A stretch of DNA of 64,000 nucleotides from Myxococcaceae bacterium JPH2 (GTDB lineage: Bacteria; Myxococcota; Myxococcia; Myxococcales; Myxococcaceae). Of this stretch, positions 1 through 64,000 are shown piece by piece. The position numbers and the translations under genes are program-made. Below the pieces are notes generated by a model, which saw only the letters and a program-made list of their open reading frames with translations, searched no databases and was not told where the DNA came from. The DNA is taken from assembly GCA_016458225.1 (NCBI GenBank), contig JAEMGR010000003.1:744001-808000 (forward strand), written 5' to 3'. Numbering within the stretch: the first letter of the stretch is position 1; the number at the start of each line of letters is the position of its first letter.

Positions 1-1980
1 ACCAACCTGGTGAAGGCCCTGGGACGCACGCATCGGGTCGAGGCGCTGGACCTGCTCGCGCGCCGCAGCGTGGACGACGAGGCCCCCGCCGTGCGCCTCG
101 CCTGCGTGGCGGCCGCCATGAAGGTGGCGGGCACGGACCGCGAGAAGACGAAGGACCGCGAGGCGACGAAGCGAGACCCCGAGCTGGCCGTGCGCTTCCT
201 GCGCGTGGCGGTGAAGAGCCTGGACGTGGAGGTGCGCAAGGCCGCCGCCGTCGAGTTGCAGATGGGCAAGGAGGCGGGCCAGGACGCGCTGCTGGTGGGC
301 CTGTTCAACGACCGCGACGCCACCGTGCGCGCGGAGGCCGTGGCGCGCTACTCGAAGCGGGTCATCCACCAGGGCTCGCCGGTGGAGCCGCTGGAGGAGG
401 TCCTGCGCGCCGGCGACCGGCTGGTGATGCTGCCCGCCGCCGAGGGCGTGGCACACAAGGGCCGCGTCAGCGCGCTGCGTCCCCTGCTGCTGTACGCGCG
501 CGCCGGAGAGCCGGGCGACCGGGAGCGGGCGCTGATCGCGCTGGGCACGCTGGGTGACGCGCGCGCCCTCGCGGAGCTGGAGACGGTGGCCGCGGGCGGC
601 ACGCCGGAGGCTCCGGCCGAGCCCTCCATGATGGTGGCCGCCATCGAGGGCCTGGGGCGCCTCGCGGGCCGACTGCCCGAAGGCGAGGAGCGCCGCCGGG
701 TCGAGGAGAAGGTCGAGGCCGCCGCGTTGGAGGGCCAGACCGAGGAGATGCAGCGCGCGGGCGTGTGCGGTCTGCGCGCCATCGGCGGCGAGCGCGCCCG
801 GGTGAAGCTGGAGGCCCTGCTGGCGGACGACGGCACGGACGTGGATGTGCGCGTCACGGTGGCCGAGCAGCTCGGGAAGATGGGAGACCTCGCCGCGGAG
901 GCCGCGCTGGCCGCCGCGCTCGATGACGATGAGGACGAGCTGCGCGAGGCGGCCCGCAAGGCGCTGGACGTGCTCTTCCCGCAGGAGCGCACGCGGGTGG
1001 AGTTCCTCGCGGTGGCCAGCAAGTACACGGACATCTCCGAGCCGGCCGCGGCCTACCTCTCCGGCGAGGGAGACCCCGCGCTTCTGGTGCCCCGCCTGGC
1101 CACCCTGGACAACGCGACGTTGCGGCTGCGGCTGCGCCGAGGCCTCGCGCGACGTGGCGCCCTGCCCATTCCCGAGCTGACCGCGCTCCTGGGCCACGAC
1201 AAGGCGCAGGCCCGCGAGGAGGCCGCGTGGCTGGTGGGCACCTGGACCGGAGAGACGCGCCCGGCTGGCACGGTGGACACCTCCGCGCTGGCGAAGACGC
1301 TGCTCACCACCGAGCGCCGCACCGCCACCGAGTGGGCGGCCACGCCCGCGCCCAAGCGCGCCCCGGTGGCCTCCGCGTGGGAGCGCGTGCTGTGGGCGGC
1401 GTCTCGGCTGGGTGTGCGGGAGCTGGTCGGCCCCGCGAGCGCGCTGCTGCGCTCGGGCGAGTCCGTGGCGCCGGCGAACGTGCGACAGGAAGCCGCGCGC
1501 GCGCTGGGTCGGCTGGGGGCCGTGAAGGAGCTGGACGCCGTGCGCGCCGCCCTCTCCGACCCCGACGCGCGAGTGCGCGCGGCGGCAGCGGACACGCTGG
1601 CGAGGCTCGCGCCCGAGCAGGCGGCGGCGTGGGCGCTGGAAGTGAAGCCCTTCGACCCGGTGGCCCTCGGCCCCACGGGCGCGAAGGTGGCCGCGGAGGC
1701 GCTGGCCACGGACGAGGCCCGCCGGCTCGCGCTGCCTGCGCTGCTCGGCGCCAAGCAGACGGAAACCCTGCGCCCGCTCGCGGCCAACGCGAAGCCCGAG
1801 GTCCGCCAGGACGCCTGGGCCGCGCTGGGTCGCGTGGGTGGAGACGCGGCGACGGAGCTGCTGCACACCGCCGCCTTCGACAAGTCGCAATCGGTGGAGC
1901 TGCGCAAGGCCGCATGGCGCGCCCACAAACGTGCACGCCGTGCCAATGAGCGCGTCCGGAAGGAAGGAACCCCGTCGTGA
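1..1980 (+). CDS. HEAT-repeat protein, 5' end outside window
   Basis: The frame is open to the first base of the window, so the true start lies upstream and the GTG at 10 is only an internal codon. About 659 residues are visible. The protein is an almost uninterrupted string of helical repeats with the HEAT consensus of Arg/Ala-rich second helices, for example VRQEAARALGRLG, VRAAAADTLARLA and VRQDAWAALGRVG near the C-terminus. HEAT repeats make curved scaffolds for protein binding; no catalytic motif or signal peptide is seen. The stop overlaps the GTG start of the SWIM zinc-finger gene by 4 bp (GTGA), so the two are translationally coupled and probably act together. What binds the scaffold is unknown. 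Confidence 0.85.
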   Translation, partial: TNLVKALGRTHRVEALDLLARRSVDDEAPAVRLACVAAAMKVAGTDREKTKDREATKRDPELAVRFLRVAVKSLDVEVRKAAAVELQMGKEAGQDALLVGLFNDRDATVRAEAVARYSKRVIHQGSPVEPLEEVLRAGDRLVMLPAAEGVAHKGRVSALRPLLLYARAGEPGDRERALIALGTLGDARALAELETVAAGGTPEAPAEPSMMVAAIEGLGRLAGRLPEGEERRRVEEKVEAAALEGQTEEMQRAGVCGLRAIGGERARVKLEALLADDGTDVDVRVTVAEQLGKMGDLAAEAALAAALDDDEDELREAARKALDVLFPQERTRVEFLAVASKYTDISEPAAAYLSGEGDPALLVPRLATLDNATLRLRLRRGLARRGALPIPELTALLGHDKAQAREEAAWLVGTWTGETRPAGTVDTSALAKTLLTTERRTATEWAATPAPKRAPVASAWERVLWAASRLGVRELVGPASALLRSGESVAPANVRQEAARALGRLGAVKELDAVRAALSDPDARVRAAAADTLARLAPEQAAAWALEVKPFDPVALGPTGAKVAAEALATDEARRLALPALLGAKQTETLRPLAANAKPEVRQDAWAALGRVGGDAATELLHTAAFDKSQSVELRKAAWRAHKRARRANERVRKEGTPS

Positions 1981-3824
1981 GCACCGCCACCCCTCGCCAT
2001 CCCGTCGCGCTCCGCTACGCCACCGCGAGCGACGTGGACGCCACCTCGGACTCCTCGCGCGTGCTGCTGGCCCTGGAGGGCTCGCGCGGTACGGTGGGCC
2101 TGCGCGGCCGAGTCCGTGACGCCGCCCTCTTCCGCGACGCGCTGAGCGCCGCCTTCGGCGTCCTCGCCAGCGACCTGCGCTACCGGGGCAAGGACCGGAC
2201 CGCGTACCTCGCCTACCTGATGAAGCAGGGCAAGCGCGCCACCGCCCAGATTTGGGAGGCGCAGAAGGCCTTCCTCGACAGCGCGCTGGACGGCGAGGAG
2301 AAGAAGGACGCGGTGCTGGACCCCGTGCTCACGGTGGATCCAGACCAGGTGTCCCTGGAGGTGTTCTCCCGCGATGAGAGCGCCTACGCCCGGCTCGCCT
2401 TCGACAACGCCCTCTTCGAGGGGCGCGAGGCCGCGCACGGCTCCACCTTCCTGGACGTCCCCGGGGACCTCTTGACCAAGGTGGACCGGCTGCGTGCCTA
2501 TGTCCCCGTGTCGCTGGAGGCCCACGTCGCGCTGCCCGTGCGCGGCGAGGCCCGAGCCCCGCGCAACGTCGACGTCCCGCACGCGTGGCTGCGCGGCTTC
2601 CTCCAGGTGCAGTCCGCGGCGACGCTGCCGGCCACCACCTGCGAGCTGGCGCCCATCGACCTCTACAACCTGATGGTCGCGCTGCGCACCCGCAAGGCCA
2701 AGAAGGCCCCGCGCGCGCTGCGCTTCGAGCTGGTGCCCGGCGCGCCCCCGCGCCTCGTGCTGGAGCCGTGGGAGCTGGTGCTGGAGTGCCACGGCGGCAA
2801 GTACACGGGCACGTCCCCCGCCGTGGTGCGCACCTTCGGCCGTCAGCGCCTCATGGCGCTGGCCCGCCTGCTGCCGCACGCGAAGTCGGTGAAGGTGCAG
2901 CTCATGGGCCCGGGCCTGCCGGTGTTCTGGGTCATCGACCTGGGCATGGCCACGCTGACGCTCGGCCTGACGGGCTGGACGGAGAGCGGCTGGTCCAGCG
3001 CGGCCGCCTTCGATGTCCTCATGCCTCGCGCGGTGCCGGACGGGCTGGCGGAGAAGCTGCGCAACCGCCTGCGCGCGGAAGGGCCGCTGCCCTTCGACAC
3101 ACTGGCCGCTACCGCGGGCTCGCCCCGAGACGCCGTGCGCGCCGCGCTCCAGTTGGAGTGCCTGCGCGGGCGCGTCCTCTTCGACGTGGCCGGCAACAAG
3201 TACCGGCCGCGCGAGCTGATGCCCACGCCCGTGGACGAGGCCACCATCCGCTTCGGCAATGAGCTGGAAGCGCGCGCCCACCGCCTGCTCGGCGACGGCG
3301 GCCCCGGCGCGGGCGAGGTGAAGCTCACCAAGGTGCATGAGCTGGTGGGCGAAGGCACCCGCATCCACGGCGAGGTCGTGGACCGCGAGGCCGTGCGCAG
3401 CTTCTTCCCCAGCTTCACGCTGGACCTGGAGAGCCGGCTGCGCGACGCGAGCTGCGGCTGCCCGCACTTCCGCCGCTCGGCCCTGCGCGAGGGCCCCTGC
3501 GAGCACCTCCTGGCCCTGCGTCTGGCTTATGGCCGCCGCCGCGCCGAGGAAGAGGCGCTGCGCCAGACGCCCGAGGGGCGCCAGCTCATCCGCGCCGAGA
3601 CGCGACAGTACGTGCGCCGCGACCCGGTCAGCGGACTGGAGCAGGTGTACCGCGTGTCCCTGGATGGGAAGCTGGTGGGGCTGGAGTGGGGCCCGCGCTC
3701 GGGCGATGCCCGGCACCAGCGGCTCTGGTTCGACTCGGATTCCGAGGCGCGCACCGCGTATTTCGCGCGCCTGGAGCAATTGATGGCCGACGGCTACATC
3801 GACGCGGCCTCGGCCTTGGTGTAA
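1977..3824 (+). CDS. SWIM zinc-finger protein
   Basis: This 615-residue protein carries a SWIM-type zinc-binding motif, C493-x-C495-x12-C508-x-H510, in its C-terminal quarter. SWIM domains bind DNA or proteins. The N-terminal 450 residues have no motif I recognise. GTG is chosen as start because it overlaps the preceding HEAT gene by 4 bp. In many bacteria SWIM proteins of this kind sit in clusters with MoxR-type AAA ATPases, VWA-domain proteins and HEAT/WGR proteins; the HEAT partner fits that, and the other members may lie upstream of the window. That cluster role is inference. The gene is followed directly by the retron RNA, but there is no sign that the two are functionally linked. Confidence 0.85.
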   Translation: MSTATPRHPVALRYATASDVDATSDSSRVLLALEGSRGTVGLRGRVRDAALFRDALSAAFGVLASDLRYRGKDRTAYLAYLMKQGKRATAQIWEAQKAFLDSALDGEEKKDAVLDPVLTVDPDQVSLEVFSRDESAYARLAFDNALFEGREAAHGSTFLDVPGDLLTKVDRLRAYVPVSLEAHVALPVRGEARAPRNVDVPHAWLRGFLQVQSAATLPATTCELAPIDLYNLMVALRTRKAKKAPRALRFELVPGAPPRLVLEPWELVLECHGGKYTGTSPAVVRTFGRQRLMALARLLPHAKSVKVQLMGPGLPVFWVIDLGMATLTLGLTGWTESGWSSAAAFDVLMPRAVPDGLAEKLRNRLRAEGPLPFDTLAATAGSPRDAVRAALQLECLRGRVLFDVAGNKYRPRELMPTPVDEATIRFGNELEARAHRLLGDGGPGAGEVKLTKVHELVGEGTRIHGEVVDREAVRSFFPSFTLDLESRLRDASCGCPHFRRSALREGPCEHLLALRLAYGRRRAEEEALRQTPEGRQLIRAETRQYVRRDPVSGLEQVYRVSLDGKLVGLEWGPRSGDARHQRLWFDSDSEARTAYFARLEQLMADGYIDAASALV

Positions 3825-3894
3825 ACCTCTCAACAACGGCCCGGCCGCCGACGGGGCGGCTGGAAGGATGGGTGCGACGGACGAAATAGTGAAC

Positions 3895-4171
3895 GCGAGC
3901 AGCCGAGAGAGGTCCGGAGCGCATCAGCCTTAGCGCCTCGAGCGCAGGAGCGGCGTTGCGCCGCTCTGGTTGAAATGCAGGACACTCTCCGCAAGGTAGC
4001 CTGTTCTTGGCTCTCTCCCTCCTAGGCACTGCGGCCGGGGCGGGAAGCGGAGTCAACGACGCGACCGCCGTTTTCCCGCCCCGGCCGCAGTGCCTAGGAG
4101 GGGAGAGCCGGTGAGGCTACCGTGCCCCAGGTGAGATGGTGGTGCTTTCCCGGCCTCCCTCGACTGCTCGC
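3895..4171 (+). ncRNA. Retron msr-msd RNA, Mx162 type
   Basis: All parts of a retron RNA are visible. The outer inverted repeats are a1 at 3895-3917 and a2 at 4150-4171, pairing over about 20 bp with two mismatches and a bulge. The msr part starts near 3914, and the conserved TTAGC context places the priming guanosine at 3933. A perfect 8-bp RNA stem (3948-3966, arms GAGCGGCG and CGCCGCTC) is the expected reverse-transcriptase recognition hairpin. The msd part is a long hairpin: 29 perfect base pairs (4018-4046 with 4073-4101), extended by GGCTCTC/GAGAGCC and by GGTAGCCT/AGGCTACC (3995-4002 with 4114-4121). Counting from the branch G and a2, the expected RNA (about 77 nt) and msDNA (about 162 nt) match the known Mx162 sizes. 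The exact ends are inferred. Confidence 0.92.
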
Positions 4172-4222
4172 GCAACGTCCGCCGCCCCACCTCACGCCGC
4201 CGCGCCCGTCCCTGGTGTCGCA

Positions 4223-5674
4223 ATGACCGCGAAGCTTGAGTCCTTCGTCCCCGCCGCTCCACCGCAGGCCATCGCCACCCCGACTCCCGTCGCGCCCACC
4301 GCGAAGGCGTTGGTCCAGCGCGAAGCGCGCCAGGCCGCCCAGGCCGCGGTGCTCGCCCGCTGGAAGGCCATCACCGAGGCCGGCGGCCAGGACGAGTGGG
4401 TGCACCAGCAGCTCGTCGCCCGAGGCGCGCTGGCCGAGGAGGTCGACTTCTCTTCGTTGAAGGAGAAGGAGAAGACGGCCTGGAAGGAGAAGAAGAAGGC
4501 CGAGGCCACCGAGCGGCGCGCGCTGAAGCAACTGGCCTACGAAGCCTGGAAGGCCACGCACATTGGCCACCTGGGCGCGGGCATCCACTGGAACGAGGAG
4601 GGCGGCGCGGACGCGTTCGACATCCCCCACCGCGAGGAGCGGGCCAAGGCCAACGGGCTGCCCGAGTTCACCTCGGCGGAGGACGTGGCCAAGGCGCTGG
4701 GCCTCGGCGTGTCCAAGCTGCGCTGGTTTGCCTTCCACCGCGAGGTGGACACCGCCACGCATTACACGAGCTGGCGGATCCCCAAGCGGGACGGCAGCTC
4801 GCGCACCATCACCTCGCCCAAGACGGAGCTGAAGGCCGCCCAGCGTTGGGTGCTCTCCAACATCGTCGAGCGGCTGCCCGTGCACGGCGCCGCGCACGGC
4901 TTCGTGGCGGGCCGCTCCATCCTCACCAACGCGCTGGCGCACCGAGGCGCGGACGTGGTGGTGAAGGTGGACGTGAAGGACTTCTTCCCGTCCGTGACGT
5001 GGCCTCGCGTGAAGGGCCTGCTGCGCAAGGGCGGGCTGCCCGAGAACATCGCCACGCTGCTCGCGCTCCTCGCCACCGAGGCCCCGCGCGAAGCCGTGAG
5101 CTTCCGCGGCAAGACGCTCTACGTGGCGCAGGGTCCGCGCGCGCTGCCGCAGGGGGCGCCCACCTCACCGGGCATCACCAACGCGCTGTGCCTGCGCTTG
5201 GACAAGCGGCTGTCCGCGCTCTCCCGCAAGCTGAACTTCGTCTACACGCGCTACGCGGATGACCTGACCTTCTCGTGGACGAAGGCCAAGGCGCCCAAGG
5301 CCCGGCGGGCGCAGGGCGCTCCGGTGGCGGTGTTGCTCGCGCGCGTGCAGGAAGTGGTGGAGGCTGAGGGCTTCCGCCTGCATCCGGACAAGACGCGCGT
5401 GGCCCGCAAGGGCAGCCGTCAGCGCGTCACCGGGCTCGTGGTGAACGATGCCGGCCCGAAGGTCCCCGCCGCGCGCGTCCCGCGAGACGTGGTGCGCCGC
5501 CTGCGCGCCGCCTTGCACAACCGTGAGCAGGGCAAGCCGGGCAAGGAAGGCGAGTCACTGGAGCAGCTCCAGGGCATGGCCGCCTTCATCCACATGACGG
5601 ACCCGGCCAAGGGCCGCGCCTTCATGGAGCGGCTGGAGAAGCTGGCCGCGCGAACGACGACGACGGCGGCGTAG
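4223..5674 (+). CDS. ret: Retron reverse transcriptase, Mx162 type
   Basis: The enzyme uses the msr-msd RNA as template and primer to make branched msDNA. From the ATG at 4223 it has 483 residues, close to the roughly 485 of the M. xanthus Mx162 enzyme, which it strongly resembles from memory. Hallmarks: the retron NAxxH motif (N236-H240), catalytic YADD (344-347) and the VTG motif (402-404) that separates retron enzymes from group II intron ones. The N-terminal 130 residues are charged, Lys/Glu/Ala-rich and presumably helical. An in-frame ATG at 4136 is rejected because it lies inside the msd/a2 RNA. No toxin or effector gene of known retron defence types lies next to it, as in other myxobacterial retrons. 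The stop directly abuts the convergent small gene downstream. Confidence 0.95.
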   Translation: MTAKLESFVPAAPPQAIATPTPVAPTAKALVQREARQAAQAAVLARWKAITEAGGQDEWVHQQLVARGALAEEVDFSSLKEKEKTAWKEKKKAEATERRALKQLAYEAWKATHIGHLGAGIHWNEEGGADAFDIPHREERAKANGLPEFTSAEDVAKALGLGVSKLRWFAFHREVDTATHYTSWRIPKRDGSSRTITSPKTELKAAQRWVLSNIVERLPVHGAAHGFVAGRSILTNALAHRGADVVVKVDVKDFFPSVTWPRVKGLLRKGGLPENIATLLALLATEAPREAVSFRGKTLYVAQGPRALPQGAPTSPGITNALCLRLDKRLSALSRKLNFVYTRYADDLTFSWTKAKAPKARRAQGAPVAVLLARVQEVVEAEGFRLHPDKTRVARKGSRQRVTGLVVNDAGPKVPAARVPRDVVRRLRAALHNREQGKPGKEGESLEQLQGMAAFIHMTDPAKGRAFMERLEKLAARTTTTAA

Positions 5675-5890
5675 TCACGTCGCCAAGGCCGGAGCCTCCA
5701 GCTCCGGCAACGTCCGGCTCGCCCACGCCACCTGGCTGTATTCCCAATCACAGCCATCCTTCGTGAGCGGGACACTGAGTCCCAAGACACACGTGACAAT
5801 CAATGCCACGGGCACCAGCCCCCGGGCACGCAGCAGAGGCGGATGATTCGCCGGGTCCAGACGGAGTCGAACAACTCGGCCGATGGGCAT
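5675..5890 (-). CDS. Small putative membrane protein
   Basis: The predicted product has 71 residues: a basic, Arg-rich N-terminus, one hydrophobic segment (about residues 26-44, LVPVALIVTCVLGL and flanks) and a short polar tail containing two Cys. Third codon positions are only moderately G/C-rich, so coding is less certain than for its neighbours. It ends exactly where the retron reverse transcriptase ends, tail to tail with no gap. I recognise no family. It could be a chance frame; equally, single-span small proteins are common retron effectors, so it is worth a conservation check. No clear ribosome binding site precedes the ATG. Confidence 0.35.
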   Translation of the reverse strand: MPIGRVVRLRLDPANHPPLLRARGLVPVALIVTCVLGLSVPLTKDGCDWEYSQVAWASRTLPELEAPALAT

Positions 5891-6040
5891 GACTGTCGAC
5901 CGTAGCACTGGCACCTCAATGCATTGAGGGCGGGTGTCACGAACCCAAGAGTTGTCACGAATGAACACGCCCACGGGATGACGGTTCGACCCGCCTCGGG
6001 CGCGATGGTCCACGTGGCCTCTCGCGGAGAGAGTGTGGCC

Positions 6041-6727
6041 ATGCCCCCATCCCCCCTGATGCGTGTTCCGATTCACGGCACGGCCCTGTGCCTCGCGCTC
6101 GTCTTCGTCGCGTGCAGTGGCTCGAAGGAGCCTCCGCATCCCTCCACGTCGGTCCCCATCTCGGAGGCACGCAAGCGCGACAACGGCACGGAGGTCACCA
6201 TCGAAGGCACCGTCACGGTTCCGCCTGGCGCCTTCACGTCCGCGCTCGGTGATGAGGGCTTCGCTCTCCAGGATGCATCCGGCGGCATCTACGTGAAGAT
6301 GTCACTGCAACAGACCTTCCACCTGGGCGCGAACGTGCGCGTCACCGGCACGCTCGACGAGCAGAACCAGCTGCGCATCCTTCGCGCGGATCCAACCTCC
6401 GTGCAGCTCCTCGAAGGCTCGCAGCAAGCCTCGGCCAAGAGCGTGGACACGGGCAGCGTCAACGAGTCCGTCGAGGGACAGTTCATCCGAATCAGCGGCG
6501 CGGTGACACAGGGCTTCCAGAACGACGAGCCCTATGGCTACAGGTTCGCCCTCAACGACGGCACGGGCGAGGTCCAGGTGTTCGCTCACGTCTCCGCGGG
6601 ATTCGACAAGGCCTCACTGCAAGCCCTCACCGTGGGACAGCGCCTCTCCGTCGTCGGGCTCGCGGCACAGTACGAGGCCGCCTACCACGTCGCGCCGCGA
6701 CAGCCCTCGGACCTGGGCCCACCGTGA
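6041..6727 (+). CDS. Lipoprotein with two OB-fold-like domains
   Basis: The 228-residue product has a signal peptide ending at a lipobox-like FVAC, so it is probably lipid-anchored, although the -3 residue is Phe rather than the usual Leu. Two similar beta-rich halves follow, each with the pattern 'V-x-G-T/A-V ... G-F/Y-x-L-x-D-x-x-G-x-I/V-x-V ... G-x-x-L-x-V-x-G', typical of OB-fold modules found in bacterial envelope proteins. No enzyme motif is seen. ATG 6041 is chosen because GGAGAGAG lies 8 bases upstream; earlier in-frame starts would place a long polar stretch before the signal peptide. Its function is unknown. Confidence 0.75.
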   Translation: MPPSPLMRVPIHGTALCLALVFVACSGSKEPPHPSTSVPISEARKRDNGTEVTIEGTVTVPPGAFTSALGDEGFALQDASGGIYVKMSLQQTFHLGANVRVTGTLDEQNQLRILRADPTSVQLLEGSQQASAKSVDTGSVNESVEGQFIRISGAVTQGFQNDEPYGYRFALNDGTGEVQVFAHVSAGFDKASLQALTVGQRLSVVGLAAQYEAAYHVAPRQPSDLGPP

Positions 6728-6753
6728 GCTGATACGCGGTGTGAATATCGCGC

Positions 6754-6797
6754 CCTCGGGGTCGTCATCGGGAGGCTGCCCACCCTCCTACCCGAGG
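6754..6797 (+). promoter_or_regulatory. Hairpin enclosing the ribosome binding site of the next gene
   Basis: CCTCGGG (6754-6760) can pair with CCCGAGG (6791-6797), and inside it GGGAGG (6770-6775) pairs with CCCTCC (6783-6788). The outer right arm contains the start of the GAGGAG Shine-Dalgarno sequence (6794-6799) of the gene beginning at 6806. Folding would hide that site. It might be a translational switch, or simply a weak terminator for the preceding gene. Confidence 0.4.
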
Positions 6798-6805
6798 AGC
6801 ACCCC

Positions 6806-7519
6806 GTGCGCGCCGTCTCTCTCCATGCGCGGTCCAGCCTCCTGCTGGCCGCGACCCTCCTTCCCCTGGTCACCCAGGCGGAGTCCCCCGAGTCCGACAA
6901 TCCCTCCGCGCCAGTCGAGTCCGAGGCAGGCCATGGACTCTCGGAGCCCGCCCCACAGCTCGCATCGGACGACAATGAGAGGACTCACGCGCGGGAAGTC
7001 TTTGATGAGGAGCGCCCCACCCATCGTGGCAGGACCAAGCTCGATGTCGGCTTCGCCGCGGGCTTCAACAGTCCCTCGGGCATCGTCGGCGGCGAGCTTG
7101 AGTTTCGAGCCATCCCCCAGCTGGGTTTGAACCTGGGCGCGGGCATCGGCGCGTGGGGCACGCGCATCAGCCCATCGCTTCGGCTGTACCCACTGGGGGA
7201 AGTGGGCGCGAGTCCATTCTTCGAAGCGGGCGCGAGCTTCAACCTCGGGACCGAGGCGTACTCGGAAGAGCATCCTGGGAACCGGAACTACGCGGAGCTG
7301 CTGATGACCCCTGCGGCCATCGGGAGCTTCGGCCTTCGCGCCGCGCTCGGGACCAAGGTGTACCTCACGTCGCGAGTGGGCTGGGCCTGGAGACTGCGTG
7401 AGGACAACTACCGGATGCGCGATGGCAGCCGCCCCGATGCCTTCACCGAGGACGTCATCGACCTGCTCCAGCACGGCGGATTCCTCACCAGCCTGACGCT
7501 CGGCTTCGCGTTCTACTGA
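6806..7519 (+). CDS. Secreted or outer-membrane protein, beta-barrel-like
   Basis: The 237-residue product starts with a signal peptide (hydrophobic LLLAATLLPLV, cleavage near TQAES). An acidic, low-complexity linker follows, then from about residue 75 alternating hydrophobic strands rich in Gly and aromatic residues, ending in a C-terminal Phe-Tyr (TLGFAFY). An aromatic last residue is the usual mark of an outer-membrane beta-barrel strand, so this may be a small barrel protein. The GTG start has GAGGAG 7 bases upstream. No family is recognised. Confidence 0.75.
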   Translation: MRAVSLHARSSLLLAATLLPLVTQAESPESDNPSAPVESEAGHGLSEPAPQLASDDNERTHAREVFDEERPTHRGRTKLDVGFAAGFNSPSGIVGGELEFRAIPQLGLNLGAGIGAWGTRISPSLRLYPLGEVGASPFFEAGASFNLGTEAYSEEHPGNRNYAELLMTPAAIGSFGLRAALGTKVYLTSRVGWAWRLREDNYRMRDGSRPDAFTEDVIDLLQHGGFLTSLTLGFAFY

Positions 7520-7565
7520 GCAGCTTCTGCGCCTCCGCGTGGCTTGCGTGCCTCGGCGGAAACCA

Positions 7566-7593
7566 TTACCTACCGGCCAGTAACTAACTGGCC
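7566..7593. promoter_or_regulatory. Candidate TetR operator, two overlapping palindromes
   Basis: Two palindromes overlap just before the regulator's ATG at 7595. One is TTAC-CTA-CCGG-CCA-GTAA (7566-7583), with TTAC/GTAA ends around a CCGG core, a common TetR-family operator shape. The other is GGCCAGT-AACTA-ACTGGCC (7575-7593), with perfect 7-bp arms. The position indicates that the regulator represses its own operon, including the efflux pump. Confidence 0.6.
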
Positions 7594-7594
7594 C

Positions 7595-8206
7595 ATGCCC
7601 CGTCCCCGCCGCGTCCTCGACGAGCAGATTCGCGCCACCGCCCGCGAGGTCTTCCTGGAGAAGGGACCGTCCGCGCCGCTGCAGCTCATCGCGCGGCGAC
7701 TCGGCATCTCGCAGGCCGCGCTGTTGCACCGCGTGGGCACCAAGGAAGCGCTGATGCTGCTGGCGCTCCGCCCCGAGACGCCCTCGGCAGCGGCCCTGCT
7801 CGCGCGTGAACCAGCCCGGGCCGGCGACCTGGAGGAGCAGCTCGTCGCCGCGCTGCTGCACCACCGCGACTTCCTCCGAGGACTCATCCCCAACCTCTTC
7901 GTGCTGCGCTGCTCCCCGCTCGGGGTCGAGCGCGCGATGCACGCCACGCCACCGCCTCCCGTCGCGCTGCGTCGGCGCCTCGCGTCCTGGCTCGCCCGCG
8001 CGCGACGAGACGGACTCACGCCCGTGGACAATCCCAAACACGTGGCCGAAGCGCTCTGCGGCACCGTCGAGGCTCGCTGCTTCAACGCGCACGTGGGAGG
8101 CGCTCGCTATACCCCAGGCGATGACGAAGCCATCCTGCGCGAGTTGGTGCGCCTGCTCGTCCCTGTTCGCCGCGCTCCGCGCCCCCTGAAACGGAAAGCC
8201 GCATGA
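7595..8206 (+). CDS. TetR-family transcriptional regulator
   Basis: The 203-residue product has an N-terminal helix-turn-helix typical of TetR proteins (about residues 8-50: IRATAREVFLEKG, then LQLIARRLGISQAALLHRVGTKEAL), followed by a divergent ligand-binding domain. The ATG at 7595 lies two bases after a palindromic candidate operator, which supports this start and suggests autoregulation. The stop overlaps the start of the Bcr/CflA efflux gene by 4 bp (ATGA), so the regulator and pump form one transcript. It most likely releases DNA when it binds a compound exported by the pump; the ligand cannot be read from the sequence. Confidence 0.9.
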   Translation: MPRPRRVLDEQIRATAREVFLEKGPSAPLQLIARRLGISQAALLHRVGTKEALMLLALRPETPSAAALLAREPARAGDLEEQLVAALLHHRDFLRGLIPNLFVLRCSPLGVERAMHATPPPPVALRRRLASWLARARRDGLTPVDNPKHVAEALCGTVEARCFNAHVGGARYTPGDDEAILRELVRLLVPVRRAPRPLKRKAA

Positions 8207-9411
8207 CGACCGCTGTCGAGCCACGTCAGCCACCCCACGGCCCTGGGCTCGTGTTGCTTCTGGGCGCGCTGACCGCCTTCGCGCCGCTGTCCATCGACAT
8301 GTACCTGCCCGCGTTCCCGGCCATCGCGCAGGACCTGGGCGCGAGCGCGGGCGCGGTGGAGCGCACGCTCGCGACGTTCTTCGCGGGCCTCGCGCTCGGG
8401 CAGCTCGTGACGGGGCCGCTCACGGATCGCTTCGGACGCACGCGCCCGCTCTACCTGGGACTTGCCCTCTATGTGCTGGGCTCGGTGGGCTGTGCGCTCT
8501 CGCCCTCGGCCAACGTGCTCGCGGCGTGGCGCTTCGCTCAGGCGCTCGGGGGTTCGGTGGGCATCGTCACCGCGCGCGCCATCGTGCGCGACCTGCACTC
8601 CGGCGCGGCGGCGGCGCGGATGATGTCGAGGCTGGTGCTCGTCATGGGCGTGGCGCCCATCCTCGCGCCCCTGTTTGGCGGTTGGGTGCTGCATGCCTTT
8701 GGCTGGCGGTTCATCTTCTGGAGCCTCGCCACGGTGGGCGCCGTCGCCCTGCTCGCGGTCATTCTGTCCCTGCCGGAGACCGCGCCGGCCCAGCGCGATT
8801 CCGGACTGCCCTTCACGCGCATGCTCGGGCTGCTGCGCGCACCGGACTTCCTCGGGCATGCGCTCACGGTGGCGCTCGCGCAGGCGGGAATGTTCGCGTA
8901 CATCGGCGGCTCGCCGTTTGTCTTCATCACGCTCCACGGCATCCCGCCCGAGAAGTTCGGCTGGTTCTTCGGGAGCAACGCTGCGGGACTGGTGGCCACT
9001 TCGCAGCTCAATCACTTGCTGCTCTCGCGTGCGTCACCGAGTCGCGTGTTGTCGCTCGCCGTTCGCTTCGCCGCGGGCGCGGGCCTGCTCCTCGTGGCCG
9101 CCGCGCTCACCGGTGTCGGCGGGGTGTGGGGCATCGCCGTCTCGCTGTTCCTCTTCGTGTCCAGCCTGGGCGCGGTGGTCCCCAACGCGACCGCACTGGC
9201 CCTGGAGCACCACGCGAAGCAGGCGGGCGTGGCCTCCGCGATGCTCGGTGCGCTCCAGTTCACGCTGGCGGCCGGAGCATCCACCGTGGTGAGCGCGAGC
9301 CACGAAGGAACCGCGCGACCCATGGCCTTCACCGTGGCCGCCGCGGGGCTGCTCGCCTGCGTCGCCCTCGCGTTCGCGCAACGTGGCACGACCGCAACCG
9401 CCACGCACTGA
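8203..9411 (+). CDS. Bcr/CflA-family multidrug efflux MFS transporter
   Basis: This 402-residue inner-membrane protein has 12 predicted hydrophobic segments. The start resembles the Bcr/CflA subfamily (LTAFAPLSIDMYLPAFPAIA), and the loop 2-3 motif GPLTDRFGRTRPL is the MFS motif A. Members use the proton gradient to export drugs such as bicyclomycin or chloramphenicol; the substrate here is unknown. It overlaps the TetR regulator by 4 bp, and that regulator very probably controls it. The stop codon lies inside the first copy of a 41-bp tandem repeat. Confidence 0.92.
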   Translation: MTTAVEPRQPPHGPGLVLLLGALTAFAPLSIDMYLPAFPAIAQDLGASAGAVERTLATFFAGLALGQLVTGPLTDRFGRTRPLYLGLALYVLGSVGCALSPSANVLAAWRFAQALGGSVGIVTARAIVRDLHSGAAAARMMSRLVLVMGVAPILAPLFGGWVLHAFGWRFIFWSLATVGAVALLAVILSLPETAPAQRDSGLPFTRMLGLLRAPDFLGHALTVALAQAGMFAYIGGSPFVFITLHGIPPEKFGWFFGSNAAGLVATSQLNHLLLSRASPSRVLSLAVRFAAGAGLLLVAAALTGVGGVWGIAVSLFLFVSSLGAVVPNATALALEHHAKQAGVASAMLGALQFTLAAGASTVVSASHEGTARPMAFTVAAAGLLACVALAFAQRGTTATATH

Positions 9412-9487
9412 ACCGCGACGCGACTTCAAGGGGCACGAGGCTCGCGCACTGAACCGCGTCGCGACCTCAAGGGGCACGGGGCTCGCG
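9406..9487. repeat. 41-bp tandem duplication spanning an efflux gene stop codon
   Basis: Two copies of a 41-bp unit (9406-9446 and 9447-9487) differ at only three positions and begin CACTGAACCGCG. The stop codon of the efflux gene is in the first copy (TGA at 9409), and a decayed third start (CCTGAAAC) follows. The second copy contains the same TGA, so the duplication lies outside the reading frame. It is probably a local slippage duplication. A 70-bp stretch without a gene follows before the convergent hydrolase. Confidence 0.8.
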
Positions 9488-9557
9488 CCTGAAACGCCAT
9501 CGTCCCGCGGCGCCTCGCGGGAAGGACTTCACCTCACGCCCCGCCGGCCTGGCGGCG

Positions 9558-10454
9558 CTACCGCGCGGCCTCGGCGGGCGGCACGGGAGGTAGGAGCGCG
9601 GCGTCGAAGAACGCGCGCAGCCGGCGCGGATACTCGTGAGGCTCGGTGGTCTGGAATCCCCCGTGCGACGCACCTGGGATGCGCCACGTCTGGGCATACG
9701 GCGCCACCTGCGCGAACAGTTCATCCAAGAGCGGCTGACCTGACTCCTCTGTCCCCGCGACGATAAGGAGCGGGCGAGGCCGGATGTGCTCGACCGATGC
9801 CTGGGTCCGCACCTCCTCCAGCGCAATGCCGCGCCGCCAGAAGGGCATCAGCGCCCCCGACTCCGTCACCACCCCGAAGCGGCGAAAGTCATACGCGGCG
9901 GCCAGCCGCAACGTGTTGAACGGCGACAACAACACCACCGCCGCCACACCCGTGTCCCGCGCCGCGACCTCCGCCACCGCCGCGGAGCCGATGGAGAACC
10001 CGAGCGCTCCCACTCGCGCGGGCTCCACGTCGGGACGCCCTCGCACGTAGGCCAGCGCGGCGCGGATGTCCCTCCGCTCCAGGTCGCCCCAGGTGGAGAA
10101 CGCTCCCGCGCTCTCGCCATGGGCCCGCAGGTCGAACAGCAGCACGCCGTAGCCCGCGTCTCGCAGCACCCGCGCCTCGGGCAGCAGGTCCGCGCGCGTC
10201 TGGGAGAGGCCGTGCGCCAGCACCACCGCCGCGTGGTTTCGCGAGGGGAGGTACCAACCTCGCAGCTCCAGTCCATCCTCGGTCCGCAGCTGGATGTCCT
10301 CGGCCTCGGCCAGGTCCGCTGGGCGCACGGCCGTGGGCCTTGGGTAGTGGAAGTACTGCTCGGAGCGCATCATCGCGCGGACGAAGAGCGCCCCCGCGCC
10401 CAGCACGCCTGCCGTCAGCACGCTGCCCAGCACAACCCACCACTTCCTCGCCAT
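9558..10454 (-). CDS. Membrane-anchored alpha/beta hydrolase
   Basis: The 298-residue product starts with one hydrophobic segment (VVLGSVLTAGVLGAGALFV), a signal anchor or signal peptide, so the enzyme probably works in the periplasm. The alpha/beta hydrolase core has the oxyanion-loop LAHGLSQ, the nucleophile elbow GFSIGS with Ser154, and the catalytic His264 in GASHGGF. The expected acid falls in GTEESGQP, where Glu seems to replace the usual Asp. It resembles the BAAT/dienelactone hydrolase-like peptidase group. The substrate is unknown. It is divergent from the GMC oxidoreductase gene. Confidence 0.85.
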   Translation of the reverse strand: MARKWWVVLGSVLTAGVLGAGALFVRAMMRSEQYFHYPRPTAVRPADLAEAEDIQLRTEDGLELRGWYLPSRNHAAVVLAHGLSQTRADLLPEARVLRDAGYGVLLFDLRAHGESAGAFSTWGDLERRDIRAALAYVRGRPDVEPARVGALGFSIGSAAVAEVAARDTGVAAVVLLSPFNTLRLAAAYDFRRFGVVTESGALMPFWRRGIALEEVRTQASVEHIRPRPLLIVAGTEESGQPLLDELFAQVAPYAQTWRIPGASHGGFQTTEPHEYPRRLRAFFDAALLPPVPPAEAAR

Positions 10455-10614
10455 GGTCTCGCGCCCCCTCGGGCCTGCCGCTCACCCGCGCCGCGAGTCT
10501 CCCAGAAAGCCTGGGGTCGTCCAGGCCCTCCCTTGGTGGAAGCCTCGGCGCCGAATAGGCTCGCATGTCACTTCGAGCCGCGCAGCGCCCGGCTGCGTGA
10601 GGGACGAGACCTGC

Positions 10615-12138
10615 GTGGGTGCAGCCAAGACGACGTTCGATGCGGTGGTGGTGGGGTCGGGGGCGTGTGGCGGCTGGGCCGCGAAGCAACTCACCGAAGC
10701 GGGGCTCCGAGTCCTCGTGCTCGAAGCAGGACGCGGCCCCCGCGAAGACAAGGTGCTGCGCGTCCTGCATCGGATCCGCCAGAAGCTGGGCTATCGCGTG
10801 GAGTCGGATGCGAAGCGGCTCGGCCGGCAACCCATTCAGTCCACCACCTTCGCGTGGCCCTTCCATCCCCACGCCTTCGTGGACGACGTCGACAATCCCT
10901 ACACCACGCCCGAGTCCCAGCCGTTCGCCTGGATTCGCGCGCGACAGGTGGGCGGTCGCACCTCGGTGGCGAGCCACGGCCGGCAGTTCTACCGGCTGTC
11001 GGATCATGACTTCAAAGCAGGCAGCCGCGACGGCCACGGACCCGACTGGCCCTTGAACCTCGCGGAGCTCGCGCCACACTACGAAGTCGTCGAGCGATGG
11101 ATGGGCATTCGCGGCAACTCCGACGGCCTCGACAGCCTCCCCGACTCGCACTACGCCGCGCCGGTTCCGCTCACGGCCGGAGAGCAGCGCGTGAAGGCGC
11201 GCATCGAGCGCCGCTGGCCCGAGCGCCGGGTCATCGCACGCAGGACCGCCGCCGCGCCCTCCACCCTCCCCGCCGCGCTTGGCACGGGCCGCCTCACGCT
11301 GCGCACCCACGCGGTGGTGAGTCAGGTGTTGCATGACGCGAAGCTCGGCCGCGCGAGTGGCGTCGTCTTCACGGACGCGCGCACCGGACGCACCGAGGAG
11401 GTGCACGCGCGCGTCGTGGTGCTGGCCGCCGGCACCATCGAGTCCACGCGCCTGCTCTTGCACTCGCGCAGCCGCGAGTTCCCCGAGGGACTCGCCAACT
11501 CGTCCGGCCAGCTCGGCCGCAACCTGATGGACCACACATACATGCTGGGCACCGAGGCCCGCATGTCATTGTCCCCCGGCGAGCAGCAGACCGAGCAGAG
11601 CTGGGCGTACATTCCTCGCTTCCGAAACCTCGCGCGGCAGGAGTCAGACTTCGCGCGCGGCTACGGCGTGCAGATGTTCACCTTCGCGGACCAGGTCCAC
11701 CTCGTCCCCTTCGGCGAGATGCTGCCTCGCCCGGACAACCGCGTGACGCTCAGCTCCACGGTGAAGGACCGCTGGGGAATCCCCGCCGCGCATATCGAAT
11801 GCCAGCACTCGGACAACGAGAAGCGCATGGCCGAAGACGCCGTCGCCGCGTGTCTGGAAATGCTCGGGGAAGCGGGCTGCACGGTGGAGCGCGTGGGGCG
11901 CACGCTGTCCAAGCCGGGCATGGCCATCCACGAAGTCGGCACGGCGCGCATGGGGACCGACGCGAAGACGTCCGTCCTCAATGCGCACAATCAGAGCTGG
12001 GACGTGCCCAACCTGTTCGTCATGGACGGCGCGTGCTTCCCCTCGCAGGGCGCGCAGAACCCCACGTTGACCATGATGGCGCTCGCGGTGCGCGCCAGCG
12101 AGCACGTGGTCCGCGAGCTGAAGGCCGGCCGCCTCTGA
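10615..12138 (+). CDS. GMC-family FAD-dependent oxidoreductase
   Basis: The enzyme oxidises an alcohol or sugar using FAD. Of its roughly 507 residues, the N-terminus has the dinucleotide-binding motif VVVGSGACGG followed by a Glu-ending strand (VLVLEAG). The C-terminus has the GMC signature block with HEVGTARMG and the late QNPTLTMMALA region. The overall form resembles bacterial gluconate or fructose dehydrogenase large subunits rather than choline dehydrogenase. No cytochrome or small subunit gene lies beside it. The start is uncertain: GTG 10615 has AGGGACGAG upstream; GTG 10597 is possible. No signal peptide is seen. Confidence 0.88.
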   Translation: MGAAKTTFDAVVVGSGACGGWAAKQLTEAGLRVLVLEAGRGPREDKVLRVLHRIRQKLGYRVESDAKRLGRQPIQSTTFAWPFHPHAFVDDVDNPYTTPESQPFAWIRARQVGGRTSVASHGRQFYRLSDHDFKAGSRDGHGPDWPLNLAELAPHYEVVERWMGIRGNSDGLDSLPDSHYAAPVPLTAGEQRVKARIERRWPERRVIARRTAAAPSTLPAALGTGRLTLRTHAVVSQVLHDAKLGRASGVVFTDARTGRTEEVHARVVVLAAGTIESTRLLLHSRSREFPEGLANSSGQLGRNLMDHTYMLGTEARMSLSPGEQQTEQSWAYIPRFRNLARQESDFARGYGVQMFTFADQVHLVPFGEMLPRPDNRVTLSSTVKDRWGIPAAHIECQHSDNEKRMAEDAVAACLEMLGEAGCTVERVGRTLSKPGMAIHEVGTARMGTDAKTSVLNAHNQSWDVPNLFVMDGACFPSQGAQNPTLTMMALAVRASEHVVRELKAGRL

Positions 12139-12145
12139 CTCGACC

Positions 12146-12173
12146 TCCGCGCCCCAGCTGGATGGGGCGCGGA
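12146..12173 (+). terminator. Terminator hairpin after the GMC oxidoreductase
   Basis: TCCGCGCCCC and GGGGCGCGGA form a perfect 10-bp stem around an 8-base loop, starting 8 bases after the stop codon. No T-run follows, as is usual at this G+C content. Confidence 0.6.
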
Positions 12174-12323
12174 TGAGCGGTCGCGCCCGTGGATCCACAT
12201 GTCTCATGCGTTGCTTCGATGGCCCCTGGGGGAATCGAAGCACGCACAGCCATGTCAGACCGCCACGATACAAGCTTCCCCGACGACGCCATTTGGGATG
12301 TCGTCGAAAGGGTTTCCCACACA

Positions 12324-13835
12324 ATGAAGATGTCATTGATTTCTCTCGGGCTGCTGGCCGGGATGACGGGTGTCGGCTGCGCGGGTCTCGACGAGACTGA
12401 CGCCGTGGCCCCCGCCGTGACGTCGGACGCGACCGCCCAGGCCACTCAAGGCCTGGTCACGCAGGTCACCGGTACCAGCCCCGTCACCTTCGTCGACTTC
12501 TCGGGCACTGAAACAAAGCCATACAATCAATCCGCAACCTCGGTGGTGGCCTACACGCGGGACTCGACCACGGGAGCATTCACGGCGTATCCGGGCTCGG
12601 GCGCCGCGGACGGAACCATCTCCGTGCCCAACGTCCCATCCGGCCGCATCTACTTGAAGCTGGGCTCGCGCTACCTGGTGAGCAGCGACCGGACGTTCGA
12701 CCTGGGCTCCACCGAGTGGGGCCGCGACGGCACCTCCGTCTCGGTGCCCACGCCCATGACCATCTCGGCCACCGGCCTGTCTCCCTGGCAGTCGGGAGAC
12801 TTCCTGGACGTGTATTCGTTGAACTCGGCCGCGTCCGGCTACGTCGGCGGCAATGCCACGGGACGCCCCGTGGCGGGCGCCACGTCCCTGTCCGGGCTGA
12901 GCTTCGATTACGCCACCTTGCGCAACCCCGTCCTGCTCGACGCCAGCCTCGGGGACAAGCTCTCGCTGGCGCAGATGCGCTGGCAGACCACCGCCAGTGG
13001 CGTGCCCTACCGCGCCATGCACAAGGTGCTGCTCGCGAACGTGACGCAGGTGCCGGGACAGCCCGTCACCGTCAACGGGGCCTTCACGCAGCCTGCTGCG
13101 ACGGGCACCTTCTCGGTGGATTGGAGACGCTCCGCCTTTGACGCCCTCCACACCCAGGTGAACCCGGACGCGGTCAGCACGTACAACGAGATCTGGATGT
13201 CCGCGCGTCCTGCCGCGGTGAGCTCCGCACAGTCGGTCCTCAGCGGGCCGCCCTTGCTCGTGACGCTCAACCCGGATGCGCAGAAGACCGACCTCGTCAC
13301 GGGGGCCATGGCCTACAACAACCCGCTTCCGGCGACGTGGCAGAAGGTGGCCTTCGCCATCGCGGGCTTCTCGAAGGACTACGTGCTGGGAAGCGCGGCG
13401 CCTTACTCCATGAACGTGGAGAGCCGCGTGGAGCAGGACGCGAGCGCCTTCATGGCCGCGCCCGTGGAGCCCCTCATCGGGCCAGTGCAGTCGCCCCAGG
13501 TGAACACGCGAGGCGCGTTCCAGAACCTCACGGGCGTGGGAACGGATGCATCGCTGCGCTGGTCGAAGCCGCTGCTTGGCACGGCCACGAACTACGTGGT
13601 GAACGTCTACCGGCTCGGCACGAGCAATGGCGCCACCACCGCCACGCGCGTGGCGGTGCTCCACACGGACCTCCAGAGCGTGTACCTGCCGCCGGATGTG
13701 CTCCAGGCGGGGCAGACCTACTTCGCTGAGATTCAGAGCTGGTACCAGCCCGGTTCGAACCTGGCCACGAGCCCGTTCAAGCGCGCGCTGCCGCGAGCCC
13801 GCGCCAGCGTGCTCACCGGCACCTTCAGCCCGTAG
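12324..13835 (+). CDS. Secreted lipoprotein of unknown function
   Basis: The 503-residue product has a hydrophobic signal (LISLGLLAGM) ending at a Cys (TGVGC), so it is likely a lipoprotein although the lipobox is atypical. The rest is beta-rich, with Ser/Thr/Gly and few charged runs; the last 120 residues (NTRGAFQNL onward to the C-terminus) look like a fibronectin type III or similar sandwich. ATG 12324 is used because GAAAGGG stands 12 bases upstream and it places the signal peptide at the N-terminus. No enzyme motif is visible. Two strong hairpins follow the gene. Confidence 0.72.
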   Translation: MKMSLISLGLLAGMTGVGCAGLDETDAVAPAVTSDATAQATQGLVTQVTGTSPVTFVDFSGTETKPYNQSATSVVAYTRDSTTGAFTAYPGSGAADGTISVPNVPSGRIYLKLGSRYLVSSDRTFDLGSTEWGRDGTSVSVPTPMTISATGLSPWQSGDFLDVYSLNSAASGYVGGNATGRPVAGATSLSGLSFDYATLRNPVLLDASLGDKLSLAQMRWQTTASGVPYRAMHKVLLANVTQVPGQPVTVNGAFTQPAATGTFSVDWRRSAFDALHTQVNPDAVSTYNEIWMSARPAAVSSAQSVLSGPPLLVTLNPDAQKTDLVTGAMAYNNPLPATWQKVAFAIAGFSKDYVLGSAAPYSMNVESRVEQDASAFMAAPVEPLIGPVQSPQVNTRGAFQNLTGVGTDASLRWSKPLLGTATNYVVNVYRLGTSNGATTATRVAVLHTDLQSVYLPPDVLQAGQTYFAEIQSWYQPGSNLATSPFKRALPRARASVLTGTFSP

Positions 13836-13848
13836 TCGTTGATGTTCC

Positions 13849-13880
13849 AGGAAGGGAGGGGGCTTGCTCCCTCCCTTCCT
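13849..13880 (+). terminator. Terminator hairpin
   Basis: AGGAAGGGAGGG and CCCTCCCTTCCT form a perfect 12-bp stem with an 8-base loop, 13 bases after the stop of the lipoprotein gene. Confidence 0.75.
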
Positions 13881-13907
13881 CACGAGGCACCTCGCCTCCT
13901 CGAGCCC

Positions 13908-13946
13908 GCGCCGTTGCCCGCCCGAGGGGCATGCGGGCAACGGCGC
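13908..13946 (+). terminator. Second hairpin between lipoprotein and methyltransferase genes
   Basis: A perfect 14-bp stem (GCGCCGTTGCCCGC with its complement) closes an 11-base loop and is followed by GTTT. It could back up the previous terminator or lie in the leader of the methyltransferase gene that starts 46 bases later. Confidence 0.6.
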
Positions 13947-13992
13947 GTTTGACGCTTCCAGAGGCGACACCCGATAGTGCGCGCCGGCTCCC

Positions 13993-14883
13993 ATGCGCAC
14001 TCCCTTCTACGCCGCCTGCCCCGTCTGCGAGGCCACCGAGTCCCGCGAGGTCATCTCCTACCGCGAGCTGTCCTTCGGCCGGTGCACGGGCTGCGGCCTC
14101 ATCTACAAGCGCGAGCAGGTCCCTGGCCTGGGGGATGGCTACGAGGAGAAGTACTTCAAGCACAACCGCGCCAAGTACCTGGGGCGCTGGGACCACCGCG
14201 TGCGCAAGTGCGAGCGACAGGTGCTCGCCTGCCTGGAGTACGCGCCGCACGCGAAGGACCTGCTCGACGTGGGGTGCTCGGCCGGCTACGTGCTGGAGGC
14301 CGCGCAGCGGTTGGGCCTGAGCGCCACGGGGCTGGACTACTCGCGCTTCACCGTGGACCTCTGCCGCGAGCGGGGTTACCGCGCCGAGTACGGCTCGCTG
14401 ACGCAAATGCCCTTCCCGGATGCGTCGTTCGACATCATCACGCTCAAGCACACGCTGGAGCACGTGGACCAGCCCATGGGCGGGCTGCGAGAACTCCAGC
14501 GCGTGCTGCGCCCCGGTGGCGTGGCCTTCGTCATCGTGCCGGACGCGGCCTATTACAAAATCATCGTGATGCCGCGGCGGGGCCGCTCGTTCCGGCCGGA
14601 CCGGCGCGGCTGGCAGCACCACGTCTACTTCTACGAGAAGAACCTCGCGGACGCGTGCGCGCGCGCGGGCATGGTGCCCGTGAAAGCGGGCAAGGACATC
14701 CTGCGCCGACGACTGGCGAAGGGGCTGCGCGCGCCCTACGAGTACGTCCGCTTCGCGTTGCAGTGGGCCTGGGTCCAGGTCTGCCGCGTCACGCACCTGC
14801 GCCGCGAAATCCAGGTCATCGCCCAACGGCCCGCCGCCACCGCGCTGCCCGAGGCCCGCACGCCAGCGCAACCCGCCGCCTGA
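13993..14883 (+). CDS. Class I SAM-dependent methyltransferase with N-terminal zinc ribbon
   Basis: The 296-residue product opens with a four-Cys zinc ribbon (CPVC, then CTGCG about 20 residues later), as in Methyltransf_23-type enzymes and hypothetical cell-surface sugar methyltransferases. The SAM-binding glycine loop DVGCSAGY follows at about residue 91, then the acidic strand end and a motif IV region (FDIITLKHTLEHV). The substrate cannot be deduced; enzymes of this build often modify O-antigen or other saccharides, which is inference. It stands alone between terminators and an unrelated serine hydrolase gene. Confidence 0.88.
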   Translation: MRTPFYAACPVCEATESREVISYRELSFGRCTGCGLIYKREQVPGLGDGYEEKYFKHNRAKYLGRWDHRVRKCERQVLACLEYAPHAKDLLDVGCSAGYVLEAAQRLGLSATGLDYSRFTVDLCRERGYRAEYGSLTQMPFPDASFDIITLKHTLEHVDQPMGGLRELQRVLRPGGVAFVIVPDAAYYKIIVMPRRGRSFRPDRRGWQHHVYFYEKNLADACARAGMVPVKAGKDILRRRLAKGLRAPYEYVRFALQWAWVQVCRVTHLRREIQVIAQRPAATALPEARTPAQPAA

Positions 14884-15055
14884 GCGGGACCCCGCGGGCC
14901 GCGCCGCGACGCCTCACGTCTGGGCCGACCCATGGGTCGCGGCCCAGCGATGCATGGTGCACACCTCGCAGCCCATGGCCTGCCCAAGGCCTTCGTGCCG
15001 TGCTCTGGTGCGTGGAGACCCGCTGCCCAAAGTCTGGCGGCGAGACAGGAGCCCC

Positions 15056-16450
15056 ATGCACCGCCTTCGTCCCTGGGTCGTGATGTTCGCACTGTATGGC
15101 TTTGCGAGCGCCGCCGCCCCCGCGCCCTCGGTGCGCGATCAAATCGACACCTTCGTGCGCGCGGAGCTGGCGAAGCAGCACATCCCCGGCCTCGGCATTG
15201 GCGTGGTGAGCCACGGCAAGGTCATCCTCGTGAAGGGCTATGGCTTCGCCAACCTGGAGCACGACGTGCGCGTGGAGCCACGGACGCTCTTCCAGTCCGG
15301 CTCCCTGGGCAAACAGTTCACCGCCATGACCGTGATGCTCCAGGTGGAGGCGGGGAAGCTCGCGCTCAGTGACTCGGTGAAGAAGTTCTTCCCGGACGCG
15401 CCGGCCTCGTGGGACGGCATCACTGTGCGCCACCTGCTGACGCACACCTCCGGCATCGCGGACCTCGAGGGACTGCTCGACCCTCGGAAGGACTTCACCG
15501 ACGAGGAGCTGGCGCGCTTCATCTACACCCTGCCCATCGAGTTCCCCGTCGGCACGCGCTGGCACTACAGCAACACCGGCTATGACCTGCTCGGCATCAT
15601 CGTGAACCGCGTCGCGGGCACCTCGTACCTCAACGTGCTGCGCGACCAGGTCTTCCGGCCCGCGGGGATGACGACGGCGCGAGGCATCAGCGAGGACGAC
15701 GTCATCCCGCACCGGGCCAGCGGCTACCGGCTGGTGAATGGCGAGGTGAAGAACCAGGAGTGGGTCGCGCCCTCGCTCAACACCACGGCGGACGGCTCGC
15801 TCTATGTGTCCGTGCAGGACCTGTTGGCGTGGGACGCGGCCGTGCAGCGACGCGCCATCCTCAAGCCCGAGAGCTGGAAGGAGATCCTCACGCCGGTGCG
15901 GCTCGTGAGCGGCGCCACCTATCCGTATGGCTTTGGCTGGGAGGTGAAGGAGCGCGGAGGACAGCCGCTGCATCAGCACACGGGCGCCTGGCAGGGCTTC
16001 ACCAGCGCGTTCGCGCGCTACCTCGGAGACTCGCTGTCCATCGTCGTCCTGGCCAACTCCTCCGAAGCGCACTCCGGGCTCATCGCGGAGGGCATCGCCG
16101 CCATCGTCAACCCCGCGCTCGGCCCGTCACGGCTCTCCCCCATCGAGGACCATGAGCCCCAGGTCACCGCGAGGCTCACCACGCTGCTGGGACAGGTCCG
16201 CGCGGGAACGCTCGACGCGAAGGACTTCGCCTACGTGCGCGCGAGCATGGTCCAGGAGATCGCCAAGGCCTATCAGGCGTACTTGAAGCCGTTCCCGCCC
16301 GAGGGACCGCTCGTGCTCGCGGAGCGCACCACGGTGGGCGATGACCGCGTCTACACGTACATGGTGGCGTTCGGCCCGAAGACGCTCCGCTACAGCGTGA
16401 CGCTCACCCCGGACGACCGGATCGCCTCCCTCCGGCTGCGCGAGAAGTAG
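15056..16450 (+). CDS. Secreted serine hydrolase, beta-lactamase/esterase (class C) family
   Basis: The 464-residue product has a signal peptide (MHRLRPWVVMFALYGFASAAA). The three active-site motifs of the penicillin-binding/class C beta-lactamase-like fold are present: SLGK with Ser83 and Lys86, YSN at 171-173, and HTG at 308-310. Members include D-aminopeptidases, esterases and PBP4*-type carboxypeptidases; HTG instead of KTG favours esterase or peptidase over beta-lactamase activity. A C-terminal domain of about 120 residues has no clear motif. AGGAG lies 6 bases before the ATG. The 3' end overlaps the convergent lnt gene by 61 bp. Confidence 0.9.
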   Translation: MHRLRPWVVMFALYGFASAAAPAPSVRDQIDTFVRAELAKQHIPGLGIGVVSHGKVILVKGYGFANLEHDVRVEPRTLFQSGSLGKQFTAMTVMLQVEAGKLALSDSVKKFFPDAPASWDGITVRHLLTHTSGIADLEGLLDPRKDFTDEELARFIYTLPIEFPVGTRWHYSNTGYDLLGIIVNRVAGTSYLNVLRDQVFRPAGMTTARGISEDDVIPHRASGYRLVNGEVKNQEWVAPSLNTTADGSLYVSVQDLLAWDAAVQRRAILKPESWKEILTPVRLVSGATYPYGFGWEVKERGGQPLHQHTGAWQGFTSAFARYLGDSLSIVVLANSSEAHSGLIAEGIAAIVNPALGPSRLSPIEDHEPQVTARLTTLLGQVRAGTLDAKDFAYVRASMVQEIAKAYQAYLKPFPPEGPLVLAERTTVGDDRVYTYMVAFGPKTLRYSVTLTPDDRIASLRLREK

Positions 16451-18036
16451 CCGCGCGCGCCCAGGCCCAACGCCAGCGACAGGAACAACGCCAGCGGGCC
16501 CAGCCAGTCTCCCCACGCCAGCGCCAGCGACGTCAGCGGCGCTGTCGCGGGGACACTCAAAGGCAGGCTCGCGCGCTGTTGGTCCTCCACCTCCGCGAGC
16601 ACCGCGCCCGTGGGGTCGATGAGCGCGGAGATGCCCGAGTTCGTCACGCGCACCTGGGGTCGGCGCGTCTCGATGCTGCGGAAGGCCGCGTGCATCAAGT
16701 GCAGCCGAGGCGCGGGCGTGCCGCTGAACCACGAGTCGTTCGACAGCGTCAGCAGCAGCTCCGCGCCTTGCCGGACCTCCGCCGCGACGTAGCTCGGGAA
16801 GATGGACTCGTAGCAGATGAGCGGCGCGACCTTGAGCATGCGGCCATCCCGCAGCCGGAACGTCACCGCGCGCGGCCCCGGACCTCGCTTCCAGTAGCCC
16901 GTCCACGGCAGCCACGCGCGCAGCGTGGGCGAGTCCACGGACTCGGGCACCCACTCCGTCAGCGGGAACAACATCGTCTTGCGATACGCCGTCTGCGCAA
17001 GGCCGCCGTGGCCATCGGGGCCCAGGAACATGGCCGCGTTGAACTCGCGCTCGCCTTCCAGGTCATACGTGCCGAACACCAGCGGCACACCGGCCCGCGT
17101 GACGAAGGCGCGAATCTCATCATCGAGCGCCGCGCCGTCATCGCTCTTCGCCACACCGAACGTGGTCGGGTACACCGTCTCCGGCCACACGAGCAGATCC
17201 ACCGGGCCGCGCTGCAGCACCGCGTCCGATAGCGCGTAGTGCGTGTCCAGGATCATCCGCACCACGTCGTAGGTGCCGCGCTCCGCCGCGAGCTTCTCGT
17301 AGTTCGTGATGTTGGCCTGCACCGCGCCCACGCGCAGCCCGGGCCCCGGCGCCACCGCCGCGCGAACCTGACGCAAGCGCACCGCGCCATACGCCAGACA
17401 TCCGAGCACCACCGCGAGCGCCACCGCCACGGGCCGCACCGCGCGCCGGGCCCCTCCCACTCGCCATCCCTTCAGCGCCGCGAGCACGCACTCATTGACG
17501 AGGAGCACCACCAGCGTGAGGCCCGGGACACCCGCCACGTCCGCGCCCTGTCGCAGCCACTCGGAGGGAGAGAGGCCGTGGCCCAGCGTCTCCGCGAAGA
17601 GCTTGGGCACCCCCCACTCGGTGCCCAGGTACGCGAACACCGCCACCGCGGGAGGCAGCCACGCGCCGCGCGCATCCTCGCCCACCGCGCGACGCGTCCA
17701 CAGGCGCGCCAACGCGAAGGTGAGGAATTGAGGCTCCAGCACCGGAGACAGCGCGAGGAACACGGCCCAGCACACCCACGCGGGCGCGCGCGCATACGCG
17801 GCGATCGCCTCCGGGAACCACCCGAAGACGGCGGCGTTGAAGCACACGCTCAAGAGCAGCGCGGGTCCCCAGGCCTCACGGGCCGAGCGCGCCGAGTCCA
17901 CCACCGCGAGCCACGGCACCAGCGCCACCCAGGCCAGCACCACCCACGGGACCTCCATGCGCGAGACGAGCCACAACATCCCAGCGGTCGCCAAGACGGC
18001 CAGGAAGGACCACGCCCCCCGCCTCGACAGACTCAC
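16390..18036 (-). CDS. lnt: Apolipoprotein N-acyltransferase
   Basis: Lnt adds the third acyl chain to the N-terminal Cys of lipoproteins in the inner membrane, the last step of lipoprotein maturation. The 548-residue product has several N-terminal membrane segments followed by a nitrilase-type domain carrying the triad Glu286 (VWPE), Lys353 (YRKTM) and Cys408 (ICYES), plus a final hydrophobic span. The GTG start overlaps the stop of the preceding single-span protein by 4 bp, showing translational coupling. The many lipoproteins in the window would be its substrates. The last 20 codons overlap the serine hydrolase gene on the other strand. Confidence 0.93.
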   Translation of the reverse strand: MSLSRRGAWSFLAVLATAGMLWLVSRMEVPWVVLAWVALVPWLAVVDSARSAREAWGPALLLSVCFNAAVFGWFPEAIAAYARAPAWVCWAVFLALSPVLEPQFLTFALARLWTRRAVGEDARGAWLPPAVAVFAYLGTEWGVPKLFAETLGHGLSPSEWLRQGADVAGVPGLTLVVLLVNECVLAALKGWRVGGARRAVRPVAVALAVVLGCLAYGAVRLRQVRAAVAPGPGLRVGAVQANITNYEKLAAERGTYDVVRMILDTHYALSDAVLQRGPVDLLVWPETVYPTTFGVAKSDDGAALDDEIRAFVTRAGVPLVFGTYDLEGEREFNAAMFLGPDGHGGLAQTAYRKTMLFPLTEWVPESVDSPTLRAWLPWTGYWKRGPGPRAVTFRLRDGRMLKVAPLICYESIFPSYVAAEVRQGAELLLTLSNDSWFSGTPAPRLHLMHAAFRSIETRRPQVRVTNSGISALIDPTGAVLAEVEDQQRASLPLSVPATAPLTSLALAWGDWLGPLALFLSLALGLGARGYFSRSRREAIRSSGVSVTL

Positions 18037-18674
18037 GGAGCGTTCCCCGCCTCTTCCTTCGGCAGCTCCAGCATCTGGATGGGCATGCCCGCGGGCGCCA
18101 TCTCCGCGGGCACCACGCGGTTCTCCGGCAGCGCGAGCGGCTGCCCGTTCGCATCGAGCGGCTTGTAGTCCGGATGGAACATCAAGATGGGCGCCACGCT
18201 CTCGCCGTTGTCCGTGGCCTGGTAGTGGCGCATGTAGCCCGGAGGCAGCTCGAAGCCCTCGGGCACGAGGATGCCGCGCTTCAACGGCTTGGTGCCGCGC
18301 TGGTACAGCCCCGTGCCCGTGGGGCCCGTGTACGGCGCGGCCTGGGGCGCGGGCGGCTCGCTGGGCGACTCGACGGGAGGGGTCTCGACGCGCGGCGCGG
18401 GGCGCGATGGCGGCGGTACGGGCGCGCGCGCCACGTGCGGCGCGGGCTCGGGGAGCGGCTCGACAGTCCGAGGCATCTCCGCGAGGGGAGGTGACGCTTC
18501 GACCTCGGGCGTCGAGGACATCAACCAACCGCTCAACACCAGACATGCCACGGTGAAGACGAGCCCACCGCCGACAATCCAGAGCGCCGCGTGGCTCTGT
18601 GAGCGCGCGGGCGCGACGCGGGTGACTCCGTCAGAATCGATGCGGCGCTCGGGCGATGGAGACGACGACCGCAT
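18033..18674 (-). CDS. Single-span, proline-rich protein coupled to lnt
   Basis: The 213-residue product has a basic cytoplasmic N-terminus, one membrane segment (about residues 31-50, ALWIVGGGLVFTVACLVL), a Pro/Glu-rich extended linker of about 70 residues, and a small C-terminal domain from about residue 118 (GLYQRGTKPLKRG onward). The layout suggests a membrane anchor with a periplasm-spanning arm. It overlaps lnt by 4 bp, so the two are made together; a role in lipoprotein maturation or trafficking is possible but not shown. No family is recognised. Confidence 0.78.
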   Translation of the reverse strand: MRSSSPSPERRIDSDGVTRVAPARSQSHAALWIVGGGLVFTVACLVLSGWLMSSTPEVEASPPLAEMPRTVEPLPEPAPHVARAPVPPPSRPAPRVETPPVESPSEPPAPQAAPYTGPTGTGLYQRGTKPLKRGILVPEGFELPPGYMRHYQATDNGESVAPILMFHPDYKPLDANGQPLALPENRVVPAEMAPAGMPIQMLELPKEEAGNAP

Positions 18675-18755
18675 GTTCGCTGAGGACCTCCGGGCTGCGT
18701 ATGCTACGGAGCCCCTTCTTCCGAGGCAATCGACCGCGCCTCGTCACCCGACTGA

Positions 18756-19679
18756 ATGCGCCGCATGAACGCGTCCACCGTGCCCGTCTCCGCCGCGCCC
18801 GAAGCCGTCGACTCCGAGTCCTCGCACACAACCTTCGCGGTCCATGCCTACCCCTCCGCGCTGCGATGGCTAAGCATGCTCGCGCAAGGCGTGTCGTTGG
18901 GCAGCATCCTCTTCTTCACCGCGCAGTTGCTGGGGGACGTCGTCTCGGGCACGCAGACCGTGCAGCCCGGCCCGGTGGGGCGCGGACTCGTGCTCGGGGG
19001 GCTCCTGCCGCTCGCGCTGGTCGTGGCGCTGCGTGCGCTCACGCGCGCCCGCGTGGCCGTGGAGTCCTCACGGCTGGTGCTCACGCTGCGCAGCGGCGAG
19101 CGCTTCGAGATTCCCTTCGAGTCCCTCTCCAGCGTCCGCCCCGCCTGGGTGCCCTTGCCCGGTCCGGGCCTCACGCTGCGCCTGCGCACGGGGCGCACCT
19201 TCGGCCGCTTCCTGGAGACGCAGGACCCCGCGCCGCTGCTCGACGCGCTCGCGCCCCATGGCACCCTGGGCGCCGCGCGCACGCATCCGCTGGTCCGCTA
19301 TGCCCAGGCGCGACAGGCGATGTGGCTGCGCCGTCCGCACCAGCTCGCGCTGAAGCACGTGGGCGTGCCGCTCATCATCACCGGCGTCTTCTTCCGCGCG
19401 CACCAATACATCGCGTTTGGCGGCTGGCTGGGCGAGTACCAGATGCACGGGCTGGCGGCGTACCTGAAGACCTTCGGGCGCTTCTGGGTGCCCGTGATGC
19501 TGAGCCTCGTGCTGTATGCGTGCTTCTGGCGCGTGCTCGCGGAGCTGCTGTCGTTCAGCGCGGCGTGGCTGGGCCCCCGGTGGGCGCGCAACACGCGGCG
19601 CGGCGCGGAGTGGCTGTGCCGGCTCGCATACTACGGGGGCCTGCCCGCGCTGCTCCTCGTGCGCTTCTACCTCATGTGA
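18756..19679 (+). CDS. Multi-pass membrane protein of unknown function
   Basis: The 307-residue product has about five hydrophobic segments: two early (around residues 38-60 and 75-92) and three late (around 200-220, 245-265 and 287-305). Between them is a soluble region of about 100 residues with beta-strand character (RLVLTLRSGERFEIPFES), resembling a PH-like domain. A second ATG at 18765 is equally possible as the start. It is divergent from the lnt operon. No family assigned. Confidence 0.75.
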   Translation: MRRMNASTVPVSAAPEAVDSESSHTTFAVHAYPSALRWLSMLAQGVSLGSILFFTAQLLGDVVSGTQTVQPGPVGRGLVLGGLLPLALVVALRALTRARVAVESSRLVLTLRSGERFEIPFESLSSVRPAWVPLPGPGLTLRLRTGRTFGRFLETQDPAPLLDALAPHGTLGAARTHPLVRYAQARQAMWLRRPHQLALKHVGVPLIITGVFFRAHQYIAFGGWLGEYQMHGLAAYLKTFGRFWVPVMLSLVLYACFWRVLAELLSFSAAWLGPRWARNTRRGAEWLCRLAYYGGLPALLLVRFYLM

Positions 19680-19710
19680 GCCACTTCATCTGAGCCGCTG
19701 GAAACGCGAA

Positions 19711-19742
19711 GGGCCCCCGACCCACACGTGAGTCGGAGGCCC
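19711..19742. terminator. Terminator hairpin between convergent genes
   Basis: GGGCCCCCGAC pairs with GTCGGAGGCCC (one mismatch) around a 10-base loop between two convergent genes. On the minus strand it is followed by a TTCGCGTTTCC stretch, so it best serves the SGNH hydrolase gene. Confidence 0.65.
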
Positions 19743-19759
19743 CAGCGCTGCACGTCAAC

Positions 19760-20845
19760 TCACGGCGTGGCCGGGTTGTACGTGGACATCGACCAGCCCA
19801 TCTTCTCGTGGCCGAACTGGTTCCAGATGGGGTTCTTGCCACCGGCCATCTGCGCGTCCGTGTACGCCGGCGCGGCCGAGCCGGAGCCCGAGCCCGAGAA
19901 CCAGTTCAGGCTGACGGTGCTGCCCGAGTAGGTCGGGTGCGTGTCATCCGACTGGAGGTAGTCGTAGCTGGTGCTGGCGTTGGCCAGGTGCCCGTTCGAG
20001 TCGCGGATGGTGGAGCGCAGCGTGGTGGTGATGCGCGTCACGTAGTCGGCCTCGGACTCGCCCTCGACGTAGCGCAGGCCGTCCACGTCCACCTTGCCGT
20101 CGCTGTTCGAGTCGTACTCGGCGCCCATCATCTCCGCGAAGGAGTCCGAGCACTTGAAGCCATACTTCGTGGCCAGGCTGCACGTGCGCCAGTTGCTGCG
20201 CGCCAGCAGCGGCAGGAACTTGGCCTGCTTGTTCACCTTCTGGCCCGTGGCCGAGTCGGTGCAGCCCGTCAGCGTGTTATCCGCCGCATAGCCCGGGTAG
20301 TAGATGTTGGAGACAATCTTCACCTTGGCGGTGGTCGCGTACTGGTTGATGGCCTGCATGGCCTTCTCCGTGTACGAGGCACACGCGGACAGGGCGCTCT
20401 CCAGGCCGCTGTAGTCACAGGTGCCGGTCTGCCCCGCGAACGCGCTGCGCGCCTGGAGGTAGTCATTGCCACACATCTCGAACACGACGGCGCGCGTGTT
20501 CGTCGCCTGCATGTACGACTTCTCGGAGACAATCTTGTTGTTGTAGATGTCGTCCGCCTTCGCACCGGACTTCGTGCGGCGCACCACCTCCACGTTGCTG
20601 CCCCACGTCTTCGCGGCGTACTCGCCCTGAATCATCGGCGCCGCGCGACGGGCCACGTCAAAGATGCCGCCCTCGTAGCCGGCGTAGATGGAGTCGCCGT
20701 ACGCGACGATGCGGTACGTGGACGACGCCGAGCGGTTGATGGTCCACGACGTGTTCTGATTGATGGTGCTCGCCATCGCGCTGCCGCTGACGGTGGCGGC
20801 CGCGACCATGGCGGCGAGGGACAGCCTGCTGCGCCGAACAGACAT
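19760..20845 (-). CDS. Secreted SGNH/GDSL-type hydrolase
   Basis: The 361-residue product has a signal peptide (SLAAMVAAATVSGSAMA). SGNH blocks are visible: block I GDS with the nucleophile Ser52, block III GND (126-128), and block V D-D-T-H with His303. Such enzymes are lipases or esterases of the periplasm or outside the cell. Seven or so Cys suggest disulphides. The C-terminus carries a short GSGSGS linker and a roughly 40-residue tail that ends in NPATP. AAGGAG stands 7 bases before the ATG, which fixes this start and excludes a much longer upstream frame. Substrate unknown. Confidence 0.87.
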   Translation of the reverse strand: MSVRRSRLSLAAMVAAATVSGSAMASTINQNTSWTINRSASSTYRIVAYGDSIYAGYEGGIFDVARRAAPMIQGEYAAKTWGSNVEVVRRTKSGAKADDIYNNKIVSEKSYMQATNTRAVVFEMCGNDYLQARSAFAGQTGTCDYSGLESALSACASYTEKAMQAINQYATTAKVKIVSNIYYPGYAADNTLTGCTDSATGQKVNKQAKFLPLLARSNWRTCSLATKYGFKCSDSFAEMMGAEYDSNSDGKVDVDGLRYVEGESEADYVTRITTTLRSTIRDSNGHLANASTSYDYLQSDDTHPTYSGSTVSLNWFSGSGSGSAAPAYTDAQMAGGKNPIWNQFGHEKMGWSMSTYNPATP

Positions 20846-20959
20846 GACCTGCTCCTTGTCGTTTCCGACGGAGGGGGTGGGGTGAGGGGCGCGCAGGCTA
20901 CAGGGGGTTGATTGGAGAATCACCACCGAAACCCGCAAAAGCGACTCAATGTGAAATTC

Positions 20960-21005
20960 ATGACGCAGTGTTCCAGGGATGACGCAAGCGGCCCCGTGAT
21001 GACGC
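20960..21005. promoter_or_regulatory. Three phased direct repeats (ATGACGC) before the CLC gene
   Basis: ATGACGC occurs at 20960-20966, 20979-20985 and 20999-21005, that is every 19-20 bp or about two helical turns, all in the same orientation. This places three sites on one face of the DNA, as expected for cooperative binding of an activator. A TACACT box (21028-21033) lies just downstream, immediately before the preferred GTG start of the CLC gene. Confidence 0.5.
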
Positions 21006-21040
21006 GTTGTTTCACGCACCGAGGGCCTACACTGCGCCGC

Positions 21041-22348
21041 GTGGAACTCTCTCGGAGCGCGCGGGCGCTGGCGCAGTGGTTGTCGTTGGGCAGTGTGGTG
21101 GGCGGGGTGTGCGGCGTCGCGTCCGCGGTCTTCCTGTACTTGTTGGAGAAGGCCACCGAGTGGCGGGTGGGCCACGAGGAGATGGTCTACCTCTTGCCCG
21201 TGGCGGGGCTCGTGCTCGGGGCGCTGTACGGGAAGTGGGGCCACTCCATCCGAGGCGGCAACAACCTGGTCATCGACACGGTGCACGAGGGCGACGCGCA
21301 GATTCCGGTGCGCATGGCGCCCATGGTGCTCTTGGGCACGGTGCTGACCCATTTGTTCGGAGGCAGCGCGGGGCGCGAGGGCACCGCGGTGCAGATGGGC
21401 GCGAGCCTCGCGGATGCGATCGCGCACCGGCTGCGGGTGACGGTGGAGACGCGGCGCGAGCTGTTGGCGGCGGGCATCGCGGGCGGCTTCGGCTCGGTGT
21501 TCGGCACGCCCATCGCGGGGACGGTGTTCGGGCTGGAGGTGGTGTGCGTGGGGCGGCTTGGCTACGAGGCGCTCCTGCCCGCGCTGGTCGCGGCGGTGGT
21601 GGGTGACCTGGTGACGCGCGGGCTGGGCATCCACCACACGGCCTATCCCATCCCCGCGGCGCTGCCGCTGACGTGGCCGCTGGTGGGCAAGTGGCTGGTG
21701 TTCGCGGTGGCGGTGGCGGGCGTGGCGGTGCTGTTCGTGGAGGGCACGCACCGGATGAAGAAGCTGCTCGAGCGGCGCGTGCCGTGGCTTCCGGTGCGCA
21801 TGGCGCTGGGCGGGTTGGGCGTGGTGGCCCTGTGGAAGCTGGTGGGCACGGAGGACTACCTGGGGCTGGGCGTGCCCGGCATCCTGCGCGCGTTCCAGGA
21901 CCCGACGCTGCCGGGGACAGCGTTCGCGTGGAAGCTGGTGTTCACGGTGGTGACGCTGGGCGCGGGGTTCCTGGGCGGCGAGGTGACGCCGCTGTTCTTC
22001 ATCGGCGCGGCGCTGGGGAACCTGCTGGCGCGGGTGCTGAACCTGCCGGTTGAGATGGGCGCGGCGGTGGGGATGGCGGCGCTGTTCGCCGCGGCGGCCA
22101 ACACGCCGCTCGCGCTGTCCATCATGGCGGTGGAGCTCTTGGGCGGCACGGTGCTGCCCCACGTGGCCATCGTCGCGGTGGTGGCGTACCTGCTCACGGG
22201 CCACCGGGGCATCTATCCCGCGCAGCGCATCGCGAGGTTGAAGCACGGCGGCCCGCTGCTGGAGCGACTCACGCCGCTGCGCGAGCTGTCCACCCAGCCC
22301 GCGAAGACCCCCGAGCCCACGAAGCCCGCCGCCGCTCCGGGGCCCTGA
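21041..22348 (+). CDS. CLC-family antiporter, fluoride-type (CLC-F)
   Basis: This inner-membrane protein of about 435 residues shows CLC signatures with the variants known for fluoride/proton antiporters: GGNNL (72-76) replaces the chloride-selectivity GSGIP, and GREGT (111-115) followed by AVQMG replaces GREGP. The FGSVFGTPIAG and GGEVTPLFFIG blocks are the later CLC pore motifs. CLC-F proteins expel F-. I saw no fluoride riboswitch in the 195-base upstream gap; instead there are three phased repeats. GTG 21041 is preferred because a TACACT -10-like box ends 8 bases upstream, which would make the transcript nearly leaderless; ATG 20999 is an in-frame alternative. Confidence 0.85.
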   Translation: MELSRSARALAQWLSLGSVVGGVCGVASAVFLYLLEKATEWRVGHEEMVYLLPVAGLVLGALYGKWGHSIRGGNNLVIDTVHEGDAQIPVRMAPMVLLGTVLTHLFGGSAGREGTAVQMGASLADAIAHRLRVTVETRRELLAAGIAGGFGSVFGTPIAGTVFGLEVVCVGRLGYEALLPALVAAVVGDLVTRGLGIHHTAYPIPAALPLTWPLVGKWLVFAVAVAGVAVLFVEGTHRMKKLLERRVPWLPVRMALGGLGVVALWKLVGTEDYLGLGVPGILRAFQDPTLPGTAFAWKLVFTVVTLGAGFLGGEVTPLFFIGAALGNLLARVLNLPVEMGAAVGMAALFAAAANTPLALSIMAVELLGGTVLPHVAIVAVVAYLLTGHRGIYPAQRIARLKHGGPLLERLTPLRELSTQPAKTPEPTKPAAAPGP

Positions 22349-22417
22349 GACGCTCGGGGACGTGAGCGACTCGGCGACCACGCGCGGGAGCATCCGCGAG
22401 CGGACCGGGCGCGGGGC

Positions 22418-22885
22418 CTATCGCTTCGCGCGGGCCTTGCGCACCGGGGCCTTCTTCACGACCGCGTCGTCCGGGCCCAGCAGCCGCCCATCCTGCGCAT
22501 GCAATTGCAGCCGGCGCACGGGCCGCTCGGCGGGCAGGTCCACCAGCACGGAGCGGTCCTCTCCCGGCGCGAAGCAGTGGTCCTCACCCCATTGCCGCAG
22601 CCCCACCACGACGTGGAAGAGCCCACGGCCCTTCGGCGTCAACACGTACTCTTGATACGCGCTCCCATCCGACGCGGGCGCGAGCTCCAACACCCCCTCC
22701 GCCACGAGTGAGCGCAGCCGAGTCGCCAGGATGTTCTTCGCCAGGCCGAGGCTCTTCTGGAACTCGCCGAAGCGACGAAGCCCATCGAACGCATCCCGCA
22801 CGATGAGCAGGGACCAGCCGTCGCCCACGGCATCCAGCGCCCGAGCCACGGGACAGGGCGTTCCTTCCAACCGGGTCCGCTTCAT
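22418..22885 (-). CDS. HxlR-family transcriptional regulator
   Basis: The 155-residue product is a winged-helix protein of the HxlR (DUF24/MarR-like) family: the CPVARALDAVGDGWSLLIVRDAF start and the GLAKNILATRLRSLVAEGVL recognition region are characteristic. The Cys near the N-terminus (residue 11) is the residue that senses thiol-reactive compounds in several family members. A C-terminal extension of about 40 basic residues is unusual. It is divergent from an MFS transporter, and the gap between them has perfect inverted repeats, so it very probably controls both itself and the pump. Confidence 0.9.
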   Translation of the reverse strand: MKRTRLEGTPCPVARALDAVGDGWSLLIVRDAFDGLRRFGEFQKSLGLAKNILATRLRSLVAEGVLELAPASDGSAYQEYVLTPKGRGLFHVVVGLRQWGEDHCFAPGEDRSVLVDLPAERPVRRLQLHAQDGRLLGPDDAVVKKAPVRKARAKR

Positions 22886-22911
22886 CCCTGGAACCTAGCG
22901 GCCCCCAATCT

Positions 22912-22966
22912 GGTTGCAACCTGAAACCACCCTCGCTACTTCTTGACTGGTTTCAAAACGAAACCA
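22912..22966. promoter_or_regulatory. Candidate HxlR operators in the divergent promoter region
   Basis: TGGTTTC-AAAAC-GAAACCA (22948-22966) is a perfect inverted repeat with 7-bp arms that overlaps a TTGACT -35-like box (22943-22948). A second copy of the half-site, TGAAACCA, is at 22922-22929, and the 10-bp palindrome GGTTGCAACC is at 22912-22921. The arrangement fits repression of both divergent genes. Confidence 0.6.
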
Positions 22967-22984
22967 CATGGCGAGGTGGCGAGG

Positions 22985-24238
22985 ATGCGGCTGGAGCAGC
23001 ACGGTGCGTTGGGCGAGCAGTCGAGCGGTGTCGCGGAGACGCGCGCGGGCGTGGGGGCCGCGCCTCCGCTGGCTCGCTCGGTCGTGTTGCTGTTCGCGGT
23101 GGCGTGTGGGCTGGCGGTGGCGAACGTCTATTACGCCCAGCCGTTGCTCCAGGCGATGGCGCTCGAGTTGGGCATCCCCTCGGCGTCCATCGGGGTCGTC
23201 GTCATGGTGACGCAGGCGGGTTATGGGCTCGGGTTGTTGTTGCTGGTGCCGCTGGGGGACGTGGTGGAGCGCAGGCGGCTCATCGTCGGACAGCTCCTGG
23301 TGTCGGTGGGGGCGCTGCTCCTGGTGGGGTTCGCGCCCTCCCGTGGATGGCTGCTGGTGGGCATGGCCGTGGTGGGGCTCCTCGCGGTGGTGACGCAGGT
23401 GCTCGTGGCCTTCGCGGCGACCCTGGCGTCGCCTGAGCAGCGCGGAACCGTGGTGGGCACGGTGACGAGTGGCGTGGTGCTCGGCATCCTCGTGGCGCGC
23501 ACGGTGTCGGGCGGGGTCTCGGACCTCGCGGGCTGGCGCGCGGTGTATCTGTTCTCCGCGCTCCTCACCCTGGGGATGGCGGCGGCGCTGTTCCGAGTGC
23601 TGCCCCGACACGCCCCGCCCAAGGAGACGCCGTCGTATTCGCGGCTGCTGCGCTCGGTGTTCGACTTGTTCGCCCAGGAGCGCCTGCTTCGAGTTCGAGG
23701 CGTGCTCGCGCTGCTGATCTTCGCGGCGTTCAGCACCTTCTGGACATCCCTCGTGCTTCCGCTCAGCGCGCCACCCCTATCCCTGTCACCGACTCAAGTG
23801 GGCCTGTTCGGATTGGTGGGAGCCGCGGGAGCGCTGGGGGCCGTGAGAGCGGGGCAGCTCGCGGACCGAGGATGGGGACAGACGACCACGGGGAGTGCCT
23901 TGGTGCTCTTGTTGGTGTCGTGGCTGCCCATCGGGCTCCTGGGCCACTCCCTGCAAGCACTGGTGGTGGGAGTCATTCTCTTGGACCTCGCCATCCAAGC
24001 CGTGCACGTGACCAACCAGAGCATGCTCTACAGCGTGCGCCCCGAGGCGCGCAGCAGGCTCGTCGCGGGCTACATGGTCTTCTATTCCGTGGGGAGCGGA
24101 GCAGGCGCCCTCGCCTCGACACTCGTGTATGCGCGCTGGGGATGGACAGGGGTCTGCGTGCTCGGCGCGAGCTTCAGCGCAGCCGCCCTGGTGTTCTGGG
24201 CGCTCACCATCATCGAATCGGCATCGAATAGGCATTAA
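22985..24238 (+). CDS. MFS transporter, probable drug exporter
   Basis: The 417-residue membrane protein has 12 hydrophobic segments. The first segment contains the ANVYYAQPLL motif common to YgaY-like MFS exporters; motif A is seen as PLGDVVERRRLI. The ATG at 22985 has GGTGGCGAGG immediately upstream; an earlier TTG would start inside the operator and is rejected. Divergent from the HxlR regulator, it is probably induced by the compound that regulator senses. Substrate unknown. A T-rich terminator follows. Confidence 0.88.
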   Translation: MRLEQHGALGEQSSGVAETRAGVGAAPPLARSVVLLFAVACGLAVANVYYAQPLLQAMALELGIPSASIGVVVMVTQAGYGLGLLLLVPLGDVVERRRLIVGQLLVSVGALLLVGFAPSRGWLLVGMAVVGLLAVVTQVLVAFAATLASPEQRGTVVGTVTSGVVLGILVARTVSGGVSDLAGWRAVYLFSALLTLGMAAALFRVLPRHAPPKETPSYSRLLRSVFDLFAQERLLRVRGVLALLIFAAFSTFWTSLVLPLSAPPLSLSPTQVGLFGLVGAAGALGAVRAGQLADRGWGQTTTGSALVLLLVSWLPIGLLGHSLQALVVGVILLDLAIQAVHVTNQSMLYSVRPEARSRLVAGYMVFYSVGSGAGALASTLVYARWGWTGVCVLGASFSAAALVFWALTIIESASNRH

Positions 24239-24257
24239 ACAGACATCAATTCACGAA

Positions 24258-24293
24258 CCCCAGAGACAGACTCGCGCTCGGGGATGTTTTTTT
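24258..24293 (+). terminator. Intrinsic terminator with T-run
   Basis: CCCCAGAG (24258-24265) pairs with CTCGGGG (24277-24283), with the A bulged, and is followed by ATG and seven T residues. It is one of the few classical terminators in the window and ends the MFS transcript. Confidence 0.75.
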
Positions 24294-24337
24294 GGGTTCC
24301 GAGATGACACGTTTCGAAACATCAGACACGCTGTCTC

Positions 24338-26410
24338 ATGCTCTCGTTCGGAATCGGACTGATTGCCGCAAGTGTTCTCGGCACTGCCACCGACGCGCCC
24401 ATCACCGCGGTCACGGTCTACGGAGACCGTGCTCGCGTGGTGCGAACCGCGACGGTGAATCTCTCGGGGACACAGCATGTGGACTTCCCGCTGCTGACCG
24501 CGCCCCTCGACCTGGACTCCGTGCATGTCGAGGCGCGCGGGGCGGACGTGTCCCGCGTAGAGGTGCGCCGCGTGAACATGGGCGCGTTCTCCGAGGAGGC
24601 CGCGCGCAAGCTGCTGGCTTCGATGGAGCGCGTGGAGCGATTACAGGTGCGCAACCGGGATGAGACCGACGCCTACCGTGCTCAGCTCGCCGCCATCCGC
24701 GGCATCCAACCCACACCCTTGGGCGCCAAGGAGTCGCCGGGGGCCTCCGCATCCACCGCGAGAGGAGACCCGACAGCGTGGAGCACCGCCACGACATTCC
24801 TGGGTGACACCACCGCGAAGCTGAATGCCCGGCTGCGCGAACTCGAGCGCCAGGCGGCGACACTGACCGAGGAGGCGAAAGGTCTCCAGCGGCAAGCGGC
24901 GGAGTTCGCCCTCGCCCCGAGCCATTCCGCCGTGAAGGTGGCCGCCACGCTCGCGGGCACAGGCTCCGCGGAGCTGCGGCTCGCCTACGTCACCCGGGAT
25001 GCGCGGTGGACCCCCGCCTACGAGTTGCGGCTGGACCCCGATGGTCAGCGCGTCCGCGTCGCGCTCCAAGCACAGGTCAGTCAGGAGACGAGCGAGGACT
25101 GGGAGTCGGCGGCGCTCACGTTGAGCACGGCCAATCCCGCCACCACCCAGCCTTTGCCCAGACTCGCGACCTGGTCGATTGGCTCGACCGAGCGCTTCAT
25201 CCCCACGCCCGTCTCGACCGGGGCGCCACTTCCGCCCCAGCCCACGACACCTGTTCGTGAGAGCACCCTCAGCGAAGAGGCGGTGCTGAGGCAGGAACTC
25301 CTGACCCGCGCGGGGACTTCCGCGGCACCCGGTGCGAAGCCCACCCCTCTCGCTGTCGCCCAAACACCCCGGCCCCCACCCGCCAATCCCCCCGTTGGGG
25401 AAGGGAGCTTCGTGGGCACCATCACCAGCGCGGAGTCTCGAAAGCCATTGCGAGACGTAGTCGTCAGCGCAACCTCTTCATCGCTGGAGTCGGAACGAGA
25501 CACCGTCACAGACACCCAAGGGAGATACTCCCTGGCCCATCTCCCTCCCGGGACCTACACCCTGCGGTTTGAGAGCGAATCCCTCCGTCCCTATGCCAGG
25601 GCAGACATCGCGCTCCGCGCGGGCTCATCTCTCATGGTCAACGTGGAGATGCTCCCTGATTCCTTTACTCAGATAGTCGTCACCGCGGTCAGCGCGACCG
25701 AGGCGCCAACACCGGGTCCACAGCTTCGCATGGCAGCCCCAGTCGGCACCTGGCAGCCCCCGCTGAATCCCCACTCCCCCGCCGCGCTCGCGGGCGGATA
25801 TGACCTGACCTTCTCCGCTCGGGCCCGCGAGACGATTCGCAGCGGACAGGGCTCCCGCGCCATCCCGCTGTTCGACGACACGTGGCCCGTGGACGTGCGG
25901 CGCGTGGCCTTCCCCGCGCTCTCGTCCGAGACCTACCTGGTCGCGGACCTGAAGGGCCCGGCCACGGGGATCCTTCCGAGCGGAGCAGCCACGCTCGCGG
26001 TGGGAGACGACCCCGCGGGAACCGCGCAGCTCGACCTCGTCATGCCAGGACAACCGTTCACGCTGCCCCTGGGCATGGACCGCGCGGTTCGCACTGCCCG
26101 AAACGTGCGCGTGGCGCAGTCCGAGAAGGGCTTCCTCGGCAAGGACGAGGTCGCGACCTACGAGGTCTTCATCGAGGTCCCCAATCCCTATCACTCGCCC
26201 CTGCGCGTTCGCGTGGTGGACCAGTTGCCGCTCAACACCGATGGCAACGTGCAGGTGGAGTTGCTGCGCAGTGAGCCCGTGGCTCGGCAGGAGTCCAGCA
26301 CGGGCGTACTGCAATGGGAGATGGTGGTCCCCGCGTCCAGCAAGTCCACGGTCTCCTTCCAATACTCCCTGAGCCGGCCCAAGGGCTGGCGCCTGCAGCA
26401 GCTTCCGTGA
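24338..26410 (+). CDS. MuiA-like DUF4140/DUF4139 protein with inserted CarboxypepD_reg domain
   Basis: The 690-residue product starts with a short signal-like segment, then the DUF4140 domain (ITAVTVYGDRARVVRTATV), a coiled-coil (about residues 80-200) and the DUF4139 domain (RLAYVTRDARWTPAYELRL onward), the plan of the 'mucoidy inhibitor MuiA' family. At about residues 355-440 a separate beta-sandwich module is inserted: GTITSAESRKPLRDVVV to LPPGTYTLRFESESL, the carboxypeptidase regulatory-like fold often seen at the start of TonB-dependent receptors. Function of the family is unknown. A paralogue without the insertion follows 10 bp downstream, so both are in one operon. Confidence 0.87.
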   Translation: MLSFGIGLIAASVLGTATDAPITAVTVYGDRARVVRTATVNLSGTQHVDFPLLTAPLDLDSVHVEARGADVSRVEVRRVNMGAFSEEAARKLLASMERVERLQVRNRDETDAYRAQLAAIRGIQPTPLGAKESPGASASTARGDPTAWSTATTFLGDTTAKLNARLRELERQAATLTEEAKGLQRQAAEFALAPSHSAVKVAATLAGTGSAELRLAYVTRDARWTPAYELRLDPDGQRVRVALQAQVSQETSEDWESAALTLSTANPATTQPLPRLATWSIGSTERFIPTPVSTGAPLPPQPTTPVRESTLSEEAVLRQELLTRAGTSAAPGAKPTPLAVAQTPRPPPANPPVGEGSFVGTITSAESRKPLRDVVVSATSSSLESERDTVTDTQGRYSLAHLPPGTYTLRFESESLRPYARADIALRAGSSLMVNVEMLPDSFTQIVVTAVSATEAPTPGPQLRMAAPVGTWQPPLNPHSPAALAGGYDLTFSARARETIRSGQGSRAIPLFDDTWPVDVRRVAFPALSSETYLVADLKGPATGILPSGAATLAVGDDPAGTAQLDLVMPGQPFTLPLGMDRAVRTARNVRVAQSEKGFLGKDEVATYEVFIEVPNPYHSPLRVRVVDQLPLNTDGNVQVELLRSEPVARQESSTGVLQWEMVVPASSKSTVSFQYSLSRPKGWRLQQLP

Positions 26411-26420
26411 GGCGCATCCC

Positions 26421-27986
26421 ATGCATGTCCTGCCCCTGACGCTCTGGGCGCTCGTCGCCCCTGCTCAAGTGTCCTCGGTCGTCGTCTATCCCGATCGCGC
26501 GCAGGTAACGCGCGTGAAGAACGTGGAGTGCGCCAGCGACACCACGGTTCACTTCGAGGACCTCCCGCTGTCCGCCGAGCCCGACAGCCTGCGCGCCCGC
26601 ACCACGGCCGGCACGGCGGAAGGACTCACGTATTCCGAAGCACCCAACCCCGAGGCCCTGCACACGGAGTTGACGAAGGCCCAGGCCCGCCGCGACGCGC
26701 TCGCGGCGCAGGTGGCCACCTGGGAGGACGCCTCGGCCCGAGCCAAGGACCTGGACAGGCTGGCCCAGGGGTTCTCCCGCGTGGCGGTGACGCGGGCCGT
26801 GCAAGAGCTGGACAGCTTCAAGGCGGACACTCGCGGATGGGGCGCCCTGTTCGACCAGGTACTCGCCACGCGAATGAAAGCCATCGAAGAGGGCCGCAAG
26901 GCCGAGGAGCAGTTGCAGGACGTGCAGCGACAGCTCACCGAGGTGGCTACGGAAGTCACGCGACTGGAGAAGGAGCGTTCACGTCCCGTCCGCTCCGCCG
27001 AAGTCCGTCTGAGCTGCCCACGCGGCACCAAGGCCCAGGTGGAGCTGAGCTATCTGGTGCGCGATGCGAGCTGGACTCCCGCCTATGAGGCTCGCGCCCA
27101 CGAGGCGGCGGGCGTGGTGGAGCTGACCACGCTCGCCAACGTCCAGCAGTCCACGGGAGAGGATTGGGCGAAGGTGAACCTGGTGCTCTCCACCGCGAGG
27201 CCGCGCACCCAGGCCACGCCCCCCACGTTGATGCCGCTCAAGGTAAGCGCGACCCAGCGCCCCCAGGAGAAGGTGTACCTCGTGCGCGGAGACGAGTTCC
27301 GCGCGGCAGCGTCCGTGGGGCAGGACGTGACGCAGCTTGGGGCCAGCGGGCTCGACGCGGCGGCCCAGGGGCTCTCCGTGCAGCTCACCGTCCCCGAGTC
27401 CGCGCAGGTGCCGGGCAACGGAGACGCCGTGCGCCTGAGCGTGTCGAAGGCACGACTCAAGTCCACATTCTCGCTCCGAGCCGTCCCCAAGCTTCAGCCC
27501 GTGTTCTTCCGAGTGGCCCAGCTCACCAACACCGCGCCGCTCCCGTTCCTGCCCGGGCGGGTGGATCTCTACCGAGACTCGGGCTTCATCGGCAGACAGG
27601 CGTTGGAGCACGTGCCGCAGGGCACGTCCTTCCTGCTGACGTTTGGCGTGGACGAGTCGGTCCGCATCAGCCGGCGCGTGGTCGAGGAGATGAAGCGTGA
27701 CGAAGGCTTCCTGTCGAGCCGGCGGAGCTTCCGCTACGGCTACCGCTTCGAGCTGACCAACCTGGGCACGCAGTCCGAGCAAGTGGAGCTGTCCGACCAC
27801 CTTCCGGTCTCCGAACTCTCGGACGTGAAGGTAGAGGTGGATGAGAAGACGACGCCTGGATATCGGCTCGGCCAGGACGATGGCATCGCGACCTGGACCG
27901 TGAAGCTCGGGCCCGGGGAGAAGCGCGACATGCACTTCGCCTTCCGAGTGACCACGCCGTCCAGCTACGACACGAGCGGGATGTGA
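26421..27986 (+). CDS. MuiA-like DUF4140/DUF4139 protein
   Basis: The 521-residue paralogue of the preceding gene has a short signal-like N-terminus (LPLTLWALVAPAQ), DUF4140 (SVVVYPDRAQVTRVKNVE), a coiled-coil at about residues 75-185, and DUF4139 (ELSYLVRDASWTPAYEAR to the C-terminal SDHLPVSELSDVKVEV region). The match VxxxxRxASWTPAYE/RWTPAYE between the two proteins shows recent common origin. The genes are 10 bp apart and surely cotranscribed; the two proteins may form a hetero-oligomer. No catalytic motif is seen. A perfect 17-bp hairpin follows. Confidence 0.88.
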   Translation: MHVLPLTLWALVAPAQVSSVVVYPDRAQVTRVKNVECASDTTVHFEDLPLSAEPDSLRARTTAGTAEGLTYSEAPNPEALHTELTKAQARRDALAAQVATWEDASARAKDLDRLAQGFSRVAVTRAVQELDSFKADTRGWGALFDQVLATRMKAIEEGRKAEEQLQDVQRQLTEVATEVTRLEKERSRPVRSAEVRLSCPRGTKAQVELSYLVRDASWTPAYEARAHEAAGVVELTTLANVQQSTGEDWAKVNLVLSTARPRTQATPPTLMPLKVSATQRPQEKVYLVRGDEFRAAASVGQDVTQLGASGLDAAAQGLSVQLTVPESAQVPGNGDAVRLSVSKARLKSTFSLRAVPKLQPVFFRVAQLTNTAPLPFLPGRVDLYRDSGFIGRQALEHVPQGTSFLLTFGVDESVRISRRVVEEMKRDEGFLSSRRSFRYGYRFELTNLGTQSEQVELSDHLPVSELSDVKVEVDEKTTPGYRLGQDDGIATWTVKLGPGEKRDMHFAFRVTTPSSYDTSGM

Positions 27987-27989
27987 CCC

Positions 27990-28024
27990 CATCAGGGCGC
28001 GCGGAGACTCCGCGCGCCCTGATG
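27990..28024. terminator. Bidirectional terminator, perfect 17-bp hairpin
   Basis: A 17-bp perfect inverted repeat with a one-base centre (arms CATCAGGGCGCGCGGAG and complement) lies in the 42-bp gap between convergent genes, 4 bases after one stop and 4 bases from the other. It would stop transcription from both sides. Confidence 0.85.
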
Positions 28025-28028
28025 TGCA

Positions 28029-30263
28029 TCACTCCGGGAAGTGGATGACGCGGTTGTTCGGACCGACGGCCCAGTAGTCCCAGACGTTCGAGCCATCCGT
28101 CCGAGGCACGACCACCAGGTCCCGCAGCTCGCCGCCCGCCGTGTAGCGCGTGTTCCAACCACTCGGAGACATCCAGCGGATCAGGCCTCCCGTGTCAGTC
28201 ATGTAGACCGAGGCGTCATCCACCGCGCACACGCTGCTGAACTCCACGTTGAGCCCTTGATTCACCGGCGTCCACGTGGTCGCGCCATCCCATTTCAGGA
28301 CGGAGCCCTTCAGGCCCACGGCGTAGGCATGCGTCGCATCCCAGGCCCAGACCTTGTTGAGCAGCACCTTGTTCGGAAGACCCGCAGCAATGGAATGCGC
28401 CGTGGCTGCCGGAGTCGTCTGGGTGATGTCCGTCGAGATGATGGCTGGGTCTGGATCGCCCGCGTTGCCCGTGTACCCGACCGCCAGAAGATGAGCCTGA
28501 TCGATCCCGTGGATGTCTTGGAACTTTCTGTTTGAGGCAGTCACCTTGGATGCCAACGAGCCACCGGACTTCCACTCGTAGACCTGGCCCTCATCGTTGA
28601 CGACATAGACCGCCGTGCTGCCTCCGATGACAAAGCCAATGATTCCAGTAAACGTGTGGGTCGAGACCGAGCCCGCCGACAGGATATCGCAGTTGGTAGC
28701 GCCAGCCGTGTAAGCCGCAAGCGTTCCGCCAGATCCCGCCACGAACACGGTTCCGTCCGAGGGCCTCACCCAGGCAGCCCTCCAGTCAGTGGTTCCGCAC
28801 TTCGTATTCCAACTCACGAACTGAGAGGTCGCCGTTGCGCGAACGGCCAGCGCTCCGTTCTGGCCCGCAATCCACACTGGATAGCCCGAAGCCGGAGCCG
28901 CCACCGTGTTCCAGGTCGTCCCGGATACGAGCGCAGCATCCGAGACCTGCTGCCATCCCTTGTCTCCACAGACTACCGAGGGACGCGTTTCCTCGTTCGC
29001 TCCGTCCGAGCAGTTGTTGTCCCGGTCGTCGCAGATCTCCGTGTTGCCAGGGAAGTTGCGCGGATCCTTGTCATCGCAGTCATTGCTGCTCACCACGTAG
29101 CCAGCCGGCTGACCGCCGGGGGGGCACACCTTCTGCGCGTCCGCGGGGTTCGATGACCCGACGGTGTCCCCATCCGCGTCACGGTGATAGGTCACCGGCG
29201 CGGGGGCGGTGCACGTCAGCCCATCCTGGTTCGTGTTGCACACCCACGTTCCAGTGCACACGTCGTTATTGCAAACCTTGTCTTTGTCCCCGAATGGCTC
29301 GTCGATGCCACCCACGCAGTTGTCATCGACTCCGTTGCACTTCTCGACCGCGAGTGGGTTGACCGCCGCCTTCGTGTCATCACAGTCGAGCCCGTTGCCC
29401 TCGGGACGCTTCGCCACGTAGCCCGCGGGCTGCGCGCAATTCACAACCGGGGTAGTCGTAGCGTCGCCGAACCCGTCACCGTCTGCGTCTCGGAACCACT
29501 GCTGGCCAAGGCCCTCGTCCTTGACGTTGTTGCAGTTGTCGTCGATCTCGTTGCAGATCTCGGTGGCCCCGGGATGGATGGCCTTTACCCCGTCGTTGCA
29601 GTCGAAGCCCTCCACCTTCGCCGCGACATAGCCGGCCGGCGCCGCACACAGATCCACCATCTGGCTGGAGTCGCCGTAGCCGTCTTCGTCGACGTCCTTG
29701 TAGTACTTCGTCTTCGGCAGGCCCTCGTCCACGCCATGGCCGCAGTTGTTCACCAGGCCGTCGCAGATCTCCTGTGCTCCCGGGTACGCGTTTGCGCGCG
29801 TGTCGTCGCAGTCCGTGCCTCCGCCGCCGTTGCGCGTGGCCACGAAGCCGTCACCGTCCTCATCCGGCGTGATGAGCGGGACATCCCACGACTGCTTGCC
29901 CGCGTCCTTGAACGCGAACGACTTCGTGGAGCTGTCCACCGGCGCCCCTTGCGGCATGCCCGCCGCCGTCGCCGTGCAGTCCTTCAGCTCGAACGCCGTG
30001 ACGTTGATCTCCACGTCACGACCCCAGTCCGCCTTGCGGTAGACCGCCACTGTCACGGGCTTGCTGCTGTCCGAGCGATCGGCCGCGTTCACCCGAACCA
30101 GGGCCTCCTTGCCCGAGCCGTCACGCGCTCGCACCACGAAGCAGCCCTTCTTGAAGGACATGTCGTAGGCGATGTTGACGGCGATGGCGGCTTCGTTCGC
30201 GGCCGGTTCGCGGTTGCAGGCCAGGAGCAACAACGGGAGCAGGAATAGGGCTTTGCGACGCAT
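28029..30263 (-). CDS. MopE-like lipoprotein with repeated metal-binding motifs
   Basis: The 744-residue product has a signal peptide with a good lipobox (LLLLACNRE). An N-terminal beta domain is followed by about five repeats of the 'putative metal-binding motif' related to MopE: DCDD or DCND, then P-G-x-E-I-C-D/N, then D-N-N-C, each 40-60 residues apart (about residues 150-430). Between them are DxDxDGxGD calcium-type loops. The C-terminal 300 residues look like a beta-propeller, with repeats such as AVGLKGSVLKWDG. It is probably a surface protein binding Ca2+ or another metal. The base composition of the 3' half is less G+C-rich than its neighbours. Confidence 0.85.
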   Translation of the reverse strand: MRRKALFLLPLLLLACNREPAANEAAIAVNIAYDMSFKKGCFVVRARDGSGKEALVRVNAADRSDSSKPVTVAVYRKADWGRDVEINVTAFELKDCTATAAGMPQGAPVDSSTKSFAFKDAGKQSWDVPLITPDEDGDGFVATRNGGGGTDCDDTRANAYPGAQEICDGLVNNCGHGVDEGLPKTKYYKDVDEDGYGDSSQMVDLCAAPAGYVAAKVEGFDCNDGVKAIHPGATEICNEIDDNCNNVKDEGLGQQWFRDADGDGFGDATTTPVVNCAQPAGYVAKRPEGNGLDCDDTKAAVNPLAVEKCNGVDDNCVGGIDEPFGDKDKVCNNDVCTGTWVCNTNQDGLTCTAPAPVTYHRDADGDTVGSSNPADAQKVCPPGGQPAGYVVSSNDCDDKDPRNFPGNTEICDDRDNNCSDGANEETRPSVVCGDKGWQQVSDAALVSGTTWNTVAAPASGYPVWIAGQNGALAVRATATSQFVSWNTKCGTTDWRAAWVRPSDGTVFVAGSGGTLAAYTAGATNCDILSAGSVSTHTFTGIIGFVIGGSTAVYVVNDEGQVYEWKSGGSLASKVTASNRKFQDIHGIDQAHLLAVGYTGNAGDPDPAIISTDITQTTPAATAHSIAAGLPNKVLLNKVWAWDATHAYAVGLKGSVLKWDGATTWTPVNQGLNVEFSSVCAVDDASVYMTDTGGLIRWMSPSGWNTRYTAGGELRDLVVVPRTDGSNVWDYWAVGPNNRVIHFPE

Positions 30264-30326
30264 GGCGCTGCAGTCTAGCGCATCACCCCATTCCGCCCAC
30301 CGCTCACCCCACGGGGCATGACAGCC

Positions 30327-30363
30327 GCGCCCGAGTTCGGAAACCGCTCCCGACCTCGGGCGC
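30327..30363 (-). terminator. Terminator hairpin after the M19-like gene
   Basis: GCGCCCGAG (30327-30335) and CTCGGGCGC (30355-30363) form a perfect 9-bp stem in the gap of 117 bp between two minus-strand genes, starting 18 bases after the stop of the upstream one. Confidence 0.55.
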
Positions 30364-30380
30364 CTGCCTGTCCCCTCTTC

Positions 30381-32681
30381 TCACGCGCAGGTGAAGGACC
30401 AGCGGCACCGGTTCGACTGGCACTCGCGGTCGCTCGAGCAGGCCGCGCCTCGGGAGCGCTTGTTCACGCACTTGCCCGAGTTCAGGCCCCACCCACAGAA
30501 CTGGTTCGCCCCGCATTGCGAATCGCTGTTGCAGAGGCACACCCCCGTGGGGTTCAAGTAGCAGTCCGCGCTACACCGGTCCGTCGTGCACTCCCGGTCC
30601 GACTTGCACGTCTGCCCAAGTCCCTTCGAGCGCGGCGTGTAGCACCAACCCACCGCGTTCAGGCACCCACCACACGCCCCCGAGAGGCACTGCCCATCCC
30701 GGCTGCACGAGGCCCAGTCCGCCTTCCTCGGCACGCAGTCGTTGTCCCCCGGATTGCCCGGCACCTCGTCCTGGCAGTAACTCGCCGCGCCACAGTCCCC
30801 GTCGTCGTTGCACACGCAGCGCCCATCGAACGTGTCGCACAGCACCGACGTGCACTGTTCACTGACGCACTCATCGTCGAAGCGGCAGCCCTGCCCCAGC
30901 TCCTTCGAGTCCGGCGCATACGCCTTGCCGCACACCGTGGGATACGCCTTCTCGCGCTCGCTCGGCGCCACCCACGGCGCCACGCCGCTCGTGTCCATGT
31001 CGTTCGCCGCGTCCGCCATCCCCGCGCGCGCCGCGCTCGTGCGCTCCCACATGCGGATGAAAGTCTCGGCGGAATTGTTCAACCCGGTCGTGTCCGAACC
31101 CAGGTTGCGCAGGTCCTTCAAGAGGTCGGGCAGCAGGCCCACGTGCGCCAGACCCTGCTCATCGAAGGGCGTGCCCAGCCGCGCGGGGCCGTGCTGCTCC
31201 TGCGCGTGCTCCTGGGCATCTGCCTCGGCCTGGAAGCCCGCCGAGCACGCGCCGTTCGGACCAAAGCGCGGACGCGTCTGCTGGATGAAGCCGTTGAAGT
31301 CCGCGCCGAAGGCCATGGGCACCTTGAGGCCCTGACGACCGAACTCGTACGCCTGCGCGAAGGAGCGGCTGGAGCCCTGGCAGTCGTTGGCGATGTTGGC
31401 CTTGGTGTACGTGCGCGTCTCGTCGTGCGCCGTGCGCAGGCCGAACATGCCGCCCGTGCGGCGCAGCATCTGCACCACCCACGCCGGCGTCGTCTTCTCG
31501 TTCTCCGCCAGCTTGCCGTTCATCACCTCGCGGAAGTGTCCGTGGCTGATGAAGAGCGGGTAGTAGTTGTTCCGCTCCGCCACCGAGTAGGCGTCCTTCA
31601 CGCCCTTCTCGGACAGGTGGGCCAGGTCGATGAGCATCCCCTTGTCCATCATCGCCTGCACCAACTGCTGTCCTTCCGTCGTGAGCCCGCGCACGTTGCG
31701 GCACTGCGCGTCCACGTCGAAGCCCAGCGTGAAGTTGCCCGCGGTGACGCCGCAGTCCGTGTCGATGTGGCAGTTCTCCAGGAACTGCGCCGCCTGGAAG
31801 ATGACGTTGTGCAGCGCCGCGCCGCCGAAGCGGTTGTCCAACTGGTGAACGGGCTGCAACGTGCGAACGCCGAGCGCATGGAAGCGATCGAGCTCCGCGC
31901 GCCAGTCCTTGCTGCCGAACAGCTTGCTCGTCTCGATGGAGAGCACCATGGCCAGCTTGCCCTGCGAGATGATTCGCCGCGCATCCGCGGGCGACAGGGC
32001 GATCTCCACCCAATCATTCGCGGCGTCGAACTGCCGCGCGAGCTGGAGCTGGACCTCCACGTCCGCCATCTCGTCACAGGCCCGCTTGCGGTTCTGCGGC
32101 GGCAATGCCTCGCAGAGGAACTGATTGCTGACGGCGGAGACCACCACCAACGACAGCCCGCCCTGATGCGCTTGCTTCAGCCAGCCTTCCCAGGACTGTT
32201 GATGCGCGATGGTGTCCCAGCGCGGCCACTCGCTGTTCGGGACGCGGCGACCCATGTGCAGCCCCGTGTCGCCCTGCGTGCCTTCAATCTTCCCGAGGAA
32301 CTCGGAGGCCACCGCGCCACCCACGCCGAACAGCTGCGACAGGATGGGCACGCCGCGCAGGTCCACTCCGCCCGAGTTGGGACACAAGTTGAGCAGGTTG
32401 CTCAGGTCCATCCGAACGCGCGCGTGGTCGCTCTCCGGAAGTCCTCCGTCGCACGTGGTGAGGGCGCCGGTGTAGCTGCCGTGGAACCAGCCGCCGCCGA
32501 AGGCCTCCTCCGCGAACATGTGGTGGTGCAGCTCCGCGAAGCCTGGCACGCCGAGCCCCTGCTTCACGGACGCTGGCGCGGGGGGTGGCTCGGGGAGTTC
32601 TTCAACAGGGGCGCAGGCCAGGGCACCTGCCATGGCGAACGCCCATGCGGCACGGGGCAGCCCGGTACGACGAGAGAACAT
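30381..32681 (-). CDS. M19 membrane-dipeptidase-like lipoprotein with Cys-rich tail
   Basis: The 766-residue product has a signal peptide with lipobox (GALACAP). The central 450 residues match the peptidase family M19 (renal dipeptidase) plan: GMLIDLAHLSEKG, ISHGHFREV and FGADFNG correspond to the conserved metal-site blocks, while the first block appears as ELHHHMF rather than the usual HxD form, so activity is uncertain. From about residue 590 to the end there are five or six Cys-rich modules (C-x-S-D-x-x-C / C-L-C-N-S-D-x-x-C), like those in other myxobacterial surface proteins. GGAGG stands 5 bases before the ATG and lies inside a hairpin. The gene is downstream of a TonB-like gene on the same strand. 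Confidence 0.82.
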   Translation of the reverse strand: MFSRRTGLPRAAWAFAMAGALACAPVEELPEPPPAPASVKQGLGVPGFAELHHHMFAEEAFGGGWFHGSYTGALTTCDGGLPESDHARVRMDLSNLLNLCPNSGGVDLRGVPILSQLFGVGGAVASEFLGKIEGTQGDTGLHMGRRVPNSEWPRWDTIAHQQSWEGWLKQAHQGGLSLVVVSAVSNQFLCEALPPQNRKRACDEMADVEVQLQLARQFDAANDWVEIALSPADARRIISQGKLAMVLSIETSKLFGSKDWRAELDRFHALGVRTLQPVHQLDNRFGGAALHNVIFQAAQFLENCHIDTDCGVTAGNFTLGFDVDAQCRNVRGLTTEGQQLVQAMMDKGMLIDLAHLSEKGVKDAYSVAERNNYYPLFISHGHFREVMNGKLAENEKTTPAWVVQMLRRTGGMFGLRTAHDETRTYTKANIANDCQGSSRSFAQAYEFGRQGLKVPMAFGADFNGFIQQTRPRFGPNGACSAGFQAEADAQEHAQEQHGPARLGTPFDEQGLAHVGLLPDLLKDLRNLGSDTTGLNNSAETFIRMWERTSAARAGMADAANDMDTSGVAPWVAPSEREKAYPTVCGKAYAPDSKELGQGCRFDDECVSEQCTSVLCDTFDGRCVCNDDGDCGAASYCQDEVPGNPGDNDCVPRKADWASCSRDGQCLSGACGGCLNAVGWCYTPRSKGLGQTCKSDRECTTDRCSADCYLNPTGVCLCNSDSQCGANQFCGWGLNSGKCVNKRSRGAACSSDRECQSNRCRWSFTCA

Positions 32682-32682
32682 G

Positions 32683-32706
32683 GGACCTCCAGGGGTGGGG
32701 AGGTCC
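32683..32706 (-). promoter_or_regulatory. Hairpin sequestering the ribosome binding site
   Basis: On the minus strand, GGACCTCC and GGAGGTCC form a perfect 8-bp stem with an 8-base loop, ending one base before the ATG of the M19-like gene. The right arm contains the GGAGG Shine-Dalgarno sequence. It may control translation, or act as a weak terminator for the TonB-like gene 61 bases upstream. Confidence 0.5.
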
Positions 32707-32767
32707 ACTTAGTGACAGCCAGGACTCCGAGTGCAAGCCGAGGGACGAGAAAATATTGGTCAGACTC

Positions 32768-33736
32768 TTAATTCCCGGCCTTGAGGAAGAAGCGCACGGG
32801 GATGACCAGCTCGGCTTCGACGTAGGGCCAGGAGGTGGGCAGCGGCTCGAAGGGAGCGCAGGCATTCACCATGCGCAGGGCCTCTTCGTCGAGCAGCTCG
32901 AAGTCCGAGGACTGTGAGAGGCGTGGCATCGTGGCGAGTGTGCCGTCTCGCCGCACGGTGACTCGGATCTGGGCAATGCCTCGCATGCCCAGTCGCATCG
33001 CGGGCTCGGGATAGTGCTGCTCGCGCATCACGCGCCGCGAGAGCCGCAGGGTGTAGTCAACGATGGCCAGCCGACTGTCCGCGCCCTGCGATGATGCGCC
33101 CGCTCCTCCTGCTCCCGACGGAGAGGCACCACTGCTCGCCGCGCTGGCCGCGGATCCAACCCGCGCGGACTCCGTCGTTGAACCCGTCTGCGAGCCCGTT
33201 GCGTGCGGCGACTCCGACGGGACACCTGACGAGGGCGCGGGATCCGACACACGCAGCGGCTCGGTGGCGACGTGCAATGGCTCAGCGGATGCGATGGGAG
33301 TCGGTGCTGTCTCGGGCTGCGTGCTCGCGACGTGCGCGGGTTCGCTGGCTGTGCTGGGCTTTCGCGCGGGAGCAGGCGGTGGACTCGCGACTCGCGCGGG
33401 CTTGGGCGATGCGCTGGGCACGGCGGACTTCATCGGCTGACTGGGCGCGTGGGCGGGCGGAGACGCTGGCTGCGTGGCCGTGTCGATGGCTCCGAACCCG
33501 GTCCCTGGCGAGCCGAGATCACCTCCGGCCGTCCAGGCGATGTCCACCGCGACCGGAACGTTCAGGACCTCGCGCGGCCGTGGCAGCGCACGCGAAGGAC
33601 GGAGCGCGAGGAATCCGGCCAACAGGCCATGCAGGCCCAACGACACCCCGACGAAGACGAGCCACCGCCCCGAGCGCACGGGCGCGATGGACTGCGCCCC
33701 AGGACGAGGCTCGCTGACGGTCCCCTCCGACGTCAT
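32768..33736 (-). CDS. TonB-family energy-transducing protein
   Basis: The 322-residue product has the TonB layout: a short cytoplasmic N-terminus, one membrane anchor (WLVFVGVSLGLHGLLAGFLAL, about residues 25-45, with the His typical of TonB anchors), a long Pro/Ala/Ser-rich periplasmic spacer (about 75-225), and a C-terminal TonB domain (YPEPAMRLGMRGIAQIRVTVRRDG, then the final ELVIPVRFFL strand). It would transmit the proton gradient to outer-membrane receptors. No exbB, exbD or receptor gene is beside it. The ATG has AGGCGAGG 3 bases upstream. Confidence 0.88.
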   Translation of the reverse strand: MTSEGTVSEPRPGAQSIAPVRSGRWLVFVGVSLGLHGLLAGFLALRPSRALPRPREVLNVPVAVDIAWTAGGDLGSPGTGFGAIDTATQPASPPAHAPSQPMKSAVPSASPKPARVASPPPAPARKPSTASEPAHVASTQPETAPTPIASAEPLHVATEPLRVSDPAPSSGVPSESPHATGSQTGSTTESARVGSAASAASSGASPSGAGGAGASSQGADSRLAIVDYTLRLSRRVMREQHYPEPAMRLGMRGIAQIRVTVRRDGTLATMPRLSQSSDFELLDEEALRMVNACAPFEPLPTSWPYVEAELVIPVRFFLKAGN

Positions 33737-33882
33737 GGGCCTCGCCTGTAGTGCAAAACCGCCTGGATCCGCCACCACCCCGGGTTTCTCCCCCGCACGC
33801 CACCCACCCCGACAGAATCCATCTCCGAATCTTCTGAACACCCCTAGAAGATTCAATGACCTAGACCCAAGAATCTGGCCAG

Positions 33883-33918
33883 AATCCATTCAGCAATCCA
33901 TTCAGGACTCCATTCAGC
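33883..33918. repeat. Three 12-bp direct repeats before yjjJ
   Basis: Three head-to-tail 12-bp units, AATCCATTCAGC, AATCCATTCAGG and ACTCCATTCAGC, end 10 bases before the GTG of the kinase gene. A weaker fourth copy may precede them at 33871. The repeat stands out by its A+T content. It probably binds a regulator, perhaps the kinase's own N-terminal helix-turn-helix. Confidence 0.6.
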
Positions 33919-33928
33919 AGGTGACGTC

Positions 33929-35224
33929 GTGAGCGAACTGCTCTCGCTCCTGGTCCAACAGCCCCGCATCCAGGCCGGCGAGCTGGCTCGGCGGCTCGCC
34001 GTGTCGCAGCCCACGCTCTCCCGCCTCATCGCCAAGGCCGGCGCGCTCGTCTGCCGCATGGGGAAGGGCCGGGCCACGCGCTACGCGCACACGCGCTCGA
34101 TTCCCGGGCTCGGCAACAAGGTGCCCGTGCACGGCGTGGACGAGGCCGGCCACATCCACCGTCACGGCGAGCTGCATCTGCTCGCGAACGGCCAGCACTG
34201 GTTCGAGCACACCGACGGAACTGGCGAGTACTTCGAGGGCCTCCCGCCCTTCGTCGCCGAGATGGGGCCGCAGGGCTATCTCGGGCAGGACTTCTCGCGG
34301 CGCCACCCCGACCTGGAGTTGCCTTCGCGTCCGCTCGACTGGTCCGCGGATCAGCTCCTGCTCGCGCTGGCGCGTCGGGGTGAGGACTGCACGGGCCAGC
34401 TCATCCTCGGCGGCGAGTCCTTGAGTCGCTGGCTGGCGAGCGCACCGCTCCCCGTGGATCCCGAGCGCTACTCCGAACTCGCGCGCTCCTCGCTCGCGGT
34501 CTCGACAGGCTCCGCGGTGGGCGGCACGCAGCCCAAGTTCACCGCGTTCGTGGACGGCCGGCATGTGCTGGTGAAGTTCGCGGACACCGACCGAGGTGGC
34601 GCCGCGAGCCGCTGGCGCGACCTGCTCATCTGCGAGCACCTCGCGCTGGAGACCTTGCGCGCCGCGGGCCACGCCGTGAGCCGCTCACGCTGGATGGACG
34701 TTGGCGGCCGCCGGTTCCTCGAGGTCGAGCGCTGCGACCGCGTGGGCGACCGTGGACGGCGTCCGCTGCTCTCCCTGCGCGCGCTCACACACGCCTATGT
34801 CGGCCCGGGCCGCGACTGGACCGAGGCCGCACGTCAGCTCGTCGCCGCGCAGCGGCTAAGTGATGCGGATGCGCGAGCCGTGCGCTGGCTCGACATCTTT
34901 GGCCAGCTCATCGGGAACACGGATCGCCACCCGGGCAACCTCTCCTTCCACGTGGAGTCCCCGGGACGGTTCCGGCTCGCGCCCGCCTACGACATGCTGC
35001 CCATGGTCTTCGCGCCCGTGGGGGCGAGCCTCGTCAAACGCGACTTCGAGCCGCAGCCGCCCTCCGCCGCCACGCTCGATGTCTGGGCCGATGCGGGCCG
35101 ACACGCCCTGGCCTACTGGACCCGGCTCACGCGCACACCCGACCTGAGCGCTGGGTTCCGCGAGCGCTGTGCTCGCAGCCGTGACGCCGTGGAGTTCCTG
35201 CTCGCTCGCGTGCCCGTGCGGTGA
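33929..35224 (+). CDS. yjjJ: HipA-family kinase, YjjJ type
   Basis: The 431-residue product joins an N-terminal helix-turn-helix (about residues 15-40, LARRLAVSQPTLSRLIAKAG) to a HipA-like serine/threonine kinase. Kinase motifs: the GGTQPKF ATP loop (about residue 193), the catalytic loop IGNTDRHPGN with Asp332, and the metal-binding Asp355 in PAYDML. This is the plan of E. coli YjjJ, a HipA-type toxin with no separate HipB antitoxin, in which the fused DNA-binding domain may replace HipB. Direct repeats lie immediately upstream. It is a single gene, convergent with capA with no gap. Targets are unknown. Confidence 0.9.
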   Translation: MSELLSLLVQQPRIQAGELARRLAVSQPTLSRLIAKAGALVCRMGKGRATRYAHTRSIPGLGNKVPVHGVDEAGHIHRHGELHLLANGQHWFEHTDGTGEYFEGLPPFVAEMGPQGYLGQDFSRRHPDLELPSRPLDWSADQLLLALARRGEDCTGQLILGGESLSRWLASAPLPVDPERYSELARSSLAVSTGSAVGGTQPKFTAFVDGRHVLVKFADTDRGGAASRWRDLLICEHLALETLRAAGHAVSRSRWMDVGGRRFLEVERCDRVGDRGRRPLLSLRALTHAYVGPGRDWTEAARQLVAAQRLSDADARAVRWLDIFGQLIGNTDRHPGNLSFHVESPGRFRLAPAYDMLPMVFAPVGASLVKRDFEPQPPSAATLDVWADAGRHALAYWTRLTRTPDLSAGFRERCARSRDAVEFLLARVPVR

Positions 35225-36559
35225 TCAGGGCCGCGACTGCGCGGTCACCGAGGGCGGCGCATCGGCCGAGGCATGGCGGCGACGCAGCCCGGGCAGCGCC
35301 ACCTCGAAGCCCTCGGGCAGCATGCGCAGGATGCGCTCGCGTCGGAAGCGCGACTGAGCCAGGCGCTGCTCCAGCTCCGCCTTCTCCACCCGCGCTTCCT
35401 TGCTCGGAGTCTCCGCGCGCGCGGCGAGCGTCGCCAGCCGCTCGGACACCGCCTCCACCTCGCGGTCGATGAGCACGGGCTGGATGTTCCGCGCCTCGGC
35501 GCGCTTGCGCCCCACCGCGTTGTTCTCAATCCACACCGGCAGGACCTCCACGTCCGCCAACCCCACGGGCGCTCCTTCCGAGGGACGCACCACGGAGACG
35601 CGCAGGAGCATCGAGTCCCGCTTGTCCCCTTCCTTGCCCGCCTTGCCCGGCGCGTGGCTGTAGAAGCGCCCTTGGTTCGCCACCAGGTTGCCCAGCGAGT
35701 ACGCGATGAACGCCTTGCGGCCCGAGGTCGTGGTGTACGCCTCCAGCGGCTGGAGCACATGCGGGTGGTGGCCGATGATGGCGAACGCGCCCGCGTCCAG
35801 CAGCGCGCGGCCCAGGGCCCGGTCCTCGGGGTGCGGCGTGTCCGAGTACTCGGTGCCCCAGTGCACCATCACGAACAGCGCGTCGCACTTCGCGGCCGCC
35901 GCGCGCACCTGCTCCGTGGCCTCCTCCGTGGTGAGCCCTCGGTGCATGCGGTGCACCGCGTAGGGCACGAAGGCCACGTGCGGGGCCTCCGCGTCCTTCG
36001 GGTTGCTGAAGCCATTCAGCCACCGCGTGAAGGACAGGAAGCCCAGCCGCACGCCGTTCACGTCGCGATACACCGGCGCCCACGCGGCGGTGCGCGTCGT
36101 CCCCGTGCCCGTGTGCTGGATGCCCGTGGCGTCCAGATGCTTCAGGGTCTCCACCAGTCCCTCGGGGCGCTGGTCCCTCGCGTGGTTGTTGCCCGTGGAC
36201 ACCACCTTCACGCCCGCGCCCGCCAGCGCGCGCACCAGGTCCGAGGGCGCGTTGAACAGCAGCTCCCGCGTGATGGCCTTGCGGTTGTCCGTGACGGGCG
36301 TCTCCAGGTTCACCACGCCCACGTCCGCGGTGCGCAGCACGTCCGCCACCGGGCCGAAGAGGTGGTCCCACCCGCCGTGGTTGAGCGACAGCGCCGCGCC
36401 TCCCTCGGGAGGAACCGCGCCCAGGCGCGCGTGCTCCTGGGCGACCGTCTTCACCTCACCGTGTGGAATCACGTCCCCGCCGAAAACGAGCTCCACCTGG
36501 ACAGGAGACGCGGCGCACAGCAGGGGCACGAGCCACAACACGGACGAGGTCACGAACAC
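35225..36559 (-). CDS. CapA-family metallophosphatase-like protein
   Basis: The 444-residue product has a signal peptide (LWLVPLLCAASP) and the full set of CapA/PGA_cap motifs of the calcineurin-like fold: GGDV, VNLETP, STGNNHARD, MVHWGTEY and GHHPHVLQ. CapA takes part in poly-gamma-glutamate capsule synthesis in Bacillus, but no capBC genes are here, so the role is probably different; related stand-alone proteins are common in bacteria. A coiled, charged C-terminal region follows (about residues 365-425). It starts with GTG. Confidence 0.85.
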   Translation of the reverse strand: MFVTSSVLWLVPLLCAASPVQVELVFGGDVIPHGEVKTVAQEHARLGAVPPEGGAALSLNHGGWDHLFGPVADVLRTADVGVVNLETPVTDNRKAITRELLFNAPSDLVRALAGAGVKVVSTGNNHARDQRPEGLVETLKHLDATGIQHTGTGTTRTAAWAPVYRDVNGVRLGFLSFTRWLNGFSNPKDAEAPHVAFVPYAVHRMHRGLTTEEATEQVRAAAAKCDALFVMVHWGTEYSDTPHPEDRALGRALLDAGAFAIIGHHPHVLQPLEAYTTTSGRKAFIAYSLGNLVANQGRFYSHAPGKAGKEGDKRDSMLLRVSVVRPSEGAPVGLADVEVLPVWIENNAVGRKRAEARNIQPVLIDREVEAVSERLATLAARAETPSKEARVEKAELEQRLAQSRFRRERILRMLPEGFEVALPGLRRRHASADAPPSVTAQSRP

Positions 36560-36600
36560 ACTCTAGCCTCGGGCCTCGCCCCCACTGGCATCCGCGTCAC

Positions 36601-37236
36601 CTACTTCGTGCCGAAGAGGCGATCTCCCGCGTCGCCCAGGCCGGGCAGGATATAGCCGTGCTCGTCCAGCCGCTCGTCGATGGCGGCGGTGAAGACATGC
36701 ACGTCCGGGTGATGTTCGCGCAGGTTGGTCAGTCCCTCGGGACACGCCAGCAGACACACGAAGCGCAGGCTGCCGGGGCGGCTGCGCTTCACGCGCTGGA
36801 GCGCCGCCACCGCCGAGTTGCCCGTGGCCAGCATCGGGTCACAGACGATGACGTCGCGGTCCGCCAGGTTCGCCGGAACCTTGTAGTAGTACTCCACCGC
36901 GTCGAGCGTCTCGGGGTCGCGGTACAGGCCGATGTGCCCCATGCGCGCCGACGGCACGAGCTGGAGCATCCCGTCCACGATGCCCTGGCCCGCGCGAAGG
37001 ATGGGCACCAGCACCAGCTTCTTGCCATCCAGCAGCGGCGCCCGCGTCTTCGCCATGGGCGTCTGGATCTCCTCCTCGCGCAGCTTCAGGTCCCGCATCG
37101 CCTCGTAGCCGAGCAGGAGCGAGATCTCCTGGAGCAGCGCCCGGAACGACGCGGTGCTCGTGTCCGCGCGCCGCATCAACGTCAGCTTGTGCTTCACCAG
37201 CGGGTGGTCCACCACGGTGCAGTTCGGAAATGCCAT
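36601..37236 (-). CDS. upp: Uracil phosphoribosyltransferase
   Basis: The 211-residue enzyme converts uracil and PRPP to UMP. Signatures: the PRPP-binding loop [23 protein letters not shown], and the C-terminal uracil-site [18 protein letters not shown] stands 4 bases before the ATG, which defines this start; a long frame open upstream is not coding because DUF1688 occupies that stretch in another frame. It is the last gene of the uracil-catabolism set, 20 bp after the URC4 gene. In the URC pathway of yeasts, this activity is the first step, which suggests that its role here is partly catabolic rather than only salvage. Confidence 0.96.
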
Positions 37237-37256
37237 GCGCCCTCCCTCACTTGGTT

Positions 37257-38466
37257 TCAGAACACGGTCCCGTCGCTCTCCACGCGGATGGGAGGCACGC
37301 CCCCCGCCCGCTTCTCCGCCGCCACCTGGCGGCCCGCCGTCCACGTCCCGCCTTGGAGAACCTTCGCCAGCGGCAGCTCCTCCGCGCTCAAGCCCAGCCG
37401 GCCGCGCACCAGCGCCGCCACCCGGTCCAGCAGCGCCACCGTCAACGCGCGCCACTCCACGATGGGCTCGTCCGCCGGTGAGAAGACATCCGTGAAGAGC
37501 CGCGTCTCGTAGGGCACCAGCACGCCCAGGTCCACGAAGAGCCCGCCGTTGCGGTACTCGGGCAGCCCCGTGAGCGCGTCCAGCTCCGTCACGCCCACGC
37601 CCGCCTCGTTCAGCGGCTCCATCAGAGAGTACGCCAGCCACTGGGACAACTTGTGGAAGGGCACCAGCGCGTCCGCGCTCTCCACGGGCCCCAGGGACGA
37701 GTGCGGCCACACATCGCCCAGGTTCACCGCGTCCACCATCACGCGCCCTGGCCAGATGGGGCCCAGCACCTCCAGCACCGTGCCCAGCACCTCCGCGGCG
37801 CGCACGCTGCGGCGATGGGCCGCGAGCATGTCGAACATCGCCCCCGGCCGAGGCAGCGCGCGCGACACGCCGTGCAAGAGGTGCAGCCGGCCCTCCAGGC
37901 CATGGAGCGGGTTGTCCTCCGTCACCTGGAGACCCTGGCCCAGCGACTCGCGCGTGAGCCGTCCCAGCGCCTCGGCATCGGCGCGCAGCGGGCGGTCCGG
38001 GTCGGACGAGAACAGCCCCGACATGAACATGCGCAGGCTGGCCACCGCCAACCCCTCCGAGCGGACATACGTGCCGCCGCCCTGCTCGCGGTAGCGCCAC
38101 GCCGGCCCGCTACCCGCGTCCAAGAGCACGCTCACCACCACCAGGTCCAGCTTCGCGCGGGCGCGCTCCTCGGGAGACAGCTTCGCCAGCCGCGCCTCCA
38201 GCTCCGCGAGCCGAGGCACCCCACCCGCGTCGAAGTGACGCCAGCGGCTGTGCACGGGGATGTCCAGCGTGGGGTAGGCCTCGCGCGTCACCGCCAGCAC
38301 GCGGTCCACCACCGCGGGCAGGCGCGAGGGCTCCACGCGGAAGTGCGGCAGCCGCCCCGCCAGTCCCAGGTCCAGCATCTGGTGGCAGCGCTCGCGGATG
38401 GCGGCGGGGCTGCGCAGCCACGCCACCGTGGGGGACACGTCCGGCCGTGCACGCGGGGTCGTCTCG

Positions 38467-38474
<8 letters not shown>
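37257..38474 (-). CDS. URC4/Urg3-family protein (DUF1688)
   Basis: The 405-residue product matches the DUF1688 family, known from yeast URC4 and fungal Urg3, which is needed for uracil breakdown by the URC route. The exact reaction is not known to me. Recognisable blocks include [17 protein letters not shown] near the N-terminus, [11 protein letters not shown] (about residue 77) and the late [14 protein letters not shown] region. ATG 38474 overlaps the upstream URC1 gene by 8 bp and has AAGGGG at 9-10 bases; GTG 38483 is the alternative. Genes for URC1, URC4 and Upp in one row are strong evidence for the pathway. Confidence 0.9.
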
Positions 38475-39720
<1,246 letters not shown>

Positions 39721-39787
39721 GGGTGCGCCCTCCTTCTCGGGCGCGGGACATGAATGTGCGAGGAAGCGCGACGAGGAGAGGACGGCG

Positions 39788-41272
39788 TCAGCTCATCCAC
39801 GAGCCGTCGGTGCGCGCGGTCCACTTGCGCGTCACCTTCTTGAGCTGGGTCCAGAAGTCGAGGCTGGAGGGTCCGGTGATGTCGCCGTGGCCGAACTTCG
39901 AGTCGCCCGTGCCGCCAAAGGAGAACGGCTCGCGCGGCACCGGCACGCCCACGTTGATGCCCACCATGCCCGCGCGCGCGCCCTCCACCACCGCCTGCGC
40001 CACCGCGCCGTTGGTGGTGAAGACAGACGCCGCGTTCCCATAGGGAGACGCGTTCTCCAACGCCAACGCCGCGGACAGCGTGGGCACGCGGATGATGGAC
40101 AGCACCGGCCCGAACAGCTCGCGCCGCGCGGCCTCCATCTCCGGCAGCACCCCATCCAGAATCGTGGGCCCCAGCCAGTTGCCGCCCGCCCAGCCCTCCC
40201 CCGCGGGGCGCTTGCCTCGCCCGTCCAACAGCACGCGCGCGCCCTCCTCCTTCGCCCGAGCGATGGCCGTCTCCAAGCGGTCCACCGCGCCTCGGTCGAT
40301 GAGCGCGCCCATGCCCGGCCCCAGCTCCAACCGCGACGCGCGCTGGACGATGTCCTCCACCAGCGGCTGCACATCCCCCACCGCGAGCAGCACGCTCGCC
40401 GCCATGCACCGCTGTCCAGCGCAGCCCGTGAACGAGTCCACCACCGCCTGCGGCGTCAGCGAGGGATCCGCGTCCGGCACGACGATGAGGTGGTTCTTCG
40501 CGCTGCCCAACGCGAGCACGCGCTTCCCCCGCTTGCCCCCTTCCGCGTACAGGTGCCGCGCCACCGCGGAGGAGCCCACGAAGGCCAGCGCCTGCACGTC
40601 CGGATGCGCCACCAGCGCGTCCACGGCCTCGCGCCCGCCGTGCACCACGGAGAACACGCCCGCGGGATAGCCCGCCTCCACCATCAACTCCCCCAGCGCG
40701 CACGCCGTCAGCGGCACCTTCTCCGAGGGCTTGAGGATGAAGGCATTGCCCAACGTCACCGCGATGGGGAACAGCCACATCGGGACCATGGCGGGGAAGT
40801 TGAAAGGCGTGACGCCCGCCACGATTCCCAATGGCTCACGTCGGAACTCACACGTGACGCCCCGGCTGACCTCCATGTGCCCACCGCTGTCCAGGTTCTG
40901 CAACGACAGCGCGAAATCACATACCTCCAGGCCCTTGAGGATTCCGGCGCGGGCCTCGCCCACCGTCTTGCCCGCCTCGGCCGCGGCGAGGTGCGCCAGC
41001 CGCCCCGCCTGGGCCTCCAGCAGCGTGCGGAAGCGCAAGAGGTGCTGGGTGCGCTCGCGCAGCGACGTGGCCCGCCACTGCGCCGCCCCGGGCTTCGCGG
41101 CCTCCACCGCCTGCGAGACACCGCTGGCAGGCGTCAGCGGCACCCTGCCAATCAGGGCGCCCGTGTAGGGACTGCGGACCTCCAGCGACGTGGCGCCCAC
41201 CGGCTCCAGCCACTCGCCCCCCACCAGGTTGCGACAGGTGATGATGCTCTCGGGAAACTCGACGAAGGACAC
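39788..41272 (-). CDS. mmsA: CoA-acylating (methyl)malonate-semialdehyde dehydrogenase
   Basis: The 494-residue enzyme is an aldehyde dehydrogenase of the MmsA subfamily, which oxidises malonate or methylmalonate semialdehyde to acetyl-CoA or propionyl-CoA. Signatures: TPFNFPAMVPMWLFPIA, the cofactor block FVGSSAVA, and the catalytic Cys289 in GCAGQRCMA. It is the first gene of the leftward uracil set. Uracil degradation leaves a C3 semialdehyde or 3-hydroxypropionate, so the enzyme fits as the final step; valine breakdown is the other known use. An inverted repeat 26 bases upstream may be an operator for the set. Confidence 0.92.
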   Translation of the reverse strand: MSFVEFPESIITCRNLVGGEWLEPVGATSLEVRSPYTGALIGRVPLTPASGVSQAVEAAKPGAAQWRATSLRERTQHLLRFRTLLEAQAGRLAHLAAAEAGKTVGEARAGILKGLEVCDFALSLQNLDSGGHMEVSRGVTCEFRREPLGIVAGVTPFNFPAMVPMWLFPIAVTLGNAFILKPSEKVPLTACALGELMVEAGYPAGVFSVVHGGREAVDALVAHPDVQALAFVGSSAVARHLYAEGGKRGKRVLALGSAKNHLIVVPDADPSLTPQAVVDSFTGCAGQRCMAASVLLAVGDVQPLVEDIVQRASRLELGPGMGALIDRGAVDRLETAIARAKEEGARVLLDGRGKRPAGEGWAGGNWLGPTILDGVLPEMEAARRELFGPVLSIIRVPTLSAALALENASPYGNAASVFTTNGAVAQAVVEGARAGMVGINVGVPVPREPFSFGGTGDSKFGHGDITGPSSLDFWTQLKKVTRKWTARTDGSWMS

Positions 41273-41297
41273 GCGCGCACCCCCCTGGTGTTGCGTG

Positions 41298-41316
41298 ACG
41301 ATGTGCGATTCATCGT
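41298..41316. promoter_or_regulatory. Inverted repeat upstream of the uracil-catabolism genes
   Basis: ACGATG-TGCGATT-CATCGT has perfect 6-bp arms and lies 26 bases before the start of the dehydrogenase gene. It is a candidate operator. It does not resemble the RutR box known from Rut-pathway control. Confidence 0.4.
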
Positions 41317-41481
41317 AGTCGAGTTCACGGACAGCACCGCAACTCAGGCCAATGACGCGATGTCAGCGAATGGGCCTAACGCTGTGTGCCGTGGGTCAAC
41401 CGGTGTCGGAAAGACGACCTCGCGGGAGGGGCTTCCGAGAGGCGCGACGCGTCATCCGCGTCGAAGGCGCGCGCGGGCCAT

Positions 41482-41497
41482 GCGACGCATGCGTCGC
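41482..41497. repeat. 16-bp perfect palindrome in the intergenic region
   Basis: GCGACGCATGCGTCGC is its own reverse complement. It lies 26 bases after the stop of the small helical protein gene and 210 bases before the dehydrogenase start. It may be a protein site; as a hairpin it would have no loop of usable size, so it is unlikely to be a strong terminator. Confidence 0.45.
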
Positions 41498-41522
41498 GTC
41501 GCCGGCTTGCCGCGCGGCGGCA

Positions 41523-41963
41523 TCACGCCAGGACAAGCATGCGCTGGTGCCGCTCGGAGAGGGACGCGGTGTCCACGATGACACGCAGCTCGGCGATGGC
41601 CGTGGCGTCCGCGGTGTCTGGATTGAGGCCGAGCGTCATCGCCTCCAGGTACAGCTCCAGGGACAGCAGGAAGCGCGAGTCGGCGGTGAGCGGATCGCCC
41701 TGCGCCTTCATCAGCTCGCCGTCCTCGCGCACGAGCATCGCGAGCATCTTCACGCGCGTGGGCGTGCCCAGCAGCCGCGAGGTGGACTCGGCGTCCGCCA
41801 TGAGGAGCGTGCTGTACTCCATGCCCAGCGTGGACAGTGCCGTCTCACGAATGGCCTTGAGCGAGTCACTGAACCGGTGCTCCCGCCGGGCTTTGATGAG
41901 GCTGGTGAGCGCCTCGACGAACTGCTCCAGGGTGCGCTCGATGAAGTCCTTGCGGATGGACAT
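41523..41963 (-). CDS. Small all-helical cytoplasmic protein
   Basis: The 146-residue product is predicted to be all helical, with regular Leu heptads (FIERTLEQFVEALTSLIKARRE at the start, then LLSLELYLEAMTLGL) and no signal peptide. The helical-hairpin pattern resembles tetratricopeptide-like or DUF6483-type proteins, but I cannot name the family with confidence. It is divergent from the fused TssB/TssC-like gene, 191 bp away. Confidence 0.7.
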   Translation of the reverse strand: MSIRKDFIERTLEQFVEALTSLIKARREHRFSDSLKAIRETALSTLGMEYSTLLMADAESTSRLLGTPTRVKMLAMLVREDGELMKAQGDPLTADSRFLLSLELYLEAMTLGLNPDTADATAIAELRVIVDTASLSERHQRMLVLA

Positions 41964-42154
41964 GGTCTTTCCAGGCTACTGGGGCCTCATCCCGCGCGCA
42001 CCTTTCCCACCCGGAAGTATTGCGCGTGAGGCCATCCGGGGCCTCCTTGGCTTTTCTCGGATTCACATCTCCCAAGGAATCCTGCGCCCACGGACGACGC
42101 GGGTCTGGTGCTCGGGGTAACGTGCGCGGACCAATCCAGTTGGGGGGAGTCGAG

Positions 42155-43792
42155 ATGAGCCAGAGCGGAGCGAGTGCAGAGAGCGCGCGGGTGCGGTGGT
42201 TGGTCGCGGGGGCGTTCGCGTCTCCCGCCACGGGGCGGCGCTTCCACCTCACCTCCGAATCCTTCCCCACCGAGCTGAGCCGCGCCGCGTCGGGACTGCG
42301 CGCCACCGTGGTGGACCGGCTGGGCGCCCAGGACACGCGCACCGTGGAGCTGTCGTTCGACAAGCTGCGCGCCTTCCAGCTCTCGGAGGTCATCTCGGCG
42401 GTGCCCGAGCTGCGCGCGCTCCAGGGCCTGCGGGATGAGCTGTCCCGGGCGGGCCTGTCTCCCGAGGCGGGCGCGGAGCGCGTGGCTTCCATCGTGGGCG
42501 CGGGCAAGCTCTCCGAGGCCGTCGCCGCCGCGCTGCGCGGCACGACGCCGGCCCCGACGCCCACGGCCGTCCCCACCACCACGTCCGGCGCGGAGCTGGT
42601 GGAGACGCTGCTGAACCCTGGCGAGCCGCACGCTCCCGCCGCCGCGTCGCGCGCGGTGGATGCGTTCCTGCGCGCCATCACGCCCAAGGGCGCGGCTCCG
42701 GGCGCGACGTCGTCGGCCGCGGTGAAGTCGGCGCGCGAGGTCGTCGAGGAGGCGGTGCTCCTCACCGCGAGGGACCTGCTGGCCGCCGAGCCCGTGGCGC
42801 GCATGGAGTCCGCGTGGCGCGGGCTCAAGTGGCTCCTGGACCAGTGCCCGCCCGACGCGGGCATGGCGGTGGAGGTGCTGGATGTGGCGGCCGGGGCCCT
42901 GACGGAGGCGCTGGAGGCGGCGCTCGCGGCCGAGCCCTTCGAGCGCCCCGACGCGTGCTTCGTCACGGACACCTGCGACGACGCCGCGCGACTCGGACGG
43001 ATGGCCCTGCTGGGCGAGCACGCGCAGGTGCCCATGGTGGTGGCCGTGTCGCCGAGCCTGCTCGGCCTGCCCCTGGCGGAGCTGTCCACGGGCCTGGAGG
43101 AGGCACGCGACGAGGTGCCCGAGTCCTGGCCGGAGCTGCGCCAGGACGAGTCCGGGCGCTGGCTCTGCGTCGCGCTCAACCGCCCGGTGGTGGGCAGCGA
43201 GAGCAAGGGCGCGCTCAAGCGCGTCGCGTTCGCCAGCCCCGCCATCGCGGTGGCCTCGCTGCTGGCGGCGAGCTTCCGGGACACCGGCTCCTTCGCGCGC
43301 ATCCTGGGACAGCCCGGCGGCGTGCGCGCGCCCACCACGTGGGAGGTGCCCGCGGGGCGCGACAAGGGGACGCTCATCCCCACGGAGGTGATGCTGCCCA
43401 TCCGCGCGCAGGCGCGCCTGGAGGAGCGCGGCATCCTGGGCCTGGGCAGCGGACGCAACGCGGACGCCGTGCTGCTGGCCACCGCGCCCACGGTGTTCGG
43501 CGGCGGCTACACGGTGCCGCTGCCCGCGCAGCTCCTCACGGGGCGCATCGTCCGCTTCGCGCAGTGGGTCCGGGACCAGCTCCCCGCGGGCTCCAGTGGC
43601 GAGGACGTCTCCGCCATCTTCGCGCAGGCCGCCGAGGTGTTCCTCTTCCGTGGGGCCACGGAGCTGGGACAGCTTCGAGGCGAACTCATCACCACGGGCG
43701 ACGGCCGCGCCATCCAGGTCACCGCCACCGTCCCGCCCGAGCACGCGGGGACTCGCTTCCAGCTCGCCTTCGCCCTGCCCATGCGCCGCTGA
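42155..43792 (+). CDS. Orphan fused TssB-TssC-like sheath protein
   Basis: The 545-residue product seems to join both subunits of a type VI secretion contractile sheath. Residues 64-92 (VELSFDKLRAF, then SEVISAVPELRAL) match the small-subunit TssB core pattern 'L-x-F-x-s-L-x-D-F ... V-P-x-L'. After an Ala/Pro/Thr-rich linker (about 125-155), residues 190-520 match TssC, with ESAWRGLKWLL (Trp221) as the clearest mark and a C-terminal beta strand. Both parts are shorter than usual. No other T6SS gene (tssA, tssE-M, clpV, hcp, vgrG) lies in the window. GGGGGGAG stands 4 bases before the ATG. It could assemble a small tube, or have lost contractility. Confidence 0.75.
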   Translation: MSQSGASAESARVRWLVAGAFASPATGRRFHLTSESFPTELSRAASGLRATVVDRLGAQDTRTVELSFDKLRAFQLSEVISAVPELRALQGLRDELSRAGLSPEAGAERVASIVGAGKLSEAVAAALRGTTPAPTPTAVPTTTSGAELVETLLNPGEPHAPAAASRAVDAFLRAITPKGAAPGATSSAAVKSAREVVEEAVLLTARDLLAAEPVARMESAWRGLKWLLDQCPPDAGMAVEVLDVAAGALTEALEAALAAEPFERPDACFVTDTCDDAARLGRMALLGEHAQVPMVVAVSPSLLGLPLAELSTGLEEARDEVPESWPELRQDESGRWLCVALNRPVVGSESKGALKRVAFASPAIAVASLLAASFRDTGSFARILGQPGGVRAPTTWEVPAGRDKGTLIPTEVMLPIRAQARLEERGILGLGSGRNADAVLLATAPTVFGGGYTVPLPAQLLTGRIVRFAQWVRDQLPAGSSGEDVSAIFAQAAEVFLFRGATELGQLRGELITTGDGRAIQVTATVPPEHAGTRFQLAFALPMRR

Positions 43793-43816
43793 GCGACAGC
43801 ACTTCGGAGACACGCC

Positions 43817-43942
43817 GTGCATCACCTGGTCGGACTCCTCCAGGCGGTGCTCCACGGCCATCCCACGTTGGCCCTCGTCATGGTGGCCGCGTGGGTTGTG
43901 CTGGGCGCGGTGCATCTCGATTCGCGGCATGGCGGGCGGTAG
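43817..43942 (+). CDS. Possible small membrane peptide
   Basis: A GTG-started frame of 41 codons follows the sheath-like gene by 24 bp, with CGGAGA 7 bases upstream. The peptide has one hydrophobic segment (PTLALVMVAAWVVLGAVHL) and a basic C-terminus (DSRHGGR). The short spacing suggests cotranscription with the gene before it. The evidence is weak: a frame of this length can occur by chance. Confidence 0.4.
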   Translation: MHHLVGLLQAVLHGHPTLALVMVAAWVVLGAVHLDSRHGGR

Positions 43943-43960
43943 CGCCTTCCGCGGACGCGC

Positions 43961-44320
43961 TCACGGCGCATCGACGCCGCCCTGGAACAGGGTGTCGTTG
44001 CAGCGCTGGATGCGGGTCCACGTCCGCCAGGCGCCACGCCAGAAGCCATACCTGCGCAGGGCCTGAAGGCCATACATCGAGCACGTGGGCGTGTAGATGC
44101 ACCGGCGCTTCCACGCATGCGGCACGGCGTGGCGGTACACGAGCACGCAAGCCATCGCGAACAGACACAAGGGATTGAGCCACCACGGCCAGCTCGCGAC
44201 GGCGGGGCTCGCGGACGTGGGGGCCTTGGATGAGCGGCGAGACGACAGGGCCAGGGCTGAGTAGGGATTGCCTGCCCAGGGCGGCGACTCGCCTCGGCGC
44301 GAGGCGGGGTCTGGGCTCAT
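43961..44320 (-). CDS. YidD-like membrane protein insertion efficiency factor
   Basis: The 119-residue product carries the YidD signature in its C-terminal half: KRRCIYTPTCSMYGLQALRR, a following G-x-W-R-x-W-x-R-I-x-RC block, and GGVDAP at the end. YidD helps YidC insert inner-membrane proteins. The usual yidD lies between rnpA and yidC; none of those genes is here, so this is probably a second, divergent copy. A membrane segment precedes the motif (WWLNPLCLFAMACVLVY). The ATG overlaps the DUF4177 gene stop by 4 bp. Confidence 0.8.
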   Translation of the reverse strand: MSPDPASRRGESPPWAGNPYSALALSSRRSSKAPTSASPAVASWPWWLNPLCLFAMACVLVYRHAVPHAWKRRCIYTPTCSMYGLQALRRYGFWRGAWRTWTRIQRCNDTLFQGGVDAP

Positions 44321-44550
44321 CCTGGCAGGGCCCGCTCGAAGACACAGACGAGCCACGAGCCCTTCGTGGTGCCACAGCCCTGGGTCGACGTCACCGCGCG
44401 GTACTCGCTGGAGTGCAGCTTCCAGCCCTGCGCGGCATAGCCATTGAGGAACTTGGCGAAGTCCCCGCAGCGTTTGGGACTCCAGCCCGACTCCTGGGCG
44501 CCACAGCCGGGCGCGGGCGGGACGAACGCATCGACGTGATACTCATACAT
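44317..44550 (-). CDS. DUF4177-like small protein
   Basis: The 77-residue product starts MYEYHVDAF and continues with FLNGYAAQGWKLHSSEY and SWLVCVFER, the short alpha/beta pattern of DUF4177 proteins (strand, helix with 'N-x-x-A-x-x-G-W-x-L', two strands). AGGAG stands 8 bases before ATG 44550, which favours it over a start 66 bases earlier. It overlaps the YidD-like gene by 4 bp. Function unknown. Confidence 0.75.
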   Translation of the reverse strand: MYEYHVDAFVPPAPGCGAQESGWSPKRCGDFAKFLNGYAAQGWKLHSSEYRAVTSTQGCGTTKGSWLVCVFERALPG

Positions 44551-44634
44551 GGGGACGGCTCCTGCGCGGGTGTCTGAGTTGGACATGAAGGATTGCGGAC
44601 GCTCATTGCTGGGCATGCCTTCATGTTCTCGACT

Positions 44635-44663
44635 CTCCCCAGGCGCCGTCTGTACCTGGGGAG
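44635..44663 (-). terminator. Terminator hairpin after the GNAT gene
   Basis: CTCCCCAGG and CCTGGGGAG form a perfect 9-bp stem with an 11-base loop, 20 bases after the stop of the acetyltransferase gene on the minus strand. Confidence 0.6.
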
Positions 44664-44683
44664 TGGTATCCCGACCGCGCGGC

Positions 44684-45208
44684 TCAGCCCTTGAAGGACA
44701 GCCGATACGCCTCGAGCGTCACGGACGGCAGCACCATGTCGCCCGCCGGCTCGCGCACGAAGCCGCGGCGCATGTACATGCGGGCCACGCCGTCCGCGCC
44801 CTTGCGCACGTGCAGGGAGATGGCGTCCACGTTCCACGAGCGCGCGAGCGCCTCGGCCGCGTCCAGCAGCGGCTTCGCCAGCCCGGTGCCATGGAAGCGC
44901 ACGAGGGTGGCCAGACCGCGCAGGTCCGCGGTGCGAGGCAGCCACGCCTCGGAGCCCGGAGCGCCGGGCGGGAAGAGGGCCACCGTGCCGATGACCTCTC
45001 CGTCCTTCTCGGCCACGAGCACCGACGCGACCTTCCGGCGCGAGGCCACGTCTCGCAGCTCGCGCTTGCGCTCGTCGGTGTAGACGACCTCGGGAAGCTT
45101 CTTCGCGTACTGCGTGATGAAGGCCTCGACGAGCATCTCGCCCACCACCCCGTCGTCCTCGGGGCGGGCCTCGCGGATGACCACCTTGTCCAGCACATGA
45201 GGGTCCAT
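44684..45208 (-). CDS. GNAT-family N-acetyltransferase
   Basis: The 174-residue product has the GNAT layout: VVIREARPEDDGVVGEMLVEAF at the N-terminus, the beta-4 strand SVLVAEKDGEVIGTVALFP, a region corresponding to the acetyl-CoA loop (FHGTGLAKPLLDAAEALARS, with a reduced R/Q-x-x-G-x-G/A) and the final ISLHVRKGADGVARMYMRRGF. The substrate (amine, protein N-terminus or antibiotic) cannot be predicted. It is flanked by a terminator and by the DUF4091 gene ending 125 bp upstream. Confidence 0.88.
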   Translation of the reverse strand: MDPHVLDKVVIREARPEDDGVVGEMLVEAFITQYAKKLPEVVYTDERKRELRDVASRRKVASVLVAEKDGEVIGTVALFPPGAPGSEAWLPRTADLRGLATLVRFHGTGLAKPLLDAAEALARSWNVDAISLHVRKGADGVARMYMRRGFVREPAGDMVLPSVTLEAYRLSFKG

Positions 45209-45333
45209 GCGCGCGCCTCTATCACGCCCGCCGCGAGGGCACCGCCCTCACTGCTACCGAGAAGCCCTCGCGCTCGCCTGGCCGCTCGCTTCCACGAAGG
45301 CCGACATAAGGCGTCATCGCTGACCGCGCGTCT

Positions 45334-47307
45334 CTACCGGCGACGGCGTGGAGACATCCGCACCGGGACGCGCACCCGCGCACGCCGGGTTCCTCGGCTC
45401 CACCAGGCCGCGAGGACGAGAAGCCCCGCCAGCATCGCCGTGCCTCCCCCACCACCCACGCTGCATCCACCCGAGGCCGAGGGCGCATCCACCGCGGCCG
45501 ACGGCACCGTCCCTGTCGGGGCAGGCGTCGACGTCGAGCCTCCCGAGGACGACCCACCCGTCGCGGGCGGCGTCACCGTCGGCGGCGTCCCACCCGACGT
45601 GGACCCATCCGTCGCGGGCGGCGTGGACGTGCTCGCGCCCGTCAGCTCCTGGTAGCGCTGGATGAGGCGCAGCCGCGCGGCATCGAACGCGGCGCCGTCA
45701 TCCGGCACGCGCGACGCAGCGGGGATCAGCTCACGCGCCACCTTCCGCGCGAAGGCCGGGTCTCCCGCGCGACTCACCGCGGTCAGCCACTCGTAGTCCT
45801 GCACTCCCTGGCGAATGAGCTTCAACCGGATGGAGGCCACCGGCACGTCCGTGCTCCCACCGATGGCAGCCACCGTGCCCGGGTAGAAGAGCGTCCCATC
45901 CCCGTTGCCGTTGAAGCGGTACTGGTCCGTCCACGCCGTCGGGAGCATGCCCACCGTCTGGTAGTACAGCTCGCCCGTGGCGCCCTCGAGGAAGGACACC
46001 CACTGCATGGCCCGCGCCTTCGCCGCCGAGCGATCCAACATGTACGACGGCCACCCGGCCCCCGGCTTGTTCTCCGGCGCGTTGGTTCCATATGCACAGC
46101 CGTGGCTCATGCAACTCTGATACGCCCACACCTGCCGGCCCGGCCGCGCGAGGAAGTCCGCGTAGGTGCTCCGCTGGTCGCCCACGTAGGGCGCCTCGGT
46201 GCCATCCAGGTGATTCACCAGCGGCACCGCCACGTCCACCAGGTTCTCCAGCGAGTGATTGGCCAGCTCGGCGGAGTTCGTCGTCAGCAGCGTCCTCAGT
46301 CCCGGCGCGGCCTGACGCACCAGCTCCGCATGCGTGCGCACGTCCTCGAAGCTCGCGCCATAGGGAGGCTCGTCCCCCACCTGCGCATAGGCCCGGTCCA
46401 ACCAGCCACGCTCTCGCACGTGCGCGGTGAAGTCCGCCAGCGCGGAGGCCGTGAGCGGGCCCACGTACTCCAGCGTGGTCGCCTTCGCGCCCGGCAGTCG
46501 CGTGGGCGCGGTGCCATCCAGGAAGGGGCCCCACGTCGCGTCGAAGGAAGCCCAGTCCGGCGCCCACGGCGACCGAGGGAACGGCCCCGACAGCGTGATG
46601 CGGTGCTCCAACGCCATGCGCTGATAGCGGGTCAGCAGCGGCTCCAGCTCCGCGGGCGTGCAGTCCGTCCGGCCAAAGTACGCGTTGCACACGTGCGGCG
46701 GCCACAAGAGGAAGGCCGAGGCCAGCGCGGGCGTGCTCGGCAAGGCCGCGTCCACCACCGTGAGCCGCGCGGTGACGCGCGACGTGAAGCCACCGTCCGC
46801 CGACACCGTCACCACGCCCGTGTAATCCCCAGGGGGTGCGTTCTCCGGCACGCGCACGTCCACCCAGACGGCGCGCGCCTCACCCGCGGGCACATCGAAC
46901 GGGAAGGCCTTGCGCGCCTCGCCGGCAATCTCATCCCGGTCCGGCACCAGCCCATCCGGCCACGCGCCCACCGGCTCGCCCTTCACCGAGGGCTGCTTCG
47001 TGGTGATGTACGCCTCGCGGTACAGCGTCACGTCCGTCCCCGCGATGCGCGCCGGGCCGTCCAGTGACTCCAGGCTCGCGCGCACGCCTCGCAAGCCCGC
47101 GTCGCCGCCGTGCAGCGCCACCTGGAACGAAACGAACTCGTTGCGCGCGGCCGTCAGCCGCAGCTCGGGCCGAGCCTGCGCCGAGGCCCCGGGCCTCACC
47201 TTCACCATCGCGCTCTCCGCCCACGCGGACGGTGCCGCCGCGAGCGCGGGGACGGAGAGGAACACGGACGCGAGGCCCAGACCGAGGAGTCGATTCACAC
47301 AGCGCAT
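45334..47307 (-). CDS. DUF4091 surface protein with MYXO-CTERM sorting tail
   Basis: The 657-residue product has a signal peptide (LLGLGLASVFLSVPALAAA), an N-terminal beta-sandwich (about 35-170), a TIM-barrel-like catalytic-type region with GDEPPYG (DUF4091, related to glycoside hydrolase family 123) and a Thr/Ser/Gly/Pro-rich linker. The C-terminus is a MYXO-CTERM tail: GGCSVGG, one hydrophobic span (AMLAGLLVLAAWW) and an Arg-rich end. That tail, specific to myxobacteria, is cut by a myxosortase and leaves the protein on the cell surface. The substrate is likely a glycan; this is inferred from the fold. No strong ribosome binding site precedes the ATG. Confidence 0.85.
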   Translation of the reverse strand: MRCVNRLLGLGLASVFLSVPALAAAPSAWAESAMVKVRPGASAQARPELRLTAARNEFVSFQVALHGGDAGLRGVRASLESLDGPARIAGTDVTLYREAYITTKQPSVKGEPVGAWPDGLVPDRDEIAGEARKAFPFDVPAGEARAVWVDVRVPENAPPGDYTGVVTVSADGGFTSRVTARLTVVDAALPSTPALASAFLLWPPHVCNAYFGRTDCTPAELEPLLTRYQRMALEHRITLSGPFPRSPWAPDWASFDATWGPFLDGTAPTRLPGAKATTLEYVGPLTASALADFTAHVRERGWLDRAYAQVGDEPPYGASFEDVRTHAELVRQAAPGLRTLLTTNSAELANHSLENLVDVAVPLVNHLDGTEAPYVGDQRSTYADFLARPGRQVWAYQSCMSHGCAYGTNAPENKPGAGWPSYMLDRSAAKARAMQWVSFLEGATGELYYQTVGMLPTAWTDQYRFNGNGDGTLFYPGTVAAIGGSTDVPVASIRLKLIRQGVQDYEWLTAVSRAGDPAFARKVARELIPAASRVPDDGAAFDAARLRLIQRYQELTGASTSTPPATDGSTSGGTPPTVTPPATGGSSSGGSTSTPAPTGTVPSAAVDAPSASGGCSVGGGGGTAMLAGLLVLAAWWSRGTRRARVRVPVRMSPRRRR

Positions 47308-47401
47308 GGAGGGAGCAACGACCCCCACCGCCACGCGCTTCCCCCGCGCGGCCACCTCGCCCCTGTCCGACGGGACGCAAGGCGGCCGAGCGGCCTCATC
47401 C

Positions 47402-48469
47402 TCACAGCGCGAGCGCGGTGCCCGTCCACTGCTGCGCCCACCAACCCACCACGCCGAGCACGACCACGAGCCCCACGTATTCCACCAGGGTCCGGGTGTC
47501 TCCCTCCTCGGGCGCGGGGGTGAGCAGCGCTCGGAAGGTCCCTCCGGCGAGCAGGACCACGAACAGGCTCTCGTGGGTGAGGAACCACGCGGCGCCCACC
47601 GCCGCCACGGCCCACCAGCGCTGGCGCCGGGCCAGCGCCCGGAAGCCGCGCCCACCGTCGAGCTGCCAGATGGGCAGCAGGTTGAACAGGTTGAGCCATG
47701 CCGCCGCGTGCGCGATGGCGCCCAGGCTCTTCCATCCCGTGGCGAGCGCGGCGGCGAAGATGAGCACCGCCGCGATGCCGCCCCAGATGGGCCCCGCGAG
47801 CCCCACCCGCGCATCCTCGCGCGCATCCACCGGGGTCTGCTTGAGGCGAACGACCGCCCCCAGGCCCGGGATGAACATGGGCGCGCTGGCCTGCATCCCG
47901 AAGCGCCGGATCGCAACCACGTGTCCCATCTCGTGCACGTAGATGGAAGCGACCAGCCCCACCGCGAAGACCCAGCCCCACTCCCGCCAGTACACGCCCA
48001 TGGCCAGCAGCATGGAGAACAGCGTGCTCGCCTGCGTCAGCCCGAGCAGCAGCAGCTTCCCCTTGCCCAGCAGGAACAGCAGCACGAACTTGAACTTCCA
48101 CAGCGCCACGCCGAACGCGCCCAGCCCCGCCAGCGCCTTGGGCATGCCCGCGCGAGAGGACTTGGACTCCGCCGACGCCACGCCCGCGCCACCGCCCGAG
48201 ACATCCACCTGCCGGCTCAAGGCCTCCACGCGCGCCATCACCTGCGCGTGCTGGCTGGTGCCCGTCGGCAGCAGGTCCAACGCCTGACGCCAGGCCCCCA
48301 GCGCCTCCGTCAGGGATTGCCTTGCGGTGGCGGCCTCGGCCTCCGCGGCGAGCCGCTGGAGCGTCCGCGCATGCACCAATCGCAGACACGACGGACAGGT
48401 GAGCAGCCGGGGACCCAGTTCAGAGCCACACCCCTCACACCGGGTGGCAACGGCCAACGCCTCATCCAA
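47402..48469 (-). CDS. Site-2 protease family metalloprotease (M50) with zinc ribbon
   Basis: The 355-residue product starts with a four-Cys zinc ribbon (CEGCG ... CPSC) and a helical region, then a multi-span domain with the M50 active site HEMGH (179-183, catalytic Glu180) and the third metal ligand in QLDGGRG (Asp271). Site-2 proteases cut substrates inside the membrane, often to free a sigma factor or other regulator. It overlaps the next membrane protein gene by 8 bp. The zinc ribbon suggests a regulatory or ribosome/RNA contact; the substrate is unknown. Confidence 0.9.
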   Translation of the reverse strand: MDEALAVATRCEGCGSELGPRLLTCPSCLRLVHARTLQRLAAEAEAATARQSLTEALGAWRQALDLLPTGTSQHAQVMARVEALSRQVDVSGGGAGVASAESKSSRAGMPKALAGLGAFGVALWKFKFVLLFLLGKGKLLLLGLTQASTLFSMLLAMGVYWREWGWVFAVGLVASIYVHEMGHVVAIRRFGMQASAPMFIPGLGAVVRLKQTPVDAREDARVGLAGPIWGGIAAVLIFAAALATGWKSLGAIAHAAAWLNLFNLLPIWQLDGGRGFRALARRQRWWAVAAVGAAWFLTHESLFVVLLAGGTFRALLTPAPEEGDTRTLVEYVGLVVVLGVVGWWAQQWTGTALAL

Positions 48470-49148
48470 CGGACGACGCCTCCGCGGGAGTGGGGACCGA
48501 GGAAGGCGCGCGCGCGGACAGCCGGAAGGGGCCGTCCACCTTCACCTCCAGGCGCTTGTTGCGCCGCCACGCCTCGAACAGCGCGAAGCCGTAGATGAAC
48601 AGGGACAGCGGGCTGTTGACGCCCACGATGACCGGCGCGCCCAGCGACACGACCGCCGTCACGATGATGCCCAGCACTCCCTGCGCTCCCTCCGCCGTCA
48701 CTCCCGAGTACACGTCCGGGGCGAGCGAGGCGCAGATGGCCACGTACGTCAGCAGCACCGCGAGCGTCTGGTAGAACCAACCGCCGCGCCCATCCGAGCC
48801 GCGCCGCACGGCCACGCCCACCAGCCAGCCCACCGCGACGGCGATGATGCCCAGGTTGTAGCCCGTCAGGTTCACCACGTAGTACAGCACCGCGCCCGCG
48901 ATCGCCGCGCCCACGCCCAGGCCCGTGGCGCGCAGGGTCCGGCTCGCCGCCGAGCCTCCCTCCAGCGACGCCATCAGCTCACTTCGGCAGGACGGACAGA
49001 GCAGGTTGCCGGCGACCTCGAAGTAGGTCTCGGCAATGGCTTTCTTGCACGCCGCGCACTGCGGGGCGGCGACGGGCTCGGAGAACTCGGCGTGCTCGAA
49101 CTGGAGCGGCGCCTCGGACGAAGGCGGAGGAGCGATAGGTTCGGTCAT
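48462..49148 (-). CDS. Zinc-ribbon membrane protein coupled to site-2 protease
   Basis: The 228-residue product has an N-terminal zinc-binding pattern (CAACKKAI ... CPSC, residues 31-53) and four or five membrane segments (about 75-93, 97-115, 127-145, 158-178 and 180-192), ending in a polar tail. Its zinc element resembles that of the protease gene it overlaps by 8 bp, so the two probably work together in the membrane, perhaps as protease and partner. No family known to me. Confidence 0.8.
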   Translation of the reverse strand: MTEPIAPPPSSEAPLQFEHAEFSEPVAAPQCAACKKAIAETYFEVAGNLLCPSCRSELMASLEGGSAASRTLRATGLGVGAAIAGAVLYYVVNLTGYNLGIIAVAVGWLVGVAVRRGSDGRGGWFYQTLAVLLTYVAICASLAPDVYSGVTAEGAQGVLGIIVTAVVSLGAPVIVGVNSPLSLFIYGFALFEAWRRNKRLEVKVDGPFRLSARAPSSVPTPAEASSVG

Positions 49149-49200
49149 GTCTGGAACTGGCAGCGGGAAGCCAGTCCCATCAGCCTATCAGCGCCCGCGC

Positions 49201-50427
49201 CTATTCCGTACGCATGGCTTCCACCGGGTCCAGCTTGGCCGCTCGCGCCGCCGGGTAGATGCCAAAGCTCAGCCCCACGCCACAGCTCATGGCCAGCGAC
49301 ACCGCCACGGCCCAGGTGGGCACCTCCGTGGGAAGCTGGATGACCCAGCGCGCCAGCTGCGACAGGCCCACGCCCAGCGCGACGCCGAGGAAGCCGCCCA
49401 CCAGCGACAGCACCACCGCCTCCAGCGCGAACTGCCCGAGGATGCGGCGCTTCTTGGCGCCCAGCGCCTTGCGGATGCCAATCTCTCGCGTCCGCTCCGT
49501 CACGGCCACCAGCATGATGTTGAGGATGCCAATGCCTCCCACCAGGAGCGACAGCAGGCACACGCCAAAGCTGGCCACGGAGATGACCTGCGAGATGTTG
49601 TTGAACATCTGCGTGGTGCTCTCATTGGAGAACACGAAGAAGTCATCCGCATCCATGGGCTTGAGGCCATGGCGCCGCCGCATGAGCAGCGACACCTCGT
49701 CCTGCGCCCGCTGGTGCACCTCGCCCGAGCGGGCCTGGATGCTCACCCGCAGCTCGCGCACGCCGAACAGCGGGGCATAGGCAGACAGCGGCATCATCAC
49801 CTGGTTGTCCTGGCTGCCCCCGCCCATGAAGCCGCCGCGTCGCTTCAGCGTGCCCACGATTTGGAAGGTGCGCCCCTTGATGCGCATCTCGCGCCCCAAG
49901 GGGTCCATGCCCGGGAACAGCGTGTCCGCCAGGTCCGCGCCAATCACCGCCACGTGGCGCGCGTCCATCGACTCGGTCTCGGTGAAGATGCGGCCGGTGG
50001 CCAGGGTCACCGAGTTCGTCTGGAAGTACTCGGGCGTGCCCGCCCACACGCTCACGTTGGCGCGCGTCTCGCGCATGGAGGTGGACACCTTCTGGCCACC
50101 CGTCGAGTCCTCGGCCGCCGCCACCAGCACGGACGGCTGGAGGCGGATGGCGTCCAGGTCCCCGTAGGTGATGCGAGGCCGCCGCGCCAGCTCCGCGGCG
50201 GACAGGTCTCCGGCGCCGAAGGGCAGCCGCTGCACCTGGAAGCAGTTGGCGCCCAGCTCGGAGAGCCGGTCATTCACCTCGTTCTTCAGCCCCTCGATGA
50301 GGGCCATCATCGACACCACCGTGGTGACGCCGATGACGATGCCCAGCAGCGTGAGGAACGAGCGCATCGGGTGCGCCACGAAGGTGCCAAAGGCCAACCG
50401 CACCGTGTCCCACAAAGCCATCCACAT
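49201..50427 (-). CDS. MacB/FtsX-type ABC transporter permease
   Basis: The 408-residue product has one N-terminal membrane helix, a periplasmic MacB_PCD domain (about 40-250) and three C-terminal helices of the FtsX domain, including IGIRKALGAKKRRILGQFALEAV, the coupling region that contacts the ATPase. Such permeases drive export or mechanotransmission across the envelope. It follows its paralogue by 11 bp. No ATP-binding subunit is next to either gene, so the ATPase must be encoded elsewhere. Confidence 0.9.
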   Translation of the reverse strand: MWMALWDTVRLAFGTFVAHPMRSFLTLLGIVIGVTTVVSMMALIEGLKNEVNDRLSELGANCFQVQRLPFGAGDLSAAELARRPRITYGDLDAIRLQPSVLVAAAEDSTGGQKVSTSMRETRANVSVWAGTPEYFQTNSVTLATGRIFTETESMDARHVAVIGADLADTLFPGMDPLGREMRIKGRTFQIVGTLKRRGGFMGGGSQDNQVMMPLSAYAPLFGVRELRVSIQARSGEVHQRAQDEVSLLMRRRHGLKPMDADDFFVFSNESTTQMFNNISQVISVASFGVCLLSLLVGGIGILNIMLVAVTERTREIGIRKALGAKKRRILGQFALEAVVLSLVGGFLGVALGVGLSQLARWVIQLPTEVPTWAVAVSLAMSCGVGLSFGIYPAARAAKLDPVEAMRTE

Positions 50428-50438
50428 CCGGAGTCTCC

Positions 50439-51671
50439 TTATTCGTGGCGGAGTGCTTCCACCGGATCCAGGTTCGCCGCCCGCGCCGCCGGCCAGATGC
50501 CGAACAGCAAGCCCACCAGCGCCGCGAAGCCCACGCCGAACGCCACCGTGAGCGGCTCCACGGCCGCGGCCAGCGGGCTGATGAGCGACACGATGTACGC
50601 CAGCCCCAGGCCCACCACCGTCCCGAGCGCGCCGCCCACCGCGGACACGCTCGCCGCCTCCATGAGGAACTGGAGCACGATGGTGCGCTTCTTCGCGCCC
50701 AGCGCGCGCCGGACGCCAATCTCGCGCGTCCGCTCGCGCACCGACACGAGCATGATGTTCATGATGCCAATGCCGCCCACCAGCAGCGTGATGAAGCCCA
50801 CGCCCGTCGCGGCGCCATAGAGCGCGCGGGTGAGCTGCTTGTACATGTTGGCGAGCTGATCCGGCCGGTTGAGCGCGAAGTCATCCGGCACACCGGGCGG
50901 CGTGGCGCGCTCGCGGCGCAGCGCGGAGGTGAGCGCGTCCTGCACCTTGGGAAGGTTGTCCGTGCTGTCCACCGCGACGACGATGGCGGGCGAGCGCTTG
51001 CTCCCGAAGTGGCTCACGAAGGTGCGGTACGGCACCATCACCACCAGGTCCTGGTTCTCGCCCAGCACCGTGCCCATGGCGGCCAGCGTCCCCACGATGC
51101 GGTAGGGGTGGCCATCCACGAGGATGCGGTGGCCCAGCGGGCTGAAGTTGGGGAAGAGGACCTTCACCAGCTCGGCCCCGATGACCGCCACCGAGGCCCG
51201 GTTGTCCACGTCCGCGTCGGTGAGGAAGCGACCGTCGGCCATCTCGAAGGAGCCCGCGGCCAGGTACTCCGCCGTGGTGCCAATCACGGTGATGCCCGAC
51301 AGCTTCCGGTCCAGGAAGTTCGCCTCGCCCCGCGTGAAGAAGATGGGGGCCGCCGCGATCACGTGCTCGGAGGCCGCCATGATGGGCGGCACCAGCTTCA
51401 CGGACAGGTCCTTGCGGTTGCGGTACTCCCACCAGTCGCCGCCCATCACCCAGGGGAACTTGGACACCTGGAGCGTGTTGGCGCCAATCTTCCCGAGCTG
51501 CTGCGCGAACGAGCTGTTCAGCCCTTGGATGATGCCGACGATGGCCAGCAGCGTGCACACGCCCACGCCAATGCCCACCGTGGTCAGCACCGTCCTCAAG
51601 CGATTGGAGCGCAGCGAGGACAGCGCGATCCGGCCGCCCTCGTACACGTCGACCCGGAAACCCAAGCGCAC
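50439..51671 (-). CDS. MacB/FtsX-type ABC transporter permease
   Basis: The 410-residue paralogue has the same layout: N-terminal helix (LRTVLTTVGIGVGVCTLLAIVGII), periplasmic MacB_PCD domain, and C-terminal helices with IGVRRALGAKKRTIVLQFLMEA. The GTG at 51671 is chosen because it places the first helix about 28 residues from the N-terminus, and GCGAGGGT lies just upstream; the longer open frame before it looks non-coding. With the downstream permease it could form a heterodimer. A gap of 195 bp separates it from the lysyl oxidase gene, and the ATPase and membrane-fusion protein are missing here. Confidence 0.88.
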   Translation of the reverse strand: MRLGFRVDVYEGGRIALSSLRSNRLRTVLTTVGIGVGVCTLLAIVGIIQGLNSSFAQQLGKIGANTLQVSKFPWVMGGDWWEYRNRKDLSVKLVPPIMAASEHVIAAAPIFFTRGEANFLDRKLSGITVIGTTAEYLAAGSFEMADGRFLTDADVDNRASVAVIGAELVKVLFPNFSPLGHRILVDGHPYRIVGTLAAMGTVLGENQDLVVMVPYRTFVSHFGSKRSPAIVVAVDSTDNLPKVQDALTSALRRERATPPGVPDDFALNRPDQLANMYKQLTRALYGAATGVGFITLLVGGIGIMNIMLVSVRERTREIGVRRALGAKKRTIVLQFLMEAASVSAVGGALGTVVGLGLAYIVSLISPLAAAVEPLTVAFGVGFAALVGLLFGIWPAARAANLDPVEALRHE

Positions 51672-51866
51672 ACCCTCGCTTTCAGCGCGACCGCCCCACC
51701 CCGGAGCGTCTGGGGCAAGGCCGGCCAGCACTCTACGCACAGGTCCCCCGGTGATTGCACGCGCGCCGATATTCCCGGCGGCCCCAGGTTTGGACCCGAC
51801 GGCCGGGCACTCGGACCCGGGCCTTCCCGCCTGCTCGCGGCGAGGAAGGCCCGAGGCCATGACGCG

Positions 51867-53831
51867 CTACGGGAGGACCGTCACCGTGTCGCCCTTCAGG
51901 CGCACCTTGATGAAGGTCTCGTTCGGGTGACGGTCGTCCTCGTCGATGATGTTCTTCTCATCCACGCCCACCCGCAGGGTGTAGTCGCCGTCCGGCGTAT
52001 CGGTGATGTCCAACCATTGGCAGGCGATGTCGGCCGTGTAGATGTCCGACCAGCCCGGCGAAATGCCCGTCCCTGGGTCGTAGAGCTGGAAGGGCGGCGC
52101 CTCCGAGCAGTAGCGCGTGGTGTCCGTCAGGTAGAAGCCCTGCTTGCGCCCCACCGCCGTGAGGCCCCCCTGCGTGTTGCGCAGCTCGTACCCCGCGAAG
52201 CCAACGAGGTGGTCGTGCTGGTGGCACTCATCCCAGACGAAGAGGTCCGGCCTCACGTCGGGCGAGGGCACGATGGCGGCGGCATTGCCCAGGTTGGCGA
52301 TGGAGGCACTGAAACGCAACAGGCGCCGTTCACCGCCCGCGGGCACGCAGCCCTCGCGCACCTCGCACGAGTCCGCCGCGAAGGTCAGCCGGTTCACGTA
52401 GAGCGTGCGCGCAATGACATCCCCATCGATGGTGAGGTCCGGCTTACCGTGCTCTGGATCCAAGGCGAGGCCGCAGCTCTTCGCTCCCGACAGCAGCGGT
52501 GGCGGCGCAGCGGGGTCCGGCACACGGCCACCCCCGAAGAGCATCACCCGGCCCGGCGCGAACGAGCCATCCACGCTCTGGGGTGAGCCCACCACCAGGT
52601 CGTCATAGCCATCGCCGTTCATGTCTCCCACGGGCGCCAACGAGAAGCGCGGGGCGCCGCGGAAGGTCTCCGACACGAGGTAGTCCGTGCGCGGCCACGC
52701 CCAGATGGGGCGCATGTCCGAGGACACCTTCGCCCCTGGCGCGAACAGGTAGATGCGCCCCGCCGCGTCCAGCGTGAAGTCATGGCTCGCACCATCGCCG
52801 TTCATGTCTCCCACGGGGTTCATCGTCCCATCCAGGAGGCTGAAGGCGGGGTCCTCCATCACCGACCACACCGGGGCGGACGCGAGGACGCCATCCAGCG
52901 AGGACGCCGACGAGGACAGGTGCAGGTCAAAGCTGCCGCCGCCCATGCCCGTCATCAGCTCGGGAAGCCCGTCGCCATCGAGGTCCGGGGCCGTCCCCAA
53001 CGACTCAGCCGCCACGGTCCAGGCCGGCTGCGCCGTGAGCGGCCCATCACACACCAGCGGGCTCCCCGCGCGGCACCCCAGGTAGAGGACATACCCCTCC
53101 GCATTCACCATCAGCAGGTCCTGCGTCCCATCCCCGTTGACGTCCCCTGCCCTGCGCGCAGCCCGCGACTTCGTCAGGATGCGGCTGGACGTGAAGGGCT
53201 CCGTCGCGGTGGGCGTGGCGAGGAAGACCTCCACGCCGTTCGCGAGGGGGTTGCTGTTGACGAGGTCATCCAGCCCATCCCCATTCACATCCACCAACGT
53301 CGCGCTCACGAACGTGCCGTTGCCCGGCACGCGGAACACCGGCTCGGCGAACACCTTCGACAGGTCCGGCCCACCCACGTACACGGAGACACCGTAGGTG
53401 CCCGAGACGAGCACATCCGGATAGGCATCTCCGTTCACATTGCCCACTCGGGACACCCTGGCGTTGCGACCGCTGGTGCGCGGGCTGGTGTTGCGCCACG
53501 TCAGCGCCGTGGTCACCGGCGTCTTCGAGAAGTACGACGCCTGCCCCGCGAAGATGGAGATCCGCCCGGGATCCAGCGAGGTCACCGAGCAGGGTGGCGA
53601 CACGACGATGAGGTCTTTGTGCCCATCCCCGTTCAGGTCCCCCACCGCGACCGATCGCCCGAAGCAGCCGCCGACATGCGCGGGGTTTCCCTCCACCTCC
53701 CAGATCGGCGTGTCCGAGAGCACCGGGCCCTCCTCGGGTGGCGGCTTCGGCTCGGGTTCGTCCGAACAGCCTCCCAGACTCAGGGCCCACCACGACAACG
53801 ACACTCCCGCCAGTGCTCTCGACCAAGACAT
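51867..53831 (-). CDS. FG-GAP lipoprotein with C-terminal lysyl oxidase domain
   Basis: The 654-residue product has a signal peptide and lipobox (ALSLGGC). Residues 55-450 hold about seven FG-GAP repeats with calcium loops (VGDLNGDGHKDL, VGNVNGDAYPDV, APDLDGDGLPEL and others), forming an integrin-like propeller. Residues 470-654 match lysyl oxidase: the copper histidines H537-x-H539-x-H541, the cofactor Lys563 (GRKQGFYL) and Tyr598 (DIYTADIACQW), and ITDTPDGDYTLRVGV. The spacing of Lys and Tyr is 35, equal to Lys320-Tyr355 of human LOX. The enzyme would oxidise lysines on extracellular proteins. GGGAGG stands 8 bases before the ATG. Confidence 0.88.
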   Translation of the reverse strand: MSWSRALAGVSLSWWALSLGGCSDEPEPKPPPEEGPVLSDTPIWEVEGNPAHVGGCFGRSVAVGDLNGDGHKDLIVVSPPCSVTSLDPGRISIFAGQASYFSKTPVTTALTWRNTSPRTSGRNARVSRVGNVNGDAYPDVLVSGTYGVSVYVGGPDLSKVFAEPVFRVPGNGTFVSATLVDVNGDGLDDLVNSNPLANGVEVFLATPTATEPFTSSRILTKSRAARRAGDVNGDGTQDLLMVNAEGYVLYLGCRAGSPLVCDGPLTAQPAWTVAAESLGTAPDLDGDGLPELMTGMGGGSFDLHLSSSASSLDGVLASAPVWSVMEDPAFSLLDGTMNPVGDMNGDGASHDFTLDAAGRIYLFAPGAKVSSDMRPIWAWPRTDYLVSETFRGAPRFSLAPVGDMNGDGYDDLVVGSPQSVDGSFAPGRVMLFGGGRVPDPAAPPPLLSGAKSCGLALDPEHGKPDLTIDGDVIARTLYVNRLTFAADSCEVREGCVPAGGERRLLRFSASIANLGNAAAIVPSPDVRPDLFVWDECHQHDHLVGFAGYELRNTQGGLTAVGRKQGFYLTDTTRYCSEAPPFQLYDPGTGISPGWSDIYTADIACQWLDITDTPDGDYTLRVGVDEKNIIDEDDRHPNETFIKVRLKGDTVTVLP

Positions 53832-53995
53832 GGGTACGCCTCCCGCGCTACGCGCCAAGAGCCCGCCCCTCCCTTCGACAAGAGTGCACGGATGCCGGCC
53901 CCGCCGTGCTGCGGGCCCATCGCGCTGAACCTTAGCGTCAGCCCGCGTCCCGCGTGAAAACAGATATTCACTTGCTCAACACTTTCCCCGTCCTA

Positions 53996-54038
53996 CCGCC
54001 CGCTCCGTCGCATGGCGGCCACACTTTGGAGCGGGCGG
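53996..54038 (+). promoter_or_regulatory. Hairpin in the leader of the DHA2 efflux gene
   Basis: CCGCCCGCTCC (53996-54006) and GGAGCGGGCGG (54028-54038) form a perfect 11-bp stem with a 21-base loop, about 75 bases before the efflux gene start and in the divergent region from the lysyl oxidase gene. It might be an attenuator, or a protein site in DNA. Confidence 0.45.
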
Positions 54039-54110
54039 AGTGGACTGGGCCTCGGGCCATCCCCAGCTTGTCGTCGCGAGGCGCGTGCTTGCGCCGTGCC
54101 CGAGCGAGCC

Positions 54111-55811
54111 ATGGCGCCATCCCCGATGCAGTTCACCCGCGCCCAGAAGGCCTTCACGATGGCGGGCGCGCTGCTGGGCTTGCTGCTCGCGGCGCTCGAC
54201 CAGACCATCGTGGCCACCGCGGGGCCCGCCATCCAGCAGGACCTGGACATCCCCCCGGCGCTCTACCCGTGGCTCACCACGTCCTATCTGGTGGCCTCGA
54301 CGATGATGGTGCCCGTGTGGGGCAAGCTGTCGGACCTGATGGGCCGGCGCGCGGTGCTGGTGATGGGCATCTGCGTCTTCCTCATCGGCAGCTTCCTGTG
54401 CGGCGTGTCCCAGACGACGCTGGCGCTCGTGCTCTTCCGCGCGGTGCAAGGCTTCGGCAGCGCGGCGCTGTTCACCGCCGCGCTGGCCGTGGTGGCGGAC
54501 CTCTATCCGCCCCGCGAGCGCGGCAAGTACCAGGGCCTCTTCGGCGCGGTGTTCGGCCTGTCCAGCGTGGTGGGCCCGCTGGTGGGCGGCTTCATCACGG
54601 ATCAGCTCAGCTGGCACTGGGTCTTCTTCATCAACGTGCCGGTGGGCGCGGTGGCGCTCACGCTCATCTTCCTGCGCATGCCGCCACTCAAGCCCCCAGG
54701 CGTGCACGGCGGACGGTTGGACCTGGCGGGCGCGGGCGCGCTGGCGCTCGCGGTGGTGCCCCTGCTGCTCGCGCTCAGCCTGGGACGCGGGGCGGATGCG
54801 AACGAGCCGGGCGGCTTCCCCTGGGGCTCACCGCCCATCCTCGGCATGTTCGCCGTGGCCGCGGTGGGAACGGTCCTCTTCGCGTGGCGCGAGCTGCGCG
54901 CACCCGAGCCCCTCATCGACCCGCGCCTCTTCCGCCTGCGCACCTTCAGCGCGGCCAACCTCGCCGTGTTCCTGGTGGGCGCGGTGTTCCTCGCCTCCGT
55001 CGTCTTCCTGCCGCTGTTCATGGTGAACGTGGTGGGCCTGTCCGCCACGCGCGCGGGCCTCACCATCACCCCGCTGACGCTCGGCGTGATGGCGGGCAAC
55101 GTGGTGTCCGGACAGCTGGTGGCGCGAGTGGGGCACTACAAGGCGCTCTTGCTGGGCTCGCTGGCGCTGCTGCTCGCGGGCTTCGCGGTGATGGCCTTCA
55201 CGCTGACGCCAGACTCGGGGCAGGTCGAGGTGACGGTGAAGATGGTGATGGTGGGGCTCGGGCTCGGGCCTTCCATCCCGCTCTACACCGTGGCGGTGCA
55301 GAACGCGGTGCCTCCGGAGCGCATTGGCGTGGCCACCTCCGCGTCCACCTTCTTCCGACAGCTCGGGATGACGGTGGGCGTGGCGCTGCTGGGCACGGTG
55401 TTCGCCGGCACGCTCGGCGGCGAGCTGAGCGCGCGCACCGAGCACGCCATCGCCGGGGCTCCGGATGACGTGAAGGCCACGGTGGCCCAGGCCGCGCCCC
55501 CCGAGCAGCCCTTCCCCGCCGACACCGTGAAGCAGCGGCTGCACGAGGGCTATGCCCAGCAACGCCAGCACGTCGCGGGTCGGCACGGGCCCAGCGCGGA
55601 CCGCGCCCGCGCCCGCGTGGACGCCGATGAGCAGCGTGCGCTCGACACCGTGGACAAGGTGCAGCGCGCGCGAAAGGAGTCCTTCACCCAAGCCACCCGC
55701 GCCATCTACCGCTGCGCCATCCTCGTGGCGCTCGCGGCGCTCCTCGTCACCCTGGCCATGCCCGAGCAGCCCCTGCGCCGCACGCGCGAGCCCGCGCCGC
55801 ACCAGACCTGA
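54111..55811 (+). CDS. DHA2-family (EmrB/QacA) drug efflux MFS transporter
   Basis: The 566-residue product has 14 predicted membrane segments, the DHA2 number. The first segment carries LLLAALDQTIVATAGPAI (motif D1), and motif A follows as GKLSDLMGRRAVLVMG; motif C is seen in segment 5 (GLSSVVGPLVGG). The C-terminal cytoplasmic tail includes a long charged helix (about 490-540). It exports drugs or lipophilic ions with protons. ATG 54111 is preferred with GAGCGAG 2 bases upstream; ATG 54126 also fits. No regulator is adjacent. Confidence 0.92.
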   Translation: MAPSPMQFTRAQKAFTMAGALLGLLLAALDQTIVATAGPAIQQDLDIPPALYPWLTTSYLVASTMMVPVWGKLSDLMGRRAVLVMGICVFLIGSFLCGVSQTTLALVLFRAVQGFGSAALFTAALAVVADLYPPRERGKYQGLFGAVFGLSSVVGPLVGGFITDQLSWHWVFFINVPVGAVALTLIFLRMPPLKPPGVHGGRLDLAGAGALALAVVPLLLALSLGRGADANEPGGFPWGSPPILGMFAVAAVGTVLFAWRELRAPEPLIDPRLFRLRTFSAANLAVFLVGAVFLASVVFLPLFMVNVVGLSATRAGLTITPLTLGVMAGNVVSGQLVARVGHYKALLLGSLALLLAGFAVMAFTLTPDSGQVEVTVKMVMVGLGLGPSIPLYTVAVQNAVPPERIGVATSASTFFRQLGMTVGVALLGTVFAGTLGGELSARTEHAIAGAPDDVKATVAQAAPPEQPFPADTVKQRLHEGYAQQRQHVAGRHGPSADRARARVDADEQRALDTVDKVQRARKESFTQATRAIYRCAILVALAALLVTLAMPEQPLRRTREPAPHQT

Positions 55812-55881
55812 CTCCTCGCTGGAACACGCACTCCGTGCTCTCATGGAAAGCCGAGTCCAAGGGACAGGAGGCGCGAACAAC

Positions 55882-56904
55882 ATGATGGGTCGACTGCTGG
55901 TGCTGTGCTGCGTGCTGTGGAGCCTTCCGGGGCGGGCGGAGCAGAAGGCCGACGAGAAGCCCATCGACCTGGACACCGTCCTGAACCTGCGCCAGCCCGC
56001 CACCACCGTCTTCGACGGCCACATCCTCCAGGTGGCGGCCAGCGGCACCGTGCGAGCGTGGCGCATCGCGGACCTCAAGCAGGACCCCGAGTTCGTCCGC
56101 GCGCTCAACTCCCACGAGATGATGCTGCTCGCCGCGGACGCGACCACGCTCTACGGCAGCGACTTGAAGGAGGTGTTCCGCTGGAACGCGGCGGAGAAGT
56201 CGTGGGCCGTGGTGGGCAGCGTGGCCAAGGTGGACAAGGACCCCATCCAGCAGCTCGTGGCGACGGACGTGGGCCCCGTCCTCTTCCGCGAGCTCACCGT
56301 GGAGGACGTGGCGGGCAAGCGCCTCATCAAGATTCCGCCGCCGAAGAAGCAGAAGACCGCCGTGCGGATGCGAGCGCTCGCCCTGCACGCGGTGGGCGGC
56401 CAGCTCTGGTTCGGCACGGGCTATGGCGAGTGGGGCGGGGAGTTGGTTGGCGTGAACCTGAAGACGGGCACCTGGAGCCGCTATTGGGATGACCTGCACT
56501 ACGTGACGGGCATCACCCACGACAGCGCGGGGAAGCTGTGGGTGGGCTGGTCCATGAGCCACTTCAACAGCCGCATGATGCTGCGCAGCCACGGCCCGGA
56601 CGCGAAGGTCCTCCAGGCGTTCCCTCGGCAGAACGACCACTACCTCCAGCAGATTGCCTGGGACGCGACGACACAGCGGCTCTACTGCGTCGATCAACAG
56701 AGTGTCGCGTGGCTCAAGGAGGGCGTGGCCCAGGAGATCGCCCCGCTGGGCGACCTGCCCTTCAGCAACGAGCCCAACGCCGTGGGCGTGGCGCCGGGCG
56801 TGTCGGACATGATGGCGCTCGGCGAGGGGCGCGTGCTCATCGTCCCGCCGCTGGGCCGCCCGCGCGTGTTCGCGGGCGGGCGCGTCACCGTCCTCAGCCT
56901 CTGA
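55882..56904 (+). CDS. Secreted protein, possibly a beta-propeller
   Basis: The 340-residue product has a signal peptide (LLVLCCVLWSLPGRAEQ) followed by beta-rich repeats such as RMRALALHAVGGQLWFGTGYGEWGGELVGVNLKTG and KLWVGWSMSH split over successive blades, which suggests a propeller. AGGAG lies 13 bases before the ATG. No catalytic motif is evident. It lies 70 bp downstream of the DHA2 pump gene and could be in the same transcript. It is convergent with the M28 peptidase gene, with 9 bp between stops. Function unknown. Confidence 0.72.
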   Translation: MMGRLLVLCCVLWSLPGRAEQKADEKPIDLDTVLNLRQPATTVFDGHILQVAASGTVRAWRIADLKQDPEFVRALNSHEMMLLAADATTLYGSDLKEVFRWNAAEKSWAVVGSVAKVDKDPIQQLVATDVGPVLFRELTVEDVAGKRLIKIPPPKKQKTAVRMRALALHAVGGQLWFGTGYGEWGGELVGVNLKTGTWSRYWDDLHYVTGITHDSAGKLWVGWSMSHFNSRMMLRSHGPDAKVLQAFPRQNDHYLQQIAWDATTQRLYCVDQQSVAWLKEGVAQEIAPLGDLPFSNEPNAVGVAPGVSDMMALGEGRVLIVPPLGRPRVFAGGRVTVLSL

Positions 56905-56913
56905 GGCGCTCGC

Positions 56914-58404
56914 TCAAGTGCCCGAGGCCTTCGCGGAAGGCGCGGGCACGCTCGGCGCCGGCGGCGTGGCGGGGGCCTCGGGACGGGCGAGCGTGCCAGG
57001 CGCCTCGGCGAGCGCGTAGGCCACCCACGCCACCGCCGCGGTGCTGCGCGCGAAGTCCTGCGGGTTCACCTTGTCCAGCGTGTCCGCCATGGAGTGGTGC
57101 ACGTCGAAGTAGCGGCTGCTGTCCACCTTCACGCCCACCATGGGCACGCGCGCGGGGATGAGCGGGCTGATGTCCGCGCCGCCGGCCTCGGCGTCCACGA
57201 AGTTGGCCGCGCCCAGCCCCTCGAGCGGAGCCAGCCAGGGCTGCAGCATCGCCTTTGCACCGTCACCCGCGCGCAGGCCGATGCCCAGCGGCCGCCCGCC
57301 ACCCGAGTCCATCTCCAGCGCGGCCACGTGCTTGGACAGCTCCTTCGCGTGCGCCTCCGCGTAGGCCTTGCCGCCGCGCAGGCCGTTCTCCTCGTTCATG
57401 AACAGCACCACGCGCACCGTGCGCCGAGGCGCCTGCGGCAGCTTCGCGATGAGGCGCGCGGCCTCCATCACCATGGTGACGCCCGCGCCGTCGTCGTGCG
57501 CGCCGGTGCCCACGTCCCACGAGTCCAGGTGCGCGCCCAGCACCACCACCTCGTCCGGCTTCTCGCGGCCCCGCACCTCGGCCACCACGTTGGACGAGTC
57601 CGCGTCCGGCAACTGGGAGCAGCCCAGCGTCAGCTTCACCTTCACGGGCCCACCGGCCAGCAGCCGGTGCAGCAGCGTCGAGTCCTCCACGGACACCGCC
57701 GCCGCGGGAATGCGCGCCTCACCGTCCTCGAAGTGCGTGGCGCCCGTGTGCGGCGTGCGCAGCGACGCGGTGGACAGCGAGCGGATCAACATGCCCACCG
57801 CGCCCTGCTTCGCCGCCTCCGCCGGCACGCGCGCGCGCAGGCCGGCCGCGCGGCCGTACTCCTCCGCCACGCTCATGTCGTGGTTCACGAAGACAATCTT
57901 GCCCTTCACCTTCTCGCCCAGCGCGGCCAGCTCCTCCAGCGAGCGGATCTCCACCACCTCCGCCACCAGTCCCTCGGGAGGCGTGGGCGCGCTGCCACCC
58001 AGCGCCAGCAGCTCCAGCGGATGGCCGCGCGTGCGCTCGGAGGCGAGCACCTCGCCGTGGCCCTCGCCGCGCACCCAGTGCGGCACCTTCACCGGCTCCT
58101 TCCACGCCTTCACGCCGTCCGCCTGGAACGAGCGCAGGGCCCAGGCCACCGCGGCCTCCGCGCCCTCGCTGCCGGACAGCCGCGGCCCGATTCCATCGGT
58201 CAGCTCGGCCAGCCGCGCGTAGGAGTGGCCTTCGGCGAGCGCGGCGCCCACCAGCCGCTCGGCGGCGGACTGTTGGGCGGCGGTCAGCTTCACGGACGTC
58301 GCCGCGGGCTTCACCACCGACGCCTCGGTCTTCGCGGCGGGAGTGGCCGAGGTGAGCAGCTGAAGCGCCAGCGAAGCGGGCAGGACAATGAGGGATGCGG
58401 ACAC
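56914..58404 (-). CDS. Secreted M28-family aminopeptidase
   Basis: The 496-residue product has a signal peptide, a PA-type insert (about 125-250) and an M28 zinc-peptidase domain with all ligands visible: GAHLDSWD (His and Asp), GAHDDGAG (bridging Asp), NEENG (catalytic and metal Glu), EMDSGG (Asp) and VHHSMADT (His). It would remove N-terminal residues from peptides outside the cell, in keeping with a predatory or proteolytic life. GTG 58404 is chosen because GGAGG stands 6 bases upstream and the hydrophobic signal follows at once. A Pro/Ala-rich tail ends the protein. Confidence 0.92.
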   Translation of the reverse strand: MSASLIVLPASLALQLLTSATPAAKTEASVVKPAATSVKLTAAQQSAAERLVGAALAEGHSYARLAELTDGIGPRLSGSEGAEAAVAWALRSFQADGVKAWKEPVKVPHWVRGEGHGEVLASERTRGHPLELLALGGSAPTPPEGLVAEVVEIRSLEELAALGEKVKGKIVFVNHDMSVAEEYGRAAGLRARVPAEAAKQGAVGMLIRSLSTASLRTPHTGATHFEDGEARIPAAAVSVEDSTLLHRLLAGGPVKVKLTLGCSQLPDADSSNVVAEVRGREKPDEVVVLGAHLDSWDVGTGAHDDGAGVTMVMEAARLIAKLPQAPRRTVRVVLFMNEENGLRGGKAYAEAHAKELSKHVAALEMDSGGGRPLGIGLRAGDGAKAMLQPWLAPLEGLGAANFVDAEAGGADISPLIPARVPMVGVKVDSSRYFDVHHSMADTLDKVNPQDFARSTAAVAWVAYALAEAPGTLARPEAPATPPAPSVPAPSAKASGT

Positions 58405-58858
58405 AGGGGCCTCCAGGGAGGCCGTTACTCTCCGCTCGCGTTTTCTCGCTCGCAAGCACGGCGGTATTCCCGAGCCCGCCCTCGGCCGCGCGTTTCCTCC
58501 CCGAGCAGCGGTCCACGAAGACAGCGCGTGGGAGCCGCGAATCGGTCAGCGGGGTCGTTCAGCGGGAGGAAGCCGGAATCCCAGGGGCCACCGCGCGCCG
58601 AGAGGGGGAACGCGGCGCGCGGGGCTCAACTGGGACTTCGAAGCAGGGATGCCGCGGTTGGGGGACGCGAACACCTCTGCCCACGCCTTCTGAAACAGGA
58701 GACGCGCCGCCAGTCTTGAATGCGTTCGTTTCCAGCGTCAAGGCGTGAAGTGCGATTCATACCCTGGGGCGATCCGTTCTTCCGGGTCTGTTCAATCTTT
58801 CCAGCTCGGACAGAGCCTGACGCGGCGGACCGCGTCAGAAACGAAGCGCCCCCCGGGT
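58405..58858. other. 454-base stretch without a recognised gene
   Basis: This gap between two minus-strand genes holds the upstream region of the M28 peptidase gene and the trailer of the amidohydrolase gene. Frames here are short and lack coding-like bias. The only clear structure is the hairpin at 58817-58838. I tested it by eye for a tRNA or tmRNA and found none. Confidence 0.6.
58817..58838 (-). terminator. Terminator hairpin after the amidohydrolase gene
   Basis: CTGACGCGG and CCGCGTCAG form a perfect 9-bp stem with a CGGA tetraloop, 20 bases after the minus-strand stop. Confidence 0.6.
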
Positions 58859-62248
<3,390 letters not shown>

Positions 62249-62498
62249 CGGGACTCCTGAACGCGACGGCGGAATGTCAGATGGAAGTCAGCAGCGGGAA
62301 GGCGGGGGGCCGTGAAGCGGGCGCATGAACAGGCCCCCGGGCGGGCTTCTTCCGGGCCATGTAAGGTATCGCGCGCGATGAAGCGGGCGCCAGCGACCGT
62401 CACGGACGCGTGGCGGGCCGCTCCACTCCGGAAGCGCCTGCTTCCATGGCGGGGGGAAGACACATGCTGACGCGGCACGACGCCGGGCGGGCTCGCCC

Positions 62499-63491
62499 AT
62501 GAAGCTCGCCGTCCTCTTCATCCACGGCGTGGAGGTGGATGACCCGGGCCTGTATGACACCGCCACGCGGCTCCTGCGGGAGCAGTTCGTGGAGCACACC
62601 GGCGCGCGCGCCGAGGACGCGCTGGCCATCGAGACCGTCAACTGGGCCGCCTGTCTGGAGGGCGCCGAGCAACGCCTCCTCGCCGCGAACTACCCCGAGC
62701 GCATGGACGGCTATTGGCGCCGCCTCCACGAGGGCATGCACGCCGTCAATCAAGGCCACGAGTCCGCGCTGCTGCCGCTCGCCTTCCACCTCATGCGCCC
62801 CGCCGCGGGTGGGCCGGGCACGCCGCACTACCCGGGCCTGCGCTGGCTCCTCGTGCACTTCATCGGCGACGCCATCGCCTACCAGCTCAACCCCGCGGAC
62901 CGCGACGTGTACACGTCCATCCACCAGAGGGTGGCCGAGGCGCTCGGCCGGCTGCGCGAGAAGGCCGGAGACGCCGCGCCCCTCTGCGTCATCGCGCACA
63001 GCCTGGGCTCGGTCATCGCGAGCAACTACTTCTATGACCTGCAGCAGCAGCGCCTGGGGCGCGACCTCATCGAGGACTCCGTGCGACAGGCCCAGGGCCC
63101 GTCACCGCTGGAGCGCGGCGAGACGCTCAGCCGCCTCTTCACCCTGGGCAACCCCATGGCGCTGTGGAGCCTGCGCTATGCGCACGCATCATTGGACCGG
63201 CCGCTCACCGTCCCGGACACCGCGCTCGTCACGCACCATCCGGGGCTCGGCGGCGAGTGGGTGAACTTCCACGACGCGGACGACATCCTCGCCTGGCCGC
63301 TGGCGCCGCTGAGTGATGCCTACCGCGCGCAGGTGAAGGACGTGGGCGTTCGCGTCGGCGGGCCGCTCGTGTCGTGGACGCCGCTGGTGCATCCCTTCTA
63401 CTGGTCCGATGCCGGAGTGATGGGGCCCATCGGGCAATCGCTCGCGCATGCGTGGGCGCGATTGCGGCGCGCCTCCGAGAAGGCTGCCTAG
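62499..63491 (+). CDS. Alpha/beta hydrolase, lipase-like, cytoplasmic
   Basis: The 330-residue product lacks a signal peptide. It begins KLAVLFIHGVEVDDPG, where the HG forms the oxyanion region, and has a nucleophile elbow AHSLG (IAHSLGSVIASNY, about residues 166-178), as in lipases and serine esterases. A following LGNPMALWSLRY block and VNFHDADDILAWPL supply the acid region. The catalytic His is likely near the C-terminus (WTPLVHPFYW). Substrate unknown. It precedes a PaaI-like thioesterase gene by 90 bp on the same strand; both may act on acyl esters. Confidence 0.82.
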   Translation: MKLAVLFIHGVEVDDPGLYDTATRLLREQFVEHTGARAEDALAIETVNWAACLEGAEQRLLAANYPERMDGYWRRLHEGMHAVNQGHESALLPLAFHLMRPAAGGPGTPHYPGLRWLLVHFIGDAIAYQLNPADRDVYTSIHQRVAEALGRLREKAGDAAPLCVIAHSLGSVIASNYFYDLQQQRLGRDLIEDSVRQAQGPSPLERGETLSRLFTLGNPMALWSLRYAHASLDRPLTVPDTALVTHHPGLGGEWVNFHDADDILAWPLAPLSDAYRAQVKDVGVRVGGPLVSWTPLVHPFYWSDAGVMGPIGQSLAHAWARLRRASEKAA

Positions 63492-63581
63492 TCGCTCACA
63501 CCGTCCGGCCGGACACACGTTCACGGTCCGCGCAGGCAAACGCCGCGCGCCGGATGGACGCGAATCTGTTATCGCGCGTCC

Positions 63582-64000
63582 ATGTCTCACTTCACTCTTC
63601 CCTCGGACCCAGAGGGACGGCGCGAGCAGTTGTCCGTGCTCTTCAGCGACGCCGTTCCCCACAACCTGGCCCTGGGCCTGCGGCTGGTGGACGTGGGGGA
63701 TGCCCACGCCACCGTGGTGCTGCCCTACGCGGATTTCCTCGTGGGCAACCCCGAGACGGGCGTGCTCGCGGGCGGCGCGGTGACGACGCTCATCGACGCG
63801 ACCAGCGGCGCGGCGGTGCTCGCGCGCATCGGCGGCTTCGCGGCGGTCGTCACGCTGGACCTGCGCATCGACTACCTGCGCCCCGCCCTCCCCCGCCGCG
63901 AGCTGACCGCCCGCGCCGAGTGCTACAAGCTCACGCGCATGGTCGCCTTCGTGCGCGCGCTCGTGCACCAGGGAGACCCGGATCAGCCCGTGGCCTCCGC
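63582..64000 (+). CDS. PaaI-type hotdog thioesterase, 3' end outside window
   Basis: 139 codons are visible and the frame is open at the window end. The hotdog core is recognised from GVLAGGAVTTLIDATSGAAV, the PaaI signature helix with the catalytic Asp in the LID segment, and VTLDLRIDYLRPA. Enzymes of this type hydrolyse acyl-CoA thioesters, often from phenylacetate breakdown or menaquinone synthesis; which applies cannot be read here. A GTCCGGCCGGAC palindrome (63503-63514) lies in the gap before it. The N-terminal stretch (RREQLSVLFSDAVPHNLALGLRL) is typical. Confidence 0.87.
   Translation, partial: MSHFTLPSDPEGRREQLSVLFSDAVPHNLALGLRLVDVGDAHATVVLPYADFLVGNPETGVLAGGAVTTLIDATSGAAVLARIGGFAAVVTLDLRIDYLRPALPRRELTARAECYKLTRMVAFVRALVHQGDPDQPVAS

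Follow-up and report, generated by a model that had tools for sequence, protein, structure and literature searches.

A vertically inherited Mx162-type (PADLOC type XIII) retron in Myxococcaceae bacterium JPH2 and its SWIM and HEAT partner proteins, one with a predicted sliding-clamp fold

The window, a 64,000-nt stretch of the genome of Myxococcaceae bacterium JPH2, contains a complete Mx162-type retron. A first-pass annotation had recognized the retron but missed the SWIM and WD40-HEAT genes, which are located directly upstream on the same strand. The locus consists of the following features.

1..1980, + strand: 3' part of the gene for a 2165-aa WD40-HEAT protein (HEAT-ARM_XIII); its start codon lies 4.5 kb upstream of the window, at G000:C3:739483
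1977..3824, + strand: gene for the SWIM_XIII protein, 615 aa (PADLOC SWIM_XIII, E 3.5e-158; Pfam SWIM)
SWIM protein parts: residues 41-336, predicted PCNA-like clamp; ~343-411, winged-helix-like; 482-516, SWIM zinc finger; ~543-604, WGR-like C-terminus
3894..3926, + strand: a1 arm of the closing stem, 79% complementary to 4140-4172, with three pairs changed on both sides
3927, + strand: predicted branch (priming) G, within CAGC 3925-3928
3947..3967, + strand: msr hairpin, inferred RT recognition stem; nine pairs, 100% of cells paired, 24 distinct sequences
3968..4015, + strand: conserved core of the msr and 5' msd
3977..4138, - strand: predicted msd, cDNA of ~162 nt; ends by homology, +/- a base or so
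4007..4111, + strand: msd hairpin; inner perfect stem of 30 bp (4017-4046/4073-4102), loop 4047-4072
4140..4172, + strand: a2 arm of the closing stem, pairing with a1
4223..5674, + strand: retron reverse transcriptase (RT), 483 aa, with a helical N-terminal extension (PADLOC RT_XIII, E 2.1e-155)

The start of the SWIM gene overlaps the stop codon of the WD40-HEAT gene, and a gene for a 909-aa HEAT protein is found further upstream, outside the window. The RT, the SWIM protein and both HEAT proteins match the PADLOC type XIII models (RT_XIII, SWIM_XIII and HEAT-ARM_XIII). The WD40-HEAT protein matches HEAT-ARM_XIII with an E value of 2.5e-116 over its in-window part and with 1566 bits as a whole protein, and both WD40 and HEAT repeats are found by Pfam in its L003 orthologue. 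An RT accompanied by HEAT/ARM and SWIM partner genes is the PADLOC type XIII arrangement. By these matches, the retron belongs to type XIII, and its RT and RNA do not stand alone but come with three partner proteins. In the one open paper found on type XIII, the available part names it only as a PADLOC prediction; a literature search for retrons with SWIM and HEAT partners led to a single paper, whose title concerns Sulfitobacter.

The RT reading frame is assigned from the ATG at 4223, and a longer open reading frame from 4136 would begin within the RNA. Retron RTs are marked by NAxxH, YADD and VTG motifs, and all three, as annotated in the first pass, are present in the window enzyme (NALAH, YADD and VTG). 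NA..H, YADD and TG are invariant across 22 aligned RT sequences (alignment A3, without L029). The enzyme belongs with retron RTs and not with those of group II introns, again in agreement with the earlier assignment: the group II model scores 43 bits, where its cut-off is 300, and the nearest solved structure by profile is the retron Ec86 RT (E about 1e-50). The RT shares 78% identity with that of M. xanthus AM003, from the organism of Mx162. An AlphaFold2 model of moderate confidence (pLDDT 69) was used solely for the helical N-terminus.

The msr-msd RNA adjoins the RT gene and combines the a1/a2 repeats, a priming AGC and the msd hairpin. The repeats and the hairpin had been identified in the first pass, but the inner perfect stem is 30 bp rather than 29 bp, with 30-nt arms of 100% complementarity and a 26-nt loop. 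The folding energy of the RNA (3891-4180) is -202.1 kcal/mol, compared with -130.9 kcal/mol (sd 5.0) for 200 dinucleotide shuffles, and because no shuffle was as low, the structure is not due to chance. An Rfam scan of the window gave no family that reached its gathering score. Between its anchors, the RNA is 282 nt long both in the window and in the M. xanthus copy (L017), and an msDNA of ~162 nt is thus predicted by homology. The msd ends were set by the length given in the available part of PMC6868368 and by the end of the a1/a2 stem. The same part of that source gives an msr of 71 nt, which disagrees with the RNA of near 77 nt expected from the initial spacing.

Sequence conservation points to G3927 as the most likely branch residue, rather than G3933, the residue chosen initially and six bases off. 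CAGC is present at 3925-3928 in all 26 aligned loci, and AGC occupies the G3927 site in 21/21 copies of a broader set. G3933 is disfavoured because AGC is kept there in only 21 of the 26 loci; the exceptions are AAC in L008 and L013, CGC in L022 and L037 and a shifted motif in L023. CAGC is also the priming motif of Mx162 and Sa163 in the available part of PMC6868368.

Covariation shows that the msd stem is conserved for pairing and not for sequence. In the aligned RNAs, 98.6% of cells are paired and 29 of 81 pairs are changed on both sides, a level reached in none of 500 shuffles. The sequence of the msd stem changes freely, and its pairing and length are kept, the pattern needed if the duplex were bound regardless of its sequence. 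Less change than in the stem is seen in the msr hairpin, the core and the apical loop, with mean pairwise differences of 4.1% in core columns versus 29.0% in stem columns. Which parts of the RNA are under selection, a question raised with the original annotation, can thereby be answered.

On the evidence of gene trees, the retron is vertically inherited, as had been proposed. The RT and rpoB trees have 26 of 31 splits in common and no conflict of supported splits in 34 genomes (of 37 in which rpoB was sought, G069 and G081 gave no match and G136 had the gene split over contigs). SWIM trees comprised 29 genomes, with no SWIM gene in the available stretches of G044, G045, G046, G052 and G132. 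The dN/dS values are 0.09-0.38 for the RT (ten pairs) and 0.07-0.27 for the SWIM protein (nine pairs). No viral contig carried a close SWIM relative in a search whose reach is limited to such relatives, and the 27 matches of the RT in phage records are all below 60% identity, with none covering 80% of the RT. Two of 72,556 plasmid records match the SWIM protein at 25-35% identity, and one of these matches, to a 2.8-Mb Methylobacterium replicon, covers 83% of the protein. A phage origin of the msd stem was considered and rejected: no viral contig matches an 18-nt segment taken from the window stem. For one segment from the stem of a relative there is a single match, taken as chance, inside a viral contig without a match to model R1.

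Among 145 genomes of the order, the same 65 contain the WD40-HEAT gene, the 909-aa HEAT gene and the RNA. An Mx162-type RT and the SWIM protein are likewise encoded in every one of these 65. These genomes mostly represent one clade, so the co-occurrence reflects few evolutionary events. In six genera (g1, g3, g5, g7, g8 and g19), which were picked after the occurrence of the system had been seen, it is present in 59/59 genomes; it is found in two of six genomes of g4 and four of seven of g26, and the other genera of the family are without it. In six Archangium-group genomes, the RT and RNA no longer adjoin the SWIM and HEAT genes, yet all parts are retained. The two segments are 3-5 kb apart in G043, G047 and G048 and about 60 kb apart in G044, and they are on different contigs in G045 and G046. 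The gene order u-HEAT-SWIM-RT is seen again in far relatives at 35-60% identity.

In type XIII relatives, RNA copies can be in tandem (two in some) or in trans; a literature search for tandem msr-msd RNAs gave no paper. Four distant metagenome assemblies (G196-G199) have the RNA in trans, with four to six strong dispersed copies each. In these copies, the msr is kept and the hairpins are mostly full, and some copies occupy sites common to different species. One pair, G197:C15/G199:C344 (stem 47%, msr 97%), is ambiguous in synteny and was set aside from the stem comparison. The stem arms contain 65 6-bp palindromes versus 26.2 (51 arms before clustering), in an unplanned test made after the stems had been seen, with the 51 arms reduced to 23 clusters at 75% identity for the main count. 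Weak RNA matches (E 0.0045-0.37) were also observed beside 620-bit SWIM-RT paralogues (L046-L057), in the same SWIM-RT gap in 12/12 loci from nine genomes.

SWIM residues 41-336 are predicted to adopt a PCNA sliding-clamp fold without detectable sequence similarity to clamps. The AlphaFold2 model of the protein has a pLDDT of 78 and a pTM of 0.74, with low confidence in an insertion at residues 70-109. In this model, the two-domain clamp fold superimposes on PCNA with a Z score of 16.1 (VIA) and an rmsd of 2.7 over 212 residues. Among the viral structure matches listed for the region, 28 of 50 are named clamps. A conserved arginine is located on each of the four helices predicted to line the channel. 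A sequence link to myxobacterial DnaN was not significant (hhalign E 0.22, probability 0.3%), and the SWIM profile has no match among solved chains at E values up to 1. The winged-helix and WGR family matches are weak and occur in few of 20 SWIM members. As far as checked, a clamp fold would be new for the type XIII SWIM partner; among the literature matches listed on clamps none mentions retrons, which does not imply absence from print.

The system resembles Retron-Mxa1 (Mx162) of M. xanthus and Retron-Sau1 (Sa163) in the CAGC, the hairpin and the N-terminal extension of the RT, as compared through M. xanthus loci and not the published Mx162 and Sa163 sequences. Its RNA equals that of M. xanthus L017 in length and differs at 7 of 58 stem positions. 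Unlike in those loci, about 4 kb of other genes separate the 909-aa HEAT gene from the WD40-HEAT gene, and about 4 kb separate the RT from a downstream hydrolase gene. To the PADLOC description of type XIII, the present analysis adds the predicted PCNA-like clamp in the SWIM protein, the WD40 region of the larger HEAT partner and the tandem or trans RNA copies of relatives. Retron Ec86 (Eco1) likewise comprises an RT, an RNA and an accessory protein, but the latter, an NAD-cleaving filament, differs in kind from the SWIM and HEAT partners, and Ec86 is not known to include a clamp. PCNA and DnaN share only the predicted fold of SWIM 41-336, since the SWIM protein continues after the clamp region into its winged-helix-like, SWIM and WGR-like parts. 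Dispersed msDNA-like sequences in a myxobacterial genome are also a feature of Nannocystis exedens; work by Lampson and Rice (1997) and Lampson (2002) reportedly concerns, by its titles, repetitive or partial copies and retrotransposition. Compared with those repeats, as far as titles describe them, the G196-G199 copies have an msr and mostly full hairpins, some at shared sites.

The locus is read as a vertically inherited Mx162-type (PADLOC type XIII) retron with its partner set, with a probability of about 0.8. The RNA (3894-4172) would fold on itself, and the RT would prime on the 2'-OH of G3927 and copy back from about 4138 to 3977. The product would be a branched RNA-DNA molecule, the DNA half being the 30-bp hairpin with its conserved loop. 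The RT-msDNA would act with the co-inherited 909-aa HEAT, 2165-aa WD40-HEAT and SWIM proteins; the clamp-like SWIM protein would hold or read the msDNA duplex regardless of sequence, and the HEAT proteins would serve as a scaffold. The complex would sense DNA events, for example phage replication or damage, a step that taken alone falls somewhat short of even odds. We infer a function in defence or DNA surveillance. Defence systems are not usually fixed in all genomes of six genera, as this one is, and that counts against this explanation. In addition, M. xanthus without msDNA grows normally, a poor fit with a constantly armed toxin.

That fixed presence, the agreement of the RT tree with rpoB and the lack of matches at useful coverage in phage and viral collections would suit a host DNA-maintenance machine for replication, repair or development, with msDNA as a nucleic-acid cofactor; clamp, HEAT and WD40 folds are frequent in DNA maintenance. 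This alternative to defence is a serious one, if somewhat less than an even prospect, given that retrons are described as anti-phage systems in the available parts of papers, that PADLOC files type XIII as defence and that the system is patchy in g4 and g26 and absent from other genera of the family. It is very improbable that the RT and RNA form a neutral or selfish element, with the SWIM and HEAT genes as bystanders that share an ancient chromosomal neighbourhood. Retron neutrality is listed as possible in the available part of PMC6868368, and co-occurrence alone is weak evidence because much of the linkage was inherited within one clade. However, the recurrence of the gene order in far relatives, the retention of all parts where the RT and SWIM genes no longer adjoin, the dN/dS values and the lack of signs of mobility in viral contigs or phage records argue against such an element.

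Within the preferred retron-and-partner reading, the role of the clamp-like region can be understood in two further ways. The likeness may be structural only, the SWIM fold being a scaffold that never encircles DNA. This version is credible but leans to the doubtful side: the failure to detect clamp sequence similarity and the low-confidence insertion favour it, whereas the extent and score of the modelled match oppose it, as do, only suggestively, the channel arginines. Conversely, type XIII could be a sliding-clamp retron in which a SWIM ring threads the msDNA hairpin, a sequence-free, length-fixed duplex capped by the conserved loop, and in which an interchangeable set of palindrome-rich hairpins serves as baits. 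The window would contribute a single hairpin to that set, some relatives a tandem pair and others four to six strong trans copies; the stems would be replaceable at a fixed site, and their 6-bp palindromes would be baits for the methyltransferases, restriction enzymes or nucleases of invaders. This elaboration is speculative and unlikely in its entirety.

Mx162 was one of the earliest retrons to be discovered, and what it does has been a puzzle for some 40 years. The present analysis ties an Mx162-type retron to three co-inherited partners, one with a predicted DNA-clamp fold, and turns the old puzzle into direct tests: msDNA binding by the clamp-like protein, ring formation and a common deletion phenotype. 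Retron RNA usually adjoins its RT, and the trans-encoded RNA sets of the distant relatives, if the RT uses them, would break this rule.

The Mx162-type RNA and reverse transcriptase (RT) proposed by the first-pass annotation are both present in the window, but the description given there of a complete retron left out the SWIM and HEAT genes that lie directly upstream on the same strand. The msd hairpin is formed by two perfect 30-nt arms (4017-4046 and 4073-4102) around a 26-nt loop, and the RNA is closed by pairing of 4140-4172 (a2) with 3894-3926 (a1). The fold energy of this 290-nt RNA lies 14 standard deviations under that of dinucleotide shuffles. The RT contains 483 residues and displays the NALAH, YADD and VTG motifs; NA..H, YADD and TG are invariant in 22 aligned sequences, an alignment from which L029 was left out owing to a stop codon within the coordinates used. 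The window corresponds to G000:C3:744001-808000; the nearest named relative among the extracted loci is Citreicoccus inhibens (L003), with 98% RT identity, and the retron in itself is in essence known already from M. xanthus.

The system comprises the following protein genes, with their PADLOC matches.

G000:C3:732526-735252 (contig coordinates, outside the window), 909-aa HEAT protein, HEAT-ARM_XIII, 1020 bits
Directly upstream, same strand as the RT, 3' end of the WD40-HEAT gene, HEAT-ARM_XIII, E 2.5e-116
1977-3824, same strand as the RT and directly upstream of it, SWIM protein, SWIM_XIII, E 3.5e-158
From ATG 4223, RT, RT_XIII, E 2.1e-155

The WD40-HEAT gene encodes 2165 residues and starts 4.5 kb ahead of the window, 4.2 kb from the stop codon of the 909-aa HEAT gene. 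Its L003 orthologue carries N-terminal WD40 repeats, with HEAT repeats over the remainder. Because the SWIM protein, both HEAT proteins and the RT match type XIII models, the system is classed as type XIII with four proteins and one RNA, a label that rests on the PADLOC models.

The four proteins and the RNA are inherited together. A one-genome-per-species survey of the order (145 genomes) found the WD40-HEAT gene, the 909-aa HEAT gene and the RNA (RNA model R1) in 65 genomes each, and the three lists name the same 65. The R1 search covered 195 genomes of the phylum and detected the RNA in three more outside the order; a plain DNA search returned the same 65 genomes and five marginal matches (E 1e-5 to 1e-3). 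The Mx162-type RT and SWIM protein are present in all 65. Because further types of RT and SWIM exist, the searches for these two proteins gave larger totals, 87 and 70 genomes. The system occurs, by genus code, in g1 (2/2), g3 (6/6), g4 (2/6), g5 (16/16), g7 (7/7), g8 (1/1), g19 (27/27) and g26 (4/7), and in none of the remaining genera of the family within the survey. Where the HEAT genes are absent from g4 and g26 genomes, SWIM and RNA are missing too, save for one marginal DNA match in G130; RT matches of different kinds occur in some of these genomes (best E 3e-89, in the 79% complete G054).

As the carriers belong mostly to one clade, this co-occurrence represents few independent events. 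Stronger support for co-inheritance comes from the six g3 genomes, in which the RT and RNA are detached from SWIM and HEAT, yet every part is kept. The two halves are separated by 3-5 kb in G043, G047 and G048 and by about 60 kb in G044, and occupy separate contigs in G045 and G046; in G045 an RNA truncated by a contig end lies about 1 kb past SWIM. The gene order also recurs in distant families at 35-60% identity. Some assemblies contribute to both the named loci and the surveyed genomes, which are therefore not independent of each other. In two Archangium-group loci (L071, 2440-7186; L072, 2400-5485), differing genes lie between SWIM and the RNA: one encodes a Tox-REase-5 protein, and visual inspection of the ORF lists alone points to an AAA-like ATPase and a LysM-like protein.

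Descent of the retron appears vertical, as already suggested for myxobacterial retrons in general. The RT and rpoB trees of 34 genomes have 26 of 31 splits in common, with no conflict among splits with support of at least 95, and the SWIM and rpoB trees of 29 genomes share 19 of 26, likewise without conflict. An alpha/beta hydrolase gene (9558-10454 in the window, about 4 kb from the RT) has a match in 22 of 41 named loci and lies within 1.1 kb of the RT end in 20 of the 21 among these that contain that end, the distance in L003 being 2.8 kb. In ten genome pairs the dN/dS ratio is 0.09-0.38 for the RT and 0.01-0.14 for rpoB; nine pairs give 0.07-0.27 for SWIM. None of the viral contigs searched for close SWIM relatives encodes one, phage records yielded 27 weak RT matches with none over 80% of the RT length, and 2 of 72,556 plasmids carry a SWIM match, at 25-35% identity. 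Vertical descent is thus supported by tree agreement, the hydrolase neighbourhood, dN/dS and the scarcity of matches in viruses, phages and plasmids. Separately, a record titled Comamonas sp. KCTC 72670 (L019) holds a typical myxobacterial copy of the operon and is probably mislabelled or mixed. In a metagenome-assembled locus (L030, 4062-5374) a frame break or an assembly error splits the RT match in two, leaving a gap at residues 125-163.

The branch site is predicted at G3927. At G3933, where the first-pass annotation had placed it, AGC is found in just 21 of 26 loci, the others having AAC (L008 and L013), CGC (L022 and L037) or GCG (L023). ATCAGC occurs in all 26, 18 nt from the start of GAGAGAGGTC (19 nt in L023), and the RNA between the anchors measures 282 nt in 23 of the 26 loci (the window included), 281 nt in two and 283 nt in one. 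In a broader set of 21 copies AGC is invariant, preceded by C in 20 and by T in L035, and the distance from AGC to the TTGG after the core is equal in 18, one base longer in two and three shorter in one. The placement draws on this conservation and on the CAGC priming motif of Mx162 and Sa163, as given in the review PMC6868368. If the msd measures 162 nt and the overlap 8 nt, homology predicts a DNA running from about 4138 to 3977. Pairing in the window RNA spans 279 nt, against the 241-nt transcript, with a 71-nt msr, described in that review.

Sequence differences among the copies, expected from the outset to reveal selection, do so. Across 26 sequences the msd stem is the most divergent region (mean pairwise difference 29.0%), followed by the surroundings of the branch (12.6%), the apical loop (8.7%), a1/a2 (6.3%), the msr hairpin (5.6%) and the core (4.1%). 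Pairing is kept, with standard pairs in 98.6% of cells; changes on both sides occur in 29 of 81 pairs (12.1 in shuffles) and in 134 cells (30.4 in shuffles), and none of 500 shuffles was as high in either count. The window and L003 differ at 9 of 58 stem positions, compared with 2 of 196 in the other five RNA regions counted; the stem differences fall in five pairs, of which four stay paired and one, A-C, is broken in L003. The stem thus changes by 15.5%, against a dS of 0.14 (RT) and 0.09 (SWIM) for the window's genome and G055. Because this is about the synonymous rate, the stem sequence looks nearly free. The stem arms are also rich in six-base palindromes, as at 4016-4046 in the window. 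In an unplanned test on a single set of 23 clustered 27-nt arms, 31 were counted, a number reached by 0/2000 dinucleotide shuffles (mean 14.0) and by 0/5000 draws of GC-matched stretches (expectation 10.7), giving a two- to threefold excess.

The 615-residue SWIM protein is predicted to have a PCNA-like clamp fold. An AlphaFold2 model built on 20 homologues (pLDDT 78, pTM 0.74) was compared with the PDB by Foldseek, and among the matches listed all 50 are PCNA entries (best E 6e-7). VIA-align superimposes model residues 42-336 on 212 residues of a 245-residue Sulfolobus PCNA chain (Z 16.1, rmsd 2.7) and gives a Z of at least 8 for 538 of 999 chains. A viral library contains 55 structural matches at E <=0.001; named clamps (PCNA, polymerase III beta/DnaN and herpesvirus ORF59) account for 28 of the 50 matches listed, and the names of the other 22 are uninformative. 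On the helices that we take, from PCNA helix positions, to correspond to the four channel helices of PCNA, K or R occupies at least 90% of alignment rows at R53; R171 and R173; R206; and R289, R291 and R297. No sequence relation between SWIM and clamps is detectable (E 0.22 against DnaN). By Pfam, the SWIM domain is present in 17 of the 20 members, and a few show weak matches to winged-helix families and to WGR.

Relatives of the system carry other RNA layouts. Two tandem msr-msd copies, each with its own stem, occupy one SWIM-RT gap in six loci (L016, L032, L058 of G080, L060 of G051, L061 of G136 and L062 of G132, where the second is cut by a contig end), with a single RT alongside where the stretch includes it. 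In G185 a single copy separates SWIM from the RT and a further two follow the RT (L144, 4555-7045), and in G149 a copy lies directly before the 909-aa HEAT gene, with the RT on another contig (L143, 3836-4068). In L027, L029, L031 and L034 the SWIM-RT spacing is about 20-30 nt, leaving no room for an RNA, and their genomes (G196-G199) contain 4, 6, 5 and 6 strong RNA copies (loci L157-L174; E <1e-14) on contigs different from that of the closest RT. An RNA search of 10 genomes gave matches at E <=0.1 in six and none in G195, G201, G202 and G203. The 21 dispersed copies appear mostly intact: in all of them the priming AGC precedes the end of TTGG by about 85 nt. Hairpin limits could be set for all but two copies, which sit at contig starts, and 17 of these 19 hairpins measure 107 nt. 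Judged by flanking genes, four RNA sites are common to G197 and G199; the stem is replaced at two, where stem identity is 47% and 50% against 86% and 88% for the msr, and kept at the other two (93%). G196-G199 are metagenome assemblies with further RTs, any of which may use the dispersed RNAs. Nannocystis exedens reportedly offers a precedent in its dispersed msDNA-like sequences.

Paralogues also occur. The window's genome encodes a second RT on another contig (L045, 10367-11902 on G000:C5), an intact ORF (RT_XIII, 385 bits) with a weak HEAT match in its N-terminus and an upstream gene combining HEAT and aldo-keto reductase; a search for Mx162-type RNA at this locus found none. Weak msr-model matches within the SWIM-RT gap of all 12 paralogous loci L046-L057 (9 genomes) suggest a shorter related RNA there.

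The anatomy, conserved structure and co-inheritance of the retron and its partners are matters of observation; the mechanism that they may serve is proposed here. The RT would make msDNA, and the clamp-like SWIM protein may bind its hairpin duplex independently of sequence. Such binding fits a stem that is free in sequence and fixed in length, the msd hairpin measuring 105-106 nt in 21 of 23 copies (of the other two, one was misread by the pattern and one is cut). The HEAT proteins would act as a scaffold, and the whole complex may sense DNA events, with an anti-phage or a core DNA function as its output. Other retrons with known roles are reported to be anti-phage. A constantly armed toxin is disfavoured by the reported viability of M. 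xanthus without msDNA. What makes the system of interest is its set of partner proteins, most of all the predicted clamp, together with the movable RNA copies seen in relatives.
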